Shown here piece by piece: positions 1 to 64,000 of a DNA stretch of 64,000 bases. A program made the position numbers and the translations under genes. This stretch comes from Chalara sp. BL73 (lineage: Eukaryota; Ascomycota; Leotiomycetes; Helotiales): positions 248,001 through 312,000 of the forward strand of contig CAKJVC010000097.1 of NCBI GenBank assembly GCA_918026815.1. The letters run 5' to 3'. The notes beneath the pieces are model-generated. The model did not search any database. It was not told the DNA's origin and saw only the letters and a list, made by a program, of their open reading frames with translations. Within the stretch, counting starts at the first letter, position 1. Every line of letters begins with the position of its first letter.

Positions 1-382
1 CACCCATTTGTCGAAAATTGGTCTGGATAGGATTGTCGCCTGTTGTATCAGAATCCTCTGTATTCAGACGCATTGTGGACTCCATGTCAATATAAGACAT
101 GTACTTGCGAGGTTAAAAACGAACTAAAATACCATTTAAACGAACAACATACAACAAACGACGCCTTGTCAAGGGACCCTTGTGGCTGCCATTTTTGATA
201 TCTGTTAGTTTAATCGTGCCATATTTTTCAGATCTCGACATACATACAAATGTCATGTTCCTGAAACGAGAACGAGGGATTGACCTTTTAAGTGGTGCGA
301 AAGTATTGTCTATGAACTGTTCTATTCCTTTGCATTGCTCTTCTGTTTTCCCATCTATAGCACAGAGCTTCTTGATCAAATC
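1..382 (-). CDS. Possible downstream exons of the ankyrin gene, partial
   Basis: The minus strand is open from an acceptor at 383 down to a stop at 113 (about 89 codons), with a mixed charged composition that reads like real protein but resembles no family I know. The joint to the ankyrin frame is in phase. A second intron (donor-like GTATGT or GTTGTT near 150, acceptor AAG near 105) could lead into an exon that stays open to base 1 and starts with the residues MSYIDMES. The donor and frame of that last intron are weak, so the edge exon is inference. Confidence 0.35.
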
Positions 383-492
383 CTATACAAAAACATTAAT
401 TAAATATGTTCAACACAGAGAGATGGCTGTTTACTTTTACCCATACACGCTGCCAGTTTTGTTTAGTGCTTGATATTTCTCAGAATGGTATA

Positions 493-1350
493 TCAACATA
501 CATTAACAACAGGCAGATGAAGCCATCTTATTGTTTTATTTGATGTTTCTGTGGCGCTTTGTTGTTGCGGCTGCTGCGGACGCGAGAATTTTTCAAGCCT
601 ATGAGAGTAGACAATATCATAAACGGTGCTAAATGCCGACACCCTAGATTTGCCGAAGTAGCGAACGTAGCTCTGGAAGTGCTTACACATTCCGAGCCGC
701 TTGATATTATTTTCTTGGGGCTCTTTCTGCTTGACTTGCATTCGGGGATACTTAGTAACTTCCCTCTCTACATGTGCTGGAGGATTATCAAAAATTTTGA
801 CAATATAATTGTTACCACGGTACAAAGCAACATAGCGAGCTGTAATGCCTAGTTTGCTTGCAATGTTGGGATCTGCTCCATTCTTGAGAAGTAGGTATAC
901 TGCCTCAGTTCGTCCTTTTTCAGCTGCGTACAGTAACGGAGTTCGTCCATCCGTATCTTTTGTATTTGGATCAGCCCCATTTTTAAGAAGCAAGTGTAAT
1001 GACTCAATTCGTTCTTCTTGAGCCGCGTACAATAACGGAGTCCGTCCATCTGTATCTTTTGCATTTGGATCGGCCCCATTCTTAAGAAGTAGGTGCAGCG
1101 CTTCAGTTCGTCCTTCCCGAACTGCGTACAATAGCGGAGTCCGTTCATTCGTATCTTTTGTATTTGGATCGGCCCCATTCTTGAGAAGCAGATATACTAT
1201 TTCAGTTCGTCCTTCCCGAACTGCGTACAACAACGGAGTCCGTCCATTCATATCTCTTGCATTTGGATCGGCCCCCGTCTTTAAAATTTCGCCGATCTTG
1301 TCAATATCTCCGAATAGGGCGGCTGCAGACAAGTCCATATCTCCGACCAT
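493..1350 (-). CDS. Ankyrin-repeat protein (3' end uncertain)
   Basis: The frame is open for 285 codons from an ATG at 1350. Residues about 5-170 are five to six ankyrin repeats with the signatures GRTPLLYA and LLLKNGADPN, a protein-protein interaction fold. The rest is basic and has a Gln-rich stretch near the end. The frame ends at a TGA inside GTATGTTGA, which is a good splice donor at 501, so the gene probably continues: the simplest acceptor is at 383, after a pyrimidine-rich stretch, and joins in phase to an open exon at 113-382. A CTAAAC branch-like motif and a nearer CAG at about 451 allow a two-intron version with a 9-nt exon. The minus strand is then open to base 1, so the gene may leave the window. 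The ankyrin assignment is secure. The partner and cellular role are unknown. Confidence 0.8.
   Translation of the reverse strand: MVGDMDLSAAALFGDIDKIGEILKTGADPNARDMNGRTPLLYAVREGRTEIVYLLLKNGADPNTKDTNERTPLLYAVREGRTEALHLLLKNGADPNAKDTDGRTPLLYAAQEERIESLHLLLKNGADPNTKDTDGRTPLLYAAEKGRTEAVYLLLKNGADPNIASKLGITARYVALYRGNNYIVKIFDNPPAHVEREVTKYPRMQVKQKEPQENNIKRLGMCKHFQSYVRYFGKSRVSAFSTVYDIVYSHRLEKFSRPQQPQQQSATETSNKTIRWLHLPVVNVC
849..1275 (-). repeat. 99-bp tandem repeats encoding ankyrin units
   Basis: Four consecutive near-identical 99-bp units (33 codons each) can be followed by the phrase TTTGGATCGGCCCC near 953, 1052, 1151 and 1250. The similarity at DNA level is much higher than ankyrin fold constraints need, which points to recent unit duplication or gene-conversion-like homogenisation inside this gene. 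Confidence 0.8.
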
Positions 1351-2369
1351 TTTGTTAGAGCGCGAAGAGGTAAGGCAGCAATGGAAATAATTTGAAATCC
1401 AAGATGGCGATCGATTTTACGATAAGAGCAAGAAATCGATGGATAGAGAGGGAAATTCGAAGGAAAATAATGGACGAGGCTGAGAGAGGATTGTGAGCTT
1501 ATCTCACCGCATACTTTCTCATCCTTATGCATCTGTTATCTTGTTTTCTTTTCTCGTCAACAAATTAGAAGACGTGGCCACACATCTGCGAGTGATCCAT
1601 CCTTTGTCCTGATTGGAAAGTTGAATTAGAGGTGGGGTTTATGTGCTGCAAGCCGATGCGCTCAACGATCTGCATATGGTGGCACTAATTGGTCCTCTTG
1701 TGTGATCTATACAGCGGCCCTTGGCTACCAGCCACAGAGCAGACCCAACCATAACGGCAAACTTGACACCCTCCTCTACCCAGCGAAAGTTGTAGTATGT
1801 AGGCTGTCGAGATACTCAACACATCGTGAACGAAGACTGAGACGGGAAAGGAGGTAGCACATCGAAATGGCTCAGGCGACGTGGAGGCAAAGGACTTATC
1901 GTTGGCTGGTGCGGACGCCTACTCTGGCACCCTGCTGCGGAGTCGGCGGATTCAATATCCCTGTCTGTATCCAACCCCGCACCTGGTGGTACCTAATTCC
2001 ACCCTAAATCTCGGCTCAAAACATTATAATACAACAACCATGCCTAGACACCACCAATCGGACCTAATTGACTAGGCTTTAAATTACTGGCTGGTGGAAG
2101 CTTATACCGCAGGACAAATTTCCAATCTAAGGGCTCACTAGTCAAAGGAGAGCTTACGACTCTTGATTAGAGTAGATCTATAACTTACTTATAAGTTATT
2201 TTTATTAGTTTCACGTTATTACATGTCATGATGTTCAAATTTCCACGTAGGAGAGATGCGGAGCATTGTATACACAGTGTACATAGCTAGTAAGTGCATA
2301 ATCCAAGAGGAGCTATATTACTACCCCTAGGCGTCCTGATTAATAATCAAGCTCTCCGTTTATATAACT
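1351..2369. other. Intergenic, no gene seen
   Basis: This stretch holds the upstream region of the ankyrin gene and the 3' flank of the Cys-rich gene. Open frames are short and lack coding character. I see no transposon ends or RNA gene. Confidence 0.5.
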
Positions 2370-2923
2370 CTACTGAATACAGCATTGGTAATTGGACGGT
2401 CCTGGGCAATATCCGCTAGACATCCAATGCATGGTTAGCAAGAAATCCCTAGATAAATGCTTTTTGAGAAGAGCAATGCTGCAATAGAGGCTGTATCTTG
2501 GCGAAATTGCAAAATACCTGATAAAATGCCCCCCGAACTTGCCACATGAGTTAAATGTGGCTTCGGTATCGGCACAGTAACCTTGGCCGCTGTGACAAGA
2601 AGGATAGAAACAACACTTAACATCATCGGGATCATTAGGGCAGAGATTCGAGATGTTATCGTTGCCGCCGTTATCGCTGCACCATGTAGTCGTTTCACAG
2701 GTGCCAAAGCTGTTACCAGACTATGAAGAACAAAGTTATTAGCAAGTGATCTCATGTCTAGAGAGAAGAAGACCTATAAAGTTCGGGAATATAGAGGAAA
2801 TCGACGAGTGAAGAGATTCATAGCCTAGAATTAACAGAAAAGTCTCCTTACTCGGCAGAGATCCCCAATTGCAGCTGAGGCATAGCCGGTGAGAAGAGGT
2901 GCAATAAGAAGAGAGAGCTTCAT
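2370..2923 (-). CDS. Small secreted cysteine-rich protein, 106 aa
   Basis: Exons 2923-2852, 2720-2518 and 2415-2370 join in phase (321 nt). Introns are 131 and 102 nt; the second has a CTAAC branch motif. The N-terminus MKLSLLIAPLLTGYASA is a signal peptide. The mature part has two copies of one module, each with a spaced Cys pair and a closing proline-rich CC motif: GTCETTTWC to CPNDPDDVKCC, then GYCADTE to CPGPSNYQCC. From memory, this module occurs as an N-terminal cell-wall-related unit in secreted fungal hydrolases of NlpC/P60 or lysozyme type; here it stands alone with no catalytic domain. A role as cell-wall-binding protein or effector is inference. A decayed paralogue lies about 6.5 kb away at 9068-9403. 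Confidence 0.82.
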
Positions 2924-5638
2924 TGCGTTCTTGGTGATGGTTAAAACTATTGGCTTCGGCCTTGAAATGTACTTAATTTCGCTCGAGTCTGCAAATTCCT
3001 AACTATGAAGAATGTACTTTGATATAAGAAGATGGTCTCTACTTATCAGAGGGAATATTGAACTATAAGTAGGTTCTCCTCATACACTAGTGAGCACTGA
3101 AATGTAACGTACGTCAAGTAGATTAAGATATGGAGCTGCACAAATCAGAAGTCCTCATTGGAAATTCTCCACTATGGCAAGTAACATGGTTAAGGGAGCT
3201 GAGCGGCGCGGTTCATAACCGCATAGTAAGATCGGCTCAATGTTCTTTCAAATTGTATAGATGAATTGCCAACTGCAGGCTCAGGGGTATTTCGAAGTGT
3301 TTTTGCTTGTTATAAAAATATAGATTAAGCTTTGGAGGGCTTAAAATTTAGAGCTGAATTAGAAACAGATTGAAGCTCTGAATTCAGAGTCCTCTGCCTT
3401 TCGGAGCATAGTCATGGAGGAGAAAGAAGCATATCCACAAAGCCTTGCGTGGAGCATTTAAGTATTCTGTCCTGGGGCTTCGCAGTCACGGTTATACACC
3501 ATATACTAGTGAGGTACGCTTCTCTGTAATGCGTATTTAATATCTTACCACCCACTATTCCATCTCGCAGCTTTGGCAGGGAGTAGATATTGCTCCCCTT
3601 CTCTTGTAAGCCCAATGCCCGAGCGAAGTAAGCATCATTAACCAGTAGGTTGCAGCTGTCTCGATCAATACCTGATATTGTGACTGGATATAATTATTTG
3701 AAAATATAAGACACTCCCTGTACACGTCTCTAGACTCTGGAGTAACCGCGGGGTTGTCCGTAAATAGGGCGAAGTTGCGAGCCTAGGGTAACATAGCCCC
3801 ACAGAGTCTGCCAAGCGTAAAGACTAATGTCGTCTGGACGACGTAAGCCGCGTAGATCGGAAAAGCTTATATACAAACAAGCTTTGAAAACAAAGCTAGG
3901 AAGACCCCGCCCAGACCTTACCTTCCCAACCAGCTAGTTTGGGCGATTCCCTTACAAGGAGCCCTTGGCGTAAGTGTGGGTAAACGGTGGGGATAAGACC
4001 ACCTACCAATACGAGCGCCTTTGGCTTTAATACTTTAGGACCTCCCTTCGCCTTTTTTTACGCCACAGCCTCCACACCGTGCTACCTCTAGCACGTCCGT
4101 CCACGGTGGCCGTGCCGCTCATGATCCCTTAATCCTATCATCTATCTTAAATATATTGCTCCATTTGATATGAGCCGAATAGTGGCTTTAGCTGGGAAAG
4201 AGGTCCCGGTAGGATGGTCAGCACTCTTGGCGGATATTGTGCGTGCGATATATCATCCTTTGAAGATGCTGGGCTAGACACATTCATATCATGGGAAATC
4301 GTCACAACTTTGGGCTTTGGAACCGTCACAACAATTGACACCGTGCAGTGGGTGCAAGTACGCTTCACCAGAAGAGAAAAGGAGAGATGGCGGGGGGAAT
4401 AAGGATTGAGGGAGTGGTGACAGTGCAGATGGCAGGCTGTTTGGGGCTGTGAATCACAGCAACATGGAGACAGACAATGATTAAATTCAAACGAGCGGGA
4501 TATGCCCAAGAAAGGCGTTTCCTATGTAGAACAGGAACGCCATACTGTCAATGAAATGACACAGCTGCGGGAAGCTAAGCTGGCTTCTGGCGACGATTAA
4601 AGGAGTGATTCCTCTATCTCTCTCTCGCCACTCCAACAATTGTCAGGCACCACATCATCCGCTTGGACCTTCCCCAAACGGTGGGTAGAAATGCTCAGCT
4701 CCTCGGTCGGAGCCTATGATCTGCAGGGCCCACACCCGGTACCTGGCAGACACGATAGGGTAGAATTATGCAACCCTCGTATAGGTACAGATCCGACTCT
4801 TCGCTACTGACGGCATTTACCGCATGATTATCCACCGCATGTGCCACCATCCCTCGCTCTAGTTTCAGGGAAATATCATCCGGCTTATAGAGGAGACAAG
4901 CAGAAACTAGTCGGAGATGGCTTGTATGTATAATGGTGGGATCAGCCGGTCTTGTCACTTTAAGGCCCCCATGCGGCATAATACGCTTCGGCCAGACAGC
5001 TCTCTATTCGCCGCGAAATTCGATAGCTTGGACTCAAATGCGTCCACTTGAGAGCCTGACGTCCATCACACGGCTGACCATGGCACTGGGTCACTACGCC
5101 GAAGAGTAGACGCATTTCAGCCACATCAATTCATGTGAGATATCACAGTATATCTTTAGTTTAATAATAGGAATATCAGCGTCGAGGCATGGAGATATGG
5201 TCAAAGCGTTTCAGCTGTAGAGTAACCATAGCTCTACGTTACAAGTATTGCTTGTTACTGTCACATACAGGTTATACTTCCAAAACCTGTATTTCGGGGC
5301 AGATACACACATAACAGTCTTTACGTTAGTGATATAACTAATTTCAGTAGTAATTTTACCAATATAATTGTGTAAAAAACCGTACTCACTGCAAATTTAA
5401 GTTTTGGTGTAAATCTAATTTTTGCTTGTAAAGTCGATATATCTTTTTATTTAATTTTTCAAATTCGAAAGTATTTTAACTCAGTAAGCCCTTGGTACCT
5501 CGATCCCTATTTATTGTTCCTTTACATGGTTCTTCTTTTTAGTCCTACAATCAAATTTGTACGCCTTATTCTGACCTTTACTGTGGCCAATTACATTATT
5601 CTATAAGCACTACAATAGACTTTACAGAGTGGTCATTA
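2924..5638. other. Intergenic, 2.7 kb, no supported gene
   Basis: Only short open frames without domains or coherent splice sites are present on either strand. The part at about 5150-5600 is AT-rich and is the 3' flank of the HET gene. A short sequence at 5545-5572 recurs at 41847-41874. Confidence 0.45.
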
Positions 5639-7633
5639 TCAAACCAACACGAAATCTTGGTCTTTCCACGGGTCATAATCTTTCCACCAACCACCCTCCA
5701 TCGCTCCAGAGACGTAGGCCGGGCCTAAAATCCTATACTCCTGACCCGCCAACGGTCGCAAAATGAATGGCATCCTCAAGCCAGCAATTAGCACAACCTC
5801 GTCACCCTTCTGGATGGTGGGAAGTGCAGTCCCAAGAAAGCCGTATTCCGTCTTGAACATCCTCAACCCCTGAGACATGAGCTCCACAAGCTGATGATAT
5901 CTTCTGGCCAGAGGGTGCGCTGCCAGTGCCAGTGAGATCCCAGTCAAGATATCGTCAGAAACCAGCGATTCAGGGTAGTCACTCATTCTCCGATACAGTA
6001 CGTCAGTCGTCGCGGCTGTTGCGATCGGAAACCAGCACATCGCACTCGCTTCTAGCTGCTTCACTTGTTCTGGGCTAATTTGTCTATACGAATCTCTGGT
6101 CGCTTCCATCTCACCATAAGGGTCCGACAGAGTAGCGCCACCTCGGATCAGAATGTCACAGAAGCTCTCAGCAGAGAATAGCTCCCCCGTCACATACTTC
6201 TGCGGAACGTGGCGGAACTTGGTGATGAATTCGGGGTTGCAGAGTGCTGCCCAGTCCTGTACTGCGTCGATAACGTCCTGAAATTTCCAGCTTTTATCAC
6301 CTTTTGCAGTGGGCATTATCTTATTCGAGACACCCCCTACGATATCAAGGATCCGACCACGGCACAATAGCTTTGCGTCAACCCTATGGATGCCGAATCG
6401 GGGAGGATCTCCTCCGGCAGCGCAGAATGGCCAATATGTTGTGCATCGTGGTGACGTTGTATCGCTCCAGTCTGGGACCCATGATGGCAGACCAGGGACG
6501 GATTCAGAGCCTGTAATGCTATAAAAGATATCTAGTGAATTATCTTCAGTCAACGCAGCAATCGTCTCGTCTGTGTATATTTGTGCTAGAGCTTTGCTAT
6601 AGTCGATGTCTTGAGCCAATTTGAAGTCCATAGCAGAGAGCAGCCCATATAAGCCAAATATCTTGTCCTTTGGGTCGCTTGCCATCTTACTACGACCTAA
6701 TTCTAGGATAGTAGACCTACTCAGTTTCGGCAACTCAGTCTGTGAGTACCTGAAGATAAATTCGGCGAGTTTCGCCTTCCAGTCCCGGTACCTTTTTAGA
6801 GTATGTATTATTCTAACATGCAACGCTATGTGGCTGCTGAGAACCCCATATCCCAGTAATGGACTCTCGGTGTCTGGACCTTCCTGTAACTGTGCGACGA
6901 TCCGTGACCCAGCCGTGAGATAGTTGAAGCCAATCTTAGTAGAGCCGCACAGCACGTCTATCCGACGGGCTAGGGCGACCTCCTGAATGGTCCACAGACG
7001 TGAGAACCATGAGCGAGAGAAGACATCCTTTAATACGCCATCAAGGGAAGTAGAGTTGCCTTCGTGCACACTTTTGCTCTCCTCTGCCCAAATCACATTA
7101 GTTATTCTATATCCATTTCAGGGACAACCTTTCATACCTTTAAACCGTTTCATCTGGAGGTCCAGCATGCGGGCTTGGGTATCCTTACGCAGTAGCATTG
7201 CCGTCACCGAGAACCTCTCCATATACCGGAAAGCCAGTGCAGTCTCGGGAGACCCCTCTCCTATCCACACCACAACTCGTCTGGCCTTAGTATAGATCTC
7301 TCCCATATGGGTTACCTGTTGATTGCGCTCCACAACCGAACTCTGATCGATGCATATAGCGTCTATCCAGAGTAGTCGGGAATCCCGCGGGAACCTCAGC
7401 CGACGTAGCGCTGCCTCACAGTTGGGAGTGACTGAAAGCTGCTTCCCGTGGCACGAGATCCCCCCTGTTAGTTCTTGGCTATCCCATGAGTATGAGAGCG
7501 CCTCATATTTCGGTAGTTTGTCGAGGGAGACTGGTATCAGGTCGCAACAGAGATCACCGCTGTTACCTGGTTCGAGCTTCAGCACCCGGATAAAACGCTT
7601 CTCAACTAGTGATATATATTCGTATTTCTCCAT
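5639..7633 (-). CDS. HET-domain (heterokaryon incompatibility) protein, 646 aa
   Basis: Exons 7633-7138 and 7083-5639 flank a 54-nt intron (donor GTATGA, branch CTAAT, acceptor GGGCAG) and give 646 codons plus stop. The HET domain occupies about residues 40-200: YEALSYSW at 43-50, LLWIDAICIDQ at 87-97, RRVVVWIGEG around 118-127, and SRLWTIQEVALA after the intron. In this family the HET domain triggers cell death when genetically different hyphae fuse, usually with a partner protein. The C-terminal 400 residues contain the usual PSWVPDWS segment and a closing region around GDEVVLIAG, both typical of long HET proteins. Several dozen such genes per genome is normal in this fungal group, so a role in self-recognition here is family-based inference. 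The gene appears intact. Confidence 0.92.
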
Positions 7634-9067
7634 GGTTCTACCAGTTATACTTAAAAGTCTTAAACGTGGACTAGGAAGTCATAATCTCAATTGACAGTTT
7701 GCTTGTACTTATACTTCCGCCCTATTGAGGGTCGTGGATTTCTCACCTTGGTGCATATACGCACATGAAACCCAGAAGAGCGGCTATTTAAAGTGAAATC
7801 CGCAACCCCCTGAATCTGGCCAAGGCAGATCTTTGTTATGCTGTTCGATATGATTCGCACGCTCTAGGGGCTCTAGCTAGACGAGGCAAAATTATTTATT
7901 GGTAGACGCGTCGGGGTAATAAGCTGGCGTCCCACCTCTATTTTTGGCTTTACCTGAGCACATCACATCACTGGCCGTGCGCAGTCTAAAGCCTTTCCAA
8001 CCCTCACAACTAGCCCAGTTGCAGCTTTTATTTGTACCATGTCCATAGCATGTGGCATCGAAGATGCCTAGAAGCATGCGCTGCGTAGAAGAAAGTCAGC
8101 TGCCTAAGTGCCAATGATTGAACGAATGCTTGGTCCTAAGCAGTGGGCAAGGGGGTGGCATATGCGACCAGTAATGAGACTGGTCAAAGTGGGGCGACAT
8201 GTGCCGGGCTTGTCTGTTCATGGGGTCAAAAAGCTTCGCCAAAGCTTATTGCTCACTACTACAGCTGCAACAAGTGCTACCAGAGTCTAACTTAAAGTGG
8301 TCAGCGGCCAGCCAACCAGCTCATTTGCTTATAGAGTATCGCCAATATGATCGCAGGCGGATGGCGCAAGGGGTGCATCCTGGATGTACTCTCTGCAACT
8401 AAAACCGCGTAAAGCCGCACGGGAACACCAACATTCGCACCGAGTCCTTGCGTTTCTCGTGCCCCCACTCTGACGGCTCAAACGATGAGGTCTATCCTCT
8501 CTCCCGGAGCTCAGTGAGATAACTGACCCCGAGTCTCGTCAGAGCCCTACCTCGGACTAGTGGGAAATGGGTACTGTTCTAGCGTACAAAAGTTAAGAAG
8601 CGACTTTAGTCGAGGGAAAAATGGCCGGTCATTGATCGTCAGTATAACAATTACACTATTAAATAAAACGGTACCGTCACGTTATCCTGAACTCCTTTAT
8701 TGAACTAGATTTAAGTCCTAGACTTGGCTTATTCAACAGTAAGCAATCGACGGACAACAGATGGAGTTTATCCAGTCGTGCATCCATCAGGCAATAGGCT
8801 AAACCGCCCAACAAAAATAACTCTAACCCTCTCAGCTTGGCTCCTCTTCCTAATTTTATCAATAATGTGCAGCCTTGACTCATTCTTAGAGACATTAACA
8901 TTAGTTCCTGCCACAGAAGACTACAATTTACGCGAATGCGTATGTATCAGTCACTGTTGACGCAGCACTTGTAATTCGATGGGCCAGGTCAGTAGCCACT
9001 ATCGCCATCAGTCAGCAAGCCTCAAGGACCATGCTTTGAGACGCTTCATTCTGCGTCAAAAAAAGTA
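7634..9067. other. Intergenic with a possible Cys-rich fragment
   Basis: On the minus strand at about 8077-7892 an open stretch holds Cys-rich text (CYGHGTNKSCNWASCEG, then a further Cys). I could not find a signal peptide exon or consistent splice sites for it, so it may be a relic of a small secreted protein. The remainder shows nothing I can support. Confidence 0.25.
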
Positions 9068-9403
9068 TTACTCAAGATAGGCTCTACAACCTGCCCAGTC
9101 AATGTTGACACATCTCTCAACGTTGCCAGGGCCACACAAGAGGCTTAGGCAAGCATTCAACATAATCAGGGCTACCAGGGCAGAAGCCTGCGACCGAAGT
9201 GCCGTCGAGATCGCTGCATCATGTAGTAGGCTCGCATGTCCCCACTGTATCCCTTGAAGATTACTAAGTATATTAGCCTTACTGGGCTTGTGAAGGTTAA
9301 AAAAATGTACGGTGTAGACTGACATTTGGGTAGCAGAGGCCACCCGACCCTGGGCAGCAACGGAAGGCAGGCCTGATGCTAAAATAATGAAGAAAAGCCT
9401 CAT
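9068..9403 (-). pseudogene. Decayed paralogue of the secreted Cys-rich protein
   Basis: It begins with an intact signal peptide, MRLFFIILASGLPSVAAQG, at 9403. Downstream, in a different frame reached through a presumed intron, the module signature can be read as GTCEPTT, stop, CSDLDG, then GFCPGSPDYVEC. The stop is a TGA exactly where the intact gene at 2370-2923 has Trp (TGG), and the second Cys of the closing CC pair is lost. The change is G to A in the coding strand, as RIP would produce. Frame and exon ends are uncertain, but the shared module makes relationship likely. Confidence 0.6.
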
Positions 9404-11242
9404 CTTGGCTGTATAGCATAGTCAGTTTATTGGCTGTAGTCTCGGTGCACTAATCTAAAATATCATTCAGAAGGGAGAACTTCGAATCCTTTACATAGGT
9501 AATTCCTCCCACATCGCACCAGACATATGCAACTATGCTAGTCGTTGGGGTTAGTCAAGGAATTTATCTCCTATTCACAGAATATTAAACCATTACGTAA
9601 CTCCTGGCAGCATAAAGAGAGCGCGTTCCTCGCAAATAGGCGGAATATCTTTACAATATAGAGCACATTTGTACCTGCGGGCCAACCTAGAGAAAAACCA
9701 ACCACTGCAGGTACTACAATCCATCTGTAAAAGCCAGAGCTTATTGGCTGAGGACAAAGCAGCCTGTAGGACCACCACGAACCCAGTCTGCCAGCTGGGT
9801 GTAGACTAAGCTCCCACTAGTCCCCTGCGGCAAACTACGGACAGACCGTTAGTTCACCCGCCAAAGCGAGACACGCTGTTTGACATGAGATCCCCTGCCT
9901 GAGTCCAACACGCCCAGCGAAATATCAACAATCGCTCTGCTGAAACCACACGAAAGAGGGACCTCTCCTCACATGTGAGTTGGGAATTTGTCTTAAATAT
10001 TGGCTGCGGGGTTTATAATATAGCGGCATCCATCTAAGTAGTTCTAATGTAGATTTAAGTCAAGCCCAATCATAACTAATGGGCTTTGAAGGTACCTGGC
10101 CATCAACTATCGGGTATTCATGTAGCCGCCGTTTCCTTTTCCACGAATAGTAGAACAGTAATGCAGGCTCGATGATCTGCAGCACTTGTGATCAATAAGC
10201 TTTTTGGCCTGATCACGCTTCTCGGCTAAAAAGGGTTGGCTGGGCTGGTGGCCGGGCTGGTAATAGCACGAGATTAGAGAGAATGGACAGATTCCCCTCC
10301 AATAGGCACGGTCCGGCGAGAAGTAGAGGGCTCGCCGACTTTGGTCAAGCCGCTTCGCCGGCGCCGCTATCCACAGTTCTGAGCCATTTGCCGTCAGTTA
10401 AAGTGGTAGGAACAATGATGCCGAGAGCCACGGAGGTAAGGTAAAGGTAGCAAGAGCAGCACAAATAAAATTCATTTTGCTTTAAGAAGGGAGACGATAG
10501 AAACTTTAGAGAAAATGTGGTTCAAGAAGCGATAGGCTTTTTGTCTGGTAGTATGGGAGTGCACTGTGAAAGATTCCTTGAGCAATAGCACCCAGGTACT
10601 ACTTATACTTACTTGAATCCCAAGCCGTACGCGTTCGCCCTACTTCTCCTAAGGAGCATAGTAAAAAGTACGGCTATAGATTGGAGGAAATCCCATAAGT
10701 TAACCAAAATTGTACTTTTCTAAGCTAAAGCTTTATAGTCAATTGAGCGAGTCCTTCTTTCTCAATAATTTCACGGGGTCGCCTAACTGCCTTCTTTCCT
10801 TGTGACTTCCGTAGCTTTGACCTCAGATATTTAAAAGTAGCAATTACCGCGGGAATTCGCTCTCTAGGGTATTCTTCCTTAATCGCAAGCGTACAATTCC
10901 TTGGGAGAAAATATGGCCGAGATCATTTACCTACATAGAGCGGGTTAATGATCCTTTAACACAATGAGAATGCTTATTGGTGTCATTGCTCCTAAAGATG
11001 AAGGATTACAACTTTGAGATCAAATTGAATGGTACGCAATTGATTAACATATGTAGTGTAACCTCCTGGGATCAGATCTCGCATAATTCATCGCCACTTT
11101 TTGCTTCGATCAACCAGACATACTAAAAAAAAAAAAGCGAAAAAGAAGAACCACCTCTTTAGCCACCAATTCCAACCAAGAATAAAGATCGGCCTACATT
11201 CAACTATGGTCGTGGTATATTATAACTCTCTTCCTCCCTAAG
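9404..11242. other. Intergenic, 1.8 kb, no supported gene
   Basis: A possible short signal-peptide-like start (MNFICAALATFTL) lies on the minus strand near 10475 but is followed by a frame break and stops. There is an A-rich tract near 11127-11140. Otherwise I see no coding signal. Confidence 0.4.
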
Positions 11243-12972
11243 CTACTCTGCTGCGCAGTCAAGAGTCGCCGAACTTGAAAACGCTCTGATACACCCAAGA
11301 CTCGTTTGCATACAAATCGCGCCGTCGCAGTTTGTCTGGCAGCATCCTAGAGCCTTTTCGTAGTAATTCTCAGCGACCTGGAGGAGACCAAATGCTGCTG
11401 CAGTAGAGAAAAGGCCTGAATATCTTGCTAGGGGCTTCATTGAGTTCGCTACCGGGAACAGAGGGTACTTAGTGTTTCCAAGTTTGCCACCAGCTGTTTG
11501 AGCTGTGAAGATTTTGACTGCACTGACTAGCACATCAGGCATGCCGTTACAGGCACTGAAAACGTCACAATAATTGACGGCCATTGCGCCTGCAAAGTAA
11601 ATGATACCGAGGGCTGCGATTAAAGGGGCAGCCTCAATGAGAAGCACATCTGCCAGGATTGCTGTCTCTGCAATATTAACAGTGGCGACAACGATAGAGA
11701 TAGTATTATAGAGAGCAATGGCAGTTCTGAATGCAAGGAGTTGACTATTTAGTGACGAGATGCGACTGCAGGTCGTTTGCCGGGGAACGAGTCCGGTGTT
11801 AGCGAGTGGGTGTGATAGCATGGCTAACGTCTCTCCCTTGTCCCGGTCTTCCATTGAAACCACTGAACCGTCCATATCAAAGGTACGTGGAGGGATCACA
11901 CCTTCGCACTTCCCCTTGGCAATCCATTCTCTCCTTGTACAGCCGGGGAACATCTTAACAAGATCAGCGTCTTCGTCCCACTCATCGCGTCGCCGCCCGG
12001 AATTCCTTTCATGGGTGAAGAAGACCATGTTCAGAAATACACCTTCAACCCTGCGTGCATTATTGGCAAAGTAGCTCTGTGCCTGTATACGCGCCATCTG
12101 CTCTTCCGCGTCCAGCTTGTCCATGACTCCTGGCAAGAACATAGCGTTATGGAATCCAAAATATTCCCGGCTGCCGTCGAAGGTTGTTGTCAGCCACTCA
12201 AATACCGAGGCAATGCTGAGGATCCTGGCTGGGCAATACGAAATCTTAGGATCCTTTTCTAGTTCCGTTACCAAATACTCCAGGAATGTGCTGTTGATGT
12301 AGTGTCGGTAGTCCAAGTACATCTGGTCGGTGTCGTTATTATACATCCCCGTGCAGGTTGGGTCAAGTAGGCAAGAACCTGCTGCATACATCGCCGCCAT
12401 GTGCGCAATGCCACTGAGAGCGTCTGTCACATTCTCTCTTGCAAAGCCGTAGAACACCCTCCGCGTGTCTGTGAGGTACGTTCGATCTTGGGAGCATTGA
12501 TACGACGCCTTGGTGTGGGTATTGGCAACAAGGTTGTTTTCCATCGAAGCCTTGTTCCATGTATGCGGAAACAGCCAATTTTTGTCGCAATTCAGCGTAC
12601 GCCCCTCGTGGAAGCAAAAGACAGCTGTGTAACGGTCGTAGTCGGCAAGCACCTGACGCCGGAGGTGCGTTATCAGGAAAGAGACAGTTGGGTGCGTTGG
12701 TGGGTTTAGCGTAAGGGTCGCTTCAGGGTTGATATTACCCGTTGGGAAAGAGGTGCGACCGAGCTCTACTGAGATACCTGTGGCCGTAGCAGTGCTGTTG
12801 CGGTTCTCTCTCGTGCTGGTCGGCAATGCTATACCAAGGATATCAACATACATCACCGCCAGGATTGAGGAGCTGGGAGCTCACTTCCGTTAGAGGATAA
12901 CTGAATGGCAATGGCTGTGCCAAAAAAGAAAACTTGAAAAAGGTATGAGACAAAATTTGTGATGAAGGCCAT
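11243..12972 (-). CDS. Large secreted protein of unknown function, 557 aa
   Basis: Exons 12972-12885 and 12828-11243 flank a 56-nt intron (GTGAGC to GTATAG) and give 557 codons plus stop. The first exon encodes a signal peptide, MAFITNFVSYLFQVFFFGTAIA; an open frame starting just downstream without it lacks a proper ATG start. The lumenal part is rich in Cys and has several N-glycosylation motifs (NST, NVT, NDT). A hydrophobic block of about 45 residues in the C-terminal third, around ISIVVATVNIAE to GIIYFAGAMAV, could form two membrane passes or a hairpin. The last 60 residues are again Cys-rich (CCQTNCDGAIC). I do not recognise the family. It is probably a secreted or surface protein with a pore-like or membrane-attached part; that is inference. 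Confidence 0.78.
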
Positions 12973-14721
12973 GGTGAGTAGGAAAATGGCATCAAATATA
13001 TGAATGTATAGACCGCTATGTTATAAAAAGGTATAGGTCTTGCGCGCTAATTTTGTAGCTATCCTCTTCGATGACGACGCAGGGTCCCAAGAGGATGAGA
13101 ACAACACATCGAGCTTTGAATGTATAGATATGAATATATATTCAAGCACTACATAACTTATTTCTATCCCTCTTCCCAACACCCTCCTCTCCCGCACCCA
13201 CTGATGGCAGCAATGGAATAAACCGCACTGTCACTGCCTTCAAAGATGCCTCGCCGCCCTGGCTTGCCTAGCCATCCTATAGCCATTCCACAGCATAACA
13301 ACAAATTTACCCTAGTCTCATGACTATTTCCACATATAAAGGATGAAATGATAGCTAGAGTTGTTTCGCACAATGGGATGTTGACTGGAATAACTGCCCC
13401 AGGTCCCTTCTTGGCTGGCCACTTGGCGGTCCGGGGTTCAGCTGCTCAGCCACCAATCGTTCGGGATCGGCTGCCTATCAGCCCTATCAACTCCCAAAAC
13501 CTGCCAATTAGAGTTTTGGGCCACTATGTCTCAGGTTTTGTTACAGATAGCAAAGGCTGACAGTATCATAGGTTGTTCCAACAACTCCCGCTGAATGGCA
13601 GCTCAGCTCAGTAAGGTCACACCCATTTACACAACAAAAATGTGGTACAGCTATCAAGGGTTCGAGGAGCATCGTCTCCCTAACTATGCTAGATGAAGCA
13701 CCTTCTCGTTCAGCCGTATATCAACCTGGCGTTTATCGTCCTAGAATCTGTAGGTAGCTGCTGGGTGTGTAAAAGCCGAAGTGACAAACCCCTTTCTCTT
13801 GTTCCATATTGCATGTGATTTTGATATGTGGGTGATTCAGCTTCATGATTGTATTTAGCATTATATTCAGCCACACTGAGAGCCAGAGCGAAACAATGCA
13901 GCGCCAGCCACTACGCTTGGTAGGAAAACATCAGTCACCCCTCGTGCGATAGTATTTTACTACAAAATTGTTAAGGTAAAAAAAGGTGGAGGCCTTATAG
14001 GAAGCCTTAGCTAAACACAAACAAGGAGCGGCTGCTAGTTCACGGGCTATCACTTTCGGGATTATCCCATTTAAGAATCGTTTCATGCAGAGGCCGGTCC
14101 CCCATATCCATAACATACTTCGTCGCCACCTAAACTACGCAGAATCCACATTCCAAGAGTGCAGCAAACCGCAGCCCCCTCGAAGCAAAACAGCCGATGG
14201 CTACTTAGCGATTGGTTGATTTGCCGCTCCGCTGGGGTCAATATGAGCATCAGCCTGAACCAAATCTCTCCCAACTCCAAAAAATCGCACGAGAGAACCA
14301 TCTCAATGTCCCTGCTAAAGATACAAGCGCTATTATTCCTTGCCAGCCTCCGCCTGCGATCAAACTCCCGCTATAAACAACGCGAGGGCAACATTGAGTG
14401 AGAGATTTAGAAACAAGCATCTTGTAGGAGTAAAGGTGGAACTCCATCCAGCATATGCTCATGCGCTGCCAATTATTGTGACAGTTCTCAAACACTTTGT
14501 AGGCATATGTAGTGCTGCGCCGCTGCTGTTACTAGTCGCTAGTGGTATTGTTTTATATATAATATGTATAAAAAAAGGTTTATAAAAAAACTTGCTGGAA
14601 ATAGTTTACAACTTATCTATTTATTAAAGTTCACAAAATCAATTAAAACCCGAACACACTCCTATTAATTTCCACCGACTCCATGAAGATATCCCCATGA
14701 CCATCACCCATTCCTCGTTAC
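12973..14721. other. Intergenic, 1.7 kb, no supported gene
   Basis: Open frames on both strands are short, overlap one another and have no domain or signal peptide with a plausible splice pattern. I see no repeats of note. Confidence 0.45.
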
Positions 14722-15806
14722 TCACAGCACAACAAAAATCCCAAAAACAAAGACCCCAGAAGCAAGCACCCACATTCTCAGCCCAGCGGTATGAGGTGCC
14801 GAAGACGCTCCCCCACCAGGGGACCATTGGGGTACAGCGGAGGTGGCGCCAGAAGCCGTCGTTTCCAAAGTTGATTGCCATTTGGCGACCGAAGTTTGAG
14901 TAGGCGTTGCATTATCAACCGATGTCTTGAACGGTAGTGAATATACCGATGTCATGGGTGGTGGTGAATATATCGGTGTCATGGGCGGTGGTGAATATAT
15001 CGATGTCGTGAGCGGCGGTGAATACGCCGATGACTTCGGAGGCGCCACATAAGTATTGGCAGCAGATGTTGCTCGATATGTGGTTGTTTTCTCGGTTACT
15101 GCCGAGCTAGTTTGCCCTGACAGCACCGATCTAGTTCCAGGTCAGTTACCGTCCCCAATCTCTTCTCGGAAGGGAGTGAGATATCACATACTTGCACATA
15201 TTCGCAAGGTCCACCGCCGGCTTCTTATTCGGATCATTCTCCTTGTCCGCGTCACACTCCCCAAAATTAAAAGTGCATTCAAAAAAGTCGCCTACATCTT
15301 TCACCACATTCGTAATATCCTCCACAACCTCCGTCACGCCATCTACGATAACCGTCACCGCGTCTTCCGGATCAGTGAAGATCTGACCGACGAGCGAAAC
15401 TACATTTTCGCCGCCCTCGATGATATTCTCGACGATTTGGGGGGCGAGGGTGGGAATAGCTTGGACGAAAGACGCGACGGCGGAGAAGTCTTCTTTAATT
15501 TCATCGAAGACGTCTTCAGCTAGACCGGAGATGGCAGAGGGGGTCTTGCCACGCAGGATTGTACAGACAAATTCTGCAGCATCTTGCTCATTGTCTCGTA
15601 TTCCTGACAGAACTTCTTGTGGGATCTCTTTGATGAAGTCCTTGATTTTGGGAGACTTGGATTTCGTGATGCCTTTGACGACGTCACTAGACTAAATCAG
15701 AAAATAGGGACTTGAAGCTTTTTGAAGTGAGGCTATGCACTTACCCAAAGATGGTACAAGAGATGAGGCTGGGGATCCAGAGGAGGATAACGAGTGTTGG
15801 GAGCAT
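14722..15806 (-). CDS. Predicted GPI-anchored cell-surface protein, 321 aa
   Basis: Exons 15806-15745, 15686-15192 and 15130-14722 join in phase (966 nt); introns are 58 and 61 nt with clean GTAAGT and GTATGT donors. The N-terminus MLPTLVILLWIPSLISC is a signal peptide. Residues about 22-185 form a helical, acidic region rich in V, I, D and E with a few Cys. The C-terminal 130 residues are rich in Ser, Thr and Pro and end in a hydrophobic tail, MWVLASGVFVFGIFVVL, as in proteins transferred to a GPI anchor. A proline-rich nine-residue unit (YSPPPMTS type) repeats about four times. It is likely a plasma-membrane or wall protein; its function is unknown. Confidence 0.8.
14937..15044 (-). repeat. 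27-bp tandem repeat in the Ser/Thr/Pro stalk
   Basis: Four units of 27 bp start near 14937, 14964, 14991 and 15018 and encode nine-residue units of the type YSPPPMTSV. The repeat lies in the predicted surface stalk and is likely to vary in copy number between strains. Confidence 0.8.
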
Positions 15807-17643
15807 CTTGATAGAACGAGAGTGGTTGAGGGAAGAACGACAGAAAGTTTTGCTATGAGTATTTTGCGAGAAATGCAGACGAAGAGAATCAAATCTTTAA
15901 CATTAAGTCAAAGAAAAATCTCGCCTTCTTATACAACATCTTTCCATCAGGCCGTCGGACCTCCCGTATATGAGCACAACACCACACCGATAATCCTTCT
16001 ATGCAATACCATCACCACCGTCCCGGAATCCTTGGAATTCAAAGCTCTAGGACTGCGCAACCTACCAATAAACATTTCTCTCAAAAAGACATGAAGTGAA
16101 CTCGCAAGTAGTCAGATGTGGCTTATCAAGCAACCGAGGCCAGTTATGAGGAAAAGTTTTACACAGCCTAAATGCGATTGAGGCGATATGCTTTTTAAAG
16201 ACTTTTGGGTGAGGTTGGAGGTTGCATTATGCAACGGGTGAAGGGAGGGTTGGGGGCGGCTGAGTCTTGTACGACACTGGCAAAAAGCTTCGGCAGAGGC
16301 GAGGTTGGTTTTTGAGGGTGGATTGGGAAGGCTGCGGGGCAGTGCTGAGTGTCGAAAGTCCGGTACTGGGTAGAGCAACATGTGATAGATGGCGAGGCTA
16401 CCTTCAGAAGTGTTCTTCAGCTCGTATAGTAAGATCGTCGCACCAGCTATAAACGGTTAAACACCGATGTATAAGATTCATCTTTATATAGATATGCATT
16501 CAATCTTCCAAGAGCAATCTAATTTAAGGTTAAGAATTGAGCACATGTTTTTCATGAGCATAGAGTTGTGAACATCGGAGAACATTCTGAAATATCTCAA
16601 ACGGGTAAGATGATGGATAGTGGTGTGTAACATAAAAGACTTGGCGGCCTATTATTCAGGAGGCACTCGGCAACTTGTCAAGGGAGAGGGAATGTTGACT
16701 GGTATAGCATTCATCTCGCACTTGTGACTGTAGCTCCCGAGTGTTGCATGGTGTGTCCGTGATATCTGCATCCGGCCTTGATATCCACCAACGCCATCCA
16801 TATTTCCGCCACATATACTCTAAATGTATATCAATCCCGCGAAGGTTCATTTATCCTTATCTTCGTCACTTTGCGCTCCCACTGGTTGCGAACTGCCAAG
16901 TGGTGTTCCTTCAACTTCTCTCTCACCCGGCTCCTCTTGAGATCTTCTGGTTCTCCCACCTACTGCACCTCCTCCACCACCACCACGATCATGATCCTGG
17001 ATACACTCCAAAATATAGTCGTATCTAGAGTGCAAGAACAATTCGCTGTGTTAAAGTAATCTCTCTATATACAGACATTTGGAGTTACTGCTTTGGTCGC
17101 CTACGTAGTCACTTGGACATGAATTTGAACTAGATTTTGTAGTGTCTTTGGGAGATTGAAAAGATCGCCATCGAGTTCCCCAAAGATATCAAGCATTACA
17201 ACTCAATATTCTAGGCCGTGATCTAATTTTGATTTTTAGTTATATAGAGTTTAGGTCATAATATATATATATATATATGTTTCATCAAGACAAATTAGTA
17301 GTTGCACTTCTACTTTCTACGATATCGGAACGGGATGGCTGCATGTACATCTTGGTGTTTTTATTTTCTTCTCATTATTTGATATAGTTGGAAGGCATAT
17401 GTCTCTGGAAATTATTGAACATACTGATAAAATTTCCGCCAGAGCGCTCGCAGATTACGCCCAACCCAATGTTCCTATGTCGGCGAACGCTTGAAGCGAC
17501 ACGAAATAAATCATGTAAAAACACTACAACAGTAATCGGGATATGGTACGCTCCGCTCTTTGGTGGCTCACCCATCCTATTTAACCAACATCCTCTGAGA
17601 AAAGAAACTCAGGGCAATCATTATGTATACACGAGAGAAGCAT
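15807..17643. other. Intergenic, 1.8 kb; a short AT dinucleotide run
   Basis: An (AT)n run lies at about 17261-17278. A Gly- and Arg-rich open stretch on the minus strand at 17041-16847 has protein-like composition but no ATG in a good context and no domain, so I do not call it. This block separates the 5' end of the GPI-protein gene from the 3' end of the laccase. Confidence 0.4.
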
Positions 17644-19733
17644 TTAAATACCAGAATCCTCTCGAACAACGTTGTTGGCATCAGCGTAAGATTCCCAAGC
17701 GGCGCAAGTCGAGTTCAGAACATCCGTATCGATCAGACCTGGGATTTCACTCTTTCGCTCGAGGATTTGTAGTGCAAGGCCTAGATAATCAGTCAAAATT
17801 TGCTCATTCTAGAAAGTGTCTTTGGGCTAAAGGGGGCCATTGGGGGAAGTGTATGATAAGAGGACAAAGAACTGATTATCCTACCTTCACTTGTATGCCA
17901 TCCGATATGGCAATGCATCAACCACGCCCCTGGATTATCCGTATAAAAGGCAATAACAAGATATCCAGCAGCAGGCAGCATGGCGACATCACGACGAGGA
18001 GGGTTGGTGAGGTTTATGGTGGTAGAATCAGTATAGGTGCCAGTGCCCTGAGCGAGAACATAAAAATCGTGTCCATGAAGGTGGATAGGGTGAGGGGCGG
18101 CGAGGGCAGTCTCCATAATAAAATATACCCATTCATTGGCGTTGTCCAGCTCGATAACGTGGTTGTTGGTAGTGAAGTCTGCACCGTCGATGGCTTGTTG
18201 GACAGTGGGGGTCGCCCAATCCACCTCGAATGTTGTGCCAGCCATATACCATTTGACAACATTACCGAGTGTCGTGCTGACGAAACCGAGAGTCACAGCG
18301 AAGTCATCTTCAACCTCATCTGCCGCAGCGTTCAAGGCGACATATGGAACCAAGTTTGTCATGGCCTCATCATCACAGTTGTCATCGTAAGTGTATGCAG
18401 ATGAAGTTGGCTCCGTGGTGTCCGCAGCATCGTATTTAACAATTCCCTTAATGTTGTCCGTATTGTCATTGTCTGAGCAGAAAATCTGGGGAATTGCCCT
18501 CAGCCAGTAGTTGCCTGATGTTTCGGTGGCAGTGACAATAATATCGTAGCGTTGGCCCATACCAATGCTGACCATTTGTGTATTGTACGGAACAATCGGT
18601 ACTAGATCATGGGCGATAACTGTAAGGTTGTGGTTGTCAATCATGAACTTAAAGTGGGTATCGATAGCCCCATTAACGAGTCGGATCCTATAAGAAGTCC
18701 CAGCCGAGAAGGTAACGTTAAATCGTTGCCCAACATCGCCATAGACGTTAGTACCATTAATCAGGCCGTTGTCTAATGTAGGAGGGCCATTGCTTTCTGC
18801 GTCAAGGTACATGGCATCAGCAGTCTCATGTGCTATAGAGGTCAGTTATTGGTCGTTGGTGTATATTTCCTGGGGATTAAGAGCTTACTCCAATCATTTA
18901 AGAACAAAACTCCAAGGTCCTCGTCGTAGTTTGCAGAGGCGGGTCCGTTGATAATAATGCCACCTAAAACGCCTTCCCATGCTTGAAGGGCGAAATGGGA
19001 GTGGTACCATGTAGAACCATATCTAATTTCTGATTAGAGACCATTAGGCTTGGGATGTGGAACACTGTACTGTAAAGCGCGCCACTCCTACAGCACTAGT
19101 TAGTCATTTTATTTTTAGTAGTAACAGGTACAAGCGGAGGGGAGTTTATGGCAGGAAAGGAAGGATCTGGCTATCCTTACATAAGTTATAGATTGTCCTG
19201 GGGCCAATGGGCATTGAGTAATAGAAGCAACTCCATCTTGTTGATTAGTGTAGTTCTGGCGAATACCTGAAATGGTGTTAGCTAAAACAATGACGCGCAA
19301 GTACGTCGTATAGCAAACCGTGGAAATGGAGACTGGTTCCATTGTTTTCAAGGCCGTTGTAAAGATGAACTTCTAAAGAGACGTTAGTACAGGGTAAGGC
19401 TAACTAGGGAACTTCAAGCCACTTACTGACTGTGTCTCCCCAATTGGCAATAATAGTAGGCCCAGGAAAGGTTCCATTGACTGTAAGAACGTTTCTCTCC
19501 ACGCCATCAAGTGCTGCAGTAGTATTGACAAGCTCGAGCCAATACTCAACCGTCACACCCGTATCAGGTGCCTCGTCATAGTAGTTAGTTGAAAGATCGT
19601 AGTCGCCCCAACAAGAACGGTCAGTGGCAGAGTTGGTACATCTCTTTCCAAGACCGGAATTGGGAGACGTAGGAGCAGCGTTTATTCGCGAAGCGATTAT
19701 GGCCAGACTAGAGGCCAGCGTGAAGAAATGCAT
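17644..19733 (-). CDS. Laccase (multicopper oxidase), 560 aa
   Basis: Seven exons join in phase: 19733-19427, 19372-19319, 19266-19181, 19087-19071, 19022-18889, 18832-17885 and 17780-17644. The fourth is a 17-nt micro-exon. A signal peptide (MHFFTLASSLAIIASRINA) starts the protein. All four copper motifs are present: HFHGIRQ near residue 118 (usually HWHG), WYHSHF near 161, HPIHLHGHDF near 447 and HCHIGWHTSEGL near 506. The residue ten after the Cys is Leu, the usual axial position of an ascomycete laccase. The C-terminus is DSGI, close to the DSGL end cut in ascomycete laccases. It oxidises phenols with reduction of oxygen to water outside the cell, with likely roles in lignin or phenol breakdown or pigment formation. 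No defect is seen. Confidence 0.95.
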
Positions 19734-20779
19734 CTTGAGATATTGCAACGAGGGACTTAGATGCGGTGAAGAAATAAATGAGTGAGAATGCAGAACCTAA
19801 AGAGAGATGGCTCTGGATATAGCTGAAAGAGAACGATGGATCGTTGATGATGGGAGGGAGGAAACAGAAAAGTACCAACATTATATACAACTCCAATTCC
19901 AAGAGTATGTGGAGCTCTAGTTTATATCTAGACATTGCGGTGATCTAATGGAGCCATTTCCAAATTGGAACACTCCAAATCATGGCTATGAAGCCATACG
20001 TACTCCTGGCCCTTCTGAGCGTCATATGTTCGTCAGCGCTCACTTCTAAACGGTGATGAATTAGGAGTTCTGGCGAGGGTGACAATGCAGAGCCTTCATC
20101 TCTTTGCAAACTCATCTGGACCTTTCCCAGCTCATTTCCGAATTGGAGGCATATATGATCTCAAACCTCGCGGCCACGTAATAACCAAACTGATTAGGGA
20201 AATGCACGCTATTTGGAGTGATACTCTGAACCCCGTTATCGCGATGGGTCCGTAGTGTACGGTGCCGATGTCTACCGAAGTGCAGAAGGGACGTCTGAGA
20301 ACTGACGGTGCATTAAAGTTTACAGTATTAATAGTGCGGGGAACCACATCCTCCCTGAAGAAAGCATTGACCAGGTCTTCGGGCATCACTCCCGAAGGAG
20401 CCTGCATGAACTAAATTTTCCTAGCTTCCGTGCCGCCGATTGATCTAGACACAATCACTGAGCACAATCACTGAACTATTGAGTATTCATAATAAGGGAG
20501 AGGCGTAACAAGAGGGGTTTGTACACGTACTTCACTTAGAAACGAGATTCTGATCTGATAGATACAGGGCTCCGGAGATAATCTTAGATCCCCCTTTCCG
20601 GAACGAATTTGTTCTCGGTCCCTCCCGAGACTACTAAGCACCATTCGCCCGATTAATACATAACTACCATCTACCGCTATGAAGACATTCTGTTTCAAGG
20701 TCGCTCAACCTCACTCCTTTCTCCCTCTTTAGTCATTAGCATTTTTTAGCAGTCAATCCCTCGTTACATTCATTCCATC
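19734..20779. other. Intergenic, 1.0 kb; possible relic at 20132-20407
   Basis: A minus-strand frame of about 90 codons at 20407-20132 has coherent text (VNAFFREDVVPRTINT) that seems to continue in a shifted frame (PNQFGYYVAARFEIIYAS). I recognise no family; it may be a decayed gene end. Nothing else is seen. Confidence 0.3.
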
Positions 20780-21411
20780 ATGTTGTGTGATCTCTCCAAA
20801 GGCCTATTTCTTCTTGCATTCTGCAGCCTGTCTTCTGCGAATTCCATGGCTTGGAACAGAAGACGAGACACTACCGGTAGCGGTATCTCTCTGTACGCAT
20901 ATGGAGGAGGTACTAATGGCGCGCCTGTCTTTTATGACAATGGTAAGTTTTTCACGTCCACAGAGCCTGATATTTGCTAATAGCCTCAGGGTTGGCCTAT
21001 ATCGGATACCCGGCACTTTCCAGCGCATCTACAAACATTACGTTCACCGTAGACACCAATGCAACCACTGACCCTTGGTACATTGCCGCCAACACAACAG
21101 ACTCTGTCAATAGCACAGTAGCATTTACTGGAAGCCCTATGTTCTATATCGTGCCAACCGACGGCTCGTTCGAACAAGCCGGATTTGCGGCCAACACCAG
21201 TGCTGTGCCTGCCGGGGGCAAGACAACTGGATTCTCCTGGTTTGGAACGTCCGTCGCATTTGCCGGCAGCGAATCTGAGTTCGAGATGGCATTCTGGGCC
21301 GTCAACACTAACACGACTGGTGTTTGGTCGCTGTACTGGAGCAAGAACAATACTGATGTCGACAATTCTGTTTCTATTGTGCTAAAAAGCACACCACCAG
21401 TATCCGTGTAG
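20780..21411 (+). CDS. Small secreted protein of unknown function, 194 aa
   Basis: Exons 20780-20942 and 20990-21411 flank a 47-nt intron (GTAAGT, GCTAAT branch, CTCAG). The N-terminus MLCDLSKGLFLLAFCSLSSANS is a signal peptide. The mature protein starts after a basic segment and contains GISLYAYGGGTNGAPVFYDN and then GLAYIGYPALSSAS, a pattern I associate with a common group of uncharacterised secreted proteins of Pezizomycotina. It has many Asn-X-Ser/Thr sites and almost no Cys, and looks like a beta-rich fold. No catalytic motif is visible. It could be a wall-associated protein. Splicing is clear because the two reading frames meet exactly at the intron. Confidence 0.82.
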
Positions 21412-22743
21412 ATGGCATTTAGAGATGGATACTATGGCAAGAAGGCGGAGGATGGTTGGTGGACATGTTGAGGATAGTGATTCGCCGAATTGGATGTCTT
21501 AGGTCTCCTTTGTCGTTTTTGTCAATATCCTACAAAGTTCTTGCAGCCGAATGTTGAGGTTTGACCTACTTACCCTGAATGACTTTCATTCCCTTAGTTG
21601 CATATGACTTTCTTTCTCATTGCTTGAAGGCATTAAATCCAACTCCAATCATCCTATCTCTGTAATTGTCTACATATCTAGTACAGTTAGGCACCTAGCA
21701 CGCTGAGGAGTAACTTTTACGTGGTTATACATTTTGGGCCAAGATAATCCCATATATTAAAAACTTACCGGCTCAAACATTTAATATATGGCACGTCCTT
21801 GGGGAAAGTTCATGGGTAAACAGCAAAATATGGCCACCCAATTTAGCACGTCACGTATTACAACACTCAGACCGAACATTGCTTTTATCCCGCCTCCTTA
21901 TTCCACCTTCGTATTAAATCTCCAGTTCGTATTCGGAGCGAGTGTACGTCATGTAATCGGTAGATGGCAAGCTGTGTCAAGGAAAACGGAACCAGAGTTT
22001 CACTGTTTGACGGTATTTGACGGTGCTTGCATGCAGTTACTCAAGTTGTGCAACCCCATACTACAAATTGCAAGGATGTGGAGTAGTCGTTCGGCCCTTT
22101 TGAGTAGTGTGGAGATACATATTCGTACACCCAGCTCTATGGTCACTGCCAGCATGTTGCATCAAGCATGTCGGTTACGTACATGCTGGTGAGCCGGGGC
22201 ATGTTAATTTTTGCTGCTAACTGGTAACGGAGACATGCTCCAATAATTTGCAGGGACAGGGAGTTTGCGATTGTGTTTAGTGGCTGTGCATTGACCTTGG
22301 AACGCTTCATTCCTCCCCTAAACCGCCACCACGGCTGAATGCTTCCGATACCCTCCACCCACCAAACTACTGTTAACGAAGCTTATTTTTATGAGGCTCT
22401 GCTCCACAGATAAGCTGTGTGAACGGGACAAGGGTTTTGATCAGACAGGGACATTTTTAATTGTATCAAGCTTCAAGCCAAGGCGTGACTTGGCATCTTG
22501 GCCAAAACACAAATCTTAACTTCTTTGGTTGGATCTTTTTTCGACGCTCAACAACTAACCTCCCCTAGCTTCACCCACCCCTACCCGGCTCAGCAGCAAA
22601 ATTCTCTCTTCTCGGATCGCTGACCAACTTCAGCAACGGCCAATCTGTCAACGCCTTCAAATCATCCATAACAACAATAACACGCACCAACCCAGTCATG
22701 GCTGGCCCCAGAAGTCTACACCAGTGCATGTCCAGTCCAAGCC
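21412..22743. other. Intergenic, 1.3 kb, no supported gene
   Basis: A plus-strand open frame at 21788-22192 has no recognisable features and no splice partners. The last 200 bases are CT-rich, as in fungal promoter and 5' leader sequence upstream of the next gene. Confidence 0.4.
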
Positions 22744-23856
22744 ATGGCACTTTCGCCCTCGTCTAATACCTCACCTCTTACCTTCTTGTCCCTACCACGG
22801 GAGATACGCGGCGCGATATATAGCCTTGCACTTTGCTCCTCTTCGCCCATCACTGTGTGGAAAGGCGAATGCGTTTACGAGCCGCAATTCTCAACCGCAG
22901 ATCCCACAGAGTATGACGACTACGCCAATGGCACGTACATCTGGCGCCGATTGATTGACCAATCTGCCACCATCAACAGCCTCTCCGCCCTCGTTACGAA
23001 CCTCCTATTCTGCACCAGCATCATCAGCCAAGAAGCAGCGGAGGTCTTCTACCAAAAGAATACATTCTTCTTCCTCGGCGAGCACAACTGGGACCCAGTC
23101 CTCTTGTGGCTGCAAACGATCGGCGCGAAAAATAGAAACCATCTCTCGTCTCTGGCTCTCGACGCGTACAAACCCGACCAGGTGTGGCAACGTTTCAACG
23201 GCGAGAGAGCTCAACAACCGAATGGCTCCACCAAAGAGAAAATATACCTTCGCTCTCCATATCTAGGTGTTCGTATGCGCCCTTTCAAGTACGGTCTAGT
23301 CGATAACATCAACCCTGCGGTGGAAACTATTTTTCAGCTATTAGGGCAAAGGACCTCAACGCAACAGCTCAAAGTTGCCTTCAACATATGCGATGAGTAC
23401 CCTGGACAAGGATCTATAATTGAGGATGGAGTTCAGTGCCTGGAGGATGGTTGGCATAGTATGGACCTCCCGAATTTGGTAGAAAAATTTCGGACGATGT
23501 ACGCATGCAGGCCTGGCCCTTTAGATGCGGAGCCAACGTTTGATGTATTGTGGAAAGGCGAGTGTCGTCGCCATATATGGCGCAAGCGAGATAAGTCTCT
23601 CAGTCGGGTTGTGATACTGGATCACTTACAGAACATAGAAAACCATGGCTGGGAGATAGATCTTCAGCTCATGAAGGAAGATGCCTCTGAATGGACTCTC
23701 CATGATGAGTCCGCTGACATTCCTCTATATACGTTAAGAAGAAAGAAGCTTGATGAACCGCTTATGGGTGATGATCCCAATCCATATTCGGGCGTCTTCA
23801 TTCGTCCAGGCTCCGAAGAGGCTGGTATGGAGAAGGTGACAGGATGGTATTCATGA
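22744..23856 (+). CDS. 2EXR/F-box-like domain protein, 370 aa
   Basis: This is a single uninterrupted exon. Residues 12-30 read PLTFLSLPREIRGAIYSLAL, the LPxEIRxxIY start of the fungal 2EXR or F-box-like domain, followed by a conserved line about non-exons such as LLFCTSIISQEAAEVFYQKNTFFF near residue 85-110. Such proteins are numerous in Pezizomycotina and are mostly uncharacterised; some F-box members recruit targets to SCF ubiquitin ligases, but no such partner can be read here. The C-terminal half is unremarkable. An upstream ATG at 22699 is out of frame, so I take the one at 22744. Confidence 0.85.
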   Translation: MALSPSSNTSPLTFLSLPREIRGAIYSLALCSSSPITVWKGECVYEPQFSTADPTEYDDYANGTYIWRRLIDQSATINSLSALVTNLLFCTSIISQEAAEVFYQKNTFFFLGEHNWDPVLLWLQTIGAKNRNHLSSLALDAYKPDQVWQRFNGERAQQPNGSTKEKIYLRSPYLGVRMRPFKYGLVDNINPAVETIFQLLGQRTSTQQLKVAFNICDEYPGQGSIIEDGVQCLEDGWHSMDLPNLVEKFRTMYACRPGPLDAEPTFDVLWKGECRRHIWRKRDKSLSRVVILDHLQNIENHGWEIDLQLMKEDASEWTLHDESADIPLYTLRRKKLDEPLMGDDPNPYSGVFIRPGSEEAGMEKVTGWYS

Positions 23857-26172
23857 AAAAGTGTAAAGGATCTTTTGTTTTGCCGGTGGGAAGCCCTGAG
23901 GTAACTGCCGCCCATGAAAACTCGAAGAAGGAGCTGTCATTTCTGTGACCGAAAACCTCTCTTCCTAAGACAATATCTCGTGCTTTGTCTTGCTCTTGCC
24001 TACAAAGTGGTGGAAGATATTTGCCTCAGACCGCTAGTCAAACAAAATTTGCTCCATGCCTTGCAGCTAACATCAAATCCATTACATGTCTCGATAATCG
24101 TAGTAATCCGCCTCTTGCATTGGTAAAGCTGAATATCATGTGAAATACCGGGGCCCAGTAAGTCAGTATAAGTTTCTGCCAGCGGTTCTAAATAACTCTT
24201 AAGCTTGAATGAACAAGTATGATTCCGCTATAGCTATACGCGATGAATGTGTGGTCTATGGCGGAGCTGGGTTGACACCATGTTAGCTAACCTGCCCGCT
24301 GACACCTTTCATCCTGCCTCCTATCAACCCGCCATAGCTTGCCTTTGCGGGACATCTGGAGATCCCGTGATTCTTAGTTCATTAGTCAACACTCCAAGTC
24401 GCAGGCTGCCTTACTGTTGCATTTGTCATCTTAAATGGGCTTTGCTTCTGTGTATTGCATCCAACCTATGAAGATTGTGCAATAAATTATCTACGCTAGA
24501 CTTAGGATATCATTACACCGTCAAGACTTAAAGTTATATTTCTGCCTTCCGTTGTTTACAATCAAAGATAATCGCAATTCTCTCAATCCATATGCAGACA
24601 GCTTTTTCATATCACTTTCCACATCTAAGAGGCTGGATAGTCGAACTTATCCGGAATTCACCGGACCAGGCTTTTTCGGGTTTATCGAGCTTTTTTTGGT
24701 ACCTCTATTGAGAATTGGCCACCTTCCAATGTCATGAAAACTTGCTGGAAACCTTCCAACCTCCTCCTTTCCCAACAAAGGCAGAATAATTTATAGATCT
24801 ACTCGAGGCCGGGGACGATAAATACAACTCATAGCATATTGGGTCATCAGACTCAGGCTATTTTAACAATTCCCCAGTTCCACTATCAGCATCAACGCCA
24901 ACTGGAATCAGCAATGTGGGCTCAAAAAGGCCTTCGGCTATCTCACTTGAGAGTAATTTTGAATGTTCCATGTTGCTAATAGCGAAAGAGAAATAGAAGG
25001 CTTAAATAATGTGCAAGGTGGGTAGAGTGGTGTGGCACAAATCAAGCTTTAATTAATACGAAGACTAATCTCTACCTTTTCTACTACGCTCCGAACTTCC
25101 TCCTTATCCCCCCCGGTACCCATGATGACCTCTTACGTGCCGAAGCCTAAGGCTTCTACTAAACTACCTTATTACCCCTTAGCACATGACATTCCTACAG
25201 ATGACAGGAGGCATGGATAAGTTTTGCAATCAGCCCTTATTGTTGGCGTGGAGTCATGGCTTCAATTTCAAGTACTGTATATGTATTCGCTAAGAAACTA
25301 TTGCTTCTTGACCTTACTTTAGTTCTCTGGCCTCCGCCTCGTGCGTATCAGTACATAATACAACAAACGGCATTCCTCTTGCAAACTCATCAACCTGATT
25401 TGGCTGAATTCGATGGGGCATCCTGACGAGATAGTTAACAGATTACTTGGAGAGTGACTAGATGCCACAGATTACCCGCACACCACGTGTTGGCAATTGA
25501 GAATCGGACAAATATCACGGATTTCGCCCGCAAAGAACGCCTCATGGCTGATAAGAATTTCCTATAAATGTGGCTGCCTATGAAAGTATTGTTAAGGGAA
25601 TTATTGCGCATTGTCATGTAACAATGCCATCATGCTTCCGCGTCCAAAAGCAAGGCCTTAGCTTGCCACAATCAATGATCGAAGAAGGATGCTGAGCTAG
25701 GGGCTGAGGGGATGCAGTGTTAGTCCTAGGCAGCGTCGAATTATGCTCTCTAACCACGCCGAGCTTACAATTCTTCTGTACCACCTGCGGCTTGGTACCA
25801 TCGGTAGACGTCGTTGGGCCGCCTCGAGCCTCGTCGGGCAGCATCCACAAGGCTACCCTGGAAGGGTAGCACAGGAAATGGCTGGTTGCAAGATGGTGAC
25901 TTTCCCATATCGTATCTTTAAAGCAGGAGGCAGCGAACCAGTTTGCAAGGTCCGCCTTCCCCATCACAGTAACCGTATAAGAACCCCTCGCCTCTCTCTT
26001 CCTTTCTACAACAGCCTCCTCGATAAGACAAAACCATTGCTCCTATCTTCAGCTGAACTGCCTTTTGGTACTTGTTTATTTCGTTGTGTAAGGTTGGCTA
26101 GCTTCCAAGTAAGCCCACTGCTATCTATCTTCTGATCAGATAAAGCGGATTAGAGGCAGCCCTGCAAGCAAA
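23857..26172. other. Intergenic, 2.3 kb, no supported gene
   Basis: All open frames here are short and lack domains, signal peptides with follow-on exons, or repeats. I see nothing to annotate beyond a probable promoter region just upstream of 26173. Confidence 0.45.
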
Positions 26173-28820
26173 ATGTCAACAGAGCTACACGGACAATCTC
26201 CTTATCAGTTCTTGCGACACTCGTGGCCTGAATCGTTTACAAAACGTCAAATTTTTGATCACCCAAAGGAAAACCAACCCTACCTCCAAATTCTGCATGA
26301 CGATGATTTCTCTGATGAATTTGAGGGCGGAGCCGATACGGATGGAGAGCAGAGCGAAATTCTTAATCAAACCTGGAATAATTACAACACTGAAGAGTAT
26401 ACCCGGCAAAATATTATCAGGCTATTCATGAAAGGCATGGTGCGAGAGGAAGAGGACTTAGAATGCCTCGACCAAGTTGAGGTACTTGCAGGTTTTTGCG
26501 AGAAAACGAAGTTTCAGAGTCTAGAAATAAACACCGAGCAGGATGTGAAGCGCGTGGCGTTACTCGATGACAGATGTAATGACGCTACCACTGCTAATAT
26601 AAGGAAAGGACATTGCAGGCCATATTCAGGACCGCTGACTACGCGAGAACTATACCAAGCGTTAAGCAGGAAGGCAAGTCATCCTTCACGCTGGTATCAG
26701 AGCTGTTAGTAAACTGATAAATATTGCACAGCCTTTTACGGTCGATTCGGAGCAAACTGGCTCTAACAATGTATTTGAACACAAGGAGAGTGACGCTCGG
26801 AGGAGATTGATGTAAGCGGTGTCCTTTTTACTTTTTGGGAATTATGATTTGGCTAATCGCTATAGCTACATTACTGATTTAGATCCATCTTGTATTGCGG
26901 CTCTTGCGGCAACGGCATCGAGTAGTCAGGCTTCTGCTCTGAGAGATACCATTTACAAGAATTTGATGGGCAAAGCGTCCATTGGGGCAACTATTTCTGT
27001 AAGTATATCCATTCAAAGTGAAAATTTTCCTGGTCTTTGTTTGCCGATCCTAACACTCATGCTGCAGACTAAAGGGATTCCGCTCTTTACCTTTGCTCTC
27101 AATATTCCGTATTACGCGCTTAGGCAAAGCAAAAATGTACTCAAAGATTGTCGAAAGAAATTCGACGGCACGCCCTTGAGGCAGTCTTGTAATTTGCCTT
27201 CCCTGTCTATGGAGGCATGTACACCGGCTTCTACGGATAGGACCCACACCTTATACGAAGCCCAGATATCAATTAGCGTGACAGGAATTGATAATTGGGT
27301 TTGGACGGCATACGGATTTGTCGATAGCTACTTTGATTCGAACGAGACAGTAGACAGCTATCACCAGTTAAGCACGAGAGGACCACTCCAGGGACGAGTA
27401 GATCCTCTTGCGGCTGGACTACTCAACGCCGACGAGCCCATCTGGACGCCTAGAGAATATTTTTTCAAAGTCTTCGCGATCCGAATGAATAGGGTTTTAA
27501 AAGAATGGAGCTTGATAGTTGAGGAGGTGGACAAGAGGGTTGAACAGTACGTGTAATGTGGAATCCGTCGGCATTTCTAACATTATTTTACACTTGGAGC
27601 AGTATCGTTAGTGAGAATTGCTTCTCTTTTGTCGCGCAGCCTCGAAACTTTGTAGATAGTTCTCCGCTCCGACTCAACGGCCTAGAATTTTAATAATGGG
27701 GTTGTGTATTGAAGAGTAACTGACAATTTTATGCAAACAGGTCTAGAGCATTCCAATTACCCATATCATTTGACGACCCTAAAGCCAGACAAAAAATGCG
27801 AGATTTTAGCATGTGGAACCGTCAGATGCTCAAACTTTTAATACAGTTGGTAGGCCGTCTTTCTGATACAACTAGTGCCTGGGAGGAATTTTTCGGAAAG
27901 GAAATCGGATACTTTCTTGATAATGAGTCTCCCTCCCTCAAACTATCAATAGCTGCTGTTGACAAAGCCGTCACGCAAATGAGGGGTTTTATATTGAAGT
28001 TACAGAGGTTGGAGAAGGAACTATGCCAGGATAACCAACAGGCTGTAAGTAAGCACTCCTCTTCGGGATGTGGAGGTGAACTACATTCACCTGTCTAGCG
28101 GATACAAAAGCTAATTAAAACAGCTCCATGCTCAATCGATTTTCCAAAACAGCGAAGCCGTAATCTACCAGAGGAAAACTACAAGTTATGTTCAGATCCT
28201 TACCGTCGTTACTATCGTAAGTCTAGCTTCTGAGCCTATCAGTCTTTAGTATTAAGTCTGATATCATTTATTAGGTATTTAGCCCTCTAGCCTTCGCTGC
28301 ATCCTTGTTCAATACACATGAAATTCTACCGTTTGATCCCAGTCTAGCACATTTCACATATGTGCTGCTTATTTTGGCAGTCTTAGTAGCTGCGACACTA
28401 CTACTCTTATTTAACTGGACTTCGTGGCTGCATTCATTCGACGTGGCAGCTCAATCCTCCCGAAAGGTCTTCAAACTTCTGAGCCACGCAAAGAAAAGCA
28501 ACGAGATTTCCGAAAAAGGGCCGGGTGGAGAAGAGATTCGCGAGACAAAAGCCGCATGGGCTTTGGACATTGTACTAGCGCTGAAACGAACACTTCTCCC
28601 CCGCAAACATAATAGATCGGACCCCCGATATTGCTTGGACCTTGAAATGGGTTGTAGAGAGCCTTTCATGGGTAGTCATAGAGCTGAAAATGTTCCTGAA
28701 CCCCCAGACCCGCCATCAACTTCTTCGCTTGAGCACGTTCCTGACCCGCTATCCTCGCTTATGGGTTGGGACGCTCCATCACACGGTGGGCAAAGAGAAT
28801 CCTTCCACAAAATCAAGTGA
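26173..28820 (+). CDS. CorA-like membrane protein (711 aa as read; may extend)
   Basis: Seven exons join in phase: 26173-26673, 26732-26811, 26866-26998, 27068-27546, 27741-28044, 28124-28216 and 28275-28820. The first intron is of the GC-AG type (AAG|GCAAGT). The motif RRLIYITDLDP spans exons 2-3, as in fungal CorA-like proteins. Two membrane helices lie near residues 520-545 (VVTIVFSPLAFAASLF) and 557-580 (YVLLILAVLVAATLLLLFNW). The magnesium-channel GMN motif is absent: after SLF comes NTHE. Magnesium transport is therefore doubtful. The last 70 residues after a CCCCC run at about 28602-28606 look like an out-of-frame reading, while the +1 frame continues into the next ORF; the true protein may be a longer fusion. 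Confidence 0.8.
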
Positions 28821-31062
28821 ACAGTATAATAACAGTATAGCAGCACCAAAAACGTCTACTTCAGCAGCTATCCTAGAGTCACCAGGCTGTCCTGGTCGCC
28901 AGTTTCGCTTATCGGAGATGGATGAGGACCTCTTACACCCGGCTAGATATAAGGCCAAGCTCACGGAACTTCAAGCTTATGTTTGTCGGGAATCAAGGAT
29001 TGCTGCGCAGGGCCTAAATATCGGTAAGAGAGGTACGAAGTCCAACCTCACTCCAGCTTCTCTACTTCAAGAATGCCAGACGTTTCTTACTTCGATTCTG
29101 CGGAACGTGGCTGTCCTCCGGGAAGCTGGATTTTGCTCCTCAACCGCTACGTTTCTTTGGATAGATCCGAATCGTACTCAGGTCGCATTCTTAGAATCCA
29201 TTGAACTCGATAAAGTGACTCAGCTGGAAGACTGGATCGATGAGACGAAGACTTCTTTGGAGAACCTTCGACAATTAGACAGCGCTTGCAAGGATCTACT
29301 TGGTGATTACTTTGTATCACCCGCTCCACCAGCAGCCGGTAATATTGCGCTTGCGTCTCTCCGGTTATTTGATCTCTTCCTAGTTAGCCATGCCTGCTCT
29401 CACATCGGTGACATTGATTGCCTCATGAGAAAAGATACTTATACAGGAAGGAGATTCCAGATTTCAAGCCAGGCTAGCAGTATTATTGACTCGTCGGCTC
29501 CATCCGAGCCAGGCACAATGATCTTTTCTCGGCGAACTCTCAAGTGTCTAAACGGGTTCCTTTGTGGTGAGCAAGTATGGGTCCTTCATGGCCACAACGT
29601 AAATCCAATGGATTCCACCGAGCTCTTTCTATCTACTACCCCAAATACTTTTGCTGAAGTTTGGGGCCCTATGTGGATGATCACTAAACAAGGGGAGCCC
29701 ATGGAGATTCTCCGGTATGACTTGGACCACGGCTCGGTTGTTCCATTTAGTTTGATCTCTGGAAGTGGTGGGCATTCCATAAGAACCGAGCCAAACGAAG
29801 AATTATGTCACTGGATTCCTAACAGTGAGCTCGAAAGTTGTGAGAGAGCTTTAGCGAGCACATTCCCCCCTCAAATTAGCCATCCCAGACTTCTTATTGG
29901 AGCTTGCCGTCATAGTGTTATTCCAAACACTGAGAAGTGTTATTGCAATCTGACAGACCTCAACAAAGAATTCGTTAGCAAAGGATACCGAAGACCAATC
30001 GGATCATCATCTGCCAGGTGGGCAACAGATTCGAGAACCGTGGGAACCACCGCTGGCGGAGCCGGGTTAGGTGCACCGGCTTTCCAGTATAGCCAAACCA
30101 TGAAGAAAGAAGGAATACCAGCCAAAGAGGCATTTCACAAACGCTGGAAGAACAACCCGCCCCAACTACGTCCTTGGCGATACCTACTCAGGCGGCATGG
30201 ACTCCAAGTGTCTGTCTGCACACGCAATAGTCGGAGAGTCAGGCTTGTTGATCTCATAGCTAGTGATACTATGAAGGAGTTCATGAGATCAAATCCATCT
30301 TATGCTAGCGAGCCATGGAAAGAGGCATTTGAGGAAATTCTCCATACTGACCCAGCACGACTGATTACTTTTCAAGCCGACAGTCCAGCGGAACGAGAAG
30401 GCTTCGAGAAATACATCACAGATTGTCTTGACGGGTTAATTCGCACTGGTATTGGAAGCCGAGCAAAGGACCCGTTTGTGGCTCTTTGGGTATATAATGG
30501 TCAGCCTTGGGAAATCGCGTTTCCACGCCAGTATTATACATGGACTGGGTTTGTAGAAGATAGTGACTCAATGTGCTCCTTCGTTGTCCTGGAGAAGTGC
30601 CTTGTAAATGCACTCGGTCTCAAGTGCTGCCACCCTCAAGAGGATATGGCAGAAGAAGAGGTACAAAGAATGCGAAAGGACACGTCTGCGGTGCTCGAAA
30701 CATTTTTGACAATCAACGACCGGAGCGAGCTGCCAGATGGGCTCCGCTTAGTTCTAAGATCAAACGGAAGGCTACACTGGAGCGTAGGCGAGCTGTGGAG
30801 GCGGAAACACCGCATCAAACTAGGAAAATTGGGTAAATTAGAAGGGGAAGGCTTTTATTCAAGGAGAATTCGGAAGGACGGTGAACGTTGTTATTTTAAG
30901 AGAGTTTTGACAGGAAAATGGTCTTCTGAAAGCCCGATCGCGGCTACAGCAAGATTGCTTTCCGGATATATCACGACCCCCGAAACTCATACGGAGCACA
31001 TTTGTGACGACCCAGACAGCGAACTATCGCCATTACCCTATTTTATTTTGGAGGAGACCTAG
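28642..31062 (+). CDS. Conserved fungal protein of unknown function, possibly fused to the CorA-like protein
   Basis: A single open frame overlaps the end of the CorA-like gene. It lacks a convincing own start: in-frame ATG codons are at 28690 and 28918, but good coding text (TPDIAWTLKWVVESL) begins upstream of both. The C-terminal half carries segments I know from uncharacterised fungal proteins: LLIGACRHSVIPNTEKCYC, GLQVSVCTRNSRRVRLVDL and YTWTGFVEDSDSM. No enzymatic motif is visible. I cannot tell whether it is a separate gene starting at 28918 (714 aa) or the C-terminal part of one long membrane protein. Confidence 0.75.
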   Translation: MKWVVESLSWVVIELKMFLNPQTRHQLLRLSTFLTRYPRLWVGTLHHTVGKENPSTKSSEQYNNSIAAPKTSTSAAILESPGCPGRQFRLSEMDEDLLHPARYKAKLTELQAYVCRESRIAAQGLNIGKRGTKSNLTPASLLQECQTFLTSILRNVAVLREAGFCSSTATFLWIDPNRTQVAFLESIELDKVTQLEDWIDETKTSLENLRQLDSACKDLLGDYFVSPAPPAAGNIALASLRLFDLFLVSHACSHIGDIDCLMRKDTYTGRRFQISSQASSIIDSSAPSEPGTMIFSRRTLKCLNGFLCGEQVWVLHGHNVNPMDSTELFLSTTPNTFAEVWGPMWMITKQGEPMEILRYDLDHGSVVPFSLISGSGGHSIRTEPNEELCHWIPNSELESCERALASTFPPQISHPRLLIGACRHSVIPNTEKCYCNLTDLNKEFVSKGYRRPIGSSSARWATDSRTVGTTAGGAGLGAPAFQYSQTMKKEGIPAKEAFHKRWKNNPPQLRPWRYLLRRHGLQVSVCTRNSRRVRLVDLIASDTMKEFMRSNPSYASEPWKEAFEEILHTDPARLITFQADSPAEREGFEKYITDCLDGLIRTGIGSRAKDPFVALWVYNGQPWEIAFPRQYYTWTGFVEDSDSMCSFVVLEKCLVNALGLKCCHPQEDMAEEEVQRMRKDTSAVLETFLTINDRSELPDGLRLVLRSNGRLHWSVGELWRRKHRIKLGKLGKLEGEGFYSRRIRKDGERCYFKRVLTGKWSSESPIAATARLLSGYITTPETHTEHICDDPDSELSPLPYFILEET

Positions 31063-31509
31063 CGTCTATGTGTCATAGTTGCGTACGCTGATGAGGTAAT
31101 TGATTTGACATGTTCTTCGATCGAGCTCCTTTAATGATCGACAAGCGAGCCACACTTTCGATATAGAGTTGTAAAATTTGGCATAATGAGGCTTGCCCTT
31201 TTTTACCGGTAGTGATTTAGATAACTATTAAGCGTTAAGTTAATTGATAACTTTGATATTGTTATCTCAGAGTGCTCTGGAAGTACGATGATCTTCGTCC
31301 TCCATCCATCTAAGGTCTCTCTGCTTGAGTTAATAGCAAGTCAGGACATGTCAACCCGAAGTCTCAGTGACCGCTATACAGAGAGAGCCTATTCACGAGA
31401 TTAGCCCCTATAATATCTGTAATGGCTACTTGCAGGTCCAGGATCGTTCCGTTCGTAACACCCCTTAACCACAAATAGCCACAAGCTAAGTATATTAACA
31501 GATATCTGG
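31063..31509. other. Intergenic, no gene seen
   Basis: This AT-rich spacer lies between the long ORF and the kinase relic. No N-terminal kinase exons (Gly-rich loop, ATP-binding Lys) could be found here. Confidence 0.5.
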
Positions 31510-32116
31510 GTGGGTACCCATGCCTCTTCTAAGGGCATTCTGCTTGCTGAGGCGAGCCATGGATATTTGCAGGCATACATCGACTCCAACAGCGCAGCGA
31601 CTAATAGTTCTTTGCGCTGGAAACTATCAGTGCAAGCCGCCGAAGCCGTTGCATCTGTGCACGCAAAAGACGTGACATGGTCGGACGTGCGACCCGAAAA
31701 TTTCTTGGTACATGAGACGGAGGAGCCATCGCTGGACCTATGGCTCTGCGACTTTGGAGGAGCGAGATGTGACGAACTGGGATCGGAAGCCCACCGCCTA
31801 TCAGACGGACCTTTTTTTGACCCCCGGGTGCCGTGAAAGTTGACACCGGCAACCGATATCTTCAGCCTATGATCCATCATCTACACCATTACGGAGGGAT
31901 ATTGGCCATATAGGAAACGCCTGTACCCGTGACTGTGGAGGATACAATTGCCTATGAGACCCTCTTGAGTCAGATGTTTGTGAAACTGGGATATCTCCAG
32001 ACGTGTCTATGCTGAGAGGTGGGGAGGTGATCAAGGGGCGCTAGGATTACCAATTCCAAACGGCCGAGAGGATGTTACGGGTAGTCAAGTCGGAAATGGC
32101 AGCGCCGGGCAAGTAA
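31510..32116 (+). pseudogene. Kinase-like pseudogene, 5'-truncated
   Basis: The frame from 31510 reads a protein-kinase C-lobe: HGYLQAYIDSN, then VTWSDVRPENFLVHE (catalytic loop, where the usual HSD has become WSD), then LWLCDFGGARCDELG (DFG motif). A TGA at 31834 interrupts it, yet coding text continues: TPATDIFSL, stop, SIIYTITEGYWPYR, and, after a frame break, EVIKGR, stop, DYQFQTAERMLRVVKSEM. Two of the stops fall where this family usually has Trp and one where it has Gly. The N-lobe is missing. It belongs to an abundant fungal kinase-like family with the phrase LRPENFLVHE. It is not functional. Confidence 0.75.
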
Positions 32117-32564
32117 CGTGCACACGGAGGCGGCAAGCACGTATGGCGAGTATTAAAATGTAGAGTAAATTTATACCTATATACCGTAGGCACACATTAA
32201 TTATGCTCACAAACGTATGGGTCTGGATGCGTGAGTCAGTTATATGGAGACCACCGATTGTACAAATCACGTGTCGGAAGTGATCGACACTTACCGAAAT
32301 TCATACTTCTGTATTACAATGGCCACAACTCATGCAAAATACGCTCAATTGACTATATAATAGGCATTCTAAGTAGCCAATCTAATATTTAGTACTTCCT
32401 CCTTTGTTTTTCAGCATCATTGCAATCCTTTTAGGCATACTCTCAACTAGTGCCTCAAAGGTTTCCTTCTGAATCTTGACCCATTCTTGACGAAAAGCAT
32501 GCTCCATTTCCTCGATAGTTCTGATTCTATGGCGCCTTCTACTAATTGCATCCTTCAATTGCTT

Positions 32565-32819
32565 CTATAGATTCTCAATAAAATTAAGATCGGGTAATTG
32601 TAGAAGCCAAATTAAGAACTTGACTTTGTGAAAAGCTTTGTAAGCAGCAGAGACTTTAGCAAAGTAATATTTTGCTCTATTTTCTATGATTACTACTCTT
32701 TTGCTATATTTCCGAACTATCTTTTTATAGAATGAAACAAAAGCTAGTTTAAGAACTTTATCTGTATAACGGTGTTGATTCATTCTAGCCCTTTTTGCAA
32801 AAATAACCAAAAGACCCAA
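32565..32819 (-). pseudogene. Tc1/mariner transposase catalytic fragment
   Basis: This frame holds LLVIFAKRARMNQHRYTD, then an altered catalytic core (VVIIENRAKYYFAK, where the second Asp of the DDE triad has become Glu-Asn), and then LPDLNFIENL. It is separated from the N-terminal part by about 170 bases with three in-frame stops. Confidence 0.75.
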
Positions 32820-32987
32820 TTCATTGCTTATAAAACATTCTTAGACTTCTACACTTGTTCTTCCTAATTTGAATGAAAGCTTAAAGTTCTTGTCAAGATA
32901 TTCTTTTTCTGGACCGCGTGTAATCTACTAGTTTCTGCCATCATATCCAATTTCAAAAGTAAATTCGTCTGACTATATAACCAAGCT

Positions 32988-33437
32988 CTAATTCCTCTTT
33001 TTTTCCGCTTTTCTAAAAACTATTCTTTTCTTTTTGTGTGCAAGCTTAAGCCAAGGCTTCCGACGAGCGCGTCTGCGAGCTTTGTTGTACTTTTTAAGGG
33101 TTTTTCGGACTAGCTGTCTAGAAAGTTGCTTTCCTGACTTGAAGAGCGTTGCAAAAGCAGCTAAGCATGCTCTAGTATCAGTAGTAGCATAGCGTACTAG
33201 CTTTCTTTCAGCTTGAACAGTAAGTTTAAGCTTAGTTCCAGGCCTGATTTTGTTCTTAAATCGGTCGGTGCCAGTACTGGCTTTTGCTCTTGTAATAATA
33301 TCGTGGCAAGTAGTGCGAGGTAGGTTTTCAAGGCGTCCGATAGCACTGATAGTTTTGCCAGCCAAATACCAGGTCCATACAGCTCTTCGCTGTTCTACAG
33401 TAGTTTCCCGACGTGAGGTTTTAGGTTTGGAAGGCAT
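32988..33437 (-). pseudogene. Tc1/mariner transposase N-terminal part
   Basis: The start MPSKPKTSRRETTVEQRR and the helix-turn-helix region DIITRAKASTGTDR are typical for fungal Tc1-like transposases. The frame ends after 149 codons at a stop, and the catalytic region continues further along in pieces broken by stops. Confidence 0.8.
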
Positions 33438-33564
33438 ATTTGTAGAATTGAAGGAATAGAGGGAATAGAGCAGGCTGTGTAGGCATAGAAAGGAGATGGT
33501 GGGGTTGTCCCGATTAGGATTTTAATCTCGATAAAATGTCGATCACTTCCGACACGTGATTGTA

Positions 33565-34873
33565 CTTTCAAATTTCATTGGAAACACCATCGGCTGTATC
33601 TTCAAAAATCGCACCTCAACTCTTGTGGCTTTGGTGTTTATCTTCTTTCCGTTCTTGCCAATTAGATGGCTGCTTTTCTTTGGATTGCAGCCGGGTTATG
33701 AGCTATTTCGGGAACCCGCTCTCAATACCTTACTGAGACGAGCGATATTCTCGGTTGTGAGATTTAGTGCGCCGGCCTCTTCGAAAAGGTGCTTTTTCGT
33801 CCGTAGCCTACTGATCAGAGCACATTTGTCATAGTATTGTCATTTCTCTGGTTGGGGGAGACTGGTTCAACGATCGAAATCGTGTTCCAGGTCAGTCACG
33901 GTCCACAGCACATAGAGTTTAGGCTCATGATAGCGAATTAATTACACTACCACCCTCACGCATGCCTGGTCCTGTATTTTAATGTAGCCGCACAACGGTC
34001 CTAGAAGCATCATAGGCACAGGCGTAATGTATTCGGCAAGAAGCAGGCAAGTTAAAGTGGTACGAGAGAAGCAGGTGTTGCTTCGCGAAGTCACGTGTGT
34101 CTACATGTGGAGCAGCTTGTGAAACTCGAGGCGGATCCTGGCAATAGTGTCCAATGCCCTAATTCCTGTGTTCAAGCATGACTTTTGAGATTGAAGGAAT
34201 TCTAATCGAGCAAAAAGCTAAATTGACATGCCAAACCCCGCCCCCCAATCAAATACCCTTGTAGCTCCAGTCGCTTGATATAAAACGTTGAGGGAATAGG
34301 GAGATAGGGCTGCCACATTGTTGTCCTTCGCGTCCTTCAATGCCCCACCCGCTCCCGGGAACGTGGTCGGCCTTCGCCAATGGTTTTGACATGCGGGCAT
34401 TGTGGATCGTCATTGTGCACCAAGCTTTGTGGGGTGCCGAAGACCATGACCAAAAAGTTCGGATCGGAGTTGCTTTTCTCGGCTACAGGGTTCGGACTCC
34501 GGATTCGAACAAATGGGGGCGGATAATCATCAAAGATGGGGAAGCGACTAAGCAGAAATAAGTAGCAGCTTTCTCGCAGTTCTCGTTGAAAATGAATTTT
34601 TAAAGTTTCCGACTTTCCACGTATGCAAAGCTTTGGCCAATGCATAGGAATATGTTCAAAGATAGAGGGTTGCGACTCATTCTTTGTTCCCTGAAGTTTG
34701 GTTAAACCGCGGGGAGAGAAGAGATGGTCCCCAGTTGATTCATTCCGAATAGCTCTCGAGCCTGTAGGTAAGTGAAAATTCCCCTGGTACAGCAGATTCT
34801 CAAACACTTTATCCGTCCTCAATGCCAGTAGCTCCCTAATGGATGGGATGCTCATGGTAATATTTGGTGGAGC
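33565..34873. other. Intergenic with an uncertain ORF at 34337-34855
   Basis: A minus-strand frame of 172 codons (start MSIPSIRELLALRTDK) begins only 19 bases beyond the stop codon of the Clr5 gene. It has no domain and its DNA also reads open in another frame, so I do not call it a gene. The rest shows nothing. Confidence 0.35.
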
Positions 34874-37526
34874 TCAGTATCCAGCATTTGGCATGTGAAT
34901 GAAATTCGACCGTTTCCAATCCTCTAAGTTCGAGAAGTAGCAAGCCGAAGCCTCTGTCACACGAACGCAGCTCGGATCCGATGCCTTGACAAATCTTCCA
35001 CATTTGCAAAACTCACTCATCATGGAATCTTCCACGAGAGGCATGTTCAAAGTTCGAGATCCTTCACTCAGTCCTTCCAATACAGAGCGTATGCTGAAGT
35101 TGTCTGAGATCCAGGGATCCCCTTCTTTGATACGGCGGTAGGTCAAAAGTTCTGTTTGGATAGTAGCCCAGAGAGTACCTAGAAGCTTGCTCTTACCATA
35201 AAAATTGACGATTCCTTCCTCTCCGATGTATTCAGATGGATCGTGCTCACATCTCTCCACTGAATCGTTTCGTGGCTCCTGCTGCGCAAATCGCAAGATT
35301 GCAAGGAAGGTGTCCCATCCGAGCCGAGCCTCAGCCGTCCAGCCAGTAGTGAATTCATGCGGCAGTTGATCTGCGAGTTCCACTGGATCAAAAGGGACGT
35401 GGCTACAGAAGCCCTCTTCATCGCCACGCAAAAGAGCAGTGATGGATATTTCGACCTTTCGCAATGGGTCCGCTCCATGAACCAACAGGCAAACCAAGCA
35501 TGCTAGAATCCCAAACAGGTTCTCATCCTCGCAACCGCTTCGAGCAAGATAGAAAGCCACAAGAACGAGAGAGTGAAGTGGTAGAAGTGTTAATTTTTGG
35601 CTACAATTTCCGCACCGCTTCGTGAAGAGTCCACTTGGAGTGTTGATATCTAGGGCGAAGAATGGAGAAAAGATTGTCACAATTGAGTGACATGTAGCCT
35701 GCACAGATGTATGACAGAACATGTGTTTCCATGAGATTGGAATGACGGGCTGGCCGCCGGAAAGGAGTGAGCGTACACAATGCGAATCTGCATCCCAGCG
35801 TCCACACACATCAACTTCTTCCCCATGGAAACGTTTGACTTTTCTCTGGCTGCTATCTATGGTTCCGGGTGTACAGCTGGTATGTGCTTTCAAAATATTG
35901 ATGAAAAGATTGTCTAGAACAGTGTACCCGAGGTCATTAACATACAGATTTTTAATCAAATGACGACCAGTGAAATTATGTATAATGGTGTCCAACACGT
36001 TGCAGCAGGCTGTGACTCCGTCCAAATAGCTCGTGGCGAGATGAAACGGATGTATCCTAGCAAGGTTCAGGTCGTTCAACAAATGCCGGCTCTTCCTGAT
36101 GATACCATAAAGGAGATCCACGTTTCGAGCCATGATAGCAAAGCTGATGGCCTCTTCAAGAAGCTCGGCAGGAGAACGACTTGCAGCCTTGATAAGTTGG
36201 CCAGCTGAAAATGGCAGGTCTTTCACATCAATATTACTAAAGCTGTTTGATTGTAAAGCTTCTTGGAGATGGTCAACCAAGTCCCGGCTGCCTGCGTTGC
36301 CTGGCCATGGAGACCAACTGTCAGGATCACCTAGATCAAAATTTTCCTGTGCATCTTCGGGAAACTCTGGAAAATCATCGTACTCAATATTGTCGTCTCC
36401 AATGTGTATACTCCAGCGGCAGAGCAAAGGTGGCTTGCTGGTGTCTCGTATGCATTCTGACTCATCTGGAATATTTATACCGGACATAGCAATGTCGCTA
36501 GGAATCCCGGCAGATGCGGCGGGTGTGTTAGGAGAGGTAGTGGTATCTTGGAACTCCGAGAAACCAAGAAGACCTGGAGACCAATGTCTTGGGCCCTTTC
36601 CCCAGTATTTGACTGTAGTGAACGAGAACAGCCAGAATTGATAAAGCCAGGTAGTTGAAATTCTGTAATATGGTCAGACTCATGAATAAGAGTGGATACC
36701 ACACTCAAGCTTACTTTCTTTCATGGATCGGCATGTCTTTCATGAAATCAATGTTCATTCCCTGTATAAGAAACCTCGCCCTGTCGCTGTAACTTTTGTC
36801 TCGTATAGCTACTGTTGTCGGGGTTGGACCAGCCATGGGAGTTGGAGCATTTCTTGGCGAAGGTCTGCTAACCATGTCATTGCGGGGACTGAATACTGAT
36901 AAGTCGCTAGGTGTTGATGCACTCCCCCCAAAAGGCGATGAAGCATTCATGCTGAGAGCAGAAGACGTGTTGTACGCTTTGTACGGCAGATTCCAATATG
37001 TGAAGCTATAACGACAAATCTTATTAGAAGCAAAACCCTTCTCGCTTTGATGGCGCACTTACACATTACCTCTGAGTTGCAAGTCTTGTTCCAACTTGGC
37101 TTGGGTATCCAAATATCGCCTTAGTCGCTTCTTGGGGACATCTTTACCCTTGTATCTCACGCCACCGACATCCGTGCCATCGCGGGTTCTCTTCCCAATC
37201 GCTTTGATGGCTTGCTCTTTCTTCGATGACGAAATATTTTTCGAGATGCCCCATTTTTTGAGGTGGTATTTGTACTGCCGAATGCTGAAAGACTTAGCCG
37301 TAAGAACGTTGCAAGCTCTAGTTAACGATGAGAACGAAATATTGGAGTCCTACTTTGCATCAAATTTATAATGTGTTTTCATGTGCTCTGTGGTTGCTTC
37401 GACGGTATTTCCGTCATCGACGTGGAATCTTATGATCGTGGCCTTGTGACAATCCCATCTTTTTGCAAAAGGAACACTGAAGAAATACGGATCGGCATCT
37501 TGTGGGCCATCAACAATATTGGTCAT
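34874..37526 (-). CDS. Clr5-domain protein, 824 aa
   Basis: Exons 37526-37354, 37284-37063, 37005-36715 and 36662-34874 join in phase with introns of 69, 57 and 52 nt. The N-terminal Clr5 domain, about residues 20-75, reads FAKRWDCHKATIIRF and, across the first splice, FDANIRQYKYHLKKWGISK. In fission yeast Clr5 is a nuclear silencing factor, but the domain is greatly expanded in filamentous fungi and mostly uncharacterised. A basic region and a Ser/Pro-rich linker (residues 130-230) follow. The long C-terminal region has weakly ankyrin-like helices (ARIHPFHLATSYLDG, LYVNDLGYTVLDNL) and a Cys-containing block (RCGNCSQKLTLLPLHSLVLVAF) common in this family. DNA or chromatin binding is family-based inference. 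The gene looks intact. Confidence 0.85.
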
Positions 37527-38968
37527 AATGTCTTTGAAGTTGCAGCATTCAATTTAGAGAAAAGGGGATGTCGATTGTATTGGACAGGTAGTGTGGAGGA
37601 AAAGGCAATGAAAGAGATGAGCCTTCATAAGCACGTTTGGGAAATGAATAGACAGGGCTGTGTATGAGCTCTTTTTTGGCCTCAGCTACCCAAGGTCTGC
37701 TGCATAAGTGGTCTCCCCATTTCCTTTTCCATGCGTAACAGCATCCTGTTGTGCATGGCGGTGAGCATCGGGAGTATCGAGTTCGCCCGACTGAATCAAA
37801 CGGTTGATGTTGGCAGTGGATGCCAGTTGGCAGGGCTGCCTAATCGTCGCCTATGAGGTGCATTTGTGGCTTGCTTGGGGCCCGTTTTGCGGCCTCTGAT
37901 TCATGTAACTTGCATGCAACAAAAGGACAATAGCGAATAGGAGGCTTCGAGTTGTGCTCCTAAAGGATGTGGCGCTCAAACCTAGCTTGAAAAAATATCA
38001 GCCATATTATGTCCTGCACGCCACATGTCGTATGGCCGGCCCGACACAAAAGTACACTCTTCAATCAATGCGACCCATTTTTCGCGAAACTTCCCCCAAC
38101 GAAAAGTTGAGGCTGAATTTGCAATGAAATATAGCAGACCCTTGTCCAACAAAAGGACAATCTCGAATTATAGACAATCTCCATAGATAGCCTAACACTA
38201 GGGTCGCACAAAGTTGGCAACAGTTGATAGATCACGATCCTCCTCGGAACAAACTTCTTGATTGCCTCCAACCATGCAAAGCCACTTCGATTTTCTCTAA
38301 TCTGGTCAGCTGGACAAAGGGACACTGAGCAATGAGAGGAGATATGTCCGCTTGCATATCCTAAAGTAAAGCTCACCAGCTGGTTTGTTCCAGTAGTAAC
38401 CCCCGCTAGTGTTGTTAATTCCAGCATTTTCCGGCATTTTTGCTGATGGATGCTTCAAAAGGTTAATTGGAAACCCCTGCTATTGTGCCCGATGACGATG
38501 TAGAGTCTCTTTACGATGGCTGGCAATGGATAGGACACCTTTATTTAGTGGGTGGCAGACGAACCTTACGAGTTTTTTGCCTGCTTTCATCATATCTAGT
38601 GTAGACAGTGAAAATTTTGTATCCCTATAAAAACTGGTCTTCCTCTCCTTCTGTTTACTGCTTGAATTCCATACAGCATCCTTCACTTTTATCCTTATCC
38701 TATACTTAACTTTCATCAGAACCTAATCGCTCTACCGATATTACATAAGATCGCCTTGCCTATATCCATCCTGCCGCGACTTCTTGAACACTTCAATCGA
38801 AAGGCGATTGGTGTTCACAGTTAGCAACAATCATTAACACTCTGTATCTATTCTCTTTGCTTTATACTAGACCTTTCCTTAAATCCCACCGCGTCCAATC
38901 CAACTTTAGACCTCCGGAACTCAATCCCGAACGCAATTCAAGGCCGAGATCCTCACTTAGCTTCCGAG
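37527..38968. other. Intergenic, 1.4 kb
   Basis: This region lies between the divergent starts of the Clr5 gene and the small gene at 38969, so it probably holds both promoters. A CT-rich stretch just before 38969 fits a fungal 5' leader. No gene is seen inside. Confidence 0.45.
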
Positions 38969-39281
38969 ATGGCAAAGAAGTCAAGCAAGAAAGACAGTGA
39001 AGCTGGCTACCCTAACACTCAAAAGTACTTTATCGCTTTTCCTCTCCAAAATTAAATAGCTGAGGGCCCTTTCTTGGAGAAAACTACTGACATTCATTAT
39101 TAGGTCATCCCGCACCTCTTCCTCAAACACATACCTCAACCCCTCCTCCTCCCACGCCAACTCCTCAGTAAGCTCCTCGTGGACTCGCTACTCAGACGGA
39201 AAGAAATCATGCCCAAAACACCTTCAAGACCACAAGCATGACCTTCAAGGCATAGGTGCACAGTTCGCTGACGCCTCCTAA
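38969..39281 (+). CDS. Small protein of unknown function, 77 aa
   Basis: Exons 38969-39024 and 39104-39281 flank a 79-nt intron (GTACTT to TTATTAG) and join exactly in phase. The N-terminus MAKKSSKKDSEAGYPNTQK is basic, the middle is a Ser-rich stretch, and the end reads WTRYSDGKKSCPKHLQDHKHDLQGIGAQF. There is no signal peptide or membrane segment. A CT-rich leader precedes the ATG. The composition suggests a soluble, partly disordered protein. I know no function for it; the gene call rests on the frame agreement over the intron. Confidence 0.6.
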
Positions 39282-41567
39282 AATCGTTTTGTCTCATCTT
39301 CGAGTCGCTCAAGCTTTTGAACTACAGAATTCGTTATCAGCTTTGAGTTGTATAAAGGATAATTGTCTAGGATAGAGATATTGGAATGTGGAACAGTATA
39401 GTTAAGGTGGGAATAAATACTTGACTTGAAAACCAAGACAACACGACTTTCAACGTAATTCGCTATACATTTCATCCTTCTACCATATTGTTTAAATTCA
39501 CATTATGCATTCTGCAATACCCTTTGGAGATGTGTCCGGGAATTTATGTACACCCTTTATTCCTTGAATTGACAAGAAACCATAGTATGATGACTGCTTC
39601 GACACTTAACTTGAAAGCGGGGCATTGAGATTAGGGAGCCAGATGTATGATGTCATTGTATTGCACTGCTTTCGCAAACCCTTTTGTAGAAACAACACAC
39701 CGCATAATGCTGATGCTCAGGTCTTGCTATGCATTTCCTTTTTCCCCTTTAGAAAGCCAAATGTTCTGTTAAACGCCTTGATTATCCCGCTGTAAATTAT
39801 ATTGTTATCCCGAAACGTTCTGCTAAAAATTGCTTTGTTTTTAATTGGGGAAATAGGCTGGAAGCTTTGGAGCTAAATTCTTTAGATTCGCAAAATTTGT
39901 TGCAAATTCTGCAATGATATTTTCAAACTTTATTTTTATCCATCTGGCCAATTTTCGTGTTGGTAATCTCCGCATGCGTCCCGGTATACCACTGCCGCAG
40001 CGTACTTGTTTCCCAGATTCCCAGCTAGTCGGAATCAAGCCTGGTGCTCTAGAATGCTCCCGAACGGGGCGAAGCCGATCTGATCTTGCAGTACTGGTCG
40101 AATTGATGGCCCGCCCCATCGAGCACGAGCGCGATTTATGGCGTCTGGAGCTCGGAGCTTTGGAAGTCAGGACATGTTTTCTTATTTTAAATTGCGTTAA
40201 CCAAGCCCGCCAGACTTTCGGACATTGTGGAATTGGTTGGTGCTGTTTGTATCACTTTCGTGATGCTTTTTGGTTTTGATAACTTATATTCACTCAAGCC
40301 AGTTACCCACGAGGCACGTAGCACCGCGATCTCTGCGCAGTGCTAGTATACTCGTGGTAAGTCGCCGACTTGTTCTTGATTTGTATTTCGTCTATTGTTA
40401 CGTACAGAAGTATATGCGCGTGTGGTCCACAGGTACTCTTCATTGCAAATGTCCCTTTTGAGTTAGATGGATAGAGGCATGTGCAAAAGCCCATCTAAGA
40501 GCTTGAGAACTATTTCATCAGAATCACAGTGATTGGAACTAGTCGTTCCCATGGTATACCTTGCGAAGAGCATAGGGTGTTACAGAGAATAGACCTGGAT
40601 CGTGACAAGACACGACAGCGTGGCCTGGACTGCAAGCATAAAAATCGGTGCTTGCTTTCCTTTTACCAGAAGTGTAAATTATGTATATTTTGCACAACAC
40701 AATTTTCCCCGAAACATCCTGGCTAAGTTGAGCAAAATCGATGTCGCCGACTGCAAAGTACTTGCAATGATGAAAAAATAGGGCAGCGATTTATGGCAGG
40801 TTGTTACTTGTTAATAACTGATAGAAGCGTTTCCAGCTTCATGCATGATCTCTTGATTGAATCATAGACGAACCCATGCACTCTCATGCTTCTCGCGCAG
40901 ACTGCTTTCACCACACTCGGCTGTTGCATAATCCAGTAACCCTCTGCAAGGATATTTATTTCTGCTAACTGTCGGTCACGCTTTTCTAAACTTGTGCCTT
41001 GCCTGAGTTAGTCTTCACCCGTTGCCCAGAGTTCGCTCCATTTACTATTAATAGTAGTCAGAAATCGCTTCTGGGGAAGACGTACCGCCACGCATCTCAA
41101 TACTGCAGGATCCCTGCTTACGGGAGCCATGCTCCAAAGGAATTGATGCTCGAGCCAACCGAACTTTTTTTTTGGATAAGCATAAAGACTTTATACTTGT
41201 TCTTCGCCCAAATACAGCCTTCGGTCGATAATGGTGGAATGCTAGTCAGGTAACCATTGAACGACACTTGTCTGAACCTCCACTATCCATCTTGTCTATC
41301 ATGTTATTACTGCCTACCATTGTTAGTATGACGTTATATTGGCATAGTTTGCATGAATCTCTGGAAATTAAAGCCTAACTCTAGCGGAGTGGAAAACGAA
41401 TGTACGAATATGATGCACGTGACAACCATAACCTAACTCTATATGCTCATATACCTCTCCGCATCGCTTCATCTAATACCAAAGCCTCTTAAATTTGTTG
41501 CTTCAACTTCCATCGACACCAGAACCTAGTCCGGTGTATTCTTAAATCTCCTAGAGAGGGGGATCAT
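39282..41567. other. Intergenic, 2.3 kb, no supported gene
   Basis: Open frames on both strands at about 39841-40279 overlap and have no domain. There is a poly-T tract near 41166-41175. I see no repeats or RNA genes that I can support. Confidence 0.4.
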
Positions 41568-42127
41568 GTAGCGGTTGCAAAACAGACGAGGCTCGCCTTC
41601 TCTATTGAAGTGCCGATATTCCAGCATTTAGCAACGCACCCGAGGATTATGAGGTATGTTTACAACTACCACGGTATACATACCTCTATTCGTTAATTGG
41701 CGATCCCCAGGTACCCGGGAGAGCATGGCAAAGGGTTACTCCTTAGCCAGATGTGAAACGACCAAGCCCATTGGCCCGATTTGGCTTAGCCGCTCTTGGC
41801 GACAGGACCCTATTTTTATGACTCTAGATAGTTGATTCTATTAGCTCTACAATCAAATTCGTGCGCGCTATTCTACAACCTATTCTGTGATGAGATCACC
41901 TACAACCTATCCGTTTGACACCAGACTTCCAAGCATATATCAACGCAGATAATTCATCAATCAAACATTCTCAACGCAACAAGTCGATAGAAGCCGTTAG
42001 CTATATTCACTGCTGTGGCACGAAACATTCAGATCCCCGTCTTGAAAACTTCCTTGTGCACGAAACGGTACCAGAATCCCTCGAATTATTACCTTGTTAT
42101 ATCGCCGGAACGGATGCGAAAAGTTGA
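41568..42127 (+). pseudogene. Second kinase-like pseudogene
   Basis: Kinase N-lobe text appears at 41568-41655 (LAFSIEVPIFQHLATHPRIM), interrupted by an intact-looking intron (GTATGT at 41654 to CCCAG at about 41710), then YPGEHGKGLLLSQM followed by a TGA. After about 140 bases of degraded sequence the C-lobe resumes: FQAYINADNSS, EAVSYIHCCGTKHSDPRLENF (catalytic loop HSD kept) and LVHETVPESLELL, and then a stop replaces the DFG region. It belongs to the same family as the relic at 31510-32116. It is not functional. Confidence 0.65.
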
Positions 42128-42153
42128 AATTTGGGATTAATACTATGTTAAGC

Positions 42154-43143
42154 TTACTTACTAAGGCTGATCCAGAAATCCTCGATTAGTCGGGCGACTT
42201 CTGGCACCCTTTCTCTCACAACTCCATGTCCCACTTGCGGAACCACTGCAACATTCCGCATCCCAACATCGTGTAAGTCCTGCACCCTGCACACGCCGTC
42301 CAGCTCTCCTAAGATACATAGACCTTTGATACCCTTTTTTGCCGCTTCAGCAAATTCAGCATGTTTATCCAAGGCCCCCGCATCCCTGAAAATGCCTACT
42401 ACGCTTGCCATGTGGCCTTCATGCTCCTTCATTTGCCAATCTCGAACTGCCTCCGCAACTACTTCGCCTCGTCCAACTCTCTCCTTCCAATCTGAAGGGA
42501 CAATTAATTGCCCTCCTTCTAGAAACTCCAAAATCCACGCTCGCGCCAGCTCCTCCAATCCTTCACCGCCGTGCAAGTAACTTCTCTGCAATTCGTTAAA
42601 TTGTGTTGCGCGGATTAGACCCGCTGGCGCAACCAGTACCATAGACGCAACACGTTCAGGGTGTGCAGCCGCGAAAGTCGCTGTCGTTGACCCGCCAAAC
42701 GAATAGCCAACGAAATGGGCATCTTTCCACCCAAGCTGCACCATTAGGGTCTCTAGCAGCGCATGAAAGAGCGCCGGGTCGTGCGGTACAAACGGCGTAT
42801 CCGTGAGCCCGTGGCCCCACAGGTCAACAAGTACACATTGTGCATATGGAAAACGTGAAGACAGTGTGCTTGCCAATGGCTGCAGGCCGATCGCAGGCGT
42901 CTGGACACCGTGCACGAAAAGCACACGGGAAATCACACTTGTGCGGTCTGAGGGTGGGAGAGATGTGGGCGGCAGCTCGTAATATGCGGCTTTGCCACTT
43001 GGCGTCTGCAAATATGATGCTCGTGGCAGCAGTTTACCAAAGGCCGCGACGAAGGCGGCTTCAGATGGAGCCTGGATTGGCCGCGGCGCATCGCCAGCCT
43101 TCGCTGTCCCAGGTCGAGGTAGCACGATTGAAGTGTTTGACAT
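42154..43143 (-). CDS. Alpha/beta hydrolase, 329 aa
   Basis: This is one uninterrupted exon from an ATG at 43143. The fold is clear: LFVHG at 75-79 (oxyanion loop), DLWGHG around 107-112, the nucleophile elbow GYSFGG at 146-151 with Ser148, and APAGLIR after strand 6. The acid is probably Asp282 (LGELDG) and the base His306 (VGHGVV). It has no signal peptide, so it is probably cytosolic. The substrate cannot be read from the sequence; esterase, epoxide hydrolase-like or C-C hydrolase activity are all possible. Its start lies 368 bases from the left end of a solo LTR. Confidence 0.9.
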   Translation of the reverse strand: MSNTSIVLPRPGTAKAGDAPRPIQAPSEAAFVAAFGKLLPRASYLQTPSGKAAYYELPPTSLPPSDRTSVISRVLFVHGVQTPAIGLQPLASTLSSRFPYAQCVLVDLWGHGLTDTPFVPHDPALFHALLETLMVQLGWKDAHFVGYSFGGSTTATFAAAHPERVASMVLVAPAGLIRATQFNELQRSYLHGGEGLEELARAWILEFLEGGQLIVPSDWKERVGRGEVVAEAVRDWQMKEHEGHMASVVGIFRDAGALDKHAEFAEAAKKGIKGLCILGELDGVCRVQDLHDVGMRNVAVVPQVGHGVVRERVPEVARLIEDFWISLSK

Positions 43144-43510
43144 CTCGTTGACAAATGTGAGATAGTGAGAATTTAGGTCACTTGGGCGAAAATATTTGCT
43201 TAGGGTGGTAAAAAGACATTACCAAGCGCTCAAAATTTTATTCTGACCTCATTAAGAGAAAAGGTTGCGCAATGGAATTCTCTCGACGGTCATGTGATGT
43301 AGTATTAATAATGTGATTATGATTACTCATCAGCTATTTGTTTACTTGAGAGGATCAGGAGCTAGGTTTACACATAACAATACAACACTTCCAATAAACA
43401 TGATTTGGCTACAACCTTGTGCACATTTGACAAGGGTATTAACTTATATATACAAAACATCTTATCATAGTTGCACAGATTTTATTACCTTGAACTTCAG
43501 AGGCCGGTAG

Positions 43511-43684
43511 TGTCATGTCGCGTGCTCCCCAGCACACGTGACCCATATTAGGCGAGCTCGCCGAGCGTCTCGTGTATATATAGCCTGCTCTCCTCGAGCT
43601 TCCTCTTCCTTCCTTAGCTATAGATACTCGTATAGCACCACCGCTGCCCTCTGTATCTGTAGATCCACAGCTCGTGCCGTGACA
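43511..43684 (+). mobile_element. Solo LTR, family A, with target duplication GGTAG
   Basis: This 174-bp unit starts TGTCATGT and ends CGTGACA. It is flanked by GGTAG at 43506-43510 and again at 43685-43689, a perfect 5-bp target duplication. It contains a TATA-like GTATATATAG in the middle, as in LTR promoters. A diverged copy lies at 46181-46347. There is no internal retroelement sequence, so it is probably left by recombination between two LTRs. Confidence 0.8.
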
Positions 43685-43689
43685 GGTAG

Positions 43690-45190
43690 ACGGTCTTGAG
43701 GACTAATTCCGGTCCGGAGATTTTTATAGAATGTGGGTAGATTTTCACCTATGCGTGGAGTCAAAATTAATTTGATCCTACGCAAAAGGGAATGCGACCC
43801 ATTTTAAGATATCAATAATTAGCCACCTTCGTGATCGAACCTCTCCTTCGACAGCCTTGTCACATCGTCGCGACAAGTAACCCATCCTCCTGATATTATC
43901 CTGAATTGTTGACAGCGCTCTGGTCATCGCGCGATTCGGTTGGCGTCGTTATGGGATTTATCAATCGCTCCATGCCTTCTTCCTACTCTCAAATCGTTCT
44001 CTGGAAGCTTGTCCCAAATATGCTATTGTCAGGTTGTAAGATCTCGTCGGAAGAGCTGTCGTATATTAGAAAGGAATTGCTAGTAAGTTTGATAACGCGA
44101 CTTCATAGCGAATGCAAATCTGAGGGTTTCCCGTAGATAATTGCAGAAGTCGGCAAGAACGCCTACTAATTTGCAAATCAATTGAAACGCCATCAAAAGC
44201 CTTACACTGGTTCACTTGTGCCATCATCGGATCCATCGAAGAAACGTTGCCAGCAACAGCAAATCCAAGTCCATGAGGACTATTAAATACCTTCACTCTT
44301 CCAACGTTTAATAACGTGTACAGTAAAGTTTCGACCTGTATGAGTACCTATCTCATCTAAATTAAGGAGAATGCGGTTGCATTGGTCGTTGAAAATAAAA
44401 TAGCAAATGATGGCTAGGGCAGGTATACCGCTAGAAGAGGACTAGGCATTTGTTGTAATACAACTACTGGTTAGGCCAGGTTAGAGTTTGTATTATCGCC
44501 CAGGAGTTATTATAGAAGGAGAATCATTGAAGTCAAGTGCTATCTAGTCAGTTTGATTGGTTCTATCTGCAAGGTTATCTAGAGTCCAAGATGCTAAAGG
44601 AAACCTTGGCAAAATCTGTTGCCCATTTAACTCAAGCCCCAAGAGCCCGAGTCCTAAGTCGTTGTTTCCCTGGCTTCTTGTGTTTACCCACGGATAGATA
44701 ACAGGTTGAGGCCCCTCGAGAGCCTCCGACTCCGTGGGAGTCTGGGATAGTCGGCTAAGTCTGGGATATCCACGACATATCGGCAGTCTTGCAGTTTGCC
44801 GAGCGAAAACGCCATGAGAAACCTTGATGCCATTAATAATTTCCCACGTCCCGACAGCCAACACCATCTTACTTCCTGTATTACATTTTACCTCTTCCAT
44901 CTCATCCCCCTAATTTTGCATCTCCCTACGTCTCATCTCTTTTAATCTCGTCTTCTTATCGTTTACCAGTCGTTGTCTCAGCTTCCAGACTTTCCCCTTC
45001 TGCGCATTCTTTAAACATTTCCCCTCAAGCTCAATCAATCTTTTCCCCCTTGCTACCAGTGTCTCCTAATCCTTCCCCAGAATTTAATTCCTTATAATAC
45101 TCTCTAGCGTTGCTAGGGGCCAGGTGTACTTAGTCAATTTGGGCCGCAGCTTTTCGCCTCCCAGCTGAGGGTTCTTCTCATGCATCCGGT
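43690..45190. other. Non-coding, probably degraded repeat DNA
   Basis: A minus-strand frame at 44900-44544 has no known domain, and surrounding text is broken by stops. Together with the flanking LTRs it looks like old retroelement sequence. Confidence 0.35.
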
Positions 45191-46175
45191 CTATGAGTAG
45201 CTTGTCCTTATCCTTATTGCTTTCTTCTGTATAAAGTGCACTTTACTGCATCCTTGTTTTTGAGGTTTTGGATGCTTTTTTGTATTGTGCTGTTTAGTGC
45301 TACAATTTTTATATACCTCTTTTAATTTACAAGTTTTCGACAAGTAACTGTAGTAGTAACATTTAAAGTACCATTTAATAATGTACTTGCGATTATACAA
45401 CTGAGTTATTTTTGGCTGGCTGCTTTATATAGCGGTTCTAGTTATTAGCAGACGGTTTGCAATTCGCAGATTTTTAAATTTGACGACTATTGCGTTGGCT
45501 TGCTTGCTTTCTTTCTGTTTCTTTAGCCATTGGCTGTTTTTGCATTTTATGTGTACAAGAAAATGTTTTTATTTCGTAGTATTTTGGCGACTTTAATTTA
45601 ATTTTTCGAGTTAGTCTGTGACTTTTGTTGTCACGGCCCTGGTCCTATCTCGCTTAGAGCCCCTGCGCCTCGACCTGACACCACAAGGCCGACTCGCTTA
45701 GACTGGCCCTGGCCCGTCTCCTGCATATAAAGTGCTGCTCTCCTTCCCTTCTGTCTGTAGCTTGTTCTTTTCGTTATAATAATTAATAGCCGTTCATACT
45801 TTTGAGTCCTTCTCCCTGAGATCTACGGATCGAGATCCCTGTTCGCCTTGACTTGTTACATTTGTAGTCATTGTATGTTCGCGGGGGCTGTACGCTATTG
45901 CTGATAATTTTAAAGTAGGATATTTGTTAGTTGACGTTTCTAAAGATATACTTAGAAGTATCTGGTCTTTATTGAACCTTTGCTGATAATGCTGGGTCGT
46001 TTATTTGAATTCGAATTTCGAAAAAGTCGTTGCAGGCTTCCGTCTGGGAAGTTGCCTTATTTTTGTTGTAATCTGTTCTTAGTGCTGCTGTTTTATTACT
46101 CGCGGCTTGTGCCCAGCTTCTTTCCCTGTTACCTCTTTTTTGTATGATTTGCCCTTTTTTCGGTAAGACATGCCG
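45191..46175 (-). mobile_element. Probable LINE ORF1 (gag-like) relic, heavily RIP-damaged
   Basis: Minus-strand text on both sides of the family B LTR reads like a non-LTR retroelement ORF1. At 46170-45969 there is RERSWAQAASNK and IQINDPALSAKVQ. At about 45500-45191, ANAIVVKFKNLRIANRLL is followed by a zinc-knuckle-like segment, FKCYYYSYLSKTCKLKEVYK, where Tyr stands at expected Gly or Cys positions. Stops are frequent and the region is AT-rich, as RIP would leave it. The assignment rests on motif resemblance only. Confidence 0.45.
45629..45860 (+). mobile_element. Solo LTR, family B, with target duplication TTTGT
   Basis: This 232-bp unit starts TGTCACGGCC and ends CTTGTTACA, with TTTGT directly before (45624-45628) and after (45861-45865). 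It has a TATA-like ATATAAAG in the middle. It is unrelated to family A except in general form. It sits inside what seems to be a LINE relic on the other strand. Confidence 0.8.
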
Positions 46176-46180
46176 GAAGC

Positions 46181-46347
46181 TATCACATCCCCCGAATAAC
46201 ACGTGACTCATTGTAGCGAGCTCCCAGAACCCCTCACGTATATAGAGCCCGCTCTCCTCGGGCTCCTATTTCTTCCTTAGCTTTAGACTCTCGTATTATA
46301 CTACCGTTGCCCACTCTATCTATAGATGCACAGCGCGTATCGTGACA
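46181..46347 (+). mobile_element. Solo LTR, family A, second copy
   Basis: It aligns over its whole length with the copy at 43511-43684 (shared CACGTGAC, GAGCTC, GTATATA, GCTCTCCTCG and the end CGTGACA). Its first bases are TATCACAT instead of TGTCATGT, a G-to-A change in the terminal TG. The flanks are GAAGC at 46176-46180 and GAAAC at 46348-46352, a target duplication with one G-to-A difference. Confidence 0.7.
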
Positions 46348-46352
46348 GAAAC

Positions 46353-47110
46353 CGTTGTTCAAACTGCTGAAAAGCCTCAAGAACAAGGTCTCCATAAGTC
46401 CTGCTTTCCTCTTTTTTAGACCTAATCGATTTAAAGATTTCTAAAATTTTACTACTTACCCATAAGGAAAGTTCCGCTTCGTGTTTTTTCTTTCGGGTGT
46501 CGAAGGTTCAAGCGTTGCGATCAACTGCTTGGCTTCGGTCTTGAGATGGCGTATGTGCTCTTGATTTTCTCCCTGCTGCCCAATAATACGCATTTTGACC
46601 CAAAATTTTCTAGGACAGGCAGGTAGTTTATTATGCCCGGCTAAACCTAAAGGACCCTTGTATTTATTTTACATGATCCATTTCCTCCACAGCTGCCAAT
46701 AATCTCGTCTAAGCCCATACATAAAATGCCTCCTCAATTAAATCTTTTAAGATTTTCTAAGGCTTTGTAGTTGTATACTTAATTATTTGAAGTTGGTCTA
46801 TTTTTTCTTGGTTACACTAGCACTATTATGGCTAGTTAATCTACATCCTGTAGCCTGTACATTACTTCATCTAAGTTTTATATTAACCTGAATACGAAAT
46901 ACGAGTATCCTAGAAGCACCCCGCTTCTAATTTTCAACCGATTGGCTCTGCAATTTTTCTGTTCGGATGAATTGCATTAGGGCAAAGTTAAAACGCGAAC
47001 AACCGCCACTACAACCCTCTTATCGGTCACAATTCCCATGTGGAAAGTATGTAATTGTGAAGTCTTCTCTCCAACCTCCACTCGTTTTCCTGTGAAACCG
47101 GATTCCAAAA
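46353..47110. other. Intergenic, no gene seen
   Basis: This AT-rich spacer lies between the retroelement relics and the P450 gene. The last 100 bases are the probable promoter and leader of the P450. Confidence 0.45.
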
Positions 47111-48943
47111 ATGGAGATTGAGATCAAAAGCTATTTATTTGGCGTTGGGACAACCGGCTCGGTGGCTGGCGCAGTTGTTCTCGCAGCTCTTGCATATTTG
47201 CTCCAATCCATTCTCTTTCGAGGCCATGACTTGAGCCATATTCCTCTTGCAGGAGAGGCGCTCGGTAGCAGAAGAAGGAGGCTAAGGGAAATGTCGTATA
47301 ATTCGAAAGCCATGTTTCGAGAAGCATATCTAAAGGTGAGTGGATTAACCACAGCACTTCCCAAACACGGTTCGTTGACGTGCATCGCAGAATAAATCTG
47401 TCTGGCGCGTACAAACTTTGGATGGCAAATGAAAATTCCAACTTTTCCTGCATAGCGGGCTGACTATCTCGTCCCAGGCGATCATGTCCAGATTCCTCCA
47501 AAATTTCTGGATGATATCAAATCGAGGAAAGACGATGAAGTCAACAATCTTGCTGCACTTGACATAGTAGGTGGTCCATGCATCTGCAGCTACTACAGAC
47601 CAGATACTCACACCTCTCATAACAGCTGGTCCAAAAGAAATACACGCATCTCGACTCGACCAGTGCAATGATGAATCATCTTGTTAAATCGGACCTCACA
47701 ACTTCCTTGAGTAAGCCCGCAATAGACACGTCTCTGGCTTTTAAAGCAAAGCGGGTGCTGACAAACTAGCCAGACAGAATAAACCCTCGACTGGGAGTTG
47801 CTGCTGAGGAAGCCGTGAGGACAGAAATGCCGACATGCGATGAATGGACCGCACTTAACGTGAACGATATACTCGTCCGAATCATAGCGATCGTGTCTGG
47901 ATACATCTTCCTAGGCCCCGATCTTTGCCGCAATGAGGAATACATCTCGCTTTCCACAGGATACACCGTGGATGCTTTTACATGTGTCTTCATTTTGGCT
48001 GCACTACCGTCGTGGCTGAGACATGTTGCAAAATGGGCCATTCCACACTATTACAGAATCGGCGCCTATAGAAGGCGTGCTCGCAAATTCCTGCGACCGA
48101 TTATTCGAGAGCGGCGAATAGTCATGTCGAAACCCGGTTATGTTGCACCTGATGATCTGCTGCAGTGGACGATAAACAAGGCAGATAAATGGCCCGAGAT
48201 AAAATCCGATGATGACATCGCGCAGATGCAGCTGCGTCTCAGTCTTGCGGCTATCCACACCACGTCCACAACGACTACTGCTCTGTAGGTATCCCAGTCG
48301 ACATGGAAAGATATGCAAACGCACAGAAGCTAGAATTTAAGGTACTAACAACATCTGCAGGTTCTATGATCTGGTGACTATTCCAGGTCTCATCCATTCA
48401 CTGCGAGCAGAGATAGAGGACGTCCTGGAAAAGCACGATGGCTTGTTGAGCAATAAAGCATTGTACGACATGAAGCTGCTTGATAGCGTCATGAAGGAAA
48501 GCCAGCGCGCGAACCCGCTGGGCATCACCGCCTTCTCTCGCATGACCATGAAAGGCATCACTCTGCCCGACGGCACATACATCCCTCCACACACATACAT
48601 GGAGGCCCCGATCGAAGCGATACACCGCGACCCCAACATATACGAAAACGCGGACGTCTTCGACCCTTACAGGTTCTACAACATGCGCCAGAAAGAGGAG
48701 GACGCCGGAAAGCACCAGTTCGTGACGCTCGGGACAGACGTGCTGAGCTTCGGCATCGGGAGACACGCTTGCCCCGGCCGGTTTTTCGCGGCCAACGAGA
48801 TCAAGCTGATCGTGATTAACATTCTGCGGCAGTTCGACGTGGAGCAGAAGGAGAAGGGGCCGAGATATGCGAATATTGCCTATACCATCAATAACTCGGC
48901 GGACCCCTCGAGGGAGCTGATGTTTAAGAGGGCAAAGGCTTAG
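47111..48943 (+). CDS. Cytochrome P450 monooxygenase, 510 aa
   Basis: Six exons join in phase: 47111-47335, 47391-47408 (an 18-nt micro-exon), 47456-47566, 47626-47710, 47774-48284 and 48361-48943. An N-terminal membrane anchor (VAGAVVLAALAYLLQSIL) precedes the catalytic domain. The I-helix reads LSLAAIHTTSTTT across the last splice, the K-helix has ESQR (ExxR), then FDPYRFY, and the haem-binding loop is FGIGRHACPG (FxxGxxxCxG). The total length is normal. The text resembles the large ascomycete group that acts on fungal secondary metabolites (IPPKFLDDI, AAIHTTS), but no biosynthetic cluster genes lie next to it, so its substrate is unknown. It would act at the ER membrane with a P450 reductase. 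Confidence 0.92.
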
Positions 48944-49547
48944 AGAACGTATCTAGTTTGGTTTTGTGATCGGATTTTTTTAGCTACTTTTTGGGTGTTT
49001 TTTTTCTTTTTCGGCAAAAATTCTATTAAAAAAAAAGACTCTTTTAAACATACGTACTAGCTTTAGCGATTACCGAAATGCAATCCGAAAACCAATGTGA
49101 AAATATTTGCAAACGTACCAATACTTGATTCAGCATAAATTTGATTTTGCCGTTGTTAGGCAAAAGCATCTTCGCTTTATTTTTAAAAGTGTTAAATAAA
49201 CCAAATTCTGTTGATTTATTCCTGCTTTTGACTATATTGAAATCGTCGATATGTTAGCGCGATATAACTACAAAACGCTAAAGCTTTCGGGTTTGATCTT
49301 TTATGCTCTATTCTTTCTAAGCAAGTTTCACTTTGATATTTATAAGCATTGTATATATTATTTTACGAAGCTTTATAGGCCTAGTTTATTTATCTTAGCT
49401 GTGATGTCTACCATCTTGAGTTCAGTGCAGTTTGGATTAACGGCCGACCACGCGGCGTTGGCGTGTTGGGTTACATTATGACCTCTTGGTGATTGTTGCT
49501 AAGCTAGGAATGGCCCTTGAAAAGCCTATACCCGGCTTTACGGACTC
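48944..49547. other. Intergenic between convergent genes
   Basis: AT-rich with poly-A and poly-T runs near 49000-49040, as expected for the 3' flanks of the P450 and the DUF6536 gene. No gene is seen. Confidence 0.5.
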
Positions 49548-51826
49548 TCATCTCCCTAGTTCCTGAAGTGTGATATCTTCACTTCGCAACGACGCGTAAC
49601 TCTTAAAACCTGGAAGTAGAATTCTCTGCTTCAACGATCTTGATTCCAGATGACCCACATCACCACTGATTGAATGATCTATCGGCACACTCGAAAAAGC
49701 ATACTGTATAGATCCATCTTCGTTCCTTCTCGGACCCCATTGCAGCCTTCGGTATGCTTCATTTTCTCGGAAAGGTTCAGGATGACACTCGTCGGCGATC
49801 AATTTCGAATTGCTGAAACATATAGGGATGTTGGATCTTAGGCGACCCATCTCGACAATTATTGCGGACACAATGAAGAGAAACCCGAGCCCAAATGTGA
49901 CAGCCATTGGAGTGAGCGAGTAGCCGCAAGTGATAAAATCATAACTTTCTGTGTCGGTGCCAGCAGAGTTATTTTTTGGATCTGTGACAACGCTGACGAC
50001 GAAGATGCTTTGTGAGATCAACCAGTGCAGGAGTGTCGAAAAAACCATCAAGGGGATGCTATATCGGTAAGGTAATTGAAGAAAATGTGTTACACGCTGA
50101 GCGCCACGTGGTATCCCAGAAACGCGAAGGCTTTTCCTGAATCGAGCATAGCCGTCCCATTCAGTGGCCGAAACTATTGCTGTCATAAAACTGTTGTATG
50201 TGAAGTATACAGTCGAGAGAAAAGGTTGTGCCAGATTGGCCATAAGCGCATTCCAAATCACACCAGCAGTCCCGTAACTTGGAATACCCCAGCCCATTAT
50301 AAGTGTCCTTGGGTCGGTAACTCCAAATCCGAGTTTGAATGCATTCTCCACATCCCGGGTTTCCGAGTAGGCGTAAATAAACCAAGCTCCCACGAAAAGA
50401 GTTGCTCCCAAACAACTAGAATCATTAGTAACATGAACACAAAGTTTGCTAAAGCAGGACTTACACAAGAATGCACGTAGTCCATCGCCGAACACTCACC
50501 GCAGTATAGCGCGAGGTTTTCGGTCGAGCTAACTCGTTGTCTACACGTGAAATTGAAGGTCGTTCGGCAATATCTGGACGAGTCAGAAAGCTCTCGATCG
50601 CGTCTCCGAGCGTGATGAGAGGTGTTGTTTTGAGACTAAGCGCAACGAATCCTACCATTATCACTTTGCATGCGTTCATGACAATGACAATAATCAAAAT
50701 TGGCATGCTGAATTGAAGCGTGCATTGCTGCTCTGCTCGGTTAACAAGGCAGTGGTCAACACTCTCGCCAAATGGCGCCCATGTAGAGTTTGCTTTTAGC
50801 TCTGGAAGCAAAGTCTTGCAGAATGTGTTGCATTGATCTGTGTTCATATTGCCACATAGCCAGCTAAGGTTACCCACGGCTGCTGGACATTCTTCCCCAC
50901 TTAAATTTTCAGTCGGTGGCATGCTAAGGAGCTGATGCTTGATGGTAATTGGCCTTGCCGATTCAATGGGTGGGGCGTTCAGAACGAGGAGCACAACATC
51001 ATCCCTTGTTTGAAATGGCTGCGCGAATTCTTCAATACATTCGGCAGAGCTCATTCGGACGAGTGAACCATTCATAGCTCGGCGGTGAAGCTCTTCCATG
51101 TCAAATTTTCCAAACGAATCCCATTCCTCACTAGGAAATTTATCCAGTGCATCGGCACGGAGAAAATCGCCCCGGACCGTATAGATGTCATATGAATGAG
51201 CATGTAGAGTAGCAAATACCGCTGAGTTGTAACTGCAAGTCGCGGTCAGAGAAGTAGCATATAATGGTCGATACTCACAATAAATGAAGTGGCCAAGATG
51301 ATACGCCTAGGAATATCCAGAGAATCAACCTCTTCTGGTCAATGAGCTTCAAATTTTTCAGGCTCGGTATTCCGATGTCGAGCCAGATGCCTTTCATGTG
51401 TGCCTTGTCGATTTCTGCTCGAGTAGGAGCACTGAGGCACTGCATGATGTAGTTGCTCGATCCCAGAAGAAGAGTGCTCAAGATGTTAATTGCTAGGTGG
51501 TAGCCTGTGTTGTACTTTTTGATGGAATTGCATTCGCCGTCCATGAGCACTGCTCTGCCATCCTTATCAGCACCACGAGAAAGGACGATGCCGAGTGTCA
51601 CAGCCAGATTCAGTATGAATATCAAGGAAGTCAGGATTAGTCCCAGCTTGACACCCCACTTCCAACCAACGAGAACGAATTTGCTGTTTATTCTCCATCT
51701 CTGAAATCGGCTTCTCTTGATGCCCTGGTCCTCATTTTGCCCTGATATCAGTTTTTCGGATGCAGAATCTGAGAATATCGGTGTAAGCGCAGGTTGGGAC
51801 TCAGTTCCTGGAACCTCTTGATCCAT
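49548..51826 (-). CDS. DUF6536-type multi-pass membrane protein, 727 aa
   Basis: Exons 51826-51279, 51232-50465 and 50415-49548 join in phase; introns are 46 and 49 nt. The N-terminal domain contains WKWGVKLGLILTSLIFILNL and the phrase SSNYIMQCLSAPTRAEID, which I associate with the fungal DUF6536 family. I count about eight membrane segments: three in the first 190 residues, one near residue 360, one across the second splice (TCILVCLGATLFVGAWF), and three in the last 250 residues. A Cys-rich loop (CGNMNTDQCNTFC) lies on one side between segments 3 and 4. The C-terminal tail is soluble. Function is unknown for the family. Confidence 0.85.
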
Positions 51827-53532
51827 CACCAGTGTTTGCCCGGATTGGCGGTAGATTTAGATGCCGAGGACTTGGCAAGGCTTCTTAGATCACACTTTCC
51901 TATGTCTGGGACTCTTATTGCGACAATGAGACTCTCTCGAACGGCTCTCCTTGGACAAACCACAAATTGTGGTCAGGCGCATAGCTTTCGCAGAGAAGCT
52001 TCTCTATGCTCAATAAAGACACGGATCCTGCTAAACCATAAACAACTTCGATTGAGAGCAGGCAAGTAATCAGATAGAACCTCAAACCCTTAATAGGACA
52101 ACATTAGGTTGATTGAAAGGATAAATCTCAAAGCAATGAAAATGTCGGGAGACTGAATGGAAAGGAGGGTATGGTCCCCATGAAACAGGGATGCAAATTG
52201 TAGTTTCGGCATGATGTACCGGAGAGGCACAGCAAGTGTCTCGCCCCCTGGCAGCCTACGATCCCTGAGGCTCTAATCCCTCGAGGCTCAAGGGGTAAAG
52301 CTGGAAGCTGTTGCTATTGGTAGCAAACAGTGGCAGATCTGCGCATAGGGAAGAAGAGTGAGGGTGACTGGTCTTGGTGGTGAAGAAGACGGATCTGGTC
52401 CTGGTCTTGGCAAGGCAGAGCGACAGCACTAATGAACCCTGCCAAAGCAAGTCAATCCGCTTAACTTCACGTAATTCTTCAAACATCGTCGAAAATAGGA
52501 CGAAGCTCTCGCCAATCAACAATCTAGACTTCTTAAAACAGGCTGGATCACGCCAGGGCGGCGCGTACAGAGTTCGGAGTTCATCCAAGGTCTGATATCC
52601 TCTTCTCTAACGTAAATGCGATGCCCAAATCAACTCCTCGGGCTCCTCTATCATCACGATGAGATTTTCGCGTGATGACAGACATTGGGAGGCTCTAGAG
52701 GATCTTGCGAGCACTCGATTGGTACTGTGGCTCTCCGGTCACGACAGAAATATACTGAGCCTGGGGAGTCGCTGCCGACGAAGCTATTCCCACTTACATT
52801 TTGCGCGTGGTGGCATAGTATGGTCGACTTGAGTCGTCGAAAAGATTGGCGTCACAAATCCGGCTTCTGGGTCGTGTAGGGCAGCGAATAGGAAATTTTT
52901 AACCGACATCCCCGCGAGGCGAGAAACCCACAGCATATTGGCAAAGTGCAAAAATTTCAGCGCTGGATGATTATATCACTTTTAAAGTCCGAACCTTTAA
53001 AATTTGGACCTAAATCTTTAATTAATATATACATTTTTTGTTCGCTATTTTTACGTTGGCTTAAAAAGGCAACGCCATGCCAGCACTGCTCGGCCCAGCT
53101 CTCTTGAAGGGTTGGTCAAAGTTCCTTCTGATGACGAGGGCCAATGCTGACGGCAATCACATGCACGTGCTATGGTTGCGGCTCGTGAGTTTAATGTTAT
53201 TTCAATCTAGAAGCTACGCGTCTCAATACTGTTTCAACGAGATGTAATACTACCTGCAAACTATTCGTGAAGCAAAGACAACATCTTAGAGCGCTTGACG
53301 CCCTCGACGTCGAACACTGCCAAATCTTTTCACGGGTAGAGGTGAACTTGTTGGACTTCGTTTCTCTTTGGCCCTCCTACGGTCCGCAATACAAGTAGAA
53401 AGCACGAGGCAATAGTTAAAGCTAAGCTAATAGATTTCCTATCTGTCCAATCGCCCAAGTGCCTTATTTTCAGGAAATGGCCCTGAAGCCGCTCCCGCCC
53501 CCCTTACACTAACCCGTATTTCACATTCCATC
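51827..53532. other. Intergenic, 1.7 kb, no supported gene
   Basis: Short frames on both strands have no domain. A CT- and AG-rich stretch around 52250-52650 has some bias but no gene structure. Nothing else is seen. Confidence 0.4.
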
Positions 53533-54719
53533 CTACGACCCTTTTAAGACCTGTGAAACATACAAGCTCCTCACCTCCTTCCTCTCCTCAGCAATCCTCT
53601 CCGCCTCCTCCTCCACCTCCTTCAACGCCTTCGACGCCTCCTCACTCAACTTTGCCGCCTCCGCCAACTTACCTTGCTCCGCCTTCGCCACTGCCTGGCT
53701 CGCCTTGTGCCTCACACCCTGCACATCCTTCGCCAGCTCCGCCAGGTCGCTCTGCATGTCCTCCGTCTTGGCCGTGAGCTCTTTAACCGCGCTCTTGATG
53801 TTCTGGCCGTGCTTCGCAGCCCTCTCCCGGGCGGAAATGTCCTGGCTCCGGGCGGCCTGGAAGTTGGTATAGGCATTCCTAGCCGCTCGGGCCTGGGCAT
53901 ACGCGCTCTCTGCGTTCGCGGAGGCTCTACTAGTGGCGTCTGCATAGTTATTTACCTGCGTGGACCCCGAGCTCTGCCATCCGCCGTAGCTCCGCCGGGC
54001 ACTCTCCGCCTCACTGCTCGCCGTCCGACTATAGTCGTTCGCGCTTTGGATCGCCTCTGTCGCGGTCTCAATCGCGGCCCACGCGCTGCTCGCCGCGTCG
54101 AAGAAATCCGAGGCTTTTATCCCCTCGGCCTGCCGGGCGTCACGGAACGCTTGATTACCGTGCACCAGGGCATTCTGCTCGTAGCGGATCGCAGCATCGA
54201 CGTCTTCCTTGGCCGAGGTATGCGCGATGGTGGCGCGGGCACAGAGATTGTTGGCTGTGTCCATAATGTCGCGGATGTCTTCGCGGAAGTGCTGTAGCGT
54301 GTATTGCCATGTTAAGGCCATGGCGCTGACGAACCAGGTCGACGTCCAGGGGAGGACGGCGCGCAGGAGGAGGAGGATCCAGATGGTGCCGTCCGGGGAG
54401 GACTGGTAGAGGTTTTGCAGGGAAGGACCATATTTTGTGAGGCCGTAGCGGAGCGGCCCCGAGAAATTAGACTTGGAGGAGAGGATGCTGAGAAGGGCAA
54501 TGGAGATGGAGATTATGGCCGGGTTTAAGTACGGACTGAGTCCGGAGGGGATGTTCCAGCTTACTATTGCTGGGGTGAATGCGAGGAAGAGTATGGCCGC
54601 TGGTTTTGGTTAGAAGGCATAGAGTGTGGTGGTAAGAGATACTGGAATTCGAGCATACTTTGATACGGGCCCAAGGCTTTCAACCACTCCGTGATGCCCT
54701 TGATGCTTGGGTCCGCCAT
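53533..54719 (-). CDS. Membrane-anchored coiled-coil protein of unknown function, 375 aa
   Basis: Exons 54719-54659 and 54599-53533 flank a 59-nt intron and join in phase. The ATG at 54719 (MADPSIKGITEW) is chosen over a longer open frame that starts without ATG. The N-terminal third has hydrophobic segments (AILFLAFTPAIVSW, AIISISIALLSIL and WILLLLRAVLPWTSTWFV). The remaining 240 residues are Ala-, Glu- and Lys-rich, with heptad-like spacing, as in a long coiled coil. There is a strong bias to GC at third positions, unlike the AT-rich transposon that starts 280 bases upstream. The coiled-coil prediction is by eye. The role is unknown. Confidence 0.75.
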
Positions 54720-54998
54720 ACTTTGATAAAAACCTTTGTTTAACAACAGGTCCCCTAGGCCAATTCTCAAGCGCCCTGCTATGAAATAAAGATTTTAACT
54801 AGAGTATCGTGGAAGAACAGAAAACCCATTCAACTCTGTTAGCGTATGGGGGGTTTTGAGACTACGATTTCCGACCAGACGGGAGCCCGAGCTCGCTCCG
54901 TCCGACGCTCATGCATGGTGCCAGCACTGCATAAGACGTGCAGCGAACTGTAGTCTCAGCTGATTATGCTAAAAGCTTTGCAGGAAGTGAACAAGTGC

Positions 54999-55006
54999 GG
55001 CTGAAG
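54999..55006 (+). repeat. Left 8-bp target-site duplication of the hAT element
   Basis: GGCTGAAG stands directly before the left inverted end and is identical to the copy at 61239-61246. Confidence 0.93.
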
Positions 55007-55140
55007 TAGACTGCGAACTGGGGTCCCACGGGGCGGGTTTTCACCTACTTGACCCCACCCGTCGGGGTCCCACCCCATGGGTTGGGGTCTATCAAAAGCA
55101 CCCACCCCACCCCATGGGGTCTTGATGGGGTGCCAAGCAC
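55007..55140 (+). repeat. Left inverted end and subterminal GGGTC-rich repeats
   Basis: The end starts TAGACTGCG and has CCCACGGGGCGGG from 55025. It is followed by several copies of GGGGTC, GACCCC and CCCATGGG in both orientations, as seen in hAT subterminal transposase-binding regions. An apparent open frame over this stretch is a by-product of the repeats. Confidence 0.85.
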
Positions 55141-55351
55141 CCATTACATTTACACGTGACATTACAATAGTTGCTGTACAGTTAGAGAAGTTATACTAAT
55201 AAGTCTACTAATCAAAAGCTACGCGACATAAACGTATTAAAATTTTGGTTTGTGAATTTTATTATGTGCTTAGCGCCCTATCGCTAGCGTGTATACCTTT
55301 AATAACTCCATTGCTTAACCCATTTCCTTTGTATGAACTGCGTTTGATTCT

Positions 55352-55902
55352 TTAACACCGGCCTGGGTACTTGTAGCCCGTCATTCCCTCTCTCATTCTT
55401 TGAACCAAATGCATATCCTTTACTTGAATAGTAACTCTCTTAGCGTGGATTGCGGCAAGATTTGTGACTTTAAAGTAATATTAGTATAAATATTAGTATA
55501 ATGTATTTATATGAAATAACTTACGCTCGAACTCAGCTACCAAAGCAGATTCTGCGGCTTCTTGGAGACATTGTAAAGCACTAAGTTGAATGCGAAATGC
55601 GTGTCGAGACGTAATATCATACATTATTTCCCCTAACTAGTCGAGTAAATGGAGCTTTTGGGATTAAAAGCTCAGTGCTTTTTTGGTATCGTTTGATTTC
55701 TCTAAGTGCTTTGGCTACGTTTAAATGTTAGTTTTATACTAATTATTATATTAATCAACTTACTGCCAGGTTTCAATCGATATTTCTTCTGTGGTACAGC
55801 TTTTGCAGAGGTTTTAGCAGAGGTTTTGGCAGAGGTTTTGGCAGAGGTTTTGGCAGAGGGTTTGCGAGCAGATTTGGTAGCTATTTTCTTGGTACGTGCC
55901 AT
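55352..55902 (-). CDS. Histone H3-like protein in the hAT element, 147 aa with one frame correction
   Basis: Exons 55902-55764, 55714-55525 and 55467-55352 are spliced at GTAAGT donors. The start MARTKK matches the H3 tail start. The tail then becomes SAKT repeats (four in a row) followed by [13 protein letters not shown]. The core follows H3: [16 protein letters not shown] (alpha-N), PFTRLVREI (alpha-1), [19 protein letters not shown] (alpha-2) and [13 protein letters not shown] with [11 protein letters not shown] (alpha-3 and end). A run of four G (near 55629-55632) must be read as three for the frame to continue at VREI. The C-terminus runs about ten residues past the usual H3 end ([10 protein letters not shown]). 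The tail and alpha-2 differ clearly from canonical H3, so it is a variant, possibly able to enter nucleosomes; that is inference. Confidence 0.85.
55804..55863 (-). repeat. 12-bp tandem repeat encoding SAKT in the histone-like tail
   Basis: GCAGAGGTTTTG-type 12-bp units repeat in tandem on the plus strand and encode SAKT on the minus strand. The unit places a Lys every four residues, with Ser and Thr beside it, in a tail where H3 normally carries modified lysines. Confidence 0.85.
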
Positions 55903-56424
55903 TGTAACCTATTAAGATTAGAATAAATATTAGTATAATACAGAATAATATGTACCTGTGCAAAGTCGCAAATTATTTTCAGAAAAGGTGAAGGTGAATG
56001 TGAATATTGACACGTGAAATTGAAATTATAGCTTTGTGATTTCGACGAGAAGACTATAAAGAATTAGTATAATGATTAATATAAAAATAGAATATAAAAA
56101 AGATAAATATAATACATACTTGTGTATGGTGTAGTTGTTGGTAAATTTAATTGAAGGTTAAAAGAAGTCAGGTTTAAAAAAGTAGTTGGATGCCTTAAAA
56201 TCGAGGCATAAAAACGCGACTGCCTTATTTTTCAGGATAACGCGTACTTTTCCCTCATTCATTCTTTTTGCACCAACTTATTAAATCTGAACAAAGTCAA
56301 ACATCTATCGCAGTACGTGTTTTTGGTGTATTATATTAATCTTTATACTAATTTTTGAAGCTCTAGTTCTTGCGAGTTGAAATTTGCAAAATACGCCTAC
56401 TTTTCGGTTGCGTTACTTTCCAAT
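55903..56424. promoter_or_regulatory. Bidirectional spacer between histone-like gene and cargo gene
   Basis: The two genes are divergent and their start codons are 522 bases apart, so this segment must hold both promoters. It is AT-rich and also contains TTAGTATAA words (reverse of TATACTAAT) at about 55930 and 56065, perhaps in 5' leader introns. No defined promoter element is recognised. Confidence 0.5.
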
Positions 56425-57730
56425 ATGGCTTCACCTTTCGAAAAGCAACCTCCTCAGGTAATTTTTATTGAAATATTATATTAATCTGTATACTAATCGG
56501 TTTCAAGGATATCATTGTCATTTCTGATGATTCAGATCATGAATTTGATATGGATCTTGATTCCTCGCAGCAAATCGGTTCTTCCAATAAACGCAAGCGC
56601 AAATCTCCGGGCAGTTTTTTCTACCAATGTGCATACTGTTAAAGCTAGAAGAAGACTTGAAGCTATAAAAAGCAACAGTATTCAAAATCAGATCGAAAAA
56701 GCGAAAGCCGCAGATCAAGCAGCAATTACATACAGAAAAAAAGTACTCAAAAAGTCTGCCGAATTTGCACTCGCATCTGTTGCCGAGCAGAAGCGAATGA
56801 TTGAGCAGTCTGCTTTGCAAGTTAGAACAAAGCGGTTCGTTTAATTTTGATTATACTAATTTTTATACTAACCTGTATAGTGAACGAGATGGCAAAGATT
56901 GGAAATCTGTGGCAAAAGCTTTGGGTTATGGAGAAATTGGTGGCCTATATGCAATTGATGATGATGGAAATCCAGCATGGGAAGATATTGAGTATGAATC
57001 GGAAGACGAATACGAGTTTGAGCATATGTGGAGATTGAATGAAAAGCAAAACGGTGATAAAGCAGTTGTCGGCAAATCTGCTAAAGAGTTGAAAAATGAC
57101 GGGATTGCCAAGCATAAACGATCCATTTTAGTAAGTTTCAGATTAATATAATGATTCGTATAACGCTAATACAATTTCAGGATGCCAAAAAGCTTGAATT
57201 TAAGTTTTGGCAAAGAAAATGGCGCCGAAGCCGTCGATCTTTGTTCCGCAAAATCCGAAAGCTTGCTGCTGGTGGACAGGAATACTTGGAAAGAACAAGC
57301 TGTCCTTACATTTACAAGAAGTACAAATTTCTACTAATTTTTATACTAATCTGCTAACTGATATAGCAAATTCTATGCGTATAAAACTCCTGAAAGATAC
57401 TTTACTCAAGGAGAAAAAGCAATTTGGAAAAATCTTGCAGCATGGGCATACGGAAATGAAGAGTGGATCGATCTGCCGGGCCCTGCAAATTGGTGGCCAG
57501 CCGACGATAAGTTAAATGACACAGGATTCGGCTTCTCCGATTCGTTGACAGGCCATAGAGAAGCGTTTGATATGGTATATGCTACGGAAATTCCGGAAGA
57601 TGGATCATACGAACGTATTTTCCCCGCTTATAATGATTTGTTTTTGATGACAGACAATTCTTTAAGTCAAACAATCGTTAAAGCATTCTTTGGTTTACAA
57701 AGCAGCTTTCAAAAGCCGCGTAAGCTGTAA
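56425..57730 (+). CDS. hAT cargo protein with SUMO-interaction-like motif, 370 aa with one frame correction
   Basis: Exons 56425-56457, 56508-56834, 56881-57130, 57181-57320 and 57367-57730 join in phase, provided a run of six T at 56622-56627 is read as five. Near the N-terminus is DIIVISDDSD, a hydrophobic core followed by acidic residues like a SUMO-interaction motif, then KRKRK, a nuclear-localisation-like stretch. A helical, Lys- and Gln-rich segment (residues 65-120) follows, then two Trp-rich modules (KDWKSVAKALGYGEIGGLYA and NEEWIDLPGPANWWPADDK). The C-terminus reads LSQTIVKAFFGLQSSF. I do not recognise the family. A nuclear role alongside the transposase or histone is inference. Confidence 0.7.
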
Positions 57731-57967
57731 ATGTATATGTAGTTTTTAAGTATATACAACAAATGAAGCAAGGAACTTTAAGCAGATATATTCAATTTTA
57801 TACTAATCTTTATACTAATCATTATATTTTACATTAATTTTTGGAAGTTTAATTATAACCTTTAATATGTACAATTTTTTGGAAGTAGTAATTTAACTTG
57901 TGTTTAAATACTTGTTTTTTCTTTCCGATTTGATGCTTTTTTTTTTTACTTGCACACTTTTGTTGCT
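57731..57967. other. Spacer between cargo gene and transposase, with TATACTAAT copies
   Basis: Two adjacent copies of the TATACTAAT word at about 57799-57820 lie here, outside any coding intron, perhaps in the 3' leader of the cargo gene or a 5' leader intron of the transposase. Poly-T tracts follow. Confidence 0.4.
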
Positions 57968-60781
57968 ATGGAGTCAAGCAATTCGCAAGACTTTTTCTGA
58001 TCCTTTTAGCTCATTTGAGCCAAATACTTCTGACAATTTACTATTTTCGCAAATTGGTCCAAAAAACCTATATTTTCGATGGGAACTCGAATATCACGAT
58101 AAGTTTGTTGAATGGTGGTTAAGTACACAATGGGCAGTTCAAGCAGTTGCAAACCAATCAATTGATTTGGTAAAGCAATTAAATTGGAAATCTCAAAATC
58201 GAAAATCTATTGCTTGGAAACAATTCGATCAAGGAATACACCGGATCACCGGAGAGCCTAAAGTCATATGTCAAAACTGCAACAAGGTTCTCGCACATCC
58301 AAATACGCGGAATACCGGCACAAAAGCTTTGTCTGGTCATATAGCGTCTCGGCAATGCTTTGTTTATTCTAGCCAAAGTAATACAAGGCAGAAAAAAGTG
58401 GAAGACATGTTTCACGCTATCTCTGTAAGTAGATTAGTATAAATATTAGTATAATGTCTAATATTAATAGCAACCAATCTTTACGAAGCAAGCATTTCAC
58501 GACCAGGTTCTTGCAACTATTGTTTCACTTCGTACTTCTTTCCGCGCAGTCGAAAATCCTGAATGGAGAAAGCTAGCTGTTATGCAAAATCCAAATTTCG
58601 AACTTCCTTCTGCAACAACTATGAAGAATCGACTAATGGAACAATCAGTCAAACTTGAACAGAACATGCTTTCAAATGTTGTTCCTGGAAGCAAAATTGC
58701 AATTTCTCTTGATTGCTGGTCTAGTACAACAAGACTATCATTTATGGGTATAATAGCTCACTATATTGATAAGTCATGGGTTCTTTGTCAAGAATTAATA
58801 GGATTTGAAAGTTTAGTAAACGTTCATTCCGGAAATGCGCTTGCTCAAGTTGTCAATAACGTTTTTCAACAGCACAATCTTTTTGATCGTGTTGTTTCAA
58901 TTACAACTGATAATGCGAGTTCGAATACTACAATGGTTCTCGAAATCAACGGATACTTACAAGAAGCTTTGAAAGCTAATAGTATTCTAAAAAAGAAAGT
59001 CCAACACGTGCCGTGTTTATCGCATGTGATTCAGCTTAGTCTTCAAGCACTTTTGGGCTTTGTTCAATTGAGGCCTACTAACGACACATTTGTTCGGAAT
59101 TGGGTAGCAGAAAAAGAGCTGTCTGATCTTGAGAGAATCAAAGCTAGTGACAAACGTGGTATTCCATATATACTAGCAAAGGTATGTAACACGTGACTTT
59201 TATACTAATTTTTATACTAATCTTATATTAGATTCGAAAGCTTGCTATTCTTGTTAATTCCAGTGCACAGCGGAAACATCGATTTCAAAGAGTTCAACAA
59301 GAACAAATCAGAGATTCATCTTCTCCGAATGATCCAGTTCTTACATTGTTAATTGATGTATGCACTCGATGGGACTCAACAGTGCATATGATTCTTCGTG
59401 CATTGCGTCTTAAAGAGTCTATCAATCAATTTTGCAGTGCATACGATCCTGCTAAGCCTTTTTCTTTTTCTGCATTAGAATGGAAAAAACTTGGCTATTT
59501 GGCCGATTTGTTACGTCCTTTCAATTTTTTTACAACAACAATCGGCAAAACAACAAGCATAACATTGCCTTATGCTTTATCAATTTACGATGAATTGTTT
59601 GAACACTTGCAAGAATCTCGCCGAGTATTAACCAAAAAGTCTGTTGCTCAACTTTGGGTAAAAGATTTAATTGGTGCGATTAACGCTGCAGAAGCCAAGC
59701 TTGATACTTACTATAACAAAACATATAGTAGTCTTGGTAGTTTGTATGGCATCGGAGCAATTCTTGATCCAAAATCGAAGCTAAAATGCTTTGAAGAAGA
59801 TTACTGCTGGCTTAATTTCAAAACAGTTGATTGGGCCAAAGAATTTGAGCGTCAATTTCGGTCGTTATACGATACGGAATATAAAGAAAAGTCTACGAAT
59901 GCTGACCGACTTTCTCAAATTCGAGAAGTTAATCACGACCCTTTAGCATTGGCATTAAGTCGCAAGCGCTTTACTCGAGACATTCAGAACCCTTATCGCA
60001 AAGATGATGACTTTTCTCCTTCTGAAATTGATGAATGGCTGGCTATGAGTATGTTTACAATTCTACTTTTTATACTAATTTTTATACTAATCTTTGTGTT
60101 GTTTTTTTAGAGCCTGATAATCGATCACCGCTACTTGTTTGGAAATCGCTTGAAACACAGCTTCCTGGCTTATCAGCAATGGCTAGAGACTTACTTTGTA
60201 TCCCGATGGCCGGTGTTGGAGTAGAACGTGCTTTTAGTTTTGCACGTGATATATGCGGATATCGCCGTGGCCAGCTTCAACCGACAACTATTCGGTCGCT
60301 TCTTTTGGTTTATCATTCGCTCGTTGAACATTCACGAACACGTGAGCTTCAAAATCTACTATTTTCAACTATTAATATCCAGGATATGACACTTGAAGAT
60401 ATGGAAACGGAAATTAAAACGCGAGAAAATGATCTTGAAGTCCAACTTGATCAAATTGATCTTTGGGAAAATCATTACTATATTAGTGATGAAGAACCAG
60501 AAGGAAACGAAGAAGTTCGAACTCGTCGTGCTCAAGAACGCTGGGATTACAAGATTTCTAAATCTTTACGTCAATCAATTCATCAAAATCAGCCACTTTC
60601 GACTACTCAGTTTCAAAATACACTTAGGAATCGCCGCGAACCGTCAATTGAAACAACGAACTGGGAACTATCTAGTAATAGTAGTCAAGAGCTGCCTCGA
60701 CTTCCGACTCCTGGTATTGGTAATATTGTGCCGGATACTCCAATAGGCATTCACAGGTCAAAAAAGCAAAAAAAAAATTAG
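57968..60781 (+). CDS. hAT-family transposase with BED-like zinc finger
   Basis: Exons 57968-58424, 58471-59181, 59232-60048 and 60111-60781 join in phase. From the ATG at 57968 (MESSNSQDF) a TGA appears unless the run of five T at 57992-57996 is read as four, after which the frame stays open to 60781, about 884 aa. An alternative in-frame start upstream would give an odd hydrophobic N-terminus. A BED-like finger lies at CQNC to GHIASRQC. The catalytic core has SLDCWSS (first Asp) and TTDNASSN (second Asp), the CxxH line PCLSHVIQL, and the hAT C-terminal dimer region MAGVGVERAFSFARD holds the Glu. After that come 160 residues rich in Glu and Asp. The transposase looks active apart from the T run. 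Confidence 0.88.
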
Positions 60782-61099
60782 TTTTAGAATATTAGTGTTG
60801 TATTATTATAATTCACAATTTTTTCCACTCTATTACAATATGTTTAGATTTAACATTTGAAGTTTAATTTTTATACTAATTTTTATACTAATCAACCACT
60901 TTGCATTTCAAGTACTTTTGTAAAAACAAGTATACAAAATAGCCTTGTTTAACCTGTGTGCACATAGAAAAATCAATGCCAAAACTGGAAAGAATCATCT
61001 CGATACTAGAATACCTCGTATATTTTTAAAATTCCGCCAGTCCGCCCTACATTCTTGTAGAGGAGTTTGACTGTAGTTTCTATATTTAGTTAATCTTAT

Positions 61100-61238
61100 C
61101 GGGGCCCCATTGAGGTCCCGCGGGTTGGGGTCAAAATATACAACCCACCCCACGGGGGAAGCGAGCCTCGAAGACCCGACCCACGGGGTCCCATGGGTCG
61201 GGGGCCCCGGCCCGCCCCGTGGGTTTCTGCGCAGTCTA
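61100..61238 (-). repeat. Right inverted end and subterminal GGGTC-rich repeats
   Basis: Read inward from 61238 the end starts TAGACTGCG, then CCCACGGGGCGGG, then repeated GACCC, CCATGGG and GGGTC words. It mirrors the left end at 55007. Confidence 0.85.
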
Positions 61239-61246
61239 GGCTGAAG
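61239..61246 (+). repeat. Right 8-bp target-site duplication of the hAT element
   Basis: GGCTGAAG stands directly after the right inverted end (CGCAGTCTA) and is identical to the copy at 54999-55006. Confidence 0.93.
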
Positions 61247-61590
61247 GCCAGCACAGTAGCTAAGCCTGAAGCATCCCGACCATTTCCCCACTCTCTATGT
61301 AACATTTAACCTTAGAGCAAGACAGCTCTGCGGAACAACAACCTTTTGCATATAACATGCTCCTCCGGCACCCCGCCCTCCCCCGCTCTTGTGGCTCGCT
61401 TCACAACTGCCACTTCACATCAGCAACGCCACCGCATGGCATCCGGAGGCGCTAACATGCCCTGGTCCGCAGCCAGCTGCGAAGCAAGGCCGCTCGCGTA
61501 GCTAGTAGCATTCTTTCTAGGCTTAAACAGAAATCAGTCAAGCTTCACGTTGCACACAAATTACCGGGTTTGCTAATACTAGCGCCAGCC
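61247..61590. other. Spacer right of the hAT element
   Basis: This 344-base stretch with moderately high GC is the original host sequence next to the insertion and the probable promoter of the gene starting at 61591. No gene is seen. Confidence 0.45.
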
Positions 61591-62231
61591 ATGAATTCGC
61601 AGCACAATGGAGCGGAGCCCAGCGACATTTTCTCCGGCCTCCCCATCCTCAGCCGCAATATTATCGAGCTCGCCCTCATAGCCCAAGACATACATAGTAT
61701 AATGAAGCGGGCATTGCCGTCACCGCCATGCAGCGAGGCGTTCGCGGCCATACCCTCCGCCTTGCACAAGGACTGGAGCATCTTTGGTGCGCAGACAGGC
61801 CACGGTCTCGACCTTGAGGATTTGACTGGTGCGGCTGATTACTTGTATGGGCATCAACACGGATAACGTGCTATCTGCTGGCTGTGGGCGGGTTGGGAAT
61901 ACTGCATAATTTGGTCACGGCAGGTGCGCCGCAACGTCCAGCTATACCGGGACTCCCGATTGAGCCCGCCTTGACGAATGAAGACGGCGGCGGTGTGGAA
62001 GTATTTGCTGATTCGAAGATTATGTGGATGTTGATGGAACTGGAAGAGAAGTGTCATGGCTTCCGAAAAAGCGCTTGTCGAGGAATTATTTTACGGGGAG
62101 CTGAGGGGTTTGGACGTAACACGCTGGGAATCGACAGATATTGGACAAAGAAGATAGCTGGTGGGGCAGGCTCAGGAAGACTAAAGGCGGGAAATTATGG
62201 CAAGCAAGCAACAGAACGCCATGGCCGATAA
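61591..62231 (+). CDS. Small protein of unknown function, model uncertain
   Basis: From the ATG at 61591 the frame runs 91 codons (MNSQHNGAEPSDIFSGLPIL, then ELALIAQDIHSIMKR and HKDWSIFGAQ) to a stop at 61864. Coherent text continues in another frame (PIEPALTNEDGGGVEVFADSK, WMLMELEEKCHGF) to 62231. A donor GTGCGG at about 61829 with the acceptor CGGCAG near 61922 would join both in phase. The product would be helical, without signal peptide or known domain. The end after residue about 150 is less convincing. I give it as a probable host gene with unknown function. Confidence 0.4.
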
Positions 62232-62377
62232 CACCGTTGTAGCCCAAGAAACCGAACACCAATTTTAGATGAAAGGTACTTGATATTTCCCGGAAATGAA
62301 ATTAGTTTGCATGCTAAATATGTGTCCTCGCAGCGCTACATTTTATTACAGTCCTCCTGAGACTATCTAAAGAGCTT

Positions 62378-63811
62378 CTAATACGGACACCCGCCGCCTC
62401 TTCCAAGCCATGCTGCTCTTTGAGCATCTATAAGTGGCTTGTTAGCTGCATCTCGAGCCACTAGCTGTGCCGTCAAGGCTGCTCCCTGTGCTAGCAGAGC
62501 CGCTTGTTTCTGGTCCTCGATCTGTTGCTGGGTCGGACCGATCTGTTGAGACATCACTGGCGGCGCTGCCGGCTGTGCGGTCCAAAACCCATTGAATGCC
62601 GGTGCCCCCCCAAGTCCCCAGCCATATCCATAATTTGGGCCGTAGGGTTGCAGGATCGGTGGCTGAATTGCAAAATTGGGGACAGGTGCATTAGCAGGGA
62701 ACTCGAGTCCTTCCGGAACTTGTAAGGTCCAGCTGGAAGTGATGAAATCGCTATTGATGATACTTGCGACCGTGTTTGAAAGATACCCATAAGGGATCAC
62801 GTACATCTGCCAGTACCACCACTTAGTCTTTCTGTGAGTTTTCATTTGCAGGTACATGACCTGTTCGCCAAATACCAGTCGCACCCAGTATTTGATGACC
62901 GGTCTACCACCATACCCAATTGGAATCAGGATGCCTAGGACGCCAGCTCGAGACAAGTCTGCACATTCGGACTTCGTCCAGCCACCGTAACTCAAGGCGA
63001 CCCGCATGTTGCCCTCTTCAGATATTGCATAAGGAGTGGCACTCCGCGCCGTGTCTGGAGCATGCCCTCTCGGCGCCTCGGTTGACACTGCGTAAAGTCC
63101 CAATGTATCTTCAAGCCTGTTAGCCAGCTTTTTCTCGTTGGCTTTCCCTAACAAATCGGATACTTTGACCTTGACACGGGCTGATCTCCAATCGCTTGAC
63201 AAGTATTCATTCTTGGGGACATTACGATCAAGTCAGCTTTCTAAAAATTTAGCCCTTACCAGCGAGTGCGCGCAACATACCTTAAATGCAAACCACTTGA
63301 GATATCTCTGCTGCGGACTAGTGACGCGCCAATCACGCAGTGGCTCGATGCCATATGTTTCGTATGGGTATTCTCGACGCACGTCGAGCCTGTCGTGCCC
63401 CCCCGCAGGCCATTTCCAGATTGAACTCTGTGCGCCACTGCCCACAGTAAAGATCGATCGACTGCCCGAAGATACCCTGAATTGGCCTTGCGGACGATAG
63501 ACCCCGTCTGCAACTACAATCCAGGCTTCCTCAAAATACTCAAAAAAGAGGAAATACCGCCAGTCCGTAATATCGGGCAGCCCAGAAACTGGAGATAAGG
63601 CCAAGTTCCAATCATCATATGTCATGTTGTTGACTTTTCCAACGTAGCATGCCTGGATCTGACGCTGTCTTGCATTGCTTAAATCCCCCAAGTAGATACA
63701 GTACCCGTTCATTGTACCGATCGTAAGACGTGCGGTTTTTCTGTTCATTTGTCCCCCGCCAGGCCGCGGGAATTTTTTCATACGTCCGTTGGTGAGGCTT
63801 ACGCGAAGCAT
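62378..63811 (-). CDS. Protein of unknown function with Gln/Pro-rich C-terminus, 454 aa
   Basis: Exons 63811-63281 and 63211-62378 flank a 69-nt intron (GTATGT to CCCAAG) and join in phase. The start MLRVSLTNGRMKKFPR is basic. The next 160 residues are rich in Tyr and Trp (DWRYFLFFEYFEEAWIVVAD, SSIWKWPAGG), which suggests a beta-rich domain. The second half holds RVALSYGGWTKSECADLSR and KTKWWYWQMYVIPYGYLS, and ends in a Pro-, Gly-, Tyr- and then Gln/Ala-rich tail (QQQIEDQKQAALLAQG). There is no signal peptide or membrane segment. No family is recognised. It may begin further upstream, since the Arg-rich start could also be an internal exon. Confidence 0.7.
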
Positions 63812-64000
63812 GGTCGCGTTAATAACGTGTGGGTGCGACTAAAGGTGGAGCGCCATTAGCAAATAGTATTTGGGAAGTGGTACTTGCATGTCAGAGAGCG
63901 AGATTGCTCTACAATACCGCATATGATATGTGAATATATGAAGTCAGTTTCGCTTACTGCTTGGTAGTTAGTACAAGTCTCAACCCTCAATGTGTTTTAT
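63812..64000. other. Right edge, no gene seen
   Basis: This short flank upstream of the last gene ends at the window border. A further 5' exon of that gene cannot be excluded. Confidence 0.4.

Follow-up and report, generated by a model that had tools for sequence, protein, structure and literature searches.

A 64,000-bp stretch of the genome of the fungus Chalara sp. BL73, hereafter the window, harbors a complete hAT element of 6,232 bp (positions 55007–61238, borders exact as read from the sequence) that carries three genes: a hAT transposase, a central gene designated G2, and a gene encoding a histone H3-like protein that is distinct from the host H3 and, judged from its sequence, belongs to a long-diverged lineage. 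We tentatively propose, at a probability of roughly 0.35, that this H3 serves the element by forming nucleosomes that resist H3K9-based silencing. An earlier sequence-only reading of this DNA had described a hAT element as carrying an H3-like gene of its own, and this description is borne out by matched ends, a perfect 8-bp duplication, and Pfam matches to Histone and the hAT dimerization domain.

The 8-bp target-site duplications (TSDs), terminal inverted repeats, and dimerization domain place the element in the hAT superfamily. TAGACTGCG reads inward from each of the two ends, and the window copy is flanked on each side by a perfect 8-bp duplication, GGCTGAAG (Table 1). Twenty copies were fetched, one of which (L038) is partial; in 19 of the 19 complete copies, the TSD is 8 bp long, perfect, and different each time, and the 12 outermost bases are identical at each end. 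The left 204 bp of the element match 32 places in the genome and the right 339 bp match 31, with both ends ≈6.2 kb apart at 26 loci, one of which (C6) is matched at its left end from base 79 only. The genes for H3, G2, and transposase are all matched in 26 of 26 such full-length loci, many of the matches being RIP-broken. The copies are spread over many contigs, and the element was likely active recently. A 0.7-kb derivative that consists of the element ends without the three genes has inserted with its own TSD, AGCATGAC, and the H3 is therefore dispensable in cis for movement. The further suggestion that the histone steers insertion into special chromatin finds no support in the flanking G+C content of the fetched copies (37–52%, compared with 45% for the window) or in base counts of the 19 TSDs, which show what look like mild biases only.

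Table 1. Features of the hAT element and its target site in the window
Feature	Position	Strand	Basis
Left target-site duplication GGCTGAAG	54999..55006	.	sequence
Left terminal inverted repeat (TAGACTGCG...CGGGGCGGG)	55007..55037	+	sequence
H3-like gene exon 3 (C-terminal part and stop)	55352..55467	-	splice model
H3-like gene exon 2 (histone fold; frame broken here by a homopolymer length difference, open elsewhere)	55525..55714	-	
H3-like gene exon 1 (N-terminal tail, TSAK repeats)	55764..55902	-	splice model
G2 exon 1	56425..56457	+	splice model
G2 exon 2 (begins with SIM-like stretch; frame broken in window copy)	56508..56834	+	
G2 exon 3 (acidic)	56881..57130	+	splice model
G2 exon 4	57181..57320	+	splice model
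G2 exon 5 and stop	57367..57730	+	splice model
hAT transposase exon 1 (frame broken in window copy)	57968..58424	+	
hAT transposase exon 2	58471..59181	+	
hAT transposase exon 3	59232..60048	+	
hAT transposase exon 4 (dimerization domain and stop)	60111..60781	+	
Right terminal inverted repeat	61211..61238	-	sequence
Right target-site duplication GGCTGAAG	61239..61246	.	sequence

All three genes were modeled as spliced, and the proteins scanned against Pfam are those of copy L042. The transposase (884 aa) matches Dimer_Tnp_hAT above the cut-off (E 1.5e-9) and a hAT-like RNase-H domain below it (E 8.4e-4), the H3-like protein (147 aa) matches Histone (E 8.7e-30), and G2 (370 aa) has no Pfam match. 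The nine introns of the three genes are 46 to 62 bp long; eight of the nine contain the motif TATACTAAT/C in either orientation, doubled with a 12-bp spacing in five, and this motif is absent from all element exons and from the 57,768 bp of the window that lie outside the element. The intron style common to the three genes, remarked upon from the letters alone, thus holds. In the window copy, none of the three frames is intact, each being interrupted by single-base length differences in homopolymer runs, and these differences change between copies. Among 13 near-identical full copies that were aligned, the window's own included, the frame is open in three for H3, seven for G2, and three for the transposase, with all three open in L042 alone. 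Frame-breaking indels common to several copies fall in homopolymer runs of 4 to 7, and the combinations of frame-breaking indels fit no tree without recurrence or recombination. Since the H3 frame is open in just three copies, most copies may make no H3, or the breaks may be homopolymer assembly errors.

The closest relative of the element H3 considered here is a protein from Bisporella that is 90% identical and has an open frame. Its predicted structure, obtained with canonical H3s present in the input alignment, comprises helices αN-α1-α2-α3, with pLDDT values of 74 to 87 for residues 61 to 140 and ≈60 in αN, and the best fold matches (top 50 of the list) are nucleosome H3 chains; the element H3 is likewise predicted to form nucleosomes. 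The element H3 is identical to the Bisporella protein at 97 of 103 core and 35 of 40 tail positions and to a Tricladium relative at 72 of 101 and 16 of 41, and by these comparisons the core is conserved and the tail freer to change; the core shares 60 of 93 residues with host H3. The residue R8 ahead of K9 is replaced by T in the element and Bisporella proteins and by Q in Tricladium, and ARK is kept in the three Talaromyces proteins and in the Paracoccidioides proteins of the wider clade described below. Some DNA-contact positions are altered (R63 to P, F84 to I), and loop 1 exceeds that of H3 by two residues. The introns of the element gene sit elsewhere than those of host H3, which as read lie after K9 and close to the C terminus.

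To place this protein, we used an H3 tree of 23 rows, 17 of them hand-picked from 192 H3-like proteins listed and the others being the element H3, host H3, a partial host CenH3, human CENP-A, and two PDB-alignment pieces; the fused or doubled H3 records that topped the profile search were omitted, save one half of P0005. The element H3 falls with the Bisporella and Tricladium proteins inside a clade of ten H3-like proteins, all fungal, that the tree supports; this support is descriptive, since the grouping had caught our attention ahead of tree building, and in the best tree the clade is separate from both host H3 and host CenH3. Relatives also come from Stromatinia, Clarireedia, and Pseudogymnoascus. 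All three groups used in topology tests were chosen after the tree was seen. A recent capture of host H3 is rejected (p-AU 3.65e-63, in a test that forced the element and Bisporella proteins into one group with two canonical H3s, host H3 among them), and the differing intron positions also speak against it. The sequence-only reading is therefore upheld in that the gene was not captured at this site from the host's own H3, and the Bisporella and Tricladium relatives fit, at the level of sequence, the long association with the element that it claimed. The tree that it called for, with CenH3 and canonical H3, sets the protein apart from host H3; the best tree likewise keeps it apart from CenH3, and a union of the ten-protein clade with CenH3 is not rejected (p-AU 0.068).

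Relatives of G2 are found in two fungi only, including the Tricladium species that harbors the H3 relative, in a search restricted to proteins sharing exact words; no Pyrenophora protein is among the two returned, and no relatives are present in viral_contigs or genome_contigs. In unmutated copies, exon 3 shares 54 to 60% identity with the Tricladium relative. A SIM-like stretch, DIIVISDDSD, lies near the N terminus and is the sole basis for regarding G2 as a candidate SUMO-binding protein. The structure model of G2, derived from two sequences, is poor (mean pLDDT 45.6).

Contrary to the expectation that this type of element was undescribed, the window element is a further example of H3-carrying hATs already reported. 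A 2013 report on Pyrenophora tritici-repentis (Manning et al., PMC3538342) describes a hAT with a transposase, a central ORF, and an H3-like gene that the authors assign to neither H3 nor CenH3 and for which ESTs were reported; hAT ends, a dimerization domain, and nearly identical copies are features common to that element and ours, as is the gene set itself, transposase, central domainless ORF, and H3-like gene between the ends. The likeness is one of gene content, per the published description, and the element here is 6.2 kb long and resides in a different fungus, whose nearest protein relatives also point to a leotiomycete; moreover, relatives in other genera suggest that its H3 predates its copies. 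Similarly, a 2019 report on Pseudocercospora (Dhillon et al., PMC6710886) describes H3-like sequences borne by a hAT, which in P. fijiensis shares with the window element 8-bp TSDs, RIP, and an internal H3-like sequence remote from host H3, with DNA identity to it of only 51 to 55% in P. fijiensis. That element is 9.5 kb long and harbors one or two intronless H3-like stretches, with no other domain identified, and its copies are all inactivated, whereas the window element has introns and open copies. Both hosts are Dothideomycetes, and both papers explain the transposon H3 as an amplified captured gene. No H3-carrying hAT beyond these two genera was found among the matches listed in open-licence PubMed Central, nor was a fungal hAT with an H3 found in passages of PMC8616336.

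A K9 methyltransferase requires R8. In the mechanism that we propose, the H3-like protein would pair with host H4 through the conserved histone fold, nucleosomes lacking R8 would be poor K9 methyltransferase substrates, and transcription and transposition would continue in chromatin left open at the element or around it; G2, with its acidic, lysine-rich, and SIM-like parts, might conceivably act as an H3 partner or chaperone. Because the Talaromyces and Paracoccidioides proteins keep ARK, the K9 argument is limited to the three nearest proteins. The 60-of-93 core identity with host H3, the altered DNA-contact positions, the few open H3 frames, the inserted derivative, and the RIP marks on many copies also weigh against the proposal. 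An H3 far from the host's, with element-style introns, in every full-length locus and with relatives elsewhere points to a histone kept for the transposon, and argues against reading the transposon H3 as a captured housekeeping gene. With an all-open copy in the genome, a direct test of whether a selfish element alters chromatin by supplying a histone is now possible. A broader version, in which fungal hATs own a dedicated H3 lineage that predates its present copies, perhaps spans leotiomycetes, dothideomycetes, and eurotiomycetes, and builds silencing-proof nucleosomes with a second element protein, is doubtful.

That the H3 is instead a passenger, caught long ago by transduplication and riding along without helping the element, is the published reading for Pyrenophora and Pseudocercospora (PMC3538342 and PMC6710886) and is a serious possibility, if an unlikely one, given an H3 frame broken in 10 of the 13 near-identical copies and a derivative that inserted without the three genes. 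However, transposase frames are broken equally often (10 of 13) and those of G2 less so (6 of 13), the homopolymer indels combine as assembly noise would, all 26 full-length loci have kept the H3, and the Bisporella relative pairs an open frame with changes that are proportionally more frequent in the tail. The constant company of the three genes in full-length loci would also suit an H3 that, perhaps together with G2, leaves silencing aside and instead packages or bends the DNA of the element or its excised form, or else directs integration, and G2 has the acidic and lysine-rich parts that a histone partner might have. We consider such a transposition factor improbable in view of the ends-only derivative and the mild TSD biases, although the derivative could have been supplied in trans.

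It is very unlikely that the protein is a histone of CenH3 descent that attracts the element to centromeres or shields it there. The longer loop 1 is CENP-A-like, as in the host CenH3 gene on C66, fission yeast cnp1, and human CENP-A, and the unrejected union of the ten-protein clade with CenH3 (p-AU 0.068) is compatible with such a descent; however, a canonical H3 from Tribonema (P0069) in the tree also has a longer loop 1, and the element H3 differs from CenH3 in retaining an ARTK start and in reading EFE where CenH3 has LFED and LVQRM where it has LARRI. Furthermore, the element H3 lies outside the starred group into which the three CenH3s fall (99/99), a union of CenH3 with the three nearest proteins alone is rejected (p-AU 9.75e-5), and the spread of copies over many contigs and the G+C range of their flanks likewise argue against a centromeric preference.

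Finally, RIP-type changes (C>T/G>A) make up 89 to 97% of the differences in six RIP-marked full copies that were fetched and 97 to 99% at the most diverged loci, as counted in their main alignments at 78 to 84% identity; alignments of 150 to 210 bases and one of 620 that are not dominated by RIP, apparently chance pairings, were left uncounted. That the diverged copies differ mainly in this way indicates that the three genes arrived together, and separate old families are rejected on the same values. With many copies RIP-marked, the element escapes host defence incompletely. Copy L039 has further indels near 60590–60649. L042 is exceptional among the near-identical copies in harboring 37 substitutions, only 14 of them RIP-type, and differences private to it are omitted from the variant list of the aligned copies.

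The element, whose family has a G+C content of 37% versus 45% for the window, has exact boundaries, with TAGACTGCG starting both ends and GGCTGAAG flanking it at each side. Its three products are an H3-like protein (Pfam Histone, E 8.7e-30), a transposase with a hAT dimerisation domain (Pfam, E 1.5e-9) and the protein of the middle gene, G2, in which a Pfam scan finds no domain. The ends, target duplications, splice models and domains thus bear out the sequence-only reading of a hAT transposon with matched ends, 8-bp duplications and three genes. Its further suggestion that no hAT with an H3 had been described does not hold, as two papers already report such elements (Manning et al. 2013, PMC3538342; Dhillon et al. 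2019, PMC6710886), and the Chalara element therefore joins a described kind; no others were found among the matches listed in the open-access literature. A short form of the Pyrenophora element fuses the beginning of the central ORF with the final part of the transposase and retains the H3 gene (PMC3538342), from which we infer the same gene order as in Chalara. New here are open copies, element-style introns in all three genes, relatives from further genera and a tree that sets the H3 apart from that of the host.

Features of the element and its derivatives (window positions unless a contig is named)
Feature	Position	Strand	Description
Element	55007-61238		6,232 bp
H3-like gene	within element	minus	three exons, splice model
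G2	within element	plus	five exons, splice model
hAT transposase gene	within element	plus	four exons, splice model
Variable homopolymer sites	55630, 55679, 56615, 57413, 57992, 59458, 59524
TATACTAAT/C motif	55192-60892	either	21 occurrences
H3 tail repeats	55801-55872		12-bp tandem units
First 250 bp	55007-55256
Derivative L064	C127:1034500-1035340		0.7 kb
Derivative L065	C183:16790-17625		0.7 kb

Across the genome (58.7 Mb, 199 contigs), 32 places match the left end and 31 the right end. Both ends lie 6.1 to 6.3 kb apart at 26 loci, one of which, on C6, matches the left end from base 79 onward only. Each of the 26 has H3, G2 and transposase matches, many RIP-broken; the histone-like gene does recur in further copies. 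Two further loci (C62, C114) have both ends 14 to 16 kb apart, C73, C53 and C135 each have a single end, and another two loci (C127, C183) hold short derivatives. The derivatives have the element ends without its genes and the target duplication AGCATGAC; since their flanks are nearly the same, they are likely a single insertion present twice in the assembly.

Of the 20 copies retrieved, 19 are complete; each of these has a perfect 8-bp target duplication, and no two duplications are alike. Thirteen, including the window's own, are at least 99.29% identical to the window's copy. The other six differ by 254 to 720 substitutions each, 89 to 97% of which are C>T or G>A, chiefly at CpA and CpT, and the RIP-type share reaches 97 to 99% of differences in the most diverged loci (78 to 84% identity in the main alignments). 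We therefore conclude that a single lineage with its three genes already aboard spread in this genome and that RIP hit some of its copies. In the RIP-marked copies L045 to L050, the first 250 bp are nearly unchanged (0, 3, 1, 1, 0 and 7 changes, compared with an average of about 10 to 29 per 250 bp), despite 35 CpA/TpG sites, more than usual. The H3 is without a stop in two of these six (L045, L047), one of which is missing its start codon.

Single-base differences in homopolymer length disrupt each of the three reading frames of the window's copy. In the near-identical set of 13 copies, the H3 is open in three, G2 in seven, the transposase in three and all of them in one, L042. Such differences, the chief kind between these copies, are scattered across them; some site pairs, for example 55630 and 57992, show all four combinations, and the combinations fit no tree without recurrence or recombination, which suggests that assembly errors are the likely cause of the frame breaks.

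The proposal that the three genes share an intron style was confirmed. The TATACTAAT/C motif, often doubled at 12-bp spacing, occurs 13 times in introns and eight times between or outside genes, and is absent from the element's exons (4,214 bp) and the window's other 57.8 kb. Genome-wide, the doubled motif (at most one mismatch) gives 303 matches versus 0 for a reversed control; among the 100 places listed, 98 fall in loci of this family and two in another repeat-like sequence on C9. In two introns the motif opposes the gene strand, which speaks against its being no more than a branch site; it may serve as a binding site.

The closest known protein to the element H3 is a "histone-fold-containing protein" of Bisporella sp. 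PMI_857 (143 aa, 90% identity), and an H3-like protein of Tricladium varicosporioides shares 62% identity; the latter record is found on three contigs, which might fit a repeat. Only two relatives of G2 were found, in Chlorociboria aeruginascens and T. varicosporioides. A 23-row tree unites the three H3 proteins in a starred group (95/88) nested in a ten-member starred clade (100/97) that also takes in proteins of Stromatinia, Clarireedia, Pseudogymnoascus, Talaromyces (three) and Paracoccidioides lutzii. This clade, marked by EF[ET][ML]T instead of LFEDT and, in the last helix, LV instead of LA, stands apart from the host H3 (C159) and the host CenH3 (C66; best PDB match fission-yeast cnp1). 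Grouping the element H3 with the host H3 is rejected (p-AU 3.65e-63, a test of constrained groupings), in agreement with the view that the gene was not captured at this site.

Identity is higher in the core than in the tail against Bisporella (97/103 and 35/40), Tricladium (72/101 and 16/41) and the host H3 (60/93 and 16/41), and this better conservation of the fold fits selection on a nucleosome-forming core. Among residues important in the nucleosome, R49, R69, R72, R83, H113, R116, D123 and L126 are retained and R63, F84, L103 and D106 altered. The tail keeps K4 and K9, and R8 is replaced by T8. That R8 is lost from all three of the nearest proteins suggests, in view of the enzymology of K9 methylation, nucleosomes that would carry little of this mark. 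The Talaromyces and Paracoccidioides relatives retain R8, which speaks against a wider reach of this K9-methylation reading. Among rival readings, that the H3 is a passive passenger is possible but doubtful; a part in transposition itself appears less probable still. A centromere mimic seems very improbable: the clade lies apart from CenH3 in the tree. The test does not reject a union of the two (p-AU 0.068).

The element H3 has two extra residues in loop 1, and a canonical H3 of the tree, from Tribonema (P0069), likewise has a longer loop. The tandem repeats that make up the tail encode TSAK, and the Bisporella protein is one unit shorter.
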